From Sistotremastrum niveocremeum HHB9708 (taxonomy: Eukaryota > Basidiomycota > Agaricomycetes > Sistotremastrales > Sistotremastraceae): a DNA stretch of 64,000 bases. The notes beneath the pieces are model-generated. The model saw nothing but the letters and a program-made list of their open reading frames with translations. It was not told the DNA's origin and ran no database searches. Both the position numbers and the translations under genes were made by a program. Positions 1 through 64,000 of this stretch are shown in pieces. How positions within the stretch are numbered: the stretch's first letter is position 1; each line of letters opens with the position of its first letter. The stretch is taken from contig KV419394.1 in the NCBI GenBank assembly GCA_001630475.1, forward strand, positions 372,001-436,000, in the 5' to 3' direction.

Positions 1-1042
1 AACATCGATATATTATCTTCAGCGGCTAGTGAAACATCTCCTGCCAGTGAGAATTCATGTTGCAGCCAGCCTTGACGAGCGTACATCCGAGCCTGGCATG
101 ACATTTTTTCCTGACCAACGCGTTAACTATCTCATGGTCGTCGGTCTAGATCTAAGGCTACTTGCATCAGGCTCGACACCCCAGGGCTCTGGCATACTAT
201 TCCAGCGCGCTCTCCATATGAGATACGAGGCGCGCAGGGTCTCTGATACCACGACTCGCCACCAGGGCATTACAGTACACAAAAGGAGTCTCCTTTCTGC
301 TAGGGGCTCCAGTAACTGTCGTACAGCCGATTACTCTGGTGATTATTATACGAAACCTATCCATTGTCTCCTGGACCGGCGTACCTCATTCTGGCCCACG
401 CTGTCAGGCGGAAACGACTTTCGGCGACGGCAGTTCAAGTTCTCCAGGAGAAAGCCATCAACAGCTTTGGATGAACCGAACACCCCTCAGGTTTCTTACA
501 GCAGATGTACCAGTCCAGGGCAAGATTTCATCTTCTGGCTTCAACTCCTGGACGCCGTGGAACCGAGCCGCTCTTAGCCCATCGCCATCCTCTCCTAGAG
601 CTCGTCCTGATGCGAAGAGAAGTTTGGTTCAAAGAGACAATGAGAACTCTTTGTCTCGATAAGGATCAAGTCCTGACGGTATTGAGCGAGAAAGCGGGCA
701 CACGTTACAAATGCCGGGTGTCCTTACCTCTTCGTGCCTTAACCCACGTACAACAGCTCTCTTGAAGAATCTGGACAATGACTCACGTGAACCACGTTCG
801 CTCTTTGATATTGTAGCACCTTCTGACTTCTATCAATCTGTCGCTCAGCCGTCCAGGAGTTTGGACATATCATGCGAAGAAGGTACCTATTGCCGATCAA
901 CAATTCGGAGGGCACGCCGGTCTGTCATCGCACGAAAGGGTCTCGTATGAACCTCAGCGTGCCTATAAAATGGGTCCAACCTGCTCTCAGTCCTGTATCG
1001 CATTCTAGAGCCACCAGCCCACTACGAACCAATCTGTCTCTC
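1..1042. other. No recognised gene
   Basis: A plus-strand open frame runs from 29 to 577, but its product matches no family I know and has low-complexity Arg/Ser-rich composition. No splice chain joins it to the gene that starts at 1043. It may be the 3' end of an unrecognised gene or noncoding DNA. Confidence 0.4.
964..970 (+). promoter_or_regulatory. TATA box of the first paralogue
   Basis: A TATAAAA motif lies 79 bp upstream of the ATG at 1043, a usual distance when the 5' leader is short. The assignment rests only on motif and position. Confidence 0.45.
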
Positions 1043-1903
1043 ATGTCTAGCAAAGCTCCTCAGCCTGCCAATCATGGCTTCATTATGCAAGGGACAGACA
1101 AGCTCTTCTTCGGGCATGTCGCCATGTACAAGGTGGAGGCACACCAATGGCAATTGGTCATATCAGGAGATCTTCCCTCCGATATAATGGAGAAGTACAA
1201 GGCTGCGAGGGCGCAGAACCCATCCTCGTTTCTCTTCCTGACCAACCAGACCCCCGCCATTCTGCAGGATCTCCTCGACGCCAAAGAATTTGACGCGCTC
1301 ATCTATATCGGATTCCCGAACCCGGCTTGCCCAACAAACCCGTAGGCAAATATGATGACATGATGTGATACACATGTCTGACACTCATCTTATATAGCCC
1401 TCCGATACTCTCCAACTTCAAATTAACGAACATACAAGTTCTATCAGAGAAATCGCTTTTGGAGCAACAGCTCATCCCATATCCCCGGAAGACCATGCCT
1501 TTCCTCGTATACGGAACACGAGCTCAGCGACATATCCAACACGTCCTTACCGAATATAAGAACATTCAACTTATGTCGGACGTAGCAGAGATTCAAGGAG
1601 TCAACTTTCCTGGAGAGGGTCCTATCTATGCACATCTCAATCTCCCTGAGAGCGCAATGCAACCTTTCCCGCCCGATATCCCTCCGGATTTCTTCTTTAG
1701 TCCCGGGAAACTATTCCCGTCAATCATCTATTCCAAGGATTTCCAGGGGAAACAGATTATTGGTTTCGGGCGAATCGTCCTAGGAAAATGGGTTTTCGTT
1801 GATTCCAGAGTCGTCAACATGATCCCTGGTGCTAACGAAGTACGCTCTTTTTTCATTCCCTGATCGTCGATCGAATGAACTAATCGGGGTTCAGCATCAC
1901 TGA
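1043..1903 (+). CDS. Unknown fungal protein, paralogue 1 (249 aa)
   Basis: I do not recognise the family. The three-exon model (1043-1341, 1398-1839, 1895-1903) has canonical splice sites and gives 249 residues. The paralogue at 5706 has introns at exactly the same codons, with exons 1+2 totalling 741 nt in both, which strongly supports the model. The most conserved blocks are APQPANHGFI near the N-terminus, AHQWQLVISGD, a central RHIQHVLTEYKNIQLMSD and YAHxNLPESAMQPFP. No signal peptide or membrane helix is visible, so it is probably soluble and intracellular. The last exon is tiny (His-His-stop). A third, decayed copy lies at about 16040-16410 on the other strand. No function is assigned. 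Confidence 0.75.
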
Positions 1904-2994
1904 TCTCGGAGACTTCATAAACTTGAATAGGTGTTAACTCTTGAGATGGTGAATGCGCTCTCCCGTGCCCTTCAACCTATCGTTCATTGCTTTCCTCTGT
2001 ACCAGACATTGATGTAGTGAGATTTTCTGGGTGTGATTGCCTATAGCAGTATTCTAGATCTTGGAGCCTCGAAAATAAGGAATGAATTTGATTTGATCGT
2101 CGCAGTGCGTGTTGCTGGGCACAAGTCATACGTCAGGAATATGTGGTTCGAGCAATGTTCGAGTATTGCTTAGGGTGAACGGCATTTTTCAAGCTGCAGT
2201 CAATCGAAGTCGTCTCTCATTGACAGGGCCAGAATTTCTCGGAATGTTGGCAAAAGATTCAGCGACAGAATTGATTGCGGGACAATATCAGTGTGGATCT
2301 CTGGCAGACTTATTATGGCTCATTCAGAAAATACACTAAAAAAGCGAAGTTCAACATCTCATGAGAGCCGATTTCGTCCGGCAGACAGTGTGCGTCCAAG
2401 CCAACATAATGGGACAGGAAGACAAATTTGGACGTCGTAAAATGATGACGGAACTGAGGGGGGCAACTCGGCGGAGCGGAATCGGAAATATCCTGCCCCA
2501 GTGACTCATGGCCAGTCTTAGCACTAAAACACCTTATCCAACTTGAAAGCAAGCAACGGCGTCATTACTCTGCAAACTCAGCTTGCTCAACTCGGCGTTG
2601 AACTTCGTGTTATCCATTCGACCTCGCCTCAATCCGTTGTGCGTTTAGCTGTGGTCGTCTTCAAGTAACAGCCTCATCTTCCGCCGTGTCTTTGCCTTGA
2701 CTACTACTGAGATGGACGATTCAGGCAACCTCGCATCCTCTTCAGCTTCAAAGTCTGGTCTTGCTTGTGCCAAATCCAATTTAGAAAGCCTATTGAGAAA
2801 GAATTGTTTAGTCCAGCAACGTATTGCTCAGACAAGAAGCTCGACGGCTCGTACTTTTCTCTGTGGAAACGTTCCGTTCAACCCCCTTCAACTCATGTTT
2901 GCACCGCTCTCATGTCGTGCGAATTCTTGCTGCACGAATTGCATATCAACCAGCGGTCACCCGTCACCTCTCTTTCCCTATCCACCACCATCTC
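1904..2994. other. Intergenic, no recognised gene
   Basis: About 1.1 kb between the first paralogue and the tandem array. Open frames are short and resemble no family. It is AT-richer than the neighbouring coding sequence. The stretch from about 2697 is open into the array only because the array period is a multiple of three. Confidence 0.5.
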
Positions 2995-4275
2995 GCTCTC
3001 ACCTGCTTAGCAGGGCTCACCGTCCGCCGGACAAAATCCACAATGGCTGCCAGACATTATGCGCTGGGTCAGCGACAGTGGCACGGGACACACCTAGGCT
3101 TCGGTCTCGTGTGTCCTCCACTGTCCGCCGTTATGTGGAGAGCCTAGTGAGAGCTTGCGCATGGTTACATTCCCCTCACCTGCATTGCAGGGCTCACCGT
3201 CCTCGCGACAAAATCCACAATGGCTGCCAGACATTATGTGCTGGGTCAGTGACAGCGGCACGGGATACACCCAGGTTTCGGCCTCGTGTGTCCTCCGCTG
3301 TCCGCNNNNNNNNNNNNNNNNNNNNNNNNNNNNNNNNNNNNNNNNNNNNNNNNNNNNNNNNNNNNNNNNNNNNNNNNNNNNNNNNNNNNNNNNNNNNNNN
3401 NNNNNNNNNNNNNNNNNNNNNNNNNNNNNNNNNNNNNNNNNNNNNNNNNNNNNNNNNNNNNNNNNNNNNNNNNNNNNNNNNNNNNNNNNNNNNNNNNNNN
3501 NNNNNNNNNNNNNNNNNNNNNNNNNNNNNNNNNNNNNNNNNNNNNNNNNNNNNNNNNNNNNNNNNNNNNNNNNNNNNNNNNNNNNNNNNNNNNNNNNNNN
3601 NNNNNNNNNNNNNNNNNNNNNNNNNNNNNNNNNNNNNNNNNNNNNNNNNNNNNNNNNNNNNNNNNNNNNNNNNNNNNNNNNNNNNNNNNNNNNNNNNNNN
3701 NNNNNNNNNNNNNNNNNNNNNNNNCCTCACCTGCATTGCAGGGCTCGCCGTCTTCAGACGAAATCCACAATGGCTGCCAGACATTATGTGCTGGGTCAGT
3801 GACAGTGGCACGGGATATCGCAAAGCTTCGGCCTAGCATGTCCTCCACTGTCCGCCGTTATGTGGAGAGCCTAGTGAGAGTCTGCGCTTCTTTCCCCCCG
3901 CCTCACCTGCCTAGCAGGGCTCCCCGTCCTCGGAAAAAATCCACAATGGCTGCCAGACATTATGTGCTGGGTCAGTGATAGCGGCACGGGGCACACCCAG
4001 ACTTCGGTCTCGTGTGTCCTCCGCTGTCCGCCGTTATGTGGAGAGCCTAGTGAGAGCCGGTGCGACCCCCTTCCAAGCCTCACCTGCACCGCAGGGCTCT
4101 CTGTCTTCGGACAAAATCTACAATGGTTGCCAGACATTATGTGCTGGGTCAGTGACAGCGGCACGGGATATAGACAGGCTTCGGCCTCATGTATCCTCCG
4201 CTGTCCACCGTTATGTGGAGAGCCTAGTGAGAGCCTACCCATCCCTCATCCCAGCCTCAGCTGCTAAACGAGCGC
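2995..4275. repeat. Tandem array of ~177-bp units
   Basis: Five units are visible; corresponding CAGGGCTC motifs start at about 3011, 3188, 3739, 3915 and 4092. The assembly gap at 3306-3724 has room for about two more. Each unit has a conserved core of 132-133 bp ending TGTGGAGAGCCTA, then a variable spacer of about 44 bp. The spacer starts GTGAGAG and ends CTCACCTG...CAG, so it looks like a short intron with donor, branch site and acceptor. Core units differ at all codon positions, which suggests drift. Because 177 is divisible by three, several frames stay open across the array. I call it a minisatellite; the exon-like structure is discussed as a finding. Confidence 0.85.
3306..3724. other. 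Assembly gap (419 N)
   Basis: A run of N inside the tandem array, most likely where a scaffolder could not resolve identical repeats. The true copy number is therefore unknown. Confidence 0.99.
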
Positions 4276-5705
4276 TGATGTGATCATTACTTTGCCATTA
4301 CTGCAAGGTCGCAATCAGGGACGGGATATACAGGATCCTAGTGCGACTGTGCGAGACCGTTCGAGTTTGGTCTATTGAATTGAGCTTATGGTCCGTGTAC
4401 ATCTCTATGTTCTGAGTCCCAATATGTTTCACTAATCCAACCTTTCTCTCTCGATGCACAGAAAGACGAACTACTTCATGTTGGCCAGGATTGCATGACA
4501 CAGGGACGGACGCTCAAAATGCACCTCACATTCGCTCGATGAATAAAATCGCCGAATTCTCGCAAGCCTTGGAGCGATACCACGTGTACATGGAACTATG
4601 TGTATTACTTGTTAACATAGTTCCATGCTATCAAATCCACTGTTTGTGCGCACCAATACCCCGGAGCGTGCTTCCAGGTTTCATCGCCTTCAAGATATAC
4701 ATAATTTTATTAAATGTACACCCATGCCTCGAAACATAATAGGACTGGGCTTTCGAGTCCCATGTCCCCTCAATGATCCCTCATGGCCGCTAGGCAATTA
4801 ATGTAGGGGAATATATATCCCAGTTTTGAAGGTTGTTCTTCGGAATCGGAACCGTATCTCTGAACCACGATGACCCAGACGATGGCAGCCTGGGCGTGCT
4901 GTGGCCACTACTTTAACGACCCTTGTATCTCGTGTACAGTCCACGTATCGCAACCACCAACGCCCAGTCGCTTTTGTGCTTTGCTCTTCATGTCCGTTCA
5001 GACACCTTTCATGATTGGATATCAGTGATCATCTATCACGGGCACCTCTCTCGCGATCGAGAGCCATATTTGCGGTCGAAGTAAGACTGTCAAACAGATC
5101 ACTCTTCTTCGTGGAATATCACTGCGCAATACTTCCTTCACCCTGGCGGGAGTTTGCCAATTGGGATCGTATTCGCTTCCGCGACCGGCAAAAGCGATAA
5201 AGTCTGTGCCTTTCACAATCTCCGGTTCTGTACTGGGCAACATGTTCTTGGTCTATTACTGTTCTTGATCCCACAATAACGTCTCCGTGGCCCAAAGTCT
5301 TCAGCAAGATATCGTTGTGATAATGGGGCACCTGTGTGTGAGAAACTGAGAACGTAAAGTGGATCGATCAGAAACCGAGTCAGTCAGTCACTCGTTCCTT
5401 ACTAGGCATGAACGTGCACCAGAGACGGCAAGAATTGGCTCATGTGTTCCTTGGACCTTATCTGATATCCAGGGAATTACGCCCCACCTGATCTCTTCGC
5501 CTTCACATGTCACGGAAATTGAACAGAATTCGCCAAAGCACGACCTATTCCCGAGTCCAGAGCTAGGAGCCGCCGCTTTACATTCGCATGGCTCGCCTAG
5601 GCTTTGCACAATTGAGCGAATTCTATTAAATGCGAGCGGTATCACCTTCCTGTCCTGTACCCTAGCTTACCCCTCCCGTTACCTCCCTTCAAAGCATATA
5701 CTGAG
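4276..5705. other. Intergenic, no recognised gene
   Basis: About 1.4 kb between the array and the second paralogue, with only short open frames on both strands and no recognisable domain. The last ~100 bp presumably holds the promoter of the gene at 5706. Confidence 0.5.
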
Positions 5706-6585
5706 ATGCCCAGCGACGCTCCTCAACCCGCCAACCATGGCTTCATCCTTCAGGGGACAGATAAACTGTTCTTTGGCCATCTTGCACTGTACAAAGTCGA
5801 AGCGCATCAGTGGCAGCTGGTCATCTCAGGGGATGTTCCCTCTGATATTATGGAGAAAATCAGAGCCCAAAGGAAGAAGGATCCCAAATCGTACCTCTTC
5901 TTGACCAACAAGATCCCGACGCTGCTCCAGGATCTCCTCGATGCCAAACAGTTCGAGGCTCTCATTTACGTCGGCATCCCCAAGGGAGCCACAGATCCGT
6001 TAGGCAATGTCTCAATTTCGCCTCATCAGTGACTAACTCTCCATCGCATAGGCCTCCGATCATCTACAACTTCAAGTTGACGAATATAAAAGTCCTCTCC
6101 GAGACCTCTCTCCTGAAGCAAGAGCTTATCCCGTATCCTCGCTTCACCATGCCTTTCTACGTTTATGGCACCGAGAAGCAGCGCCACATTCAACACGTCC
6201 TGACCGAGTACAAGAATATCCAGTTGATGTCGGACCAGGTCACGATCAGTGGGGTTAAGTTCGCAGGGGAAGGTCCCGTCTATGCGCACTTCAATCTCCC
6301 CGAGAGTGCGATGCAGCCCTTCCCGGAGAAAGTCCCGGAAAACTTCTTCTTCAGCCCTGGAAGAGTCTTCACTTCGGTGACTTTCAGCAAGGATTTGGAT
6401 GCCCGACAAATCATTGGATGGGGCAACGTCACTCTTGGACAGACTGTGTTCATCGACTCGAGTACCATCAATTATGTGCCCAAGGCGGGCGAGGGTGGTG
6501 TACGTCCTTTCTTTCTCCCCCTGAATATATAGCACGAGCTGATATATATACCTTCAGCATCCTCCGGGTCACTTGAGCTTGTAAA
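5706..6585 (+). CDS. Unknown fungal protein, paralogue 2 (255 aa)
   Basis: Same family as the gene at 1043, with three exons (5706-5998, 6052-6499, 6559-6585) joined at the same codon positions. Identity is highest in exon 1 and in the central block around HIQHVLTEYKNIQLMSD, and both copies share the order of conserved segments. The last exon adds eight codons where copy 1 has two. There is no signal peptide, transmembrane helix or recognised catalytic motif. The direct repeat arrangement around the 177-bp array suggests tandem duplication with the array lying between the copies. The gene structure is secure; the function is unknown. Confidence 0.8.
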
Positions 6586-7184
6586 TTCATCAAGTAGTCC
6601 CGAACTCGAATTTTTCGTACACTGGACGATTGGCCTGTGTACGTCGTTTCTGAAGCAAAAGTCACAAAGACCGATATGTATCACTTGTATCAATATCTAC
6701 CACAATGTATATTCTGCGAATGTGGGTCGGCGGCAGTCCGCCGATGCCCGAACAACGCTCTTGCGCACGGCCCCGGCGAAGGCAGAGGCTCATAACCAAG
6801 CGTTCCCTAGTGACTCTTCCCAACTCCCAGGTGTATGAACGTCCGAACTTATACGGAGTTCTGAAAAGTTGTAATGCGTCCCGTAGTCCATCACGATGTC
6901 CTGCTTCAGGTGTAGCCCACGTTAGTAAAGACGCTGGCCGGGAGCGTCAGATTTTACTGCATGGGCGGGATCACTTTATCTTGAATCATACTTGGCTCAG
7001 TTCTCCGTGATCTCGGTCTGTACAGCCTACCTCTTCTCCCGAGACAGTTCGGTGCCGTACGCGTACCCTGCCCGGGACTCTATACGATCTCAGGAGACTC
7101 ATGCTATATCACCAAGCTTAAGATTGTATATATAGCAGGCACCATTGATGAACTCATCAACATCCCCTCCAATTCCATCCTACT
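6586..7184. promoter_or_regulatory. Intergenic and promoter of the FAD monooxygenase
   Basis: No gene is seen in this 600-bp stretch. A TATATATA run at 7127-7134 lies 51 bp before the monooxygenase ATG and is the likely TATA element. Confidence 0.45.
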
Positions 7185-8659
7185 ATGTCCTCTGAACCCA
7201 ACCGAGTCATTATTATCGGTGCTGGCATCGCTGGTCCCGTCCTCGCTCTCTTTTTGAAGCGCAAAGGCTTCGACCCTGTCATATACGAATCACATTCTTC
7301 TGTTGAGGATGCTGGTTTAAGTCTTATGTCAGTCGTCTTCGATAAAAGTTCGACTGATACTCACGCTTTCGCTGTACAGGTTGCAACCGAACGGCCAAAA
7401 AGTGCTTGCGCTCATACCTGGCCTTCTTGAGAAGATACCTGGATGGAACATTGAAGGGATCCATATCGTTTCCTTGGTGCAAGATGAAGTCCTCTTCGAG
7501 GCGCCCATTCCTACCAGTGTTGGATTCGGCCTTCGCGGTGTCCCCAGGCGTGCATTCCATCAATGTCTTGTTGACGAGGCTATCTCACAAGGCATTGAAA
7601 TCCACTGGGGTCATAAATTAGCAAGCATCACGCAAAGTGACACGGATGTTACCGCTACGTTTACGAATGGGACGACCGCTGTGGGCTCCTTCGCTGTGGG
7701 ATGCGATGGACTGCATAGCGTTACCCGCATTACACTTTTCGGAAAAGAACAAGCTCCCTATACAGGTTTAACGCAGGTAAAGTGCTTCCAGTAAATTTAC
7801 CATCAGATTTACTTATTCGTTAACAGACAGGTGGTTTTTCTCCTATTCCCCCCACATTGGCTACCATTGCCAATGGCGGCTCCGCGATGTTCAACTTCTA
7901 TGGAGAATCCTCGCACATGGTGGCTTACAGAGTCGCAGAAGACGCGATTTGCTGGGCGTAAGTGTTTGTAGCCGAGATTATTGAAGCTTCGCTGACTACG
8001 AGAAAAACAGTATATCTCAGCGTGCGGAAGAAAACAGGGAGTCGTGGAAGCATGTAGACCAGCAGCAAGTCGAGGAGATCAAAGGAGGCCCTTTCTCAAG
8101 TTGGCCCTCAGGTGCGGGTGAACTCGTCACGACTGCGAAAAAGATCATCAAAGTAAGAATGAACGTTCTAAAAGAAATCTATATCTCTAATCGCCTTCCA
8201 GTATGGCTTGTATGACCGTCCGGAACTTAACTCATGGCACAAAGGTCGTATTGTCTTGATCGGTGACGCTGCTCACCCCACTTCCCCAGTAAGCCGATAG
8301 TCAGATACCTGTGGTTTGACTAATAAAAATATTAGCATCTCGGACAAGGAGCCAATCAAGCATTCGAAGATATCTACCATCTCGTTCGGCTTCTCCTAGA
8401 GCACAAAGTCCCAACAAATGGTCCCATACCGACAAAACTTCTCGACGACGCTTTCACCGAATTCGAGCAAATTCGTATTCCGCGAACAGCTGCGCTTGTT
8501 CGGGCAGCGCGCCAACAAGGAGAAGGCCGTGTTGTTGATGGACTTGAAGCTTGTAAAGCGAGAGATGCTGCGGTAAAGGCGGCGTTCAGTAGTGGGAATA
8601 TCTTGAAAGGGGTTCAAGATTATGCAGCCAATCCATACGGCGAGAAGAGCGCCATCTAG
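7185..8659 (+). CDS. FAD-dependent aromatic-ring monooxygenase-like protein (407 aa)
   Basis: A class A fl​avoprotein monooxygenase, similar to salicylate hydroxylases, that would use NAD(P)H and O2 to hydroxylate a small substrate. Six exons (7185-7327, 7380-7776, 7827-7957, 8011-8152, 8202-8288, 8336-8659) keep the frame. The N-terminus carries the Rossmann dinucleotide motif GAGIAG at about residues 11-16. The mid-protein motif GCDGLHS matches the family DG motif, and GDAAHPTSP near residue 295 matches the FAD-ribityl GD motif. The N-terminus has no signal peptide, so it is probably cytosolic. No pathway genes lie beside it, so the substrate cannot be inferred. All expected motifs are intact and it looks functional. 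Confidence 0.88.
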
Positions 8660-8832
8660 GAGCTGATCCTTATAATTTTATCCTATTGTTGTACACACAA
8701 ATCACAATGTACAGCCAACGATCCCGACCCCACCATCTGGAGGACACTCGAAACATGCAACGTGCAACCAACCTCTATGCGTTTAGACAATAAGGCATTT
8801 TCTTACTTTCTTTCGAGGGAGCAGGGCGATTT

Positions 8833-9559
8833 TCATTGCCTAACACAGTCTATAAGTTCAGACATTTTGATCTGTAAGACCATGCTTACATCTCGAAAAA
8901 CTTGTCCAACATTCTCGCCAGAAGTCTCGGACCACTCCGTAAAACTGAACGCGCCAACTTCGTTTGCCCAATTAAGCCCCATCTCGAAGGAGGTCTCTTC
9001 GTCGGGATTGCCCTTCCGTCGATCACTGCGTGTACCCACGACGATAAATGGTGTCCCTGGGCAAAAATGCTGAATCTCCGGGAGCCATTTTTGTTGTACA
9101 TTTTCGAATGAAATCCAATATGGGATTTCGTAGCAGAGGATGAAGGCGTCGGTTCCCTGGTAAGATAGCGGTCGAAGCCGTTCATATTCGTCACCTAAGG
9201 GAAGAACGTTTGTATTCAAATATACAACGAGTAGGGCCTGACAACCGACTCACTGATAATCTCGACAAGATTTACCTCAAAAGTTTTCTCATCGAGCTGG
9301 AGCTCAAGAACATGACCAGAAAATGTCTAGAAAATCATCCAGGATGTTATCAGCTTAATAAGAAAAAAAGATGTCAGACACTCACACCAGGGTAAATTTT
9401 GCCCTCATTCCCCGGAAGACTCGTCAGGAATAACTCAATAAGCTCATGCTGTTCTTAGCTTCGTGAGGAATAGGCAGTATGGAACAGATCAAAAGTCCTC
9501 ACCTTGCCGCATCCATTATCCCCGACGAAACAGAACTTGTACAATTTGTCCTCTTTCAT
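8833..9559 (-). CDS. Degenerate Rho-family GTPase-like protein 1 (184 aa)
   Basis: Four exons (9559-9503, 9448-9386, 9326-9254, 9194-8833) give a protein of normal Rho length. The Rho signature YERLRPLSYQGTDAF and the following SFENV/KWLPE helix are clear. The nucleotide-binding motifs are worn. The P-loop reads GDNGCGKH, with His where Ser/Thr binds magnesium. The switch II DTAGQE is replaced by roughly VEIISDE, G4 is TRSD instead of TKLD, and G5 is weak (ETS). The last four residues, CVRQ, sit where a CAAX prenylation box would be but are a poor match. The neighbour at 10319 shares its intron positions, so the two arose by tandem duplication. It probably binds GTP poorly or not at all. Confidence 0.8.
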
Positions 9560-10318
9560 CAGAATTATCAGCTAACTGCTTGCTCTGACTCGGAAGTATC
9601 CCAGATCCCAGGTAGCCTCGGGGCAGTGCATTGATGAGGCTCGTGGACACAGCCTGGCCAACGGGAGGCACATCCGAGTCAGGCGAGTATAATCGATATC
9701 GAGGCGTCAGTCCATGCGTAGTGCTGGTGGTCTCAACGAGTTCGCCCTGTCCACAAATAGGTGGCGAATAGTTGACTTTTCGAGGGCAATGACTTCTCCT
9801 TGATGATGATACGTGGAGAACAAGTAAAGCATTCACGTTCTGAATTTCTTTGGAATTAGCGCCCAATCGCCCGCGCCAGTGGCCAAGCGCAAGCTTGCAA
9901 GATGCCAGTGGTCTGACGACGATTCTGATATAACAAAAGAGGGGAAAATCAGCAATGCTAAGTGTAAGATTTTAAGCTTCTAAGAGCAATAGGGTCACGG
10001 CCGGAGTAGGGTGGTGATTTGCTTATTGCCATCGAAGAAATAACGATGAATTCATGAAGATCCCCTGGGATGAATCAATATGAGCTCATTATAATATTAC
10101 TAGTATCCCCCGTAGAACAGGCTGTTGCATGTCGAGGTAATATTCTTGATGGGCCCAAGGTGGTCCGTGCAAAATGCGAATTATTCAGCTTTCAATGGAA
10201 CATTTATCCAGAGATGCGATGGGCCAATTCGAGTATTCTAGACAACAATACACTTGAGTCTCGTGGTCTTGAGTTTCTTACGAGGGAGCTTCGCAGCTTT
10301 GACAGCCTATGCGAGATA
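9560..10318. other. Spacer between the two GTPase-like genes
   Basis: About 760 bp with no recognisable coding sequence. It should hold the promoter of the downstream minus-strand gene and the 3' end of the upstream one. Confidence 0.5.
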
Positions 10319-11013
10319 TCAGTACGGACAAACAGACGGGGTAACTATTCTTACCGCTTCGAAAACATCTCGGACACCCTCCATAGTCTTCGCAGAACAT
10401 TCAATATATGCCTCCGCTCCATACTTTACTGCCCACGCCGAAGCTTCTTCCGTCGAGACCGCTTGATCAGGTTCTGTCTCTTTCCGCTGCTCGATTTGGG
10501 CACCCATGACGATAAACGGTACTTCGGGACAGAAATGCTGGACCTCTGGGTACCATTTCTCTTCCAGGTTGTCAAATGAGTCGCGGTAGCATGTACTGAA
10601 GCAGTATACGAAAGCGTCTGTGCCTGGATAAGCCAGAGGGCGAAGTCGTTCATAGCAGTCGACTGGGAGACAGTGAGACTCTCACAGCGGGCATGCATCA
10701 ATCATTCGCAAACTCACCGCGGACATCAGTTAGTTTCAGATGATACGTCTCGCTATCCATAGCGACATCTAATGAAAAATCATAATAGGTCTGGGGACCT
10801 GAGTCTCTCAGAATGTGACTGAGCAGGGGCACGGGCTAACCGGGTAAGAGTAATGATTTGGATCTGCTTCATCGATCGGTTTGTTCGTGATGAACGACTC
10901 CATTACAGGATTCTGAAATAGCTGTGTCAGAGTGGCTTTCAATACCGGCATGGGTACAACTGCACCTTCCCGCTCAACCAATCACCCACGAACAAGATCT
11001 TGTACTCTTTCAT
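10319..11013 (-). CDS. Degenerate Rho-family GTPase-like protein 2 (178 aa)
   Basis: Four exons (11013-10966, 10912-10841, 10790-10718, 10662-10319) have intron positions matching the gene at 8833. Rho identity comes from YERLRPLAYPGTDAF and ECSAKT (G5). The P-loop is GDWLSGKN, with Asn in place of Ser/Thr. Switch II reads DVRVDC, so the catalytic Gly-Gln pair is absent. G4 reads AQIE instead of TKLD. The C-terminus ends CPY with no CAAX box, so membrane attachment by prenylation is not expected. It has worn differently from its neighbour (it keeps G5 but loses G4), suggesting independent drift. It is a candidate pseudo-GTPase rather than a pseudogene, because the frame and splice sites are intact. 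Confidence 0.78.
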
Positions 11014-11559
11014 TCCTTCTCCGACCAGTGCTTCTATGTTGGTGTTTCGAGTGGCTACTCGCAATGGGTCCTACTCGTTCCCGCCACCCTGGTAAGAGGC
11101 AGGTCGAAAGGTCGTGCGTGTCTGAGGCAGTGCATGCATTCCTTATTGGGATGGGATGAAACCTTGTTGCTTGAAAGGACCTTGATCGATGGAATAACAC
11201 GGGTCGAAAAGTCGTGCACGTCGAGCGACCGAGATGTTCGTGCTGTTGCTTCAGCCCGAGACTACGGTGCGACGCGTTGCATTTATGTAGCGAGCCATGT
11301 ACTGGTAGTGTTGACAATCATTCACTGTGCAAAATTCACAGGTGACGCAAGGGCCCATCTTCTATTTTTCAGAATAAGAAAGCAGAACGTCAGATTCGGA
11401 GTTGGAGGAGCCTTGGATATGTGGCACGATGAAGGTGTGAGATACCAGTGCGGCAAAAGCGCTAAACGAGCTCCAGACTAGTCTTTCGGCGCTTGACCAC
11501 GAAACAAGCCTGCATCCAATGCTACCTTGTGTATAAATATTACCAATAATAATAGCTAT
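11014..11559. other. Intergenic between GTPase-like gene 2 and REV1
   Basis: Holds a long plus-strand open frame (10924-11481) with no resemblance to a known protein and partly antisense to the GTPase exon. I treat it as noncoding. The stretch is the 5' region of the GTPase gene and the 3' region of REV1. Confidence 0.45.
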
Positions 11560-14500
11560 TCATACAGAGAGTTTCCCTCCGAATCGAGAGTTGACAACCT
11601 CGTTGACTCGATCTTTGACAATCCCAAAAGCGTCCCACCACGCTTCTCCAACGAAGTGTGGACGTCCTCCAGGTTTTCTTTGAGGCCATCTCCTCTCCAA
11701 AAGAATTTTCCACCACTTCATAGTCGAAGTAGCCTTCCCCAAGCCATTGTGACTTCCAGAACCTCCCGTGACGCACTCGACCATGAAGTTGGCTATATGG
11801 TCGATGTCCTTTTGGCGAGGGCATTCATCAGCAAAGCCTTCGAACCATCCCTTGATCACGTCTTGGATATCGGAGACTTTGTCATAACGAACTTCAGGCG
11901 CCCCTTTACGTCCCTTCTGTACCAGAGCTTGGGTCTCTGCAAACTTCGCTTTGGGAGGCGGTAGCACCCTCTTCTTGCTGCCAGGCCTTCCAATGGGTAC
12001 GACCTTTTCTCTTTTCTTGAAGACGCCAGTGCCTTGGGGTAGCTTACTTGCTCCGCGATATATCGTCAACTGTTCCTTCTGATCGCTTTCAGGCAAAACG
12101 GCAAATACAGTGGGATCAATTCCGAGTTTTTGAAGTTCGGCATCCGTTACGTGTAAGCCGCTTTTAGTGACGCGTTTCGTGAAAAGAGTCGATTTCTTAG
12201 CAGCGATGGATGATGAGCCTTTCGGAGCGAGCTGAGCGGTGATACGACTCCGGACGGCAAGTTTAGCACTGGGCCCAGGAGTGGCTTGTTTCTGTGGGGA
12301 GAGCGGTTTCTTGAAGGGACTCGTTTTGGGTTTCGAGGGTGAAGGTGATCTGGTACTACCCTTTGGGTAATCACGAGCGATCTCATCACGAATGTTAGGA
12401 GGAAGCTCGTTCAGAACGTTCGGGTCGATCTGCGAAAATGTAGGCATGATTATGTCTGCCTTCTGCAGTGACTCTTTCTTTGGGCGAATAGGAGATGCTC
12501 GCGATGGTTGCTTCGCGCGCTCCCCGGCATCCGTATCGTCATCGATGATGATAGGCTTCTTTGGCGAAGAGCCACGTTTGATAGACCGTTCGGGCGAAGT
12601 TTGTCCTTTGACAAATCCAAGGACCGACTGGCCCATGGAAGCCACAGATGCGTCTGAAGGCTTTTCAAGCTTTAGAATCTGAATGCCGATGCCGCGAAGT
12701 TCCTTGGGATCAAAGACAAATCCTTTCAATAGTCTCCAAGCGTGCTCGCCGATGATCTTTTCATCGCTTGTCGCACGGCCGTCAATACCAGCGATATCGA
12801 TCGATTTTGAAAAGCTTTCGCACATGCCGTGACCTAGAAACTGGATGGGCGTTCAATACTGGCCACAGCGATTATTATGCGCAGTACCTTTGGGGGCTCA
12901 ATAGGGGCAGAGGGATGGCGTTTCATGATTTTGAGCGTCAGAAATCGACCCAATAGAGACACCTTTTTGAGCTTGGTGGACACTTCGGCGGCCAGCTGAT
13001 ACATGAACTTCTCCGCCTGCTCTTGCGTTTCGAAGCGTATACCAAACTGAGCCATGGGTGAGCCAACAGCACGGGACCGTTATCTGAATGACCCTACATT
13101 AATTTCGCAAGAGACAGACTTTCGAGGCTTGTCTGATTCGAGCTTGGTCGAGTCGATTCCCCTTGCCGCGTTCCATATTGTCTCGCCCGTTTTCTTCCCG
13201 AGATGGGCACAGAGATCATGCATCTTCTGTTGGCCTAGCTCTCCGAGTTTGATAGTGCCGAATTTATCTTGCGCCTTCGTCGCTACGGAATAGCCTATCC
13301 CATGAAGTTGCGTGATATCAACGTTTGCGAGAAAACTCTCGGCATCCTCTGCTCGGAGATGGAATGAACCTGCAGGTTTAGCCTTCCGGGTAGCAAGACG
13401 AGCCAACATAATATTTGAAGAAACGCCGATTGAGATCTCGCAGTTTGTCACAGCCCTGACTCGATCTCGGATTGCTTCTGCGACCTCTTTGGCAAAGTCT
13501 CTTCCGAGTCCGCGGTCTGGAAGATCTCGAGCTGCCTTTTTGCGCTTGGCAACTTCTGAAGTGACTTCGACCAATGCTTCATCTACAGATACGGCCTGAA
13601 GGTCGTCTGCAAATTCGAAGAGAGTAGAGTAGAATTTCAAGGAGTATTCCTTGTATCTACACCAACTATTAGACGTTTATGGGAATCGTGGTAAGTACAC
13701 ACACCTCTCAAACTCGTATGGAATGGTCTGAATATGTGGGCAGAGCTTCCTTGCTTGACCTAGACTGGTGCTGCTCTCAGTATTCGTCCAGGGTGATTAT
13801 AACCCCTAACCGACCTCATACCGTTCTTGATGCCGAATTTGCGTGCTTCGTAGCTTGAACTTGCAATTTCACTGGTGCTGGAAGTTCCGCCTTGGCCACC
13901 TTGCGAGTGACACACGACGACAGCCTTGCCTTTCAGTTCAGGTCGATCAACAAGTCCTGCAGCCACGAAGAACGAATCGAAATCGCAGTGCATAAAGTAT
14001 CGATCTTGCTGTACTTCTTTCCCTTTCTCGGGGCGAGACGCAACCACCAGTTCATGTCCGTGCATACTTACACCTTCTACACCACTCGTTCGGGACGTCG
14101 AATCGCCCCCATCGGTGTTTTCACCAGAATCCAAACGCTCGTGAGCTTGCGCAACAATATTCTGGAGTTCTGCCTTCCAAGTCGATAAGTGATGCAGCCG
14201 AGAATTCTTGTAGAATCCATCAATGAAATTGTCCGACACGGAGGTATGGGCGGCGCGCCATTCAGATGACTTCATGGCTCGCTCGGCGTGAGGATTGGAT
14301 TTGTGGGCTGCATATGATGGTATACGATCAGCGGCTTCCTTTGTAGCCGCATCGGTGGTATATAATGGTTCAACGGGTAATTGTTTAGGACCAGTGAACG
14401 CTGAGTGAAAGGGATTCACTCTGGGCTTCGACGGAGGCTTGCCTGGGGGATTTGGAGGATTATGACTGTTTTGTGTGTTGGTCCTGTTCTTCCCTGCGTA

Positions 14501-15523
14501 CGATCTAGAATCGGGGGGCGTGTTCCGTTCCACCGCATCGGCTTTCGAGGATTCGAGCGTAGCCTGTATGGAACCTTGTGCAGAAGTGGATGCTGGTGCC
14601 CCATCAAATGTCTCTGGTGCGACACGGAAGATGAAGTTCCGCCAAGGGAGTAGCTTGCCTTCCTTGGCGCTCTGAACTAACCACTGAGGTGTAACCACTT
14701 TCATCTGCTTGAATTCCTTCATTTTTGCTGGCGTTAGAGCACATGTAATTATGTGTGTTCTACATCGTGAGGTTCAGATCAAAGCTCATGACCATAAATC
14801 TGAGACATACATCATACTCTGAATATCGGGGAGTACACTAAGATGACTGACAGGCGTGCACTGGGAGCAAGACTTACATGACGGTCAAGAAATGCATGAT
14901 ATTCGCCTCCATGCTGAATTATCAACTTTCGTAGATCTTGCACTGAGGGTTCAGTTCTACCGTTTATCTAGCATACCGCTGGATTAGCGGCTGTATTGAA
15001 GATGTCGAGATTCATGAGACGTACATAGATCGCGAGCCCTGAAAAGATGCCTCCAGTTTTCTCACCTTCACCAACCAGCTGGCTGTTCTGAATTTGCAGT
15101 TTTGCCCTTCGCCTTCTAAAGTAATCACCAAACTCCCCGAATTTCGATGGCCCTGAGGATGGATTATGAATACAAGAGGCGTAGTGTGAATCATGGCTAC
15201 TGACCATACACCTCAAATTCTCCAGATGTTTTCGGTTGTTCACCGCTTAGGTCAACATCAACAGAGCGGTCCTCTTCCATTAAGCGCGGATACTTTGCAT
15301 CCGGGACCTCTTCAGCTGTCATAGAAAGGGGTCGTTCTCGCTTCTTCCCTGCAACACCAGACTCTTGTGGTGCCTCAGTCTTAATGACAGCACTCAGGGG
15401 GTCCTCGTTATTGTCAGTAGCTGCAGCTGCATCTCCAGGAAGATTGACCGTCCCAAGGGCGGCCAGGAAATCGTCGTCGTCGTCAAGATATTCTGAGAAT
15501 GACATAGTGTTCAACGTATCCAA
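11560..15523 (-). CDS. REV1: DNA repair protein REV1, Y-family polymerase (1182 aa)
   Basis: REV1 inserts dCMP opposite abasic or damaged bases and scaffolds the other translesion polymerases. Nine exons fit: 15523-15205, 15152-15025, 14967-14878, 14818-14811 (only 8 nt), 14759-13815, 13764-13705, 13656-13098, 13046-12888, 12840-11560. The BRCT domain is at about residues 139-215. The palm has MHCDFDSFF near 437 and SVDEALVEV near 540, the metal-binding acidic residues. Two ubiquitin-binding motifs follow (IDPNVLNELP near 894, IDPTVFAVLP near 985), then the C-terminal polymerase-binding domain. Length and order fit fungal REV1. An alternative start lies six codons in, at 15505. The protein acts in the nucleus with Pol zeta and PCNA. 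All parts look intact. Confidence 0.95.
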
Positions 15524-16039
15524 TCGGGTATTAGGGTATCCAAAATATGTAACGTGGATTGTGACTGCAAAATCCTGGCGAAATCATTAGGAGAGTTCAA
15601 TGTACACGTCCCCGTGCATTGGGTTCAGCCGAGGCTGAAGGACTCAAGGAGACTTGGAACAGTCCACAGTGGAAGGCCTGCGAGACGGGGATGCCACTTC
15701 CGAGACTCCGGTTCCGAAACGGTTTCACGCGCTTTCGGTTCAACTGCAAGTTGACTCGATGGATTAGATTTATATTGCTACATGGCGCACAACAATTTTA
15801 TGTATATACATACATTGATCATAAACTGCGAATGCCATTTATCGAAGAAAGAGAAGAGAAACCACACCAATAAGGGCCACCAGGACTTGATTTTACGCCA
15901 TGTTGCATCCATGGCAGTCTTGTGAGTCAACCTCGTGACGAGCAAGTAGGTGATGGTAAACTCGATGGGTTTCAGGCATATGATCCGTGTCGAAAAGGTG
16001 CGAGTCATTGTATAGGTTTCCCGTCGACGCCAACGCTGA
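15524..16039. other. Upstream region of REV1
   Basis: No gene is seen. The stretch carries the REV1 promoter and, at its far end, the decayed tail of the pseudogene that follows. Confidence 0.45.
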
Positions 16040-16410
16040 TCGCTGTTACAGTGAGGAGCAAAGCTGGACCTCACGTTGTCAGAGACAGCTTCTCCAGAGG
16101 CGAACCTGCCTTGAAAAAATTGCGGAAAAGGCTGAATGGAGATCTCAGGTATGCATAGGCAAGAAACGTGAGCTCTTGAGGAATTTAGACGCAATCAATC
16201 TTCACTATTTTGGCAAAGAGCTGGATATCCAAGAATGCGGTCAGAATGTGCTGGACGTAATAATGAGTCCACGCTCTATAGAGAGCATACGGCATGGTTG
16301 TAATCGGATAAGGATGCAAATATTTGCTGTTGAAAAGCTCTTCTGGATTACTGTTCTTCAGCTCGAATCCCGCGATAGCTGGCCGTTGGCCTCCTTGGAA
16401 AAAGCTTAGC
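16040..16410 (-). pseudogene. Decayed third copy of the 1043/5706 family
   Basis: The minus strand encodes a recognisable but broken match to exon 2 of the two intact paralogues. It starts with a segment like PAIAGFELKN, corresponding to PPIIYNFKLTN, then HPYPITTMPYALYRAW and VQHILTAFLDIQL, corresponding to the IPYPxxTMPF and IQHVLTEYKNIQL blocks. Joining them needs a frameshift near 16320. In-frame stops follow, one at the position of Asn in the motif xxVNFPGEG. Exon 1 cannot be identified upstream. It lies head to head with REV1, about 10 kb from the intact pair. A pseudogene is the best call; a strongly diverged gene with unseen introns is less likely. Confidence 0.7.
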
Positions 16411-17354
16411 GTAATGAAGTTGGAGTCATCATTGGTACTTACTCATCTAGCACCGGGATGTGGTCGACAATAATGCATGTTTCAACGTGCATGTGAGAGA
16501 AACTGGGGACCTGAAGAAAAGCGGTTTTTGAGATCGATAATATTGAGGGCCGCTTAGGCTTTAGCGTCCTACGGGCTTTTGGCAACGTGCACGAGGATCA
16601 TTGCGATGCGTATGTGAGGTCATCAAGATCCGTTCGTATCCCTTTCAAGCTCCGTAATAAAATATCTCAGAGGTTATAAGAGTCAGGCACGTAGAACACG
16701 AGTTTTGGGCTCCACAAGATGGGGCTCGCGGAGGCAATTTGAAGTATGCTGGCGCCAGCAGTGTACGATGGAACTCTATCTCGTCACTCTGTCGAGGAGG
16801 TACCGCACATGTGTTGACCAAGCCATCAGTTGTCAGATCGAAAGCGAAGGCTGCCCCGGAGTCGTGCTCGAAGAAAGTCGCGAAGGAAATGGATGATCAC
16901 ATGCAGCATAAAAACTGATAAAAGCTGAACTTGCATCGAAAATGAAAACATGATCCAATCACAACTTACTAATCAATCGCACCTTGTTCCTTCGGTCCTC
17001 CATGATCACTCATTCTGGAATTACAGAATGTGATGACTTGGCTTGTGAAGTCGGCTGCATCGCTCCGTGTTGCTATCTGCCAGGATATCCCGTCAGATAG
17101 CTGATCAAGACAACCCTATCGGCAATTAGCCTGGTTCAGGCTAGAGTGGATGGCCAATCGGCATCGACTGCGTGCCCAACTCTGTTCTCGTACAGAAGGG
17201 CTCTCTAAGCGCCTCGAATGACGGTGCTGGAGCTAGGGACAGCCTTGCACTTCCTCCGTTCTCCACTCACGACCTGTTTCATCCCCTTTGCGATGCAACA
17301 GTCTGCTGCGCGAGTGCACGGTGTCATGTTCTGTCCGGCTGTTGGTGTAAGTAG
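16411..17354. other. Intergenic, no recognised gene
   Basis: About 940 bp with only short frames. It contains the promoter side of the helical-protein gene at 17460. Confidence 0.5.
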
Positions 17355-17366
17355 CACGTGTGATCA
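17355..17366 (+). promoter_or_regulatory. Upstream element shared by the duplicated helical-protein genes
   Basis: CACGTGTGATCA, an E-box palindrome followed by TGATCA, lies 105 bp before the ATG at 17460. The identical 12-mer lies 118 bp before the start of the second copy, at 21378-21389. A TATATA run at 17395-17400 lies between element and ATG. The surrounding sequence is much less conserved, so the element may be a bHLH factor site. Confidence 0.45.
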
Positions 17367-17459
17367 TGATCGGGCGTTCATTCCTATTTACTACTATATA
17401 TCAGCTTATACCCCTCGAAATGGCACTGATAATCGATCTACGACCTCCTGTTGATAACG

Positions 17460-18951
17460 ATGTCTACGCCTGGTTCTAGTGGCACGTCAACTTACAAACT
17501 GCCATCATACTCTGCCGAACATGTTGGCACCCACGACTCGACCCACGACCATACTCCGGCCCCGAACTATTCTCTCTCTTTCGAGGATGCATGGCGGAAT
17601 TGGCAGGAGGCAGAGAATGCGGCTGATATATTACCGGACCTCATAGCTGCATACGAAGTTCAGAAGAATGATGTCACGCAGGCAAAACAGGATCTTCGGA
17701 TTCTGCATGAAGCAAGGTGCGTTTCGAAACCATCTGGCCACATCTTTGAACCTCGCTCAATGACTTATAGCGCTAAATCATTCGCTCAGCTCCACCCATC
17801 CACTCGAGACCGCTTGTTCAAGCTTGTCAAAAGTAATCATCAGACGTCGAAAGAGGTCCTAGAACAAGCCTTCAATCAAGCCCATGCCAAAGAAGATCTG
17901 AAGCTTCATGAAGTCGAGGGGCTTGAGAAGGCTCTTGCCGAAGCCGAAACCAATGTCAATGCAATGAAGAAGCTAGCAGCGATCAATCACCAAGCATTTG
18001 ACAATTTACGTTTCGTCTTTTCGCAGCGAGCAGCTACTGGTGGGTGTCGTTTGAACTGCTTTCCTAATCATTCCATTGAATGGCATCTGGCAGCCCATGA
18101 ATCCCTTCTTCTTGGAGAAGCAGAAGAAGAGCTACTCCGAGCCAATCGTCGGTTTGAAGTCGTAAGAGTCTATTCCTCTAAAGAGATTGTATCATTCTGA
18201 AAGATGCCCAGTCTCAGGTGGCTGTTAAAAATATGGCACGAGCGAAAGTCACCGTCCAACATGCGCATCATTACTTCGATAGTGCCATCAAGACCTGCGA
18301 TGCTGTTCGAGGTACCGCACTAGGCCGTGCTCTTGTGATGGGAATGGACGATGGATGGTCTGAAATGGCCAGAAACCAGAACTATAAAGGTAAATATTGT
18401 GCCGTCTCGTTCTATGCGCTCTTTCTAAGTTACCCGTTGTGTAGACGCGGCATCACTTTCCGAGAAAGCCCAAATCTGCGTCAACGAGACCTTGAGAGTA
18501 CTCGAGCCAAGTAAAGACGATCTCCCACCCGAAGTCCTGGAGAATTACAATAAAGTCAAAGAGCTTGGGCTTTCGCAGATGCAAAAGATCTACCATCTCA
18601 TGTATGGGTGGCAATCCAAAGATACCGGAATACATGGTCTGTCGGAATACACCCATAAAATACGCTCCCTGACTCCAATCCTCATAGAATCCTTGAAAGT
18701 TCTCCTTGCGCGCCAAGAAGAAGTCTATAAGCACCTTACTGAGCTGGCTCTTTGGTATTTACTATTATCAACTACTTTATTGAGGTATTCACATCTTCTT
18801 CTGCAGGGTTCAAAAACAAGATCCAATCACTGTTGAGACGAACAAGAAACTGGAAAAGGCCACCAAAGTTGCACGAGAGAATTTGGCCTCCGTTTGGCGT
18901 AAGATGTATACGGACGATGACGCTGCTGGCGCTCCTCCAGCGGACGCCTGA
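17460..18951 (+). CDS. Unknown all-helical protein, copy A (391 aa)
   Basis: Seven exons (17460-17716, 17771-18039, 18094-18161, 18212-18389, 18445-18636, 18688-18754, 18807-18951) give an intact frame. Apart from a short polar N-terminus of about 35 residues, the whole protein is charged and heptad-rich, predicting long helices (for example SFEDAWRNWQEAEN and LEKALAEAETNVNAMKKL). No catalytic motif, signal peptide or membrane span is seen. The architecture could suit a BAR-like or coiled-coil scaffold, but that is a guess. Copy B at 21496 has every intron in the same place. I assign no function. Confidence 0.8.
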
Positions 18952-19203
18952 AATTACTGAGAGAAGATCTTGAACCACCCTATACTTTCTTCGATATTGA
19001 CGTTCCCTTCGGACTTTCGCGCACATGAGATGATGGTTTATTCCTCGTTGGGATCCTTACTAATATGTTCATTACTTAAATACTTATACCCTGTATTGAG
19101 TCTATTGACGGTACTCAATCTTGAGACTTTCATCATTGGCATCATCTAACTCGAATATCCCTTGTCAGTGGCGCATGGCCGGCCATTGCCATTCAACCTC
19201 TTA

Positions 19204-19270
19204 GGAAGTAAGGTCTGTTCACAGAAGTTAGCCGGCGGCGGCGATTTCCGAGCCGCGAGAAGCGTGCCGC
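19204..19270 (+). repeat. Left terminal inverted repeat of the Mutator-like element
   Basis: 67 bp, exactly the reverse complement of 21165-21231; homology stops abruptly inside the element. Confidence 0.9.
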
Positions 19271-21164
19271 TTTCCGGCAGCGGCGAATGTTCAAACTCAG
19301 CTCGGAGTCCTCACTCTCGTTCTGCCCGTCGCCCACGTCGTCGTAGGTCCGCGAAACAAGGTCAGAGGCTTTATAAGATGATTCTCGGGAGGTCGCTCAC
19401 CTTTATCAGTGCTCCAGCGGTTGGGCGAGGCAAACGGTCTACCGCAAGATGCACCGCGAGCGGCGAGTCGGTGACGCTGTCGCGTGGTGAATGGCCGGGA
19501 GACGTGTTCGACGCGTTGGATTTCTGTCGAGAGCGGGTGGATGATAATGTGGGGGTATTCGAGTCATGGAGTGAGAAGCAGGCATCTGGGAATGGCAGGC
19601 GATGTGAGCGCAATATTTTTTCTTCTAATTTTTGCGCTTCTGCTTGTCTTTCCCAGGTCTTGAGTCCTCTTCTTTTCTTTTCTGGTATCATTATCTTTTC
19701 TCTACATACTCCAATCAATATTCATGGTCAATGTCGTATTGACATGTCCCTGGAGAGATCTTGAAGATCAAATTAGCACTGTTTTATCAGATTACTAGTT
19801 CCGGACAATTTGTAATAGTATTCGCATCCCTCAATTATGTACACGGCCAGACATCCCAGAAAAAGAAACCCGTGAAGTGAATTATGAGACTTTCTTGCGG
19901 CCGAAAGTCTTTCTTTCGAGTTGATACCCTTGTAAATCAGGGTCTCGGAGCCTCCGTCCATTTCGAGAGGGCATAAAGGATAGCTAAGCGAGTCTTAGCG
20001 AGACTGTCATTACTCGACATTTAATATGAGTCACAAATGTCATTTCTTGAGTGCCAAATTCACTTTTGCAAGTCTAAAACGTTGAAACCGAAACCAACTT
20101 GTTGTCGGAGCCTCAAACTCTTCTCATCCCAAACCCTCATCTCTGCCTCATCTTCAACTTACGCATTGCGCCTCCAGGTCCTCCATCCCTGCCTCCGCTG
20201 ATGCATCCACTCTCGTTCATGCTCCCAAGACTACTCCTCAACGCGTGTCTTTGTCCTTTCGGCATCTGTCGCACTGGAGCTCCAATCCCTCACCTTTCGA
20301 TTCTCGCGCAGGACGTGTCTCGGTTCAGGTTGTTCGGATAGTTTATTGTTCTGGTCGGGCCCGCTGTTCGTACTGCGTGCTTTTAACTTCTCTCGCGTTC
20401 TTGCCGTCGTCAACTCATTGTCTGGGGGCCTTATTACTCATCTCAATCATCTTGCTCAATTCTCAAAATTCTTTCCCTATCGGCCCGTCAGCTGCACGAT
20501 CTCGTGTCCTGGCCTTTCACCCACAGGCTCATGGGGGGATGAGTTAAAAGAGTACCGTATGTCACGACGTCGCAAGGTTGTATTGCGTTATCGAAGCTGG
20601 ACGAGCCGTTTGGGTATGGTGATATGGCGAGTTAAAGGTAGTTCTGGAGAGGTGGGGTTTGACTGTATGCAGAGAGAGAGCAAGTACACCGTCTTCAGGG
20701 AGGATCAGTAGACATAGACTAAGACCAATGTGTAGGACGATAGCCTGTATCTCGTGGGGTAGCTTCTAGTCATATATTTATCATTTACATTGATTTTCTT
20801 CTGCCATAGTAAGGACCAAAAAAGGAATTATCTGCAAGAAGCGAGCCGCGGAACAGCTGCCGACTGGATTAAACTAGATTTCTTTGGAATTTTTTGGATT
20901 TAAAGATCCAGAAATGTCGGAATTCATGTTAGCAAATCGGTTACTTCTGTGCGAAAATTTTATGTTTTCTATGCTATCCGTATGGTTCCCCAAAAGATAC
21001 GCTTATCTTTTTTCGGGATGTCCGCCTGTGTATTCCAGGCTACACAACCTCTTTTTATAATCTGGCATTGTAAGTGAATTTTTTTGCAGATTTTGCAAGT
21101 CTCAATGGGCTCGCGCTAAGTGCTCCCTCCGGCTTGCGATACGAAAGCGGAGCGCCCAGCCGAC

Positions 21165-21231
21165 GCGGCACGCTTCTCGCGGCTCGGAAATCGCCGCCGC
21201 CGGCTAACTTCTGTGAACAGACCTTACTTCC
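21165..21231 (-). repeat. Right terminal inverted repeat of the Mutator-like element
   Basis: 67 bp, a perfect inverted match to 19204-19270, followed directly by the 9-bp target duplication. Confidence 0.9.
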
Positions 21232-21495
21232 AACCTCTTACGATGCTAGCTCAATGTCAAGCCCACATATCGTCCTTCTCCTCAGACGACCTGCGTCATC
21301 TCTTCTTCTAAGCAATATGCGAATGCACGGGACCATCGTACGTGCGGCTGCAGCTGTAGTTGCAAGTAGCGCTGTAGCACGTGTGATCACTGGGCCATAT
21401 GCACCATCGAGTGTTGTTCCCATGAACCGTACTATCTCAGCTTATCCTCATAGAGATGGGCATGAAAATCCTTTGGGGACCTGCTGTTGATAACG

Positions 21496-22962
21496 ATGTC
21501 GAAGCCTGATCCTGGTGGCTCGTCACTTTACAGACTACCATCGTACTCTGCCGACCATCTTGACAACCACGACTCGCCTCACGACCATACCTTTCGAAGA
21601 CGCATGGAGGAACTGGCAAGAGGCAGAGCATGCGGCTGATGTCTTGCCGGATCTTACAGCAGCATATGAACTGCAAAAGAAAGATGTCACGCAGGCAAAA
21701 CAGGACCTTCAGATGCTGCATGAAGCAAGGTGAGTCCTGTGAGCGTTGGAGCAATGTAGTTGTTGAAACTGACTTAGGAACTCGCAGTGCTAAATCATTC
21801 GCCCAGCTCCATCCATCTACTCGAGATCGATTGTTCAAGCTTGTCAAGAGTAATCAGCAGACGTCGAAAGAGAACCAGAAGGAAGCCTTCAACCAAGCCC
21901 ACGCCAAAGAAGATTCGAAGCTTCATGAAGTACAGGGGCTCGAGAAGGCTCTCGTTGAAGCTGAGGCCAACGTCAATGCTATGAAGAAGCTAGCAGCGAT
22001 CAATCATCAAGCATTTGATAATTTACGTTTCGTCTTTTCGGAACGAGCAGCTACCGGTGAGTACTTTTCGATCTGCTGTCTCATTTACTATATTGGATAA
22101 TTTGCGGCAGCACATGAATCCCTTCTGCTGGGGGAGGCAGAAGAGGAGCTTCTCCAAGCCAAACGTCGGGTTGAAGCCGTTTGTCTTTCCTCCCAGAAAC
22201 CATACGATTCTGAAAGATGTTCAGTCTCAAGTGGCTGTGAAGAACATGGCACGAGCGAAAATCACTGTCCAACACGCGCAGCGATATTTCGATAGCGCCA
22301 TCAAGACATGCGATGCTGTCCAGGGTACGCCGCTAGGTCGTGCCCTTGTAATGGGAATGGACAACGGGTGGTCTGAGATGGCCAGGAACCAGAATCATAA
22401 AGGTGATATCATATAGTGTCTTATTGCCCCTGGACAAAATTAACCTTCTCATAGATCCAGCTTCACTCTCTGAGAAAGCCCAGATCTGCATAAACGAAAC
22501 CTTGAGAGTACTCGAGCCCAGCAAAGACGATTTTCCACCAGATGTCTTGGAGAATTACACCAAAGTCAAGGAGCTCGGACTCTCACAGATGCAAAAGGTT
22601 TACCACCTCATGTACGGATGGCAATCCAAAGATACTGGGATAGATGGTATGTCGGGACAAATACATGAGACATATTTTCTGACTCGATTCCTTACAGAAT
22701 CCTTGAAACTTCTCCTCGCCCGTCAAGAAGAAGTCTCCAAGCATCTAACCGGTCTGTCTCTTTGGTAAATTATTGCTGTTGTTCGTATTATCGAGGCCTT
22801 GACGAATCCATCTCCAGGGTTCAAAATCAGTATCCCATCACTGTCGAAACGAATAAAACCCTGGAAAAGCCTACAAAGGTTGCACGAGAGAACTTGGCGT
22901 CCGTCTGGCGTAGGATGTATGTGGACGAAGACGCGGCTGAGGCACCTCCGCCGGATGTTTGA
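21496..22962 (+). pseudogene. Copy B of the helical-protein gene, 5' frameshift
   Basis: Copy B aligns with copy A from the upstream CACGTGTGATCA element to the stop. Its exons are 21496-21729, 21788-22056, 22111-22178, 22225-22402, 22455-22646, 22698-22764 and 22818-22962, with all six introns in the same places. Relative to copy A, 23 nt are missing just before the FEDAWRNWQEAE segment, so the frame from the ATG meets a stop at about 21637. Downstream of the deletion the frame is intact and conserved, with mostly conservative changes. Either this is a young pseudogene, or translation uses an unseen start or splice. Without the first ATG, no ATG precedes the conserved core in frame. Confidence 0.72.
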
Positions 22963-23541
22963 AATGATGGAGTGGAGGACTGGTATTGCCGGCTTTATTC
23001 ATGGTCACTTTATTCGTTCCAGACATTCGCTTGGAGCTTTCGTACACATTTCGTTTTGTTTTTCGAAGATCTTCATACCCGGTTCTCTTTGCATACACGC
23101 CCGACCGTGCCGATCTCTACCCTCATCCTTCAGCTTGACTAGGGGCGGTCGGGGTGTGTCACCAAGTGGTTGTGGATAACACACGGCGAAGTGTACATAT
23201 ATTAAACCTGACCTCGTGAACCAGCGTCGTTGCCAGACGGCCCTCTGTGAAACACTTGATTGTTCTTGTTCATATTACTACATAAACTTGCAACAAGAGG
23301 AAAAGGATAAGCAATGTCAAGGAGAGGCGAAAGCTACAGTACACATACATACAGCAGATACATTCGCAATTCTATAAATATTGACGTCCCAGGAGAAAAC
23401 AATTGAGCCAATGCAAAATAATCGTACAACCTGGAGCCTGAGGGGTATTGAAACATAATGCAGAACAAGAATAAAATATAGGTGCTTGCATGGGTATGTC
23501 GTTCGTTCATTCGTTATCTTTGTCCGGTCATGGCTCGATTG
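22963..23541. other. Convergent intergenic region
   Basis: The 3' flanks of copy B (plus) and the kinase gene (minus). No gene is recognised. Confidence 0.5.
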
Positions 23542-25660
23542 CTAAAGTGAAGAAGCGCCCCAAGGTGGGGTATTAATAGATGAGCTTTTGGTATGGATCT
23601 TCCCTTTCCTTCCTCGTAAAAGGCCGTCTTCATCAAGGCCATCATCAGGTGGCGTGACAGGCGGAGATGAGCGACTGCTGGAGCGAGAAGACGTCCCTCG
23701 TGCCGATGAGTCAGTTTCGGGTGACTTTCTACGGCCGCGTTCGATGGAAACGGATATTCTTGTGACGAGAGGTTCGAGAGGTTCGCCTGAAAAATTACGT
23801 TCGCTAGGCGAACCTGCGAAAGGAGGACGTGATGTGCTTCGCTGTCGTGAAGACTGAGAAGCGTCACGGCGGCGATTAGGCCTCGAAGAGGGTGGGGAAT
23901 GATAATCGCCTGCGCTGTTAGGCGATAGCTCATGTTCAGGGCTTTCATCGCGCTGGACGTATGATTGCGGCGTGATTCTGGGACGGGATGATTTGCGGCT
24001 GCTGCGGTTTGAAATTGGACGAGGGTCGGGCGAACGTGGAGTACGTGTTCCCACAACCACCGGCGGAGTAGACCGGGAAACCTGTAAGGTAAAATGAAAC
24101 CCAATTAGATTACTGAACCGAATCGGATGTATTTTACGTACAGTGCGGTCTCCCCAACCAACTCCCCAAGCCTTATCGTCCACTTCTACAATATCCCATC
24201 TTTCTTCTACACTCATACAGAGACATCCGCGGAGTACGTCCTCTGCAGCGGCACCAATTCCTTGAGGCATGATATAGGACCCTGATTGCCATAATTCATC
24301 ATCAGTATTCGTAACTATGTCGTGCCCATCACAACTCACCGCGTAAAACCTTGCCCACTAATCTAGGTTCAAATGAATCCATGAATGGAAGGTGACCATC
24401 CAAAAGAGCATAGAGAAGGACACCTAAAGCCCATATATCCTGTGCAGGGTGCTTCGATGGTCTTGTACGTTTCGAGTGATGGAACGGGGTAGAGGAAAGC
24501 TGGAGAAGCTCCGGGGACGCATAAGGCAACGAGCCTTGTGGGAAGTCATATTGCTGATCTTTGGATCGAGGTAGGGACCTCGGTACATCGGAACCTTCAT
24601 TATGAGAAGGAACAGGTGAGGACATGTTACGCGGTCGGTTAAGATGATGGTGACGCCTAAGGGACAAATGGAAAGGTTTTGAGGCACGACCGCCTCTCTG
24701 CATGTTCCCATCATGCTCCTCCCTATCCTGTGGCCCTTCCTCGCCGCCACCACCCTCTTCGTCGCTGCTCTCGTCCGAATCGTCTATCTGCCTGGTCATC
24801 CCGAAATCAGAGATCCGACAGACACCCGATTCATCCACCAAGACGTTCTCCAGCTTGATATCGCCATGAACGAGACGTCGTTCTTCGTGGAGATATCGCA
24901 GACCACGGACGATTTGTCTAAACATCATCCCGGCATCGTCTTGTGGCATCGGCGCTGAAGATCGATGTAAGATATCAAACAACGACCCGGCAGGACAGTA
25001 CAATGTGACAAAATACGAGAAGAAGCGTCCATTCGATCCCTCGCGGTTCAAGGATGAGTCGAATAGAGGGAGAATGTGTTCATGGTTCAGCGAAGTCCAG
25101 ATGCGGGCTTCTCGTCTGAGATTACGTTGGTGAGTCTGATCAAGTACGTTTGGATGGGTAACTATTTTTACAGCAACGATACCTCCTGAAGGGGAATGGG
25201 CGTGCTTTATGATGGAGGAGCCGCCCACGCCGATGGTTCGTCCCAAGGTGTAGTCGTCGAGTGACTGCCCGTCATCGAAGGGGTCAGAGCGTTTAGACGA
25301 CGTTACTGAGGGAGTGAAGGCTGATAGGAATTGCGCAGCAGGAGATCGAGGGCTGGACGACGCGGGAGAAGGCTCCGACACAATTGAGCCGTAGCTCTGC
25401 TCGCCATAGGGCGCCGACGAGGAGAAGAAGTGTTGGTTCGAGTGGAGGTGATTGGGAGTTCTGAGCGAAAGAGCCGCAGAGGCGAAGCTGGGATAGGTCT
25501 GGGACTGAGCGATTTGGATGGGTTGTGAGTGATCGAGGGAAGCGGCGTGATTTGTGCCTGAGCTCGCCTCAGGGTCGGGACTTGTAAGGGAGTGGCTGCT
25601 GTTGTACGACGATAAGAAAGCTTTGGCGTTGATTTTGGGTGTTTGAGCTGGTCTTGCCAT
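23542..25660 (-). CDS. Serine/threonine protein kinase with extended activation loop (666 aa)
   Basis: Three exons (25660-24340, 24281-24142, 24081-23542). A Ser/Pro-rich N-terminal tail of about 145 residues precedes the kinase domain. The glycine loop is GRTIGVGGSSIIKHA, the ATP lysine is in VAVKIV, the catalytic loop is HGDIKLENVL and the magnesium motif is DFG. The Arg of HRD is Gly here, so it is a non-RD kinase. From DFG to SPE there are 100 residues, against about 20-35 in ordinary kinases; the insert is acidic, then basic. The C-lobe (PAQDIWALGVLLYALLDG) and a conserved WGVGWGD segment follow, then a disordered Ser/Arg-rich tail. HGD kinases of this layout are common in fungi, but I cannot name the orthologue. 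All catalytic residues appear present. Confidence 0.88.
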
Positions 25661-25945
25661 TCGACGATGGCAAGTGTTGTTGGCTGGAGACGTGGTCAGG
25701 AGAAGAAATTCGCTTCCGGCACAGCCACCGTGGGGCCGCCACCTATGCCGCGTTGACTCAGCCTCGACCCTACAGCAACAAATCCATGAAATATGACTAG
25801 TACTGGCATGTAATAACCAGAGATGGCGAACGCACTCCAAGGCATCGCTGACATTGGATGCCGCCTCAATTACAGCAAGCGTCCTGCCAGGCAACGGCGC
25901 TGTCCTGCAATTTTCGTCAACTCGCAGAGCGCCACCTGACTCAGG

Positions 25946-26865
25946 CTACCCGGGAGCCATATCCTGGTCCTCTTGCTCTTCCTGCTCTGCTTCTTGGAAT
26001 ACCAACGTCTCCCCCACTGCCTGCGTTTCGTCCACTGGCGCATCGACATCGCCCGATGAAACGCCCGTACGAGTTGAATTCCGAGGCTTTCGTTTACGAC
26101 CTTTGGCTTTGGCTTTGTTCCTGGGCTCAGAGATAGTAGTCTCTGGTTCTGGCTGAGCGTCCCCGATCCGTATAATGACTCGTAAGGCGGATTTGCTTCG
26201 CTTTCGTATCGTGATGTCTTCGTCTTCGTCCGCGGGCAGAACTTCGTCTTGAAGCTCTACGGACTCAGTCGTGATATCCGTATGGATCTCATCCGCAGGG
26301 AAGGGAAGAATGAGAGGGAGGGAAACGGCAAGCATGGTCAGATGTGGAATTGCTGCGCCCATAGCATATAACTGCAACACCTTGTAACTGCGCAAGTCAG
26401 AAACGTCAAGAGTATAGAACGCAAATATATGCACTCGTCTTCGACAAAAAGAGCCTTGCATTTGCGTAGATATGCTCCAAGTGGGGTTTTACGTGAGACG
26501 CATATCTTGTTTTTGCCTTCTTTGTGGGCAGATCGGGGCCCCGTCGCAGAGACAGAACGTGGCACAACGGGGAAAGGGCGTGGGGGTGCTAGCTTTCGTA
26601 TCTCAGCTTTCGGCGTGATCGTAGGTGTAAACTTGGAAGTTTTGAGAGGGCCATTCTGTGGCTCGACTAATTCCTCAGATTTTTTGGCTCGCATAGCTTT
26701 AGCCTGACGTTTCGTTTTCCCGTTCGATTTAGGAGGTGCATGTTTTGGGTTCGAAGGGCCTGCTGTTTCCTGTGGTGCAGGTAGTGATGTGGTTCCTTCT
26801 AGCCGAGCGCGTTTCGATGCTACCTGTAGATCAGGATCACCGTCCTGACTCTTTCGTTTCGCCAT
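25946..26865 (-). CDS. Alba-domain RNase P/MRP subunit-like protein (290 aa)
   Basis: Two exons (26865-26435, 26387-25946). The Alba fold is visible as VSRKTPLGAYLRKCKALFVED followed across the intron by YKVLQLYAMGAAIPHLTMLAVSLP, which matches the Rpp20/Pop7 and Rpp25/Pop6 families. These subunits bind the P3 stem of RNase P and RNase MRP RNA in the nucleolus and help tRNA 5' processing and rRNA maturation. Basic tails flank the fold; the C-terminal tail carries KAKGRKRKPRN, a likely nuclear signal, and an acidic end. Pop6 and Pop7 cannot be told apart by eye. It is transcribed divergently from eRF1, with 186 bp between the start codons. Confidence 0.72.
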
Positions 26866-27051
26866 GTTGTCGCAGTGCAGCAAGCAGCTCAAGAAGAGTA
26901 GACAATCCTACAGATGCGCTAAGCGATCGCCTGCCCTCAACACGCGCTTCGGCGGTATCGGTCTCTCGGAGCCGAGTCCGTCTTTTTTTCTTTCATTGAA
27001 TCACTCAATCCACCCTTTTCATCACCGCCTCGTGTGCTCCCCTCAATCAAG
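26866..27051. promoter_or_regulatory. Divergent promoter of the Alba-domain gene and eRF1
   Basis: Only 186 bp separate the two ATGs, so the genes share a bidirectional promoter. CT-rich stretches precede the eRF1 start, as is common for fungal housekeeping genes. No clear TATA box is seen. Confidence 0.6.
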
Positions 27052-28583
27052 ATGTCTCAAGACATGGCAGAGCAGAACATTCAGATATGGAAGATAAAGA
27101 AACTTATTAAGAGTCTTGATTCCGCCAGAGGGTACGCTGCACTGCTCGGAATCTTGCTAAATTGAGCTATGACGATGGCTGACCCGGTCCATTAGAGCTG
27201 GTACATCGATGATCTCGCTCATCATCCCGCCCAAGGTAAGCCTTTCCTATACCAGGTCAGATCGTACATGCTGATAGTCTCTCCAGGATCAGATATCGCG
27301 AGTATCGGGCATGTTGACTCAAGAATATGGCACTGCTTCCAACATCAAGTCCCGGGTCAACAGATTGTCTGTACTTGCAGCCATCACTTCCACTCAGCAA
27401 CGTTTGAAACTGTACAATCGTGTCCCTCCCAATGGACTTGTATTATTCGTCGGCACGATTTTGACGGACGAAGGGAAAGAAAAGAAAGTCTCGTTCGATT
27501 TTGAGCCCCATAAACCTATCAATACGTGAGTGATCCATCACGCGACTCTTGCCCAATCGGTCTCATTCCGCCTTATAGCTCTCTTTACCTTTGCGACAAC
27601 AAATTCCACACCGAAGATCTCTCCGCACTCCTCGAATCTGATTCCAAATTCGGCTTCATCGTCATGGACGGTAACGGGTCCTTGTTTGGCACTCTCGCTG
27701 GAAACACCCGTGAAGTCATTCACAAATTCACCGTTGACCTTCCCAAGAAACACGGTCGTGGTGGACAGTCGGCTCTCCGTTTCTCCCGTCTTCGTGACGA
27801 AAAACGTCACAACTACGTTCGCAAAGTAGCTGAACTCGCCGTCCAACATTTCATCACCAACGACAAAGTCAACGTTTCCGGCATCGTTCTTGCCGGAAGT
27901 GCCGATTTCAAGACGGAGCTCAGTCAGAGTGACATGTTCGATCCTCGTCTTGGCGCAAAGGTCATCAAGGTCGTCGACGTCAGTTATGGAGGAGAGAACG
28001 GCTTCAATCAGGCCATCGAATTGGCGGCCGAATCACTTGCCAATGTCAAATTCGTCCAGGAGAAGAAGCTCATCCAGCGGTACTTCGATGAAATCAGTCA
28101 AGACAGCGGAAAATACTGCTTCGGTGTTGAGGATACCCTGAAGGGTCTTGAGCTTGGTGCAATCGAGACGCTCATTGTTTGGGAAAATCTCGACATGACC
28201 AGATACGTTCTGCGAAACGCCGCTGGAGGTCCGTCACTTTTTTATTCTGGCATATGATCGTTCTGACACACTATGCAGAGGAAGTCCATGTATATGCCAA
28301 CAAAGAGACCGAAAAAGACAGGGAAAAGTTCATTGACAAGTCCACCGGTCTGGAAATGGAACAAGCCGGTGAACCCCAGTCCCTCCTCGAATGGTTCGCA
28401 GAAAAGTACAAAGAGTTCGGTGCCAACCTCGAATTCGTAACGAACCGATCTCAGGAGGGTGCACAATTCGTCAAAGGTTTCGGTGGCATCGGTGGGCTTC
28501 TGCGATACAAAGTCGATTTCACCACGCTGGCGACAGTCGACGAAGACGAAGACGAGTTCTACTCCGATGAAGATGCTATTTGA
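27052..28583 (+). CDS. SUP45: Eukaryotic peptide chain release factor subunit 1, eRF1 (437 aa)
   Basis: eRF1 reads all three stop codons in the ribosomal A site and triggers peptide release with eRF3. Five exons (27052-27131, 27196-27235, 27287-27525, 27579-28228, 28279-28583) give 437 residues, the usual eRF1 length. Stop recognition motifs are present: NIKS in exon 3 and YLCDNKF at the start of exon 4. The catalytic GGQ lies in [13 protein letters not shown]. The acidic C-terminus ends [10 protein letters not shown], as in other eRF1 proteins. The gene is complete and clearly functional. The stop is UGA followed by CGG, and the frame stays open for another 152 codons; see the next feature. 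It shares a promoter with the Alba-domain gene. Confidence 0.97.
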
Positions 28584-29042
28584 CGGTTTGGTGTGCTCCT
28601 TAAAGGGGCTGCCACTGCAGAGAACGCGCCGGGTCGTTGCGCTCCTCTGCAGCAGGAGGCACGTCCCAGTGTGGTGGCGGAGGAGTTCGTGCAAGAGAAG
28701 GACCAGGACCTTCTCGAGAAAGCGAAAGAAAGTCGGCACGCCGGGTTGAAAAGTTATCACGACGTCCATGCTGTTGGGTCAGCGATGCAAGTTAGCGGAG
28801 AATTGATAGCCGCGCTACGAATGAGTGTAATGATGTATACGAAGGCGTTTCGGTCAGTGTCCTCTTCACTTTCTGTATCTTCTGGTCTAATTTTATTCGC
28901 AGATACAGGCTCCTTGTTCTTGACCATCTCAACATTAGTTGCACGTTGGCCTGTAATTCTATCCACAGCCTATGTTTCGCGTTCTGTAGTTTCTCAAAGT
29001 CAATGTGAGGAGAGAGGGCTTTGTGATGTATTCGTTTACTAG
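28584..29042 (+). other. In-frame extension after the eRF1 stop (152 codons)
   Basis: Immediately after the eRF1 stop the same frame runs 152 codons to a TAG at 29040-29042. The stop context UGA-CGG is one of the known leaky type II contexts. The first ~90 codons look protein-like, GC-rich and hydrophilic, with helix-forming stretches such as EEFVQEKDQDLLEKAKE. The rest is more hydrophobic and AT-richer. It may be a readthrough domain, 3' UTR that happens to be open, or part of an unrecognised separate gene. Confidence 0.5.
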
Positions 29043-29352
29043 TAATTCTGTTGTTGTCTGTAGCTGTGAAATCAGTTTTTATTCTTGGTAGTCTGTCCTC
29101 TGTATCCGTTTCATGAAAGAGTTCTTGGCCATGCATGCGCATCTCATGCTCGAATTGCGCCGGAATATCATTTCATTCATCAGGCGCCTATGTCGGAAAA
29201 ATAGCGAATTTCTTATAAGGACCTCGCCAGCCTTACCGCCTTGTAAGCCCATCGTGAGGTGTGGATTACCCCATCATCAACGCTACCGCAAATCCTAATA
29301 AGGGGTGATTAGCTTGATTAGATACATAAGGGCGAAAGGTCTCCCTCATACT

Positions 29353-29498
29353 GTTATGATAGTGCGGTATAAGGCCTATCAATCTTCCTAATTAGAATAT
29401 TGTGAGGCTGATAAGATAGGATGCTGTTATAGTACTGCGGTATAATGTCCTTTAATTTTCCTCATTTGGATATTGTGAGGTTGATCAGATAAGGTTCT
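29353..29498. repeat. Diverged two-copy 73-bp direct repeat
   Basis: 29353-29425 and 29426-29498 align over their full 73 bp without gaps, sharing TGCGGTATAA and ATATTGTGAGG blocks. AT-rich and noncoding. Confidence 0.7.
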
Positions 29499-29822
29499 GT
29501 GAGCGCAATTTTAGCGTAGGTAATTCCCAACGCATCCACAGTCTGGATTGACTGTTTTGATTCACGAAGATTCATCTGTGAGCTTGAGAATCACCAGGGA
29601 ATCAGCGGCAGCCAGCGTCTCATTGTCAATGTTCAATTTTTTGGGTTGACGTGTTGAGTAGACAAGATATCAAAACATCATATACTAAGGAAGGCTTAAA
29701 ACGACGAACGTTTTGTGCTCGAGCAGATACTACCTTCAGAGACTCCAACAGAAATATGTCGTAATTTCTGCCAAATCGAGATGTACAACTGAGCTCCTTC
29801 CAGACGAGCGTATAGCGGCCGC

Positions 29823-32800
29823 TCAAATGGGGGTTTCTTCAAGGCGAAGGAAGATGTCGCCATCGGTCTGATCATTGACCAAGAAGTGCTTAGCCTTGCC
29901 GATCGCGGGAGGCATATGGCAGCTACGGATGATGGATGACATGTAGATGAAATGAGTGTCTCGCCGTTCTCGCATGACTCGACAGCGCTCAAAATTTGTA
30001 GCAGGGGTCCAGGAGGTAGGCTGGAAATAACGGACCAAGGCCAGGTCGAGGGGTGGCTTTGACTGATCATATTTCCAAGAGAAAACCGCCAAAATTCGAG
30101 CAAACCGTAATTCATTGTCATCCACCAGCACAGTGTCATACCGAGGATGTCCATTGAAAGAAGGGTTGCATCGAATTATGTCCTGTCGAACGCGAAAGTC
30201 CTCTTTTGATTCATAATTCACGTATGCACATCGATAGAACGAAAGCTAATTGTAGAATTAGAGAATGTAGACGAAGTCGTTGCCATTGTACATACCTTGA
30301 ACCACCCTTCGAACTCTGGTAACTTCTTGATTCCGTGATGGCCCAGAGCGAGATAATTCGCCAGCCGCATTGCGAGGTCTTTGAAGCCCGGCTGATCGGA
30401 GTTGGCAGTTTCAAATTGGTCCATAGTGAGTCTTGGCGAAACTTTCGAGCCTAATTTATGGTGATCGTTACAGTCGGGGACGATTGGTACTGAATCGATT
30501 GAAGGTTCATCAGTGTTCTCCGCACGTTCCGCAGCCCGAGCAGATTCTTCCTTTTCATTCGCAACCAAGGTCCAATCCATCATGTGTGCGATGACTTCAT
30601 GATTCTGGTCAATCTTTCCCATCTAGAATCGGGTTAAGTGAGCAGTCAAGATGTCGCAGTATATCAGAGCGCCTGACCTGAGCCTCGACGTTCTTGAAAT
30701 TTGTCTGGTTATGCGAGGCTTTCATTTCCGCGTTGTACCCTTCACCAGTCTTTGTAACATAGTTTGATGTAACACCTGCTCCTTTGATATCTTGAAAAAC
30801 ATGATAGCTTCCGTGGTACTTTGGGTAATCCAGAGAGAGATTTTCTTGTTCTGCAAGTATCTATTGAGTAGAGGAAGTGAGCCGAGGTGACGTCACCGGA
30901 ACAAGTTTCTCGCCTTGAACCAATAATCAAACTCACGCAGGAGCTTCTTCCCAAGCTCGATGCGGATATCAGTCATGACATGAAGGCCTATCAAGACGCG
31001 AAAACGGCTGTAAGCCCGGACAAGATGAACCCAGGGCGAATTCGGCGGCATGAGGTCAACGAGACAAAAGACCAAGTTCTATCCGCAAACGTCAGATGAT
31101 GAACATCTAGGGTGGATCAATCGCGATACAACAAACCTTGATGATATTGTATATGGTGTTTCCATCGGTGTACGATATATCCGTTACACGATGGAAATGC
31201 TTCAGCAAAGGATACCGAGGTAATTGGGAATACCTGAAAACAGCATCAGTCCTGATTTGGCGTGTCCTGCTTTTCGTCTCACTAACCTCTGATTCAATGC
31301 GGATTCCAATTTATCTTTCACGACTTTCTCCACGACCAACAAGAATATTTTTTTGCCCTTACCCGAGGTGTCATCCATGTGCAGAATATCATATCCCCAG
31401 CCTTTATACGGGCATGAGTTCCGCATGACCCAGAATGCATTCTATGAGCACATTTTAGATTGGATGTCGCTGATCAATGACCTTTTACCTTGATTAGATA
31501 AGTCCCGATTGCTTGCAGAATGTCGTTGCTTTCGTAAGCGAAGCGACATAGGCGGGCGTGAGCATAGGCCGCCGACATCTCTGCGCAAGTTCTTCGGGTA
31601 TAGTTGCCGGTGAGGTCGTGTTGCTGTTCATATGTAACATTGCATTTGGGGTCGGGGAAATCAGCATTGACTCCCCGGTTTAAGAGGGCGTATGTTGCTT
31701 CTTCGTAGTCCATGGAGTAAACTAAAATCCCAGGATAGCACCTCCGGACCACCTTGTCCCCACAGCGAACGGCCTGTCCGTGATGCGAAGCATTTCGCAG
31801 AGGATCTAGAATAACTTTCATGCTTGCATGATACATCATTCTTCGAACTGTAGCTCTTTTGTGCGATGAAGTTTCATCAAGTGAAGCCTCATCTTCGAGA
31901 TCTGGAAGCTGACTTTTATCAGAAGAGCCGAGAGAGTATTTGCGCAGCGCAACATTTACCACAGGAAGGTAAGCTATCAGAACACCACCTCCATTTCCAT
32001 TTCCATTCCTTATGACTGAAGGGAGAAAACCAGGGCGCATGATGACGGGGTGCAGGGAATATTGATTCGATACTTTGGCTTTGTCTGACCAGAAATGAAT
32101 TGGAAGGTAGCATCGCGGGATCGGTTCAGAACTATTTGGAGGCGATATGTCACTCTAATTGCCAGAAGTGTATTAGTAGAGTGAAAATGACGACGAGGGC
32201 AATGTACCTGATAATCCCACCAATTATCTCCGGTCTCAAGATCATCATATAATCTTGTACACGAATCTCCCTCATGCAGATACTTCCGGCACGGATACCA
32301 GTTTATCTTCGAAGCAAATATGGGATCAGTGACAAGGCTCTCGAGCCAATGCCATGCGTTTCGCAACACCAATGTAAACTTGAATGAATATTCTCCCGAC
32401 TTCACGCTGATCTTTTCCGTCCTGAACTGAAATTGCACGTTCATGAATAAATGGCAAATATTATCTGAATGGCAAGAAAGGCTTACTTCAGGAAACAAAA
32501 CCCGAGCCTTGGATAATACCAGCTCAATGTCCTTATGCGTTTTGAAGGACAGCGTGCAGCCCGATGTCCACTCTCTGTTCTCGTGCATTTCCTCCAACAG
32601 CTGATCAACGGCCTTGTTCTTTAGACGATTTGTTGTGACGAAATGAACAAACTTGAAGTCTCCTTTGGTGTCAAATGGATGCCATGGAAGACGATCACCG
32701 TGCACTGGGGGGAGCAAGTCTGCGTCGGACGAAGGTGGGATCGCAGCATCCTGATCAGCATTGCCAGACAACGGAATGATCTCGTCGGGCCGGTTTGAAG

Positions 32801-33339
32801 AGGGGTGCCATACTATCGAGATGAAACGAGCAGGATGATCTGATAGCGATGGATCACGACGATCGTGCTCAGGATGGGTATCGCTAGTCGTTTCTGCAAC
32901 AAAAGAGGTCTGAAAGTCAGACAAAATGGTGACAAACTCATGTCCCTTCGATTTATCACCTTCGCAACTCTCGTAGTCCTCTATGTTGTCTGGCCCCCGA
33001 TAATCTGACAGCCTGCTGGGATTATCTGAAGTCCCGTCGTCTGTTAAAGAGTGATCTGTGACGTCATTGAAACGCCGTCTTCGATCGTGCAGGAGGCTTA
33101 CTCGTTTCCTCAGTGAGATCCATCTCAACAGGAACAATAAATCCGCGGGGAATTTCCTTTGATATTGCGACCTTCTTGCTATTTGCCGGGTTTCTTGAGC
33201 AATAAGCCTTGTGACGCTTTATTCCGCGGGTAGCGAAGGAAGCCTGACAAAATGAGCAGACTGTTCGAGGATTGAGCCGGTGTCCTGTGTATGAAGCCTG
33301 TGTGACTCTCTTCTTTCCCGCCTTTTTGTTCTTGGCCAT
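29823..33339 (-). CDS. Plavaka-type DNA transposase (or host protein derived from one)
   Basis: A transposase-like gene of about ten exons. Exons checked: 33339-33102, 33055-32487, 32426-32208, 32154-31489, 31441-31287, 31233-31137, with the rest to 29823. It opens with a C2H2-like finger (CSFCQASFATRGIKRHKAYC). The core resembles basidiomycete Plavaka proteins: WHWLESLVTDPIF, RLYDDLETGDNWWDYQ, PIHFWSDKAKVS, LIAYLPVV, YHASMKVILDPL and GDKVVRRCYPGILVYSMDY. The tail has GYDILHMDD and a C-terminal FARILAVFSW block. Frame and splice sites are intact throughout; one intron near 30910 seems to use a GC donor. I see no clear terminal inverted repeats, so it may be a domesticated copy. DDE residues cannot be assigned by eye. 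Confidence 0.72.
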
Positions 33340-33529
33340 GAGCGGTGTCTGTTGAGTTGAAGTTATTAGGCGTCGGAGTATTAGACGCGAACCAACTTGA
33401 CGCGAATCAGTTCGGAAGCCAGTGACGTCATCTGCAACGCTCCACCGTGTCGCTGCTATAAGTTCAACATGCTGTCCACACCCCACTCAACTCTGAATCA
33501 ACTTGAAACACTTACTGAACAATCTCATT
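33340..33529. promoter_or_regulatory. Divergent promoter with CRE palindrome
   Basis: 190 bp between the transposase ATG and the ATG at 33530. It contains TGACGTCA at 33423-33430, a perfect CREB/ATF-type palindrome, and a direct repeat GACGCGAA at 33384-33391 and 33399-33406. A TATAAG-like motif follows at about 33457. Joint control of both genes is an inference from the layout. Confidence 0.5.
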
Positions 33530-35910
33530 ATGGCCGGGACAAGGAGCAAAGCGACTCAGCAGTCCAAGTCTAAGGCTGCATCTCAAGCATCTGACGATAT
33601 CGCTACACCTGCTCCGGGTGCCTCGGGCGGCGGAGGGAATGCTGGTGGTAAAGCTGGTAAAGGTGGCGGCACAGGTGGCGGCAAAGGTGGCGGTAAAGGT
33701 GGCGGCAAAGGCGGCAAAGGTGGTAAAGGTGGTAAAGGTGGTAAAGGTGGTAAAGGTGGTAAAGGTGGTAAAGGTGGTGGAAATGACGAAGGTGCAGTAG
33801 TCTCCAATCCTAAATCGTCTTTTTTATCTGATCCTGGTGATTAATCAGAGAACGTACCTCTCTCTGCTCCGCCTACGAGGATTAAGCTCAATGTCAGACC
33901 ACCCCAGTCGCTTGAGTCCGAGGACGAGAACGATCCTGTGACTTCGTCTTCTGCGCTAAAACCTTCTCTCGCCGTGGCAGCGCATCGTGCTCCTCTGGGA
34001 AAGTCGAACTCCCAACCGACAGCTCGTCCACTCTCGGCTACACGTCCTCCCTCCATCGCCTCTACTCCCCAAGCTGTCCATCCTCCGACCTCGATCACGT
34101 TTCGAGCATCTCAGCCTGCCGGTGTGGCCGCTAATATAGCCAACAAAGCAGCTGATTCACGTCCACATCCTGGAGTGTCTCATACTCCTCGACCTCTCGA
34201 TGCTGATCAGCTTGCGAACGCTTCTGTCCAAGAGCTTCTTAAGGTGTGTCCAACGTATCAACAACATCACTCTTCGAAAGTGACATGTTTCAGGTCACCA
34301 TTGGGTTGCAGGCTCAAGTTGCCGAGCTTACCAGACAGAATCGCACCGCCGTTACCTCGGTAACCGCATCGTCTGTCGCTCCTTCCAAAACTGCCAGCAA
34401 GAAACGCAAACATGTGGTGATCGACAGTGAGGACGAGAACGGCGGAGGAAGTATTGACGGAGACTCGGTCGATGGTGAAGCCACCAAACATTACGATCAA
34501 GAAATGGCCGAGGACGAAATCAACGGCGGCGAACCAGCGACGAACATTCTTCGCCGCTTCACATCATCTGAAATCGCGACAATCAAAGTCTCTGCAAAGA
34601 AGTTTACGTTCATGGGAATGATCTGGATTCGAGACCCCGCCGACACCTTCGCACTGCAACCTGACGACGAATACGATCCCGTCTATCGATTCGACGACTA
34701 CCAAATGAAGTTGCAAGGGCAATACGTAGACCTGTGTAAACTGGTGCCATCAAAATTTCACCCATTCTTTGACGAGCAAGAATTTCAGAGATTGGTAAAG
34801 TCTCTTTGTATTCTCACAAGTGCATTTTAATGACATTCTTCGTTCCCAGTTCAACAAAACCATGGTCGATTATCGTTCGCATCTTGCTCACCGTTTCCGC
34901 GCCGTATGCGGCGCAACACTATTCTCGGTACCACCGAAAACTATCAAAACCGTCAAACGGCGCAAAAAATTGAGGGATCTTGTAGGGTATGATGCCAAGG
35001 CGCGGAAGAAGGGTAATCGCCTACTCCCTGGATATCATACGTGGGCTCCGATATTGTACCTTGGCAACGATGTCAACGCTGGACCGTACGCAGTTTTTAG
35101 GAACCCAGTCCTTATTGGGGTACGTCATATTACATGTTCTCAAACTTGCGATCTTCTTTACTCATCGAGCGCTCTATTTGATCAGATAGCACAAGCAGGC
35201 CTCTTTGGACCCGGTGCCGTCTATCAAGATCTGAAGACTGTCGTCATATATGGGTCTGTCTCCGCCCGGCAATGGAGAGTACGAGCAGCTCGAGCCGGGT
35301 TGATCGCCGGGTGCGCAGTTTGGGTAAGAGTCCAAGTATCGGGGTATCAGAACAGATCTAATGTTGCTGTCAGGCACGCTGGGTCATATCCGTCGACCAA
35401 TCTTTCCATCCGATCGGTCCGGACACCGGTATTCCCTACCAAGACGACTTCGACAGCTATCTCAAATACTTGCTGCATGGTTTGGCCAACAACAAGAAGT
35501 CTGTCGTCTCGCTCTTCGAATTTTGGGACAAGAACGTGTTTGCGCAGGAGGGTGACGTTGAAGATCCTGTGGAAGGAGTTGATACATTTGAGGCAGATAT
35601 TTATCAACAGCTTGACGAAGATGAAGAATACATCAAGCAACTCGATGCAGAGGACGACACCGGTGACGAAGGTGAAGGAGACGACAGCGAAGACGACGAT
35701 GACCAGCCCGAGGAAGTGGTAGCCGAAGATTTCGCTCAGGACGCAGCCGACGAGGACCCATCCGGCGAAGGTGACAATACAGGAGACGCTGGAGCGGATT
35801 ATTATGAAGGGCAAGCGGACGAACATGCAGGATATGGAGATGACGGCGACGAAATAGCTCGGGCCCACGTTGGAGAGCCTGAACACTCGGAGAATGAGAC
35901 TGAGGATTGA
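33530..35910 (+). CDS. Unknown Gly/Lys-rich and acidic protein (700 aa)
   Basis: Six exons (33530-33791, 33849-34243, 34294-34794, 34850-35119, 35186-35323, 35374-35910) with phases that all fit. The N-terminus carries a Gly-Lys tract encoded by a short tandem repeat, then a Ser/Pro-rich linker and a coiled segment (LQAQVAELTRQN) next to KKRKHV, a nuclear signal. A folded middle holds PSKFHPFFDEQEFQRL, ILYLGNDVNAGPYAVFRNPVLIG and AGLFGPGAVYQ. This layout recalls basidiomycete unknown families such as DUF6698, only weakly. The last ~130 residues are extremely acidic. It is divergent to the transposase, so it could be a partner gene of the same accessory module. Function is unknown. Confidence 0.78.
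33644..33780 (+). repeat. Coding minisatellite (GGTAAAGGT / GGTGGCGGC units)
   Basis: About 135 bp of 9-bp units inside exon 1 of the 33530 gene. The 3' half is almost pure GGTAAAGGT and codes Gly-Gly-Lys repeats. Likely variable in length between strains. Confidence 0.85.
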
Positions 35911-36366
35911 TGGCACTGGCAGGCAAGGAGAGAGGTGGCCCAATACCAATGCTCTCGGGTCTTTTCACTTCGCCGGCACGAGGAGACAACACCCCATTGC
36001 GTGCTTTCATTCATTCAGTCTAGTGCGAGCCGGTCTCAATTTCGTTCGCTGGTCGACTTCGTTTTCGGTCGTGGTACCTGCAGGGGCTTGATGTTCCTAC
36101 ACCGATTTCTCACTCTCCGCTTCACGCCGCTGACGGCAACTCCTATTGAGATTCTTAGGCATTCATCAAAGGATTTGGTAGCTATACATGTGTATGATTA
36201 CGATCTGTTGAACAGCTTGTTTTCGCGATAGCACTTAGATGCTATTGCACCTTAAGTCCGTTAAGTCCACCGTGAGAGTCAGTCTGTATAGTCTTTCGCC
36301 AGTCACCATTAGATTAAGCGCCATCAACTCTCCTTCGCTCAACGTCCATCACCAACGACTTTTTTT
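35911..36366. other. Intergenic, no recognised gene
   Basis: About 450 bp between two plus-strand genes: 3' flank of one and promoter of the next. Nothing distinctive is seen. Confidence 0.5.
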
Positions 36367-37869
36367 ATGTCAACTGTTCAACTTCCTCTTTCCAACTGGG
36401 CACCTGTACCACAGCAGACAGCACCGTGTTGCTCGCCGTCGTATGCTGGAGACTGTCTCATGGCAGGTCCCTGTCCACCTCCTGATTTCCCTCCTGGCGT
36501 GCCAATCGTAAGGTACTCTTTTCTTCCAGTTTGACTAATGTCTCATGTACTCTGGCAGAGCTTCGACTGCCAACACGGAGGTTTTGTCAACTGGCCTGTT
36601 TTCCTGTATCACATTCAGACTCACCACATGTCTCCCTTTCACCTCACTATCGAAACTGTTCCGGCTCGCAGCGTCGTCGCTCACACCCAGCGCTATGCAC
36701 CACCACCTCCCCCCACCCATCCACTCGTACCTGCACCACGCCAACCTTACAATGCCGCTCATAATCAGGCAGTCGCTCCTACTCCCATGCTTGCGGAAGC
36801 ATTCGTCGGTCCTCCTCGTCTCGAAATGGCCCGTCCTTCACACCATGCTGAAGGTGCCTTTGTAGCGCAAGGAAGCTCTGGTCCTCCCTCTGATGCTGCC
36901 GCGTCCCCGACCAGGACTGCGTCCTCTAGTGCTGCAGTTGGTCCTGCTCATATCGTCGAAACCGTTTATAGGGATCCAAGGAATCGGAAAGAGCTAAACG
37001 CTCAGGTCAACAAACTTGCTCATCGCGCTGAAGCTCTTTCCGGAGCTCATGGGAATCCTAATAAGCTCAATATCCAGTGTCCTATTCAAGGGTGCGTTAA
37101 GCGATATACCAGCTATCTTGGCTTCAAAAAACATATGAAATATAGTGTTCCAAGGTCCAGTTGCCGTGACCGGTGGCAACCGGCAGTCGCGACCGGACTG
37201 TGACCGGACCGCAGTTACCGGTTGCCTAGGTTCTTGGAAAATCAGGCAACCGGCAACTGCAGTCATGACCGGTCGTGACCGTGGTCGCAACCGAGGACCC
37301 TTAAGGGTCCCCAACCAGGGCACCCAGAGGGTATTTTGGGTCTCAAATAGGTGTGTATGGTGACATATCTGGTATATATTGGTCTCTATATGCATATACC
37401 ACATCATATGAGGTGTATATACAGCATATATAATATAATAATGATTAAAATATTAATAAAAGACCAGTTGTGACTGGAAAAACTGACCATGACTGGTTGC
37501 GCAACTGGTCGCAGCCATGACCGGTCGCCGGACCGCAACCGCAGTCGCAGTTGCCAGTCACACCAAATTTTGGACGGCAACCGGACCGGCAGTTGCCAGT
37601 CGCACCCTCCAGAGGTCAAAAGTCCAGTCGTGACTGGACCTTGGAACTCTAATGAAATACTTAGCCTGCGAAATTCCAGGGGTTCCCATCCCACTTCCGC
37701 CTCTGAACGCCAGGAATTTCCCACTGGGGACCTATACCAAGTGGCGGTTGAGACTTTTCAGTAAAAGGATATCCGAGCTTGAGTTGGCAGACGCTCAGTG
37801 AGTACGCTTTCTCATGATCTTGTAATAATGCTCTGACGAATGTTGTTTCTCAGTGTCATCGCTCGTTGA
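36367..37869 (+). pseudogene. Zinc-finger gene interrupted by a hAT MITE
   Basis: Exon 1 is 36367-36507, exon 2 starts at 36559, and a short last exon is 37854-37869. Exon 2 codes a Pro/Ala-rich region, then a finger CPIQGCVKRYTSYLGFKKH. At 37143 a 509-bp DNA element splits this exon. On the far side, from the second target-repeat copy, the frame resumes as MKYLACEIPGV and runs on to a good donor (GTGAGTAC at 37799). Taken with one target copy, the finger is CX4CX12HX5C. Function is unknown; it is probably a nuclear DNA- or RNA-binding protein. In this assembly the protein would truncate inside the element. Both flanks are otherwise intact, so the insertion is recent and may be polymorphic. 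Confidence 0.7.
37135..37659. mobile_element. hAT-type MITE with 8-bp target duplication
   Basis: The element spans 37143-37651 (509 bp). Identical 8-bp direct repeats ATGAAATA lie at 37135-37142 and 37652-37659. The termini are inverted repeats starting TAGTGTTCCAAGGTCCAGT on the left and, as reverse complement, TAGAGTTCCAAGGTCCAGT on the right (18 of 19 match). The 8-bp duplication and TAG ends fit the hAT superfamily. Subterminal regions are packed with short GACCGGT/CAACCGG-like motifs in both orientations. The centre is AT-rich and codes nothing. Confidence 0.88.
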
Positions 37870-39555
37870 CACCTCATACATCGCAAGTCCTGTAGAGCTA
37901 TAATCCCTTCGCATAAGATTCTCCTTTCTTGTCGTCACGAACGTTGCATCGCTTTCACGCTTTATCGCTTTCAATGTATATTTTTATCTTGTTTTGATAA
38001 CCCATGTCGTCTGTAAAATTGTTTAGCAATATACACGTAGCCTAAACCCAAAAGATTTCGAAAAGCAATTGGCTTTCATATCCCAGAGACTCGGCATATT
38101 ATTATTAGCTCCGGCGAAGATAATGCGTGAGGTCACGTCACTCGGATTTCATGCTTAGTGAACCTTCACTACCGAACATGGGCCAGTTCGATTGGGTACC
38201 TAGCAGACATATCGGTTTGCTCAGACTATCAAGCCCTGTTCAAAAGGGACCTCCATTGCTGATTTCTCTTCCCAGATATGACCAAGTCAACTCTGCAAAG
38301 TTCATTCTTGACCAAAGGAGCAATACGTAGCGGCAGCACTCATCATACCTACTCCGAAGGAGCAGCAAACCTTGCTATGTCAAGGATACAGGCTCCAACA
38401 CCGACTTTGGGCGATCAGCAAGTCAATCTCAAGGGTCCGATCACCTCCCCCCAGGCGGAACCTGTCCCATCGTGATGATGATTCTATTATCATGTTGACT
38501 TCCATTGACAACAAGAAGAATCAGAACAACAGCATGCCTCAATAGTCCCAAAGGTTGCGCCTCCAGTGATTGGAAACCTGTTGGCATGAGGCGAAGTGTT
38601 CCAAGCTCCTCGAGTGACATTTTCGACCCACAAGATGCCGCGAATATCGGTAGCATGTCGAGGGTACAGGGATCGTTGCATAACCTGCTTGACGATAATT
38701 TAGGTGATTGAGGACATAAAACGTTTATGGAAATGAGTCCTGGTGCGTGATTCGCTTCTAGAGCATGATGTTTGATCTCTGACAGGTGTCCTAGGCCCAC
38801 AGAATGTGGCATGCCCACCGCGCAAAGCTTTCCAGATTGAAAGCTTGGCGTCGCCACCTGCACTTCGCATCCTTTTCGTGACCGGACGGTATGTCTGTAC
38901 ATACGACGGGATCTGAAATCGTAAAGCTCGGTGCAGTACCCGGAGATCAAGATGGCCAAATACAAACATTTCTGCTCTCGAGTGAAGAACCAGCTGTTCC
39001 AAAAAGTGATCGTTTGCCTAGTGGTTCAATTTAGAGGGCGGCTCACCAACGCAGCTGCCGGGCTCAACGACAAATCCCTCCAATGACAAAAAATCTACCC
39101 TACGGTCAGCCAAGGTTGTTCGACGCCGTCAGATGCCTTTAGTTTATCAAAAGCAGGAGCCCACCGTAGATATTGCGACCGGGTGACACTCCCCTCATGA
39201 TGTATAAATTTCACTGTTCATACGATTTTGGTGCGCACTCATTCTTCGAACGTTCAGAGGAAAATAAGTTCACCGCGCACTCGAGAGAGGAACAAGAGCT
39301 TACTTCGAAGGCCTTCCATTCGGAAGTGAGCTCGATTTGGCCATTCTATTCCACTCATGGACAGGATATTGGAAATCTGCAATAAATATGAGGCCTGTAT
39401 CTGGTGAGAAGACGTCCCTTCCAACCCGGATTTGATGTGTTAACGCTGCAATTCACGGATAGCGAGCAAAGTTGAAGACGCGCTGAGGGGACTCGGATCG
39501 GGCGCTTTTTTCTTGAACGACATCCGACAAGCTAGATCGTCGCGGAGTGTGCGCT
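37870..39555. other. No confidently recognised gene
   Basis: 1.7 kb with several short open frames on both strands (for example 38127-38330, 38278-38475 plus; 38441-38965 minus). None resembles a family, and I could not chain them with splice sites. It may hide a small unknown gene. Confidence 0.4.
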
Positions 39556-40078
39556 ATGGACGGAGCGATGGTCAGTGGATCCAATAAAGCGAAGGCCCGC
39601 CTCGCGTGCATACCTTGTCATGGTCAGTGCGTTTCTGTCCTTTCGACACGATTAAGGAAGCTGAATTTTTGCTTTCAGAGGCAAGGAGAAGATGTAGCGA
39701 AGGGGTACCATGCAGCCGCTGCTTCCAGAAGGGTATTCGGTGCTTGTATCCCGATAGGTATGCGCTGTCTGTTCTTTCAGTTGATATCTGATCCATTTCT
39801 CTAGACAAAAGTTCCGCGGTAAAGGGAAGAATCAGAAGGAGAAACGTGAACCGAAAGGACCATCGCCAGGTGAGTTATTTGCCTTTTCGCGTATGATAGT
39901 TCGCTTAGATCTCGTGTGACATGTGCAAGTTGTAATCAACCAGAAACCCAACGATCCACCTGCCACGAACGTCTCTCGCGCAACTGCAAACCTCCCATCC
40001 AGTGATCCCAACGTCTTCCAACAACTACCATCGGCGAGACAGTTATTTCCGGACATTAAATTTCCGTCCCGTGCTTGA
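39556..40078 (+). CDS. Minimal Zn(II)2Cys6 DNA-binding protein (119 aa)
   Basis: Four exons (39556-39622, 39679-39757, 39805-39869, 39930-40078). The fungal binuclear zinc cluster is complete across the first intron: CIPC, then ARRRC, VPC, SRC and IRC, spacing CX2CX6CX5CX2CX6C. It is followed by a basic linker (GKGKNQKEKREPKG) and about 50 Pro/Asn-rich residues. Typical members have 400-900 residues with a middle homology region, which is missing here. It is either a DNA-binding-only regulator that could compete with full-length factors, or an annotated 5' part of a larger gene; the stop at 40076-40078 is clear in this splice model. Confidence 0.7.
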
Positions 40079-40393
40079 TCTTTGGGAGGAGTGATGGTGG
40101 TGCTGTGTTGGGATAAAGTTGAAGAATCCGAGTTCGGCTCTCTGTTTCTTTATTCCGTAATGTTGACATTTTCTCTTAAGCCATTGGGAGTAGAAAAGGT
40201 TCCATCAATCACTCATAAACGCGTGGAGCTAAACATTGAATACATTTGTCTTTAAGATCCAACTTCAACAAACTACTCATACATTTCGTACGACACGAAT
40301 CACGGTGTAAATGACGAACTCTCCAGGAGTCTCTCAATGTTGACTATTACAGAAAAAGAAATTTACCTTCCGACGCAATCGCGAGTGTTGGCT

Positions 40394-42562
40394 TTAGTCC
40401 TGACTTCCGATACCCAATAACTCACGGTACCAGATCGCCTCGCGATTAAGCATCTCTCGGAATCGAAGTTCATCCAGAGCCGTATCTTTAGCAGATGAAC
40501 AAGCAGCTCTAGCGGCCAGAGCGCAAGCGTCATTGGGCTCCAATCGATCGAGTACCCGGATACGACGAGGAGTCTCTTCTATGACGGTAAATCCACGGTC
40601 GTGAGCCGCCTCGCTTCTCTTGTACTCATTCGATTCCATGACTTGGAGGTACTTGTGATTAACCGCAGATTGGACAAAGAAGGGTGCCTAATGAAATCGG
40701 ATGTTAGCTTGCATACGAACTGGGACAACTGTGAGAGATGACGAACCCAGGAGATATGGCGGTTCTGGAGCCAAGCGCGAAGTTCGGCATACTAGAAGTA
40801 TTGGTCGTAAGCCAAGCACTTTAGCAATATTAACAAATTGACACTCACGTCTTTTCTATATGGCTCATCGCCCAGAAGCTCGCGGAGGCCCAGGTAAGTC
40901 ACAGTGCGCGACAGCAATTGAACAAAATATCCACTCGAGGAATCGTCAGAAGGATACCAGAACGGTCTAGTAGCTTCAAATTCGCCCCGGATCCCGTACA
41001 TGTCCCAAGGAGGATAAACAATGATTGGGCTGGCAGATTCACCCTTCCAGGTGAGAAGAAGATCATCGCCTTCTCTGGTCCAGTCCCATCCGTCAAGGTA
41101 TCGATCGGCGCAGTGGACTTTGCCCTGTCCAATTCGGTTAGTATGGCGAATAATGACAATCTAAAAGGTGAATATCAACTCACATCTTTCTTCTCAATCC
41201 GACGTATAGCAACCAACTGAGCTGGGTTAACGCCACGTACGTTCTTTTCGATACCATAGTGCAATGGAAGCTCTCCAATAAGAGCACTGGACCCGACAAC
41301 AAGAACACGGTCTGAGATATTCGTGGGGATGTTGCCGTGCTCGAAAATTTGGAGATGGAGTGCTGGAGCGTCGTTTTGCATGCCCCAACGACTAAGAAGA
41401 GGTGGCTTCATGCTTTGCTGACGATTGAGAATCGCCTTACGTTTCTGATAAAGGATGAATTTTCAGGTGTCTGTCAGCGTTCCAATACCGAAATGACGTA
41501 CCGCAAGCGGAAACAGCAAACCATTAGCCGGACGATCTCTAGTTCTCCCATAGCCCCTATACATCAGCTTGTTCTTGGCCTTAATGTATTTGGCATGGTG
41601 ACTCTGCGAGGCAGGCATAACAGGGCCAGAATCCAGTGCCGGCAAACGGGGAAGAGGGATGTCGACGGGAATATGAAGGTCGCCGTGTTTCAGGGGAGTA
41701 CCATAGTCCTTCTCGATGGGCGGATCTTCGTGATCACTGACGAGGTCCTCAAGGTCAAAGTGACTGCGCGACGGAGAAATATACGACAGGTTATACATCT
41801 TGGCCAGGACACGAGGGTGAAGGCCGGCCTGATTGTTGTGGGCGTAAATGCGTTTCCAACCTGGGTCATTGGGGTCAGACGGACAGTGAGATGGAGTCCT
41901 TGACGGCACAGACGCCTGAGCTACGTCGTTTTCAGGGGTCGTTCTCAAGCTAATCCTTTACTAATGGTCAGACAGGGACGAAATGCGAGTTCGCAAATGT
42001 TAGGGCTTACACGGAGGGCGACTTGTCAGTGTATCCATGGCCGCTATCATTGACGTTAGCGGGAGGAGGAGTAGACTCTTGAGTGACAGATCCTTGGACC
42101 TCCGATCCCGCTTTGTCGTCCTCACCGTTGTCAGTGGTGTTATTGTCGCTGTCATGGACCAGGACATTGCTACAGTGTACAGTCAGTGAATTGACAGCAG
42201 TTTACGAAGTCGTGTCGCTCACGTTGATCTAGCAGACTGAGTGCCTTCCTTAGGATTCAGAGCCGGGGTCGGCGAAGGAGACGACTCCTCAGTCACGCTG
42301 TCAGTGTTCTCCTCGATGGGCGACGATGTGAGCCGATATCGAGCGGGCAACTTAGACTTAGACTGCGAGAACGTTCTCAGACGTCGGTTCACAGAGTCAA
42401 GTTGGATGGCGGAGAGTCCAGGGCTACAAAGACGTGGTTATCGAACTCAGCGTCGAACGAAGTCTCGAATTTCAACAAGAGTACTTACTTGGCTCGACGT
42501 CCCGCAAAAGTGGTTCTGGAGTTCCCAAGCGCTGTGCTTCCGGTCGCGGGCTGTTGGCTCAT
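40394..42562 (-). CDS. Unknown protein (585 aa)
   Basis: Eight exons all fit in phase: 42562-42489, 42423-42223, 42169-42011, 41949-41502, 41444-41184, 41124-40849, 40791-40747, 40687-40394. The first ~180 residues are Ser/Thr/Asp/Pro-rich and probably disordered. The rest looks folded, with blocks such as DRVLVVGSSALIGELPLHYG, RYLDGWDWTREGDDLLLTW and PFWYPSDDSSSGYFVQLLSR. No signal peptide, membrane span or familiar motif. I do not recognise it; similar unnamed proteins are common in accessory regions of Agaricomycetes. The model is well supported by splice sites, the function not at all. Confidence 0.72.
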
Positions 42563-43555
42563 AGTTGGATAGCAGTACGATTTCAGATGTTTCAAGGAGG
42601 TACAGGTGTTGTAAGTTGCAGATTTTCTGACTCGACAGGTCTCTTTATAAGTGCTCAAGCCTCAAATGACGTCATTTTATTCCTATATAAACCGTCCTGT
42701 GCCTACGCAAACAACTGGCATTCGTGGTCGAGCGGTGTGGAGCGTTGGGGCTAAGTGGCTCAGGTACTTCAAATTTAGCTATTTGACTTGAGTGGGGTAG
42801 AAGTTCGAACCGCTCCAATGGTAAGTTCTAAGCATTTAGAGTACGATTCTCCATAGCAACGTAGCTCGATTAGGCTAAACACAATGTAGTTTGCTCCCGT
42901 GTCCCACGTTCCGCTGGAGCAATGATTGAGTGTGAAGCGTTCGGTATGATGTCATCGGTGAAGAAGCCCAAGGAGCGGAGTAGCAGCCGATTGAGCGGTA
43001 GCATCCTTTTGATTTAGCAACGAATCAGAGCCGCCCGTCGTATAGCATGTCAATTTATTGCTCCAGTGATTCAACACTCATGACGTCGTTGCTTGCCCGA
43101 TTAGCCATGTTTGAGTTATTCGGCTGATTTGCGAGTCGCCGACCTTGTCCTCGTCATATCCCTTGTTGGCTTCTTCATGAAATCCCCTACCTCGTCGACG
43201 TCATGTACTTAAGCTACCTCATCGACACTGCGCCAACCTCATCTGCATCATTCCCTCCATTCATCTCATCCGGTTTGTATAGCAGACATAGTAACATTAG
43301 ATAACGTATCAGTCTTATCCATTCAATTTGTATGATAATGGATGGACCATCATAATGCTACTGGTTATGCGTTCCGAGAAACCTTGTGCACCTCGTTGAA
43401 CTTATCTGTCGCGAGCCTGAATATTATGAACCTCTTTATTTTACTACATTCATTATACAGCCTTATATCTCCGCCCAAAACCCAATGGCCTTATTTGGCA
43501 TTACGAGGGCTTATTAGCAACTTTCGAAATTTCCGACATATGCGTATGAGCCACA
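42563..43555. other. Intergenic, no recognised gene
   Basis: A divergent 1-kb region between the unknown gene and HAT1. It includes a tRNA-like stretch at about 42718-42832 that I rejected as a tRNA gene. The HAT1-proximal part is AT-rich. Confidence 0.45.
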
Positions 43556-45339
43556 ATGAGCAGCGACCTTGATCCAAACTTTCTGGCAGACTCAAACGAA
43601 GCTCTTGAACTTGCTCTCAGTCAGTAACTCTCATATTTTGAACGCGAGCAAATGGAACTGATTCAGAGATTGTTCTTGTGTGTAGTTGATGGCACTCAAC
43701 TTGGGGAAGGCGAAGAATCAGAGCTCGAGATCTTCAACCCTTCATTCACGTATCCTGTACGTGTTCCTCCTAGTACTCAGCTTTAATAAGGGCCTGACCC
43801 ATATCTAGATCTTTGGCAACGAAGAGAAAATCTATGGATACAAGGGGCTGTCTATTCAGGTGCGCCCAAAAGCACCGATGCTCGAGCCACTTCCAATACA
43901 GATATTCACTTCAGTTACACTTCGCATCTGGTTCTCTAGCGCAATACCTCAATGTATCATACAAATCCAAGATCAAGGCACGAGCGGCGATAGACGATGT
44001 GGAAGGGACTCTATATAAATTCATCCCCCCAGGTAAGGCGCAACGCGTCCACCTACGCCATTCCTATGAACAATTGACGTGTCAAACGACTTAGATTATT
44101 ACAAGAGCGAAACGGAATTCTTGAAACGCGTCGCGAAGGATGCAGTTGAGTTCAAACCCTTGGGAAACCTCATACACACCTATACACGGAGGAAACGCTC
44201 GGGCGATGATGAGGAGCTTGTCAAGAATGGGGATAATGAGAGTGATGAAAAGAGAACATTTGAGGTGTATCATGTGAGCCCTCATGTTCCTCCTTTGAGC
44301 CTTATTTCAAAGCCAGATATCAGACAACATGGGAAACGCCAGGTTTCCGCGAATATCACCGAAGGATGCAGATTTTCATCTTGTTGTATATCGAGGGCGG
44401 AAGCTACATCCAAGAAGACGAAGATCGATGGGAGTTTGTGGTATTGTGAGCTCTTCGCACCCGGCTTTCAGCGTCAGCCTAAGATGGCACAGATACGAAA
44501 AGAAGAAAACGCAACGAGAAGACGGACAAACACTGGAGTCCTATCATTTCGTTGGGTACTCTTCTTTATACCCATTCTGGTTTTATGAGGATAAAACGCG
44601 GCTACGACTGAGGTATATTCATCGAAATCTTCTCGGAAGCCACTGATTCAAAAACAGTCAATTTGTGGTCCTTCCTCCCTATCAGAAGCAAGGTCATGGG
44701 TGTAAGTCAGCTTAACAATTCACAGATCCCAGCCAGTTGAATAACCCCGAACGCGCAGCTGCCCTGTACAATGCTATATATGCAAATATCGTCTCAAGAG
44801 AAACCGTTGCCGAATTAACTGTCGAAGACCCGTCCGAAGCGTTCGAGGATCTGCGCGACAAAAATGACCTACTGATGCTACTAAAACACGAACAATTCAA
44901 CCTGGAAGGATTCGGACCGGGAGAAAAAGATGGCGTCAAGAAGAAAGGCAAACTAGGACCACCAGCTGATAAGCCTTGGGTGGAGAAGTGGAGGCGAGAT
45001 TTGAAGATCGCTGGGGTATGCACCTTATCTTGCATCACCTCTGCTTTGTTGACTTGGTGGCCTAGCGTCAATTTGCACGTCTGGTTGAGATGCTCATTCT
45101 GCGGTCTTTGGATCCTCTTGACGCGCAGGCTAGGAGAGCGTATCGTTTGCAGGTTAAGGAGCGCCTTTACCGCTTCAACTACGTACGTACCTTTTCTTTG
45201 AATGCGTGATTCAAAGCTCATGTGATCCCTACAGGAGCAGCTGATTCAGCTCGAGAAAGAGGAGAGGCTGGAAAAACTGGAGGAAACGTTCCAGAATGTC
45301 CATGAGGATTATCAACGCTTGCTGGCACTGGTCGACTGA
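43556..45339 (+). CDS. HAT1: Histone acetyltransferase type B catalytic subunit HAT1 (426 aa)
   Basis: HAT1 acetylates newly made histone H4 (Lys5 and Lys12) before chromatin assembly. Eleven exons fit: 43556-43619, 43686-43756, 43809-43859, 43915-44032, 44095-44273, 44324-44445, 44493-44612, 44658-44701, 44726-45015, 45066-45182, 45235-45339. The N-terminal family block FNPSFTYPIFGNEEKIYGYKGL is clear. The GNAT core has YHFVGYSSLYPFWFYEDKTRLRLSQFVVLPPYQKQGHG, which includes the acetyl-CoA loop (QxxGxG), followed by ALYNAIY. The C-terminal helical part ends in a coiled segment. One donor (after 44701) has an alternative two bases earlier. It converges with the GH31 gene, 115 bp apart. Confidence 0.94.
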
Positions 45340-45454
45340 GACTTTTTGGGTCTGCTCTTATTGTAATCTATGCTCTGATGCCGCTATTTCGCAAGAAAGC
45401 TATCATATATATCTAATCAGTTATTTTCCATCAAATCTTCGCGGCGTCGACTAC

Positions 45455-48400
45455 TCAAAGGCCATCTACATTAATTCCCGCCATAGGACGACCGTCTTCC
45501 CAAGTCCCATGCACTAACTCAACATCTTTCTTCCCCGCCAACTGGCGAAGGTCTCCGTGTGGCAAGACAAACCAAATCACAGAGTATGGCAGACTAGAAC
45601 GCCGATGAACTACAGCGACGTCGATTTTCACTTCTGATGCAGAGGCTTCCTCAACTTCGAAGGAAAGGGTCAGCTCAGTGTATGTTCCATTTGTGGTGTG
45701 ATCATTCGTTTTGCCGTCATCTTCAATCAGGTTGAAACTGCCACTGCCCCATACATTTTCCGTCGCTCTCGCTCGCGAAGAAATGACAGGTGACGGAAAG
45801 ACGAACGCTGTCCTCGACGCGACACCATCGTGACTAGAACGCAGACAGGGACCTCCCAAAACGAAAATGCCTCCTTCGCGCACAAGGGATGGGACAGCAG
45901 ATAAAGGAGCGTCTATGAAGAGTCTCATTGCGATGAATACAGTCATGTGAGTTGAACGAACCTAGATTCAACCACTGTCCGTCTAAAGTATCACTGGAAT
46001 ACCAATGCCCTGTATCTAAGGTGCACCATTTAACCCCGACTGACGAGCCATTCAATCTTCCTGGGAGATATAGCTTTCGAGTTCTGGCTCCTTTGTCAAG
46101 AACAGGCGCAACGAGGATATGAGATCCGAAAATGAACTCTTCGTCAAGAAGCAATGTACGAGCATCATCGGAATGATACCACAAGAAGGGCTGGCGAGAT
46201 TCACAAGTCAGATAGGCAAGAAGATGGCAATCTGGGTCAGGGACTTACCTTTAAAACGGGCCAACCACGTCGCATATAGTGAGTCACGTAGAGGGAGTAA
46301 AGGGTTGGTAACAGTCGGTACCTCCAGGCCACAGCTCTACAAATAATGGCCGTGACATCTTGGCCGTCGATACTCAGGCCCTTGTACATCCAAAGGGTAG
46401 TGGAAATGCTCTTCCAGGAGTGGACAACGAAGCGAGTGTGCCATATTCCGTGTTGCACCCATCTCACCAAGAGTTCGGCCGATGGGCTATGGGCACCGGC
46501 GAAGCCTCCTACATCGTGCCCATATAAACCAGGGCCCAATGACAATCCAACGGATATTGTCAGAGCGGTGGATCTTTTCAAAGTACGCCAAGTTGTGGCA
46601 TTGTCTCCACTCCAACTTCCTAGCGCATTATTAACATTACGGACAATGCAGCGTTGGGATTGTGCCTACCATGAGCATAAGACTGCATCCCGGGCACGGC
46701 AGAACGGGATACTATGACAGGCCGTTCATTGGGTAGATAGTACATCAGTGCTTCGTACGTAGCCTAGAAAGTCGCGTTGAGATTCGTATAGGTGGCATTG
46801 TCCAGAATGCCTACCCTGGCCATAGCGGCAGTTTGACTTCCGCGACCGGCTTGACCCATCGATATTTCGCCATCTCCCCAGCTCAGTCTGTTCCGAACAT
46901 GATCAGGGATGCCTCGAGAGCTCCAGGCACTAGTTTCCCCTCTGAATCGTTCGAGATCATCCATTAAACAAGAGTATTCGTTATTATCAATCCTTGAGAT
47001 GCAATCAGTGGTGGCTGGTTGAGAGCACTTGAATTCCGTACCACATTCCAGTAACATTGTTCTTCAGCAGATACTCGTGGATTGCGCGTTTCCACCATTC
47101 CACGGCAGCAACGCTTGAGAAATCGATATACGATCCCAACGCATGTTCGTGAAGTTTATTCGACCAAAGCATTGAGCGTGCGTGACCTCCTTCCGTAGCC
47201 TGAGTATCGTCTTTGGCGGCGAGGACCAGAGCAGGCATGCGGTCGACTTTAGGAAACAGAGGGTGACTTTCCAGTAGCCAAGGCTTGATGTTGGCAATTA
47301 TCTTCCAATGTCGGATCAGCATGACATCCCAAAGACATATCAAACAGGTACCTTGACGTTCAGCTCTTCTTCAAGTGTATGGCCTAAATCTTCGGGAGAA
47401 GGATATCGTCGATGGTTCCACATGAAGAAATTGCGGTCACCCGTGACTTCGTCTGCCAAAAAGCACACAATAAGAGTCGTACATCTAAATTGATCGAAAT
47501 TCGCCCCACCAACCTTGGCACCAACCGGAGCTGAGATGAAGACTATCAATGGCAAATCCCTCAGCACGGCAAGTGTGTACAAAATCGATAATTTGGACCT
47601 GTGCGTCAAGCTCTTCGGCTAGGGAAAGACTGGATGCAAGGTATCCAAATTGGGATAGAGGAGGAAGCGTCAGAGACGCCGCATCTGGCCCAGGGGAGAC
47701 CAAGGCCATGTATTCAGTCAGAATAGATGGCAAAGTCCCGTCACCGATTAAGACATAATAGTCCAGCTAAGCATTGGTCAACCCCTGGAATTAGGACGAA
47801 TAAATAGTACGAACAGGTCCGCATTTCGCCTTGTACGTCCGACTGGAACCTAGCATTTGGTCAGTCAAGTAGATCCATGGCCCAAGGAATTGGATCACCA
47901 AATACTGCGTCACTCTCGGCACCCATATCGAAAGAAGAATCCGAGAGATTGTTGTAAAATATCCCATGCCTTGCGAAATTATGACCACATTCTAAACAGA
48001 GTAAGAAAGCCTTACCACAATTTCAAGGAGCGGTTGTACACCACATAAAAGGGGGTTATCTTTCAGCGATATGAGTTTCGGAATGAAGGGTCTGTTCGGA
48101 GTTGATAGACCTTATAGAGAGGGTCACCTGCGTGATGTCAGCACTTTGCTAGGACACCTTGCAGGATAACGCACCTGACTCCATATCGTAACATAGGGAA
48201 TCTTTTGCTTCCATGGTGAATCGCCTGCCATTCTTAACAATGGAGCCAGAAGTTTCGCCCAGTCCAAATACAAACTCTGATCTCAGGCGCAATTTATCGA
48301 TGCCCTCGGAGCCTTCATCTTCTTCCAACGGTAAGATTGATTCTCTCTCTACCTTGTTGACACGTGAGAAATCATGACATTCAATTTGACAGTCCACATA

Positions 48401-48869
48401 CATAGTGATACACAGCGCCGTTCTGTGTGTCGTATGAATAGCCTCTTGTATGCAGGTCCTTCAAGAATGGTTCAGTGGGATATTGAGCCTTTGCATGTCG
48501 CCATTCAAGACGAATGTATTTCTTGTAATCAAGAGTTAGGCTAATATTGCCGATTCTCAACTCTGCGAGATCTGCCTCTTGATTCAGCTAGTGAATTGAT
48601 CAGCCTATGCAATACAATCATCGGAAGCGCCAATGCTGTACTTTCACGTTGGGAAGCGTTTCCGGGTGGACCGTCTCCCAGAGGACCCCGTCCGTATATT
48701 TCTGAGGAAAGCGATCGGGCAGCTGGTGAACGACTCGAACGACTTTGTCCGAGATAGCGTGTACTGAGAATTGGTGGCCATCATCATTGGACAGCTGAAT
48801 GGCTGGACCACCATCTCCCCCTTTTGTCTCTTCCAGGCGCCAGTTCATTGGAAATTTGACCCTTGTCAT
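45455..48869 (-). CDS. GH31 alpha-glucosidase-type glycoside hydrolase (about 900 aa)
   Basis: A family 31 glycosidase that cleaves alpha-linked glucosyl (or related) residues with retention. About 13 exons chain in frame. Landmarks in order: the N-terminal beta-sandwich (exon 1 from 48869), FVFGLGETSG, DPLYK followed by PFYVVYNRSL, RTYKAKCGPLDYYVLIG, and NVTGMWIDNNEYS, whose Asp is the nucleophile (WxDxNE). After that come PVIVSRSAVPGMQSYAHG with SWSGDN (the acid/base Asp), DVGGFAG, and the C-terminal sandwich ending at 45455. There is no signal peptide at MTRVKFPMNW, so it is probably intracellular, unlike secreted maltases. The exact substrate is uncertain. It is divergent from RAD1, with 189 bp between the starts. 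Confidence 0.9.
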
Positions 48870-49058
48870 GAGTCTATAGGACAAGATTGGTGCTTATTCC
48901 ACGAGTAAAGGTTTGTGCAGGGTCTGAGAACGTGCATGAGTACGCATTTGGAAACAGTTTGAGACCAAACTGAGACAACGCGACTCGGACGCGCTTTCTG
49001 CGACGGCTCGGGATCAATTGTCTACTACGCGGGCGTTGTACGCAAGACCATTGTCAGA
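48870..49058. promoter_or_regulatory. Divergent promoter of the GH31 gene and RAD1
   Basis: 189 bp between the two start codons. It is GC-rich near the RAD1 side with CGGACGCG, loosely like a cell-cycle box. No TATA box. Confidence 0.45.
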
Positions 49059-50569
49059 ATGTCTCAAGAACCAAATGCTATTTCAACAGTATGAAAAAAT
49101 TACTGTCGATGTTCTAGCGCTGACTTGTGCAGGTTCTCTCAGCATCTGTACACGACGTACGCGACCTCGCCGCGATGTTGAGAGGGCTCAGCTTTTCTTC
49201 CGTTCGTGGTGGTCTGCAGTCCGCGCAATTTCTCGTAATGTAATGAGAGTTAGGCAGCTACGATGAGCATACAACCTGCTGGGGTCGAAGTTATGGTGGA
49301 AGAATCGCGATGTCTGATAGGTAAGTCGTTGCAAGAGTGCCGCCAGCCACAGCATACTGATTCAACACAGGCACCGCATACATCAGTGCAGAAATGTTCG
49401 ACGAATTTCAATTTACGCCAGAGGCTCCCTCTGAAAGCCAAAACAATGAAGTGAACGAATCCCAAGGCGACGATCTTGTCATGCCCTCCGTCTTCGAAAT
49501 TCACCTTCCCTCTCTCACTGAGTCCTTGAATATCTTTGGCACCGCTGGTGGACTCTCTTCAGCACAGATGGCGAAAAAGAGATGGTCTGCTGATGCTGGC
49601 TCTGATGACGAGCCTTCATCGACAACGACGCGGAGAAGTAATGCCAAGATCGTGGATCTGAATGCGCAGGGCCGTCTCGATCAGTTCTTCCAGCCCCAGA
49701 ATGGAGAAGTCAAGAAGACCAGTCTGCGGCTGTCATATGGTGGCTCAGGTCATCCGTTGACATTACTGCTGTTCGTAGTCCAGGTCAATATGCCGTTCAC
49801 TATTTAACTTGCCTAGAGCGGAAGATGCTACTGGACCAACCACAACATGCGAACTTGCGACACTGCAGCCCGAAATACCGTCGAAATTTCCATACAATGA
49901 AGAAGAGATGTATGTGATCCCAGTCGCTACTGCTGTGCCCTGTTGCTGATTGACAAAGACTGGTTTGGATTATCATGCCAGTCAGTCCCTTTCACCAACA
50001 CACGATTCTCCTTCTGAGTCTGCATAGTCAATCGGACTCCGGGACGCTATATCAGAATTCGATCCCTCCTGTGATACCCTGACCATTATTGTGGATCCTA
50101 ATGCAACGCAAACGCCTTCACTGCCAGCACTCCGACTGCAAGCGTCTGGTGTGTTCGGTAGTACTGAGGTATGCTAAGTGATGAGGTGTGGATTGACAGA
50201 CCGCACTGACTGGATTTCAGATAGAGTACCCGAATCATAAGAATGTACTAGAGACTTTCCAGTGTCAGGAACGGGTAGAATTCAGGTCTGCGCAACGAAA
50301 CCCTTTGCTTTTGCAGTTTATAATGACCCTTCGCGCCAGATATCGCCTCAACATCATAAACAAGACTCTACGCGCCTTGCAATCTTCCTTCAAAACGTCC
50401 CTTCAAATATTCCCTGACGGTCTTCTTCGTCTGCAATTCATGATGAATACCTCGCGGTCCAAAAAGGACGGGGCTTTCATCGAGTTCCGAGTGAGTGTTA
50501 ATTCTGGCTTCTCTATCTGCCTCTTTTAATGCTGGCGCGTAGTGTCTAGCATTGGACGACGAAGCCTAA
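49059..50569 (+). CDS. RAD1: Checkpoint clamp subunit RAD1 of the 9-1-1 complex (354 aa)
   Basis: RAD1 forms the PCNA-like ring with RAD9 and HUS1 that signals DNA damage to ATR. Ten exons fit: 49059-49088, 49133-49205, 49258-49320, 49371-49770, 49817-49909, 49959-49980, 50028-50168, 50221-50285, 50340-50490, 50543-50569. Family blocks: VHDVRDLAAML, GTAYISAEMFDEFQF, FEIHLPSLTESLNIFG, LRLSYGGSGHPLTLLL, GLRDAISEFDPSCDTLTI and DGLLRLQFMM near the end. The final exon gives CLALDDEA, like the acidic tail of other RAD1 proteins. The start is short; the second intron donor is GTGGTG and less certain. This is the checkpoint RAD1 (budding yeast RAD17), not the XPF-type nuclease of the same name. Confidence 0.88.
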
Positions 50570-50618
50570 GAGACTTCACGAGAGTCATGTTGTTGACTAA
50601 TGTAATATATACTCTAAA

Positions 50619-51767
50619 TCAATATAATCCATCTAAGTATTTGTCTGCCGGTTGAGAGGCCGGGCGGGTTGGAGGAGTTGGAGGGGAAGTTGAAGATCTC
50701 GATGAAGGTGGTAAATAGTCGTTGACAATTGAGTCAAAGTCAGGCGTAGTAGTCGGTCTGGGCGTCGCTGGTCGTGATTTTTCGTATAACGCTTGGACAA
50801 TCAGCCGGCGGACAGATGGTCCGTCAAGCGCCTGTAAAGTTGTCGTGAGGCGTGGAAGCCAATGCAGTAATACAACTCTCACTTTGGGTGGTTCAGGCGC
50901 CTTTGGAGGAACAGGGCCTTTGCCTAGCCCAGTTTCGTCTTTGGGAGGCTTATAAGTTCCTGTGGGACTGCTTGCTTTTCCGAGGAATGCGAGCACATCT
51001 CCTTTAGTCAACATGCCTCTCCGCCCCGTCCCTTTGATATCACTTTCCGAAACATTATACTCTTCCAGCAGCCGCATCACCGAGGGGAATATGGGCTTAG
51101 AAGGGTCGCGCTTATGAGCGTCATGTTTTGTGGTTGCAGTTTGAGAAGAGTTCGGTGAGGGTTCAGGTGGTGGCGAGGATGTCTCTGGAGGCTTGGAGGC
51201 TTCTACTTCCTGCGTTCTAGAAGCACTTGTATCCTCCTCGGGCACTTTTAAGTTCGAAATATCGTCTCCCTCTTCGGCAAGGAGCCCAATCAGTTTGCCG
51301 ACGGGAACGTTCTTGGTACCGTCGGGCAGCTACGGAAAATAACTGAAGCCTGCTCAAGAAATGCAGAGATTGTTGCGACTCACAATGATTTTCCCCAGAA
51401 CACCATCATCTTGCGCTTCAACATCAATCGTCGCTTTATCTGTCTCCTATATCATCGAGAGTTTCTCAATTTGGTGGAAAGGACTGCGAGATTGGAAAAC
51501 ATACAATTTCTAGCAGGATGTCCCCAGCGACGAAAGAATCGCCTTCTTGCTTCTTCCATTGAGCAATTCCACCTTCCGACATCGTAGGAGACATCGCAGG
51601 CATCAAGAATTTAGAGACTGCAGCTCTACGAGCACTACTGCTTATCCCTGCAAGAGGTCAATTCGCGACTGAAGCAAACATTTGGGTGGAATGGTAATAC
51701 ATCGTATTCGTTGGCACGGACCGCCAGAAGCACATATCTGTCGCTGGAAATGTCGTATCGATGCCAT
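50619..51767 (-). CDS. PDX1: Pyruvate dehydrogenase complex protein X, E3-binding protein (303 aa)
   Basis: PDX1 anchors dihydrolipoamide dehydrogenase (E3) to the E2 core of the mitochondrial pyruvate dehydrogenase complex. Exons: 51767-51722, 51647-51505, 51446-51384, 51329-50883, 50831-50619. The first ~25 residues (MASIRHFQRQICASG) are Arg-rich and free of acidic residues, a matrix-targeting sequence. The lipoyl domain has LMPAMSPTMSEGG and the lipoylated lysine in ETDKATIDVEA. A Pro/Ser linker leads to the peripheral subunit-binding domain (FPSVMRLLEEYNVSESDIKGTGRRGMLTKGDVLAFL). The catalytic acyltransferase domain of E2 is absent, which marks it as protein X. Its 3' end is only 49 bp from that of RAD1. 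Confidence 0.9.
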
Positions 51768-51964
51768 ATATGACGAACCTGCGAGTCACTGAAACGCTGG
51801 GGTCTGCAGGCTCGGTAGAAGCGGTTGAAGCAAGTCGGCGTCCTTCGGGCGCTTACTACCAGACCGAAGCCTTCCCAGTCGAGTAGCACCTCCAGTAAAA
51901 TTCTAACAAAAATACGATGACTACATCACTATACAACTGCTGTGGACTTCCTCGAGTACGATAT

Positions 51965-53751
51965 TTATTTTTTCTGTATTGATGAATCGATTTTCCGTTG
52001 AGAATCCATGAATACCCGGACATCGGCATCAGTAATCTTGGCCTTGCGCTAAAATAACATTATTGCGTGCTCTTTGCATAGCGTTATGCTTGCTCACCTC
52101 TTGGAATGATTTCACAAATTCCTGAAGAAGGGATATGCAGCGGGCTTTGAGTTGTGATGTTAGTAGGGTTCCCTCGCGGTACTCCTGGCCCAATCGAAGA
52201 AGCTCTTCGTCGTCGTCCAGGAAGAAGCCTAGGTACTGGTAAGCCACATCTACTTCTGGATTTCCGCCCAGCCTGCGATGTTCCTCTTCCGTTTCTTTGC
52301 CGCCGCTGAAAGCGTGTCTACAAAAGTTCAGCACTAGAGCATCGAAGAAACTCTTAGTGCTCACCTATTCACTTTGTTCTTGATTTGATTTGGAGTGTCC
52401 GACATATATATCGACGAATTAGGGTCGCTGGCCGACATTTTCGTCTGTGGGCCTTGTAGAGCAGGGAAGAACTTGGAGTGAATCAAGCAAGGCTTGGAAT
52501 ATTTGAGTTTCTGAGCCACATCTCGTGTCAATCGGAAATAAGGATCCTGATCGATAGCACAAGGGATCAAGCATGGGATTTTATCTGATTCCTTAGATTT
52601 TGGGAATATGTGAGGGAAGGAAGCCGGGAATGATGGGGCGGCCTGTATCGACGCGAAGTGGAGTTTTCCGATGTTATCTCTTTGATTCAGTTGAGCTAAG
52701 CTTGATTATACTGCGAACATAGCACACGTACGAATCTCCAAACCCGAACGTTGCCTTTGCTTGACTAACAGTAATCTGGCGAGAGATTTTACTGATCACT
52801 TCATAGAAGGCCCCTCCGAGATATTCGTAATTTGAGAATATGAAAGTCTTTTCTGGCTTGAAGCCAACAGCGATAATGTCCTTGGCATTAGCATGGGCGA
52901 ACCGTTTGGTGTCCTCGACGGATAGCGCAGGTTTGAAGAGGAACTTCTCGTCATCTAATATCACTTAGAAAAGCTGTCTGGTCGTGTGACAGAGAGACCG
53001 ACCTGTCAACTGTATGACTAGTGGAACGTCGAAGACCTCCTGTAACCATCTTCAGATAATATGAGCCATAGGCACCGAGAATGAAACACAACACCGACTT
53101 TGTGAAGACGAAAGGCACCATATGCCCTAGATGCATGCTGTCACTGCTGGGTCCTCTTCCTGTGTACAAAAAGAACGGTTTCCCCTGTTCATATCGGTCC
53201 AAGATCTTGTCAAAGTCACTGTCCCGTTAATCAGTCAAGCAAAATGATCGGCCGACGGGCGGGCTTACCGATGCGAGAAGAACATGCCACGTCTAAGGAA
53301 AACATGAGGTTTATGGCCAGTCAACTTTTCGAATCTCTCGAGCAGCGCAGAATCAACTGGACGTGTTCCAAACTGTTGGATTAGTTTGTCATAATTGATA
53401 GCGGCCTGTTGTCCATCTTCCGTGACGGATCCTTGTACGTCCCAGGGTGTAACAACTTGATCCTGTGCTTTCTCGGCGACTGGTTTAATCGCTGGCGCAG
53501 ATGTTTGAAGATCGGTGGATGGATTTTGTGCAGCAGGAGCATCTGAGGATACTGGTGCAGGAGATGGCCTTTATATAGAATCGAAATTCAAGATTGAGAA
53601 TGCGACGTCAGGCTGCCTGGACTGACGAGCTTGGATGCGACTCCTGCAGATTGAGATGTGCCACACCGCCAGCTAAAACTTCCGCACCAACAGGTGCGGT
53701 TGGATCGCTTGACAATTCGTCTGGAACGTTAGAAGGGATGATGGAGGACAT
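51965..53751 (-). CDS. WRS1: Cytosolic tryptophanyl-tRNA synthetase
   Basis: A class I synthetase that charges tRNA-Trp. The HIGH motif appears as HLGHMVPF, the tRNA and ATP site as [14 protein letters not shown], the family block [21 protein letters not shown] is present, and the KMSKS loop is KMSASDP. The C-terminus ends [11 protein letters not shown] with the stop at 51965-51967. The eukaryotic cytosolic type is indicated by KPxVxLRRGxFFSHRDF-like sequence before the core and by an N-terminal extension of about 80 residues. Several introns interrupt it. The junction joining the first exon (from 53751, [12 protein letters not shown]) to the second is not resolved: two splice choices are possible, so the N-terminal ~50 residues are approximate. 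Confidence 0.9.
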
Positions 53752-53972
53752 AGCAAGATTTTTGGAGTTGATCAGTTGAGTCACAGGGTAATTCACAAGT
53801 TTGACTTCGGCATATATATGTTCGCGCGATGCTGTCGAGTCAGGGTTAGATCATTGATGCCACGACGGGTCAGTGCTGGACACATGCATAGCTATGGCTT
53901 CATGTTGCAAGAATGATCACATCCAGCAATCAGATGAATAAATTAGGGATGATAGAAATACAGTGTTAAGTA

Positions 53973-56900
53973 CTATCGAGAAAACAATGTCCGTAAGACG
54001 ACAACCGAGTTTCCCAGCCCAACGGCTGACACTCGGCTGCCAGCATGAAAGCAAAGCACACGAGTAAAATGCAAACGTGGAAAGGACCTGCCAGCTGAAT
54101 CCCGTTCCAAAGCTATGGCGTCTCTATTTTTTGATCGCCGGTCTGTCACGTCCGCCAGGTCATGGAGACTCGACGCTCGGAGATACATTCCATCTCGTTT
54201 AGTCGGATCAAACGACCAGAACTCCCATCTCTGAAGCACAGATGCTGGGACTGCAGAGGTAGAAGAGTTGCTGGTATGTGGCGGAGACTTCCCATTGATC
54301 GTGTTCCGCGCTCTCCGCCGAATACCGATGACCTGCCTGGCCGACATATCCCAGACGCCTCTATCGAGAGGAATGGAGGTGACGCGATGACAGTGAACGC
54401 CTGCCCAAATAGAGTCTTCGGGAGGAGGAGAAGGGATGGATTGATCGGCGAAGCGAGGACCTAGAAAAGACGGATTAGACTCTGCATCATCTTCGTCTTC
54501 AAAGCAGTTGGATGTGCCATCAGACACTCGACGGTTTAACAACTCCGAGCTTCTGCGAGAATGGATGCCGTGACCGGAGACGGGGAACAAGAAAGTATTA
54601 TCTGTGGAGGTACTGCTCGCGTTGCTAGCGATCCGGGAGCGGGTACGCACAGTAGGAGACGCGCCAGTTGCAGAGGATATGCTACCGCTGCGAGATCGAG
54701 GTAGATTCGCTTTCGGAGAGAGAGGGGATTGAAGAACAAGGCACGAGCACATCAGGCCTTGATCTCGCGAGGTGAGGATGATTTGGTATTCGAATAGCAG
54801 CTCCCCCATCGAAAAAAGTGCGGCAAAGGATTCAGGTTGCGTCTCTCCGCATTTTGCACAAATTCCGGAGGAAATTTCAGCAAGCCGCAAATGGTCAATG
54901 CGACCGTGCATATTCTCCAGAATGTGGATGCACTCGCCGCTGTGCCCGTCCCAAAGTGAGATACAACCGCCATCTGTGACACAGGCTAGCAGAGATCTGT
55001 ATTTGCCACCAATTTTGGCATTCAAGCACTGCACTTGTGTCACCAGATCTTCTGGATTACCGCCTTGAACACGACATTGTTGATCCCAAGCAGAATCTCC
55101 TCTTTCTAAAATCTCCACGGCACCGTCCTTGAGCACAAAAGCAAGTAGTGTTCGGGGATCGTTCGAGGAATAGACGGAAAGACTGCGAACGGTTTCCACT
55201 GCATCCGACGATTTAATGAGGCTCACGACCGGCTCTGGCGTGATCTTCCATTCGGCCGCTGTTCCGTCGGTGTGACAGACCAGGACGATAGGCGAGTGAG
55301 AGGCCTGAATCCGAGTTGGGGGACCGGAGGTCATGTCGTCGAGTGAGAGGAAGGTTATGCTCGAAACCTCCACATCATATGGTGCAGTCTTGTAAATACC
55401 GCAGGGTTCACAGAGACTTTCGTCAATTCGCCAGAAGCCAATCTGGCCGACCATGTTGCCTATACTGACAAAGGAACCTCCAGAATCGACCGATATTGCA
55501 GTGATCGAGCGGCTTCTTGTGTCTGAGATATCTTCGCACTTGATACCACTAAGGGCCTTGATCTTCAGCGGTGTGTAGTGGAGATCTGCGAGACGCCAGA
55601 CTCCAACTTCGTCAATGGCGCTAACGAAAGCCAGAATAATGCCGTCCGCACTGCAGGAGAGCAAATCGACGTCCATCTCGCAAGATGTCGGGAGAGCCAT
55701 CAGCTGTATATTCTCTTCAACGGGCTCAAGGTCGATTGGTTGGAAGGAATCCTCGTGATGTCGATTGTTCCGCGCATCGAGAAGTTCCTTGTTCTTCAAC
55801 AGGTAGAGAAGAACGAGATACAAGAGTCCGGTCGTGCCTGCAATCGGGATTATGACGATCTTCGTCGTCCAGAATACTGGTCTCAACGCCAGGACCACCA
55901 GGCGCAGCCAATAAGGTCGATGGTTGAGATGCAGACCAAGTGACGAGAAAGTCACAATTGAAGGACTCTCAATCCTCAAATGGAATAACTCATCGTTCTC
56001 TGGATTCAGGAGAGACCAGATCTTCCACGCTGGCGATTGCAGATCGGGCGGTGACGACTCGCGAAGGAGCGAAGCCTTTGCCGCTTCTTGCTCAGGCGTG
56101 AAGAACGATGGAAGGGTGGCATAATAAAGGGTTGCCATTATCGCGAGCATCTATAGTTGGTAGTCGCAGTCAGTGATGATTTTGGACTTCCGCGTGTTCG
56201 GCTCGTACCACAAGGAGACTTATATTCCTTCTCGGACGTCCATGTAATATACGGGTCACCGAGCCTACAAATCCCGCAGGTGGGGACGATCCCGATTTGT
56301 CTGGAACTTTAGCAGATGTTGGCACAGAGGGCTGCAGCGATGGATCTTGAGATAATAACTCGCTGAGCTACCAAACTTTCAGATATCATGAACATCCACC
56401 CAAACGAACAACGTACCTCGAGTCGTTGAATATCAATCGATAGTACGGCCACAAAGAAAGTATGAATGAGGAACCAGTGCGCCACAAGCACGACTATTGC
56501 GAATATGCAAAATTCCTTCACGGCACCATAGGCGAAAACGGCGATGGTACCGAAGATGGAGTTGTATGTCACCACTTTGAGTGTATTCGATGTCCCGGCG
56601 CGCGATAGTCCAACCCCTATTCTTTCTTTGACAGGAAGACTGATAGGAGTGGATGTAACAGCATCAACCTATCGTGCAAAAAGTTAGGGAGTGTACGGTT
56701 CCGAGGAGAGTTTTCTGACCAAAATGAACATATTCTCAGCTCCAACGAAGACAATGACCACAGGTAAGATACCCCTTGATAAAAGATAAGGCGATGGTGC
56801 TCAAGTAGTACATGAGTGCGCACCAAGGAACCAAAGTTACACGGAAGCCAACAAGAGCACACACGCTTACGCTGGTAATCGTACTGACAACAATTTCGAT

Positions 56901-57976
56901 GAGTCCAGTAAAGGCCAATCCCCACTTGGAATGAACAGTGTCGATGCGCCTCAGAGACCCAGAGAAATATATAAAGAACATTATATATGCCAGATAGAGA
57001 AATCCGGAGAACATTGATATGTCACTTGATGAGCTATGTGAAGGATCATACTGATGCAATTCAGAACAACCTCTGATAAGAAAGACAAGACTTACTGCCA
57101 GAGCCATTAGAGTAGGCGGTTGGACACCATGTCGGATTCTCAGACTATCAGATTGCAATTGGTCTAGAATATTGAGCCATTTATTATGCTGTCGCTTGCC
57201 GACGCAGTCGTCCTCATGGAAGAAATATGTTAAGACTAGAAAATAAGCGAAATCGACAGCAGAGCCGGAATAGTGACGAGAAGACCGCGCCGCTAGTGTC
57301 ATATCGAGTGTCAGCGGGATGTCGGATATGGAGAGAGGTGGAGCACGCTTGATCGTCTCAAGAATATTGAGATCAGCACTTAGAATCTCCTCGCTGGAGT
57401 TCCACAGTGCAAGCGGGGACAATACAACACAATTTCCCTGACCATCAGAGAGGCATCTCAAGGGGTCAGTTTCGTCCTGAAGCTCCAATAATTGAGAGAT
57501 ATTATGTTGTAGGTAGATGGCTTCCAACAAAGCATCTTTCGCCAAAGAACCAAACTCTGTCCGCGGCTCCCGGTGAATGAGAAGACGCTCGATTCGAACC
57601 TTCCTATGGTTGGAACAACGTGGAAGATCGAGGGGATTATCAGGAGTGATTAGGGAGTCTACGTTGGACCAGAACTCGGATAGGTCTGCTAGATGCTTGA
57701 TTGTGGAAGTAGAGGCGGTGGACCCGGTTGGGTCGAGGAGATAATCGAGGAGTCGCGAAGAAAAATGAAACACAGGCTTAGATGTAGAGTAGGTGGCCAG
57801 AGCAGGATAAAATAGGGAGGTTATAACGACACAGGATATGAGAATGACACGGATTTGGTGGTTAGCACAGTGGCTGTGAGGATGAGGATGAGTCAAGGCA
57901 ACAGCTGCAATGAAAATAACAAACGCTCACATTCCAAAGCGATGAAAAGCTTTCGAAACGAGCTCGCGAACTCCAT
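53973..57976 (-). CDS. SCP1: SREBP cleavage-activating protein, SCAP (1241 aa)
   Basis: SCAP escorts the SREBP transcription factor from ER to Golgi when sterols, and in fungi oxygen, are low. Exons: 57976-57931, 57904-57096, 57050-56824, 56774-56720, 56668-56417, 56367-56209, 56150-53973. After a first membrane helix (HQIRVILISCVVITSLFYPAL) and a lumenal loop comes the sterol-sensing domain: IYFSGSLRRIDTVHSKWGLAF, GILPVVIVFVGAENMFILVDAV, ISLPVKERIGVGLSRAG and AVLSIDIQRLE. These match SCAP and HMG-CoA reductase sensors closely. A further membrane pair and a large cytosolic WD40-type region follow, with a Ser-rich insert. Cryptococcus uses this pathway (Sre1/Scp1) for hypoxia. The SREBP partner is not in the window. 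Confidence 0.9.
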
Positions 57977-58850
57977 ATGGATAGGTCCACATCGTACGAG
58001 AGAGAGAGCCAACGAGCTAATATTAGTCTGGTCGGTGTGGGAAGCCGCCCTACTGCGGGCGCATTATCAGAGTATGGCCTCTGAGAAGATTAATAGGCCG
58101 AAGAATTGGAAGGCGATGGAGAAAGCAGTCGACAACGATGAAGGTGCGTTTACTATGATGTCGTTGTAGGCGGGATTCGGAAGAAGCTACCGAAAACCCC
58201 GAAGCGGGATTTCCACGAGCGACCGGAGCCGGTTCAACGTTTATTCCGAAGCCACTCATCCAGCGAAAGCTCCGACAATTAGCTACTAGTGCCAGTGCTA
58301 GTGCTTGCAAAGCAATGCTCTTTATTTCCATCTTTTCCCTAGCTGATTTTTTTTCCTTTTCCTAAAAGGTGACGTCCCCTCGCGCACGAGACCTAAGCGC
58401 TCGACCTGACGTGAATACTTTCGGCCTTGTCAGGAATATTTAACAGTTCGTGACCTCCATACTCGCACGAAGAGTGAAAGCATACTAAATGAGACTAAAA
58501 CTCTTCCATGCGCTGAAATTTCTAGATCAAGTCATTCCAGATCTACAATGCTTCCTATACGGTGTCGGAAATACTATAACCTAATTGAAAGGTGCAGGGT
58601 TTTCGGCTTCTAATTACGAAAGTAAGAACATTCGAAACGCTTCGTCAATACACTCACTGCAAATCGCCGCTCACACCGGAGTAGATATCGAATTCCTCGT
58701 GAAGCAAAGTAAAGCGACCATTCAACTGTCGTGGATGTCGATCGACCACCCTTTCCATCGTTATAACGTTAAACGCCTATGGAGGTATAACTATCGCCTG
58801 CGTCGCAGTGAGATCAGACTGTTGTCTTCTTGGAAGCCTGCTTCAGAATT
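57977..58850. other. Divergent intergenic region upstream of SCAP
   Basis: 870 bp between SCAP (minus) and the first DUF6533 gene (plus). Short frames only. It presumably contains both promoters; I see no clear TATA box. Confidence 0.45.
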
Positions 58851-60464
58851 ATGAACTGGGATACGATCCACACAATCCAATTGTTGTAAGCATCGACGAT
58901 TGTGAATCTTGCCCCTTTCAACTAAGTTGTTTCAATTGTCTAGGCTTGCGTCAAAGCACTCTATCCATGCATCGTTCACGGTTCTGATGTGGGACCATAG
59001 TGAGTATTCATATTTCGTTGCTTCAAATCATCATTTTGAGTGGCGCAAGTCATTACCCTTGATCAAGAGGTCACACGGATATGGAAACAACCATGGAACG
59101 GCGGCAAATTGTTATTCTTGTTGAATCGTTATCTCAGCCCCACACAATATCTGCTACAATTGTTCGGTATGTTCGTTGCTGTGACTATCAACAGTTTTCG
59201 AAGTGTTTCTAGCGTTGGATCTTCCCGCCTTTTCTGGTCCGGTGAGTGGTTGTGTTTTCAGTGATGTTTCCCATATGCTCAAAGTTACATGCACTTGTCT
59301 GTCCCCAGCGATGTCCCAAAGTGTATCGCTTGTCGTTCGCTACGGCTGTCTATGCGACCGCAAGTAAGCTTCATGTTCACCTAACCTTAAGCTTTAATCA
59401 AGAACAAATCTCGTCAGTCGCAGAATTCATCCTCATCCTACGCACCTACGCCCTTTATAATTCCTCCAAACGAGTTCTAGTTTTTCTGTTATTAATGTTC
59501 GGAGCCCATATCATGGTCATGATTATGGCTGTCATACACGCCTCTCCTTATCCTCTCCCTCAGGGCATCACCGGTAAATCTTGCATCTTCTCGTGCCAAC
59601 CAGTAATAATAAATGAATACATTGTTCGTCAGGCTGCACACTTACAGGGAAGGGTCTGCTTTACGTATTTTTCTGGGTCACTCCGTGGATCGCAGACAGT
59701 ATCATACTGGTTCTTACGCTCTGGAAAATTGGCGAGCTCCGCCGCCACTCACCGATCAAGCTACCGTAAGCAACCTACTGGCACATCTTACAAGTGCTTG
59801 CATACTAGTACTGATGATATTATTAGATTGATTCATGTCTTGGCCAGGGACGGAATCTTATGGTATGGGGTCATCGTCGCCATCGACACTATCAATGTCC
59901 TAATATATTTAGTACGTGAATTCGACTCCTCATCTTCGGATAATTAACGAATTTTCTGATTGTACTATTTAGCTATGCCCCAGTGGAGTGAAACCTATGG
60001 GAGGTGCATTCTGCGAGACTTGTATGACGATCATGTATGTTGCACTTGTGCTCTGATACGACGGTGATGACTCACGTAAATACAGGATAAGCCGACTTCA
60101 GCTGAATCTCCGAGCCCCAGAAGTCGTTTACAAGAACAACAGCTATGCATACCCCGACGCTACTACTGTTGAACGGCACGGCACGAATCTGACGACTATT
60201 AACACGATACAAAGCTACGAGGACGTTGCAAATGTTGGATCTCGTCGCTCCCCCGACCGTTGGCTTGCTCTGAGCACAGTATTTCGAGGGACAACAGCAT
60301 CTTTGGGAGCTCACGTTGACATGGACAACTTCGCCTTGGCGCATCTCACTAGCGCGAGAGGAGAAGACTACAATAATCATCAGGGAAGAGATGAGATAGA
60401 GCTCCGATCGATTGAGTCCGGTTATCGCGGTCAAATCGTCGTCGGCCCTCCTCTCAAAGACTAA
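58851..60464 (+). CDS. DUF6533 multi-pass membrane protein, copy 1
   Basis: Basidiomycete DUF6533 proteins are seven-helix membrane proteins of unknown role, perhaps receptor-like. The first exon (58851-58885) joins to LASKHSIHASFTVLMWDH, then TLDQEVTRIWKQPWNGGKLLFLLNRY, the family signature. Later helices include ILILRTYALYNSSKRVLVFLLL, GLLYVFFWVTPWIADSIILVLT and DGILWYGVIVAIDTINVLIYL. A cytosolic tail with DEIELRSIES follows, ending at 60464. There are about eight exons with short introns; not all boundaries were checked. It is tandem with the gene at 61561, whose exon layout is the same. The NRYLSPTQYLLQLF block is almost identical in both. Confidence 0.82.
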
Positions 60465-61560
60465 TTTTGTATTGCTTCTAGTTCAGAAAATGGTTGTTTG
60501 ATTGAAGCTTTCTCTTGGTCCAGTTTATTAAGCGTTCTGATATTACTCTTTCTATATGTAGTCAAATTTCAATCTTTCAGTATGTACAGTTCTACTAGTG
60601 GTTCACGTGTAATGACGATCGTAATAGCCATACTATATTATCATTGACTGTGTACATGTTCAATACTTCAATTCTGTGTCTGAGTCCCACGAGATAGAAA
60701 ATGAGTAGAGTAGCTATGTCCATCCACTTCCTCCTACTTGTCTATTCTGCGTTTCAGGCGTCTCAATGTCACTCGGGTAGCTGTCAATGGTCCTTTCGAA
60801 TAACCCTAGTCTCGCCACTAGCGATTGTTTGTACACCGGGCCGGCGCGTCATCGTCTCTGCTCAAAGCGTTGCTCGTGTTGGTATGAAGTCGTGTTGCCT
60901 ATACTCAACGATGACTATGAAGCAAAAAGCTCAGGGATGGTGATGTCGGAGAGCTCCATCATGATGCATGATTTCCTGACAGTTTCCTGACAGGAAGCGC
61001 TGTCGGATGGAGCTGCCGAAAGTGCAAAAGTGGGAATTCCACATCCGTCAGCCCCCGGATGAACCTTACTCTTCGCCAACTTGGCAAAACCATGCCCAAC
61101 AGTAGCAGTCGGTCTCTGGCCTTCGAGATGAAAATTCCAAAGTGCGGATACATATTCCTTTCAGACCATGCACTGACAGTTCCGCAACCGCGGAATTTTT
61201 GACCGTGCAGCTCCAGAAAGTGTCGTCTGTCAACCTGTGGCATCAGAATTTCAGAAAAGAAGGTAAACAAACCCTACTCGCCCAACGCCACTTCTTCTGA
61301 ACACATGAGTAGCAAATATGGTTATACCCTAGCCAGATCGCGCAGACTCGGTTCACTTGAAGATTTCAGCGGCCTCCTGACATCACCATTGGACTAGGTT
61401 CTCTCCGCCTGATCGGTACTTGGAGCTAGGTCACCGTGCATGATGGAGAATGGTCATATTGTCAATCGGACAAGTCAAGATTACAATTGGCGCTCACGAT
61501 GCTATAACTAGTGGCTCTGTTCCGCTGTCTGAGCTGCATTATCTTCTTGTGTACTTCTCA
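60465..61560. other. Spacer between the DUF6533 genes
   Basis: About 1.1 kb with no recognised coding sequence. A small direct repeat TTCCTGACAG occurs twice at about 60972-60992. Otherwise nothing stands out. Confidence 0.45.
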
Positions 61561-63177
61561 ATGTTGGCTATGGATTCAGATGTTCTTCGGACCGCAAAAC
61601 TACTGTAAGTACATCAATTCGTCCGTAATGCATTTCTGAACGTCTTTCTTTCAGAATCGCGTCTAAACATTCCTTCCATGCTTCATTTGCTCTCTTGATG
61701 TGGGATCATCGTGAGCGCTCGGCGGCAAGGACTTGTAGATGCTAATCAGTCACAGTTATAACACTAGACCAAGAGATTTCGCGCATCTGGAGCCAACCAT
61801 GGAACGGAGGCAAACTTCTGTTCCTTCTGAATCGCTATATCAGTCCAACGCAATATTTGCTACAGCTTCTTGGTACGTCATCCAGCGGTAATCCCTTGCA
61901 ATTAGGTTAAACACGTACTCATAGCTCTCGATCTGCCGGCCCTTTCTGGTTCTGTGAGTGGTTAATCTTCTTAGGGATGATGTTTGAGCTCTTACTGTGT
62001 ATTAGCGATGTCTACAAGTCTACCGCCTTCCATATGCAGCTACCCTCTATGCCACTGCAAGTAAGATGTTTTTCTCTCAAACGAAACGCGCACTCATGAT
62101 GTCACTCCAGTCGCAGAAATCATCCTCATTTTGAGAACATATGCTCTATACGATTCATCCAGACGGATCCTCGCGTTCTTGATGTCTATGTTCACGGCTC
62201 ACGTAGTCGTCATGGTCCTCGCTGTCGTGCACGCCGTCCCTTATCCGCTCCCGCCGGGATTGATTGGTTAGTTGTCCACTCAGTTGCCTGATTTTCGCGT
62301 CTCATTGACTGAACATACAGGCTGCACACTCACCGGAAATGGTTTGTTATATGTCTTCTTCTGGGCCGCCCCATGGATCGCGGACAGCATTATATTTGCT
62401 CTTACACTCTGGAGGATCGTAGATCTTCGTCGTAAATCCACTGTCAGATTACCGTAAGTGGAGAATATATTACAAAAACACTACCCGTGCCGATCAGTTC
62501 TCAGGTTACTTCATGTACTGGCCCGGGACGGCATCTTATGGTACACCGTGATTGTCACGATTGACGCTGTAAATGTTTTGATATTTCTAGTAAGTCCCCG
62601 ATTCGCAACAATTACAGCCACGACTGACAAATCTTACTGTATAGCTAAGTCCCGAAGGAGTGAAGCCCATGGGCGCCGCATTCGGACAGATTTGCATGAC
62701 TGTGATGTGCTTATATTTTTCTCTCCACAACTGAATAAAGTCTGACAGTTGACCAGGATAAGTCGTCTTCAACTCAATCTCCGTGCGCCGGGTGTTCGTA
62801 GCAGTCCATCAGAAGATAGCTGGCCCGATAATTCGGACACGACCGAGAGTCAAACTACACCTGAAGGACTGACCACGATGGAATCCATGTCGGTCCCAGG
62901 AGCCGTTCGGCCCACCAGCTTCGACGGTTCAGTAGGGCCTCAAAGTCGATGGTCAGCACTGAGGACATTTTTGCGGGGAACAACTGCATCTCTAGGAGCT
63001 CCAGTTAACATGAACACTTTTTCTTTGGGTTCGTTCGCCGCCGCTGTGGAGGCAGAAGACGAGGGTGGGGAACAATCTCATGGGGACGATATTGAGCTGC
63101 GGTCTCTTGAAACGAAATATAGTAACCAGATTATTATAGGGCCTGCAATCAAGGACTCATTCTATAATCGTGGGTGA
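61561..63177 (+). CDS. DUF6533 multi-pass membrane protein, copy 2
   Basis: Paralogue of the preceding gene. It starts MLAMDSDVLRTAKL and joins at the same phase to IASKHSFHASFALLMWDH, then LITLDQEISRIWSQPWNGGK. Membrane helices correspond one to one with copy 1, including CTLTGNGLLYVFFWAAPWIADS and DGILWYTVIVTIDAVNVLIFL. The tail (from SRLQLNLRAPGV to the stop at 63175-63177) is longer and more diverged, but keeps FLRGTTASLGAPV and DDIELRS, which copy 1 also has. This suggests the tail motifs matter for function, perhaps for binding a partner. About eight exons; interior boundaries are approximate. Confidence 0.82.
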
Positions 63178-63398
63178 TGGTTCGCCATCCTCCCCTTTTT
63201 TGTTGCCCTGTAAATGGCTTTCTTGTTCTCGTGCCTAATTCGCTTTCTATGTACTATAAACCTCTTTCGGACCTTGTCCTGTCTTTCGCATACCCCCTCT
63301 TACTTTTGATTATGCTTATGATATGATAAAAATAACTAACACGTATAACGATACAAAACGCCAAGCATGAAATCCAACTCAATCGACTTGATCTATAT

Positions 63399-64000
63399 CT
63401 AAGATCCTGCAGCGACAACCCTCAATGGGTCTTCACCCCACATAACCGTCGCGACACGGGCCGCAAGAACCCCTTTGAGAGCACCTCTTTTGCTAGAAGT
63501 TCCGTCCTTATTATATCGGATCTATCCCAACAATCCTTGGTCAGGATTAAACATGAGAACAAAGTAGATAGCACGCACCTCAGTATTAAAGAGAAGCTCT
63601 GATCGCTCTCTATCAGTCGCGCAAGCTTCGAAAGCTTCGAACAGAGTGTTTAGTGTATGTCGTTCTTCTGCGATACCGGCGGCGGCGCTCTCTGTTATCA
63701 TAGGTATCTGAGATAACATTTTCTTGAATGTATCATTTGGGTCGATTCCGGTCGTGATCTTGGTGTTGGGACAGAATGACAAATAGGACTTTTGCAGAAG
63801 TCTAGCATGGTGTCAGTAACTGGTTGGACTCAGAGTTGATGACCAATACTTGTGAGGTTTCATTCCTGCAAAAGAGACGTCAGCATAGAGATACGCAACA
63901 TAATCGAGAGACATACCCAAATCAGCCGTCAAGTTATATATCCAAGTCACGGCGCTTTCCTCATCTTCCACGTGTATGACCGGACATCTCTCAATCTGTA
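63399..64000 (-). CDS. EME1/MMS4-type crossover junction endonuclease subunit, C-terminal part
   Basis: Partial gene; the 5' part lies beyond the right edge. Exons seen: beyond 64000 to 63917, 63865-63850 (16 nt), 63801-63579, 63521-63399. The chain reads AVTWIYNLTADLG, MKPHK, SYLSFCPNTKITTGIDPNDTFKKMLSQIP, then ITESAAAGIAEERHTLNTLFEAFEA and an end with LKGVLAARVATVMWGEDPLRVV. The double helix-hairpin-helix pattern with ITxxxAxGIAxEYxT resembles the C-terminus of EME1/Mms4, partner of the MUS81 nuclease that cuts stalled forks and recombination joints. The call rests on this tail only. Confidence 0.62.

Follow-up and report, generated by a model that had tools for sequence, protein, structure and literature searches.

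Two described circuits link the expression of the release factor eRF1 to stop codon readthrough and nonsense-mediated decay (NMD). In Neurospora crassa, Kurilla et al. (2020, FEBS Letters) reportedly established by experiment a circuit in which readthrough of eRF1 acts together with NMD elicited by a 3'UTR intron, and similar circuits are said to have been suggested there for many fungi. In plants, the eRF1 mRNA of Arabidopsis carries an intron far out in a long 3'UTR; at high eRF1 levels the mRNA is subject to NMD, whereas at low levels readthrough occurs and the mRNA escapes (PMC11062462, in its passages on Nyiko et al. 2017). The eRF1 gene of the basidiomycete studied here, located in a window of 64 kb (the whole stretch of DNA that was analysed), has in common with the plant circuit an intron, in our case predicted, that lies in the 3'UTR far downstream of the stop, and here, too, low eRF1 is predicted to spare the mRNA. 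It differs in kingdom, and its extension frame crosses a single predicted intron of 50 nt. With the N.crassa circuit it would have in common, judged by the title of that report, the same two elements, readthrough and 3'UTR-intron NMD, in a fungal eRF1. However, N.crassa is an ascomycete for which the report is experimental, whereas the present circuit is predicted from the sequence of a basidiomycete gene.

The sequence-only reading of this DNA had held that such a loop was described in plants and that a basidiomycete case would be new. The plant circuit exists as stated, but with the Neurospora report the loop is not restricted to plants, and a further case in a fungus would be of a known kind. 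Among the open-licence papers listed, no title refers to an eRF1 loop in basidiomycetes, and a printed report elsewhere is possible; the available part of PMC9661723 contains nothing on the 3'UTR of eRF1 itself.

The coordinates of the gene and of the features at its 3' end are given in Table 1. All three Pfam domains of the protein (eRF1_1, eRF1_2 and eRF1_3) were detected in the exons by profile search. The spliced 437-residue protein aligned with PDB entry 1dt9, presumably the human eRF1, from query residue 5 to 434 and chain residue 7 to 435 of 437 (E 6.5e-212). This alignment is nearly end to end, and thus the TGA at 28581-28583 is the ordinary end of eRF1 and not a sequencing accident. 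Elsewhere in the genome, eRF1 domain 2 was matched once more, on contig 3; we take this match to be Dom34/pelota. When the eRF1 exons were used as the query, one Heimdallarchaeum locus and no fungal locus was found in a collection of genome contigs, and no locus in a collection of viral contigs.

Table 1. Features of the eRF1 gene and its 3' end (positions in the window)
Feature	Position	Strand	Basis or remark
eRF1 gene, ATG to TGA, 437 aa	27052..28583	+	splicing, Pfam domains, PDB alignment
eRF1 CDS introns (four)	27132-27195, 27236-27286, 27526-27578, 28229-28278	+	splicing yields 437 residues
TGA-CGG stop context, type II readthrough motif	28581..28586	+	sequence; motif as defined in the available text of PMC3542737
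Readthrough frame, first part, 269 nt (89 codons + 2 nt), open	28584..28852	+	chance of openness 0.022
Predicted 3'UTR intron, 50 nt, GTCAGT donor, CTAAT branch site, CGCAG acceptor	28853..28902	+	motif scan
Spliced readthrough frame, second part, ends with TGA 29006-29008	28903..29008	+	124 extension codons in all
TAG closing the unspliced readthrough frame, 152 codons	29040..29042	+	sequence

Some observations concern the surroundings of the gene. Divergent from eRF1, the minus strand carries an open frame of 189 codons, counted from stop to stop (26338-26907), with a lysine-rich part; a Pfam search with it gave nothing above the cut-off. This frame and eRF1 may have a common promoter region. 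Between the 3' end of eRF1 and open frames on the minus strand lies an imperfect tandem repeat with a period of 73 and 1.9 copies (29351-29491). A minus-strand frame of 402 codons (32013-33218) matched the Pfam Plavaka transposase (E 3.1e-9); going by this match, a relative of DNA transposons is present a few kb downstream of eRF1. A Plavaka transposase is in keeping with a basidiomycete, and so are the short introns.

Directly behind the eRF1 TGA stands CGG, and without splicing the frame then continues for 152 codons up to the next in-frame stop; on both points the sequence confirms the earlier reading. That reading had also considered UGA-CGG to promote readthrough. According to the available text of PMC3542737, the type II readthrough motif consists of UGA followed by CGG or CUA and is known from viral sites, with which eRF1 has the complete UGA-CGG hexamer in common. 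By this definition the eRF1 stop belongs to type II. Its leakiness, in contrast, we infer from the motif, and the core of efficient readthrough in Ustilago maydis is a different one: UGA-CU, where the two bases that follow the stop are decisive (PMC4207609, where CGG is not named in the main text). The U.maydis case resembles the present one in that UGA-C is read through in a nuclear gene of a basidiomycete, the eRF1 stop also being UGA-C. Yet its product carries a PTS1, whereas eRF1 has UGA-CG and no PTS1.

In the genome sample used for all counts (264 kb, i. e. the 64-kb window and the first 200 kb of contig 1, in six frames), CGG follows 136 of 10,796 TGA. The ends of three control genes, located by eye, were UPF3 with TAG-ATG, Mago with TAA-AGG and Dom34 with TAA-CCA, followed by 23, 6 and 13 open codons, respectively; none of the three resembles the 3' end of eRF1.

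In most viral type II cases an extended stem-loop has been proposed that begins about 8 nt 3' of the stop (PMC3542737, available text). At the eRF1 stop no structure of this kind was found by folding against shuffles: four stretches with their start at the stop or just behind it folded no better than shuffled sequences (z -0.34, -0.07, -0.87 and -0.26). A perfect inverted repeat of 8 bp (28615-28622 / 28645-28652) was considered as a stimulator and dismissed, since 28610-28660 and longer stretches did no better than shuffles, up to the whole 269 nt with its z of -0.26. A search of 28400-29400 against Rfam gave a single match below threshold, to mir-3155 on the minus strand (19.7 versus a gathering threshold of 70 bits). 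Splicing that skips the stop was also rejected, as no site of the intron motif extends across 28581, within the limits of that motif.

The stretch before the predicted intron is free of stops in the readthrough frame only; the other two sense frames hold six and two. If spliced at the predicted intron, the extension reads RFGV...TKAF-RYRL...SKSM, crosses the junction and ends at a stop 103 nt beyond it. The frame is open past the junction site irrespective of whether the predicted intron is spliced or retained. To estimate the chance of such openness, each stretch was resampled 20,000 times with a first-order Markov model. The 152 codons of the unspliced frame were open in 0.095% of the resamples, the 124 of the spliced frame in 0.45% and the 89 pre-intron codons in 2.2%. 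Coding on the opposite strand is not favoured as the cause, because each of the three antisense frames contains at least one stop (codon scores 0.019, -0.067 and -0.046).

In the 264-kb sample (six frames), at least 152 open codons follow 179 of 20,243 stops, and at least 89 follow 787. Similar counts were made for the ends of long frames, and are rough because some of these ends are stops inside introns. Among 115 coding-shaped frames of at least 150 codons, one ended in TGA-CGG, six had 89 or more open codons behind the stop and one had 152 or more; for all 185 frames of at least 150 codons the numbers were three, ten and two.

The first ~90 extension codons had been described as protein-like before, a limit that coincides with the predicted donor after codon 89. 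Over these 89 codons the GC content of the three codon positions has a coding-like pattern (0.69/0.42/0.57, compared with 0.55/0.35/0.57 in eRF1), and a codon score as high as that of the extension was reached by 0.7% of the open resamples. But the codon score does not discriminate well. The extension scored 0.009, slightly less than one antisense frame of the same stretch (0.019), with means of 0.070 for coding windows and -0.049 for wrong-frame windows, and the distributions overlap: 27.8% of 97 wrong-frame open windows scored as high and 17.6% of 210 coding windows as low. For this reason the score was kept out of the support for the loop. By thirds, the pre-intron extension scored 0.02, 0.138 and -0.137, and the part after the intron -0.128, i. 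e. non-coding over codons 61-124; the other two sense frames of the stretch scored -0.196 and -0.171. The protein-likeness is therefore weak and may have stop avoidance as its only source.

If the extension were coding in earnest, readthrough could yield a functional eRF1 isoform with a new domain or a targeting signal at its C-terminus. The GC pattern of the first 89 codons agrees with this, and the readthrough isoforms of U.maydis provide a precedent (PMC4207609, available text). Against it stand the non-coding score of codons 61-124 and the lack of any match of the 88-residue extension in Pfam or PDB (E up to 1 in both searches); the one Pfam match of the unspliced 152-residue extension (E 0.18) was considered to be due to chance. 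In a DNA search that skips very common words, neither the extension nor 28581-29700 was found a second time in the genome. The two possible ends were compared with the peroxisomal PTS1 motif. Both KSM, the spliced end, and FVY, the unspliced one, are unlike this signal, and with UGA-CG the stop also departs from the UGA-CU of fungal peroxisomal readthrough. We thus regard a functional isoform as very improbable. Probably the extension does not serve as a domain and is a by-product.

The predicted 3'UTR intron, which begins 269 nt after the stop, had not been noticed in the sequence-only reading. It was found by a scan for a GTNNGY donor, a CTRAY branch site and a YAG acceptor within 44-66 nt. 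In 27001-29400 this motif occurs four times on the plus strand, at the first, second and fourth CDS introns and at the 3'UTR site, and not at all on the minus strand; it is incomplete, as it misses the third CDS intron. In the 264-kb sample (both strands) 168 sites were counted versus 68.5 expected from Markov-3 resamples in a plain consensus count, which corresponds to a chance of about 0.055 per 425 nt of one strand. The weak point of the 3'UTR site is the C at donor position 3. GTCNGT sites numbered 17 versus 9.9 expected and GTCNGY sites 29 versus 22.1, so close to expectation that by donor class alone about 40% or fewer would be real. The fourth CDS intron of eRF1, which is fixed by the protein alignment, has a GTCCGT donor and thus the same GTC start. 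The length of 50 nt is near that of three of the four CDS introns (50, 51 and 53). An unsupervised weight matrix for introns placed the 3'UTR intron at the 85.7th percentile, but was contaminated, as its flat length distribution indicated, and was not used; a stricter training set left too few introns. If one also considers where the site lies in the transcript, the frame that stays open and the circuits already described, it is in our judgement quite probably a real intron.

How often the whole arrangement occurs was counted over 20,255 stops of the 264-kb sample. Separately, TGA-CGG or TGA-CTA was found at 216 stops, an intron motif 50-400 nt downstream at 1,820, and a spliced frame open at least to the junction at 249. 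All three together were found at two stops: eRF1 and one other site with the donor 62 nt from the stop. At the ends of long frames, the joint pattern was present at one of 1,920 (at least 60 codons; this one is eRF1), one of 568 (at least 100 codons) and none of 185 (at least 150 codons). The last frame of eRF1 has 143 codons and hence is outside the latter class. Multiplication of the separate rates predicts about 2.7 joint cases, so that with two found there is no genome-wide enrichment.

These counts bear on the possibility that nothing is regulated here and an ordinary TGA-CGG stop happens to precede a 3'UTR in which one frame has few stops and a sequence resembles an intron by accident. 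None of the elements stands out by itself, whether CGG after TGA, 89 open codons or the intron motif; most GTCNGY sites are no more than chance, the joint count sits at the multiplied rate, the codon score is ambiguous, and RNA structure is absent in comparison with shuffles. Yet for one named stop the joint rate is about 1 in 10,000, and the gene that has the pattern is the very one whose regulation by this circuit is reported in plants and in Neurospora. As there is no enrichment in the genome, the weight of the argument rests on this position at eRF1, a gene with precedent. We consider coincidence a doubtful but serious alternative.

For NMD to act on this mRNA, its machinery has to be present. 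Profile matches in the genome were obtained for UPF1 (E 2.5e-69), UPF2 (3.9e-15), UPF3 (7.7e-9) and Mago (5.8e-15). The SMG1 family search was silent in the genome and in the controls alike and is thus uninformative. Under the 50-nt rule of junction-dependent NMD, the relevant junctions are those beyond about 50 nt downstream of the stop. With 269 nt, the predicted junction would be well beyond this distance for a ribosome terminating at the eRF1 stop. That the rules of NMD in basidiomycetes are not simple is indicated by Cryptococcus neoformans, where 98-99% of the intron-retention events were not raised upon deletion of UPF1 (PMC5006051, available text).

The same machinery and the same distance would also suit another arrangement, in which the mRNA is subject to NMD because its 3'UTR intron is real, for constitutively low expression or for a response to global NMD activity, and readthrough is too weak for eRF1 to be sensed. 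The emphasis on UGA-CU in the readthrough data of U.maydis fits this as well. However, it leaves unexplained both the UGA-CGG and the frame that is open over the junction (89 codons, P 0.022), and appears improbable to us.

We lean towards the interpretation that the 3' end of eRF1 is an autoregulatory module of readthrough and NMD like those of plants and Neurospora. The predicted intron would be spliced, and an exon-junction complex would remain downstream of the normal stop, at a distance of over 50 nt. With eRF1 in plentiful supply, ribosomes would terminate at the UGA upstream of the junction and the mRNA would be directed to NMD. If eRF1 became scarce, some ribosomes would insert an amino acid at UGA-C and translate on, thereby stripping off the junction complex and shortening the effective 3'UTR. 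The mRNA spared in this way would survive and eRF1 would be restored. The sensing step would be the rise of readthrough as eRF1 falls. A C after UGA favours the binding of near-cognate tRNAs (PMC12233894), and readthrough increases in yeast when eRF1 is inactive (PMC8087045; available text of both). An eRF1 loop that senses readthrough and is coupled to NMD had already been proposed for this gene. As a mechanism it is partly supported, and better than could be seen at that time, because the predicted 3'UTR intron and its crossing by the readthrough frame had been missed.

What is probably new is a basidiomycete member of the eRF1 loop with a UGA-CGG switch, as far as the gene structure tells. 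Tentatively, UGA-CGG could be the switch of the loop's sensor in Agaricomycetes more generally, with the frame kept open only far enough to clear the 3'UTR junction. The loop would then either predate the split of ascomycetes and basidiomycetes or have arisen again within the fungi.

If the interpretation is right, the mRNA of the release factor itself monitors stop codon recognition in a mushroom-type fungus, in addition to a mould and plants. The age of the loop and its possible repeated origin could then be examined across fungi from genome sequences alone, by asking three questions of each eRF1 gene: whether its stop is UGA-C, whether its 3'UTR has an intron and whether a frame is open across that intron. 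The gene would also be a natural reporter for readthrough of UGA-CGG in basidiomycetes.
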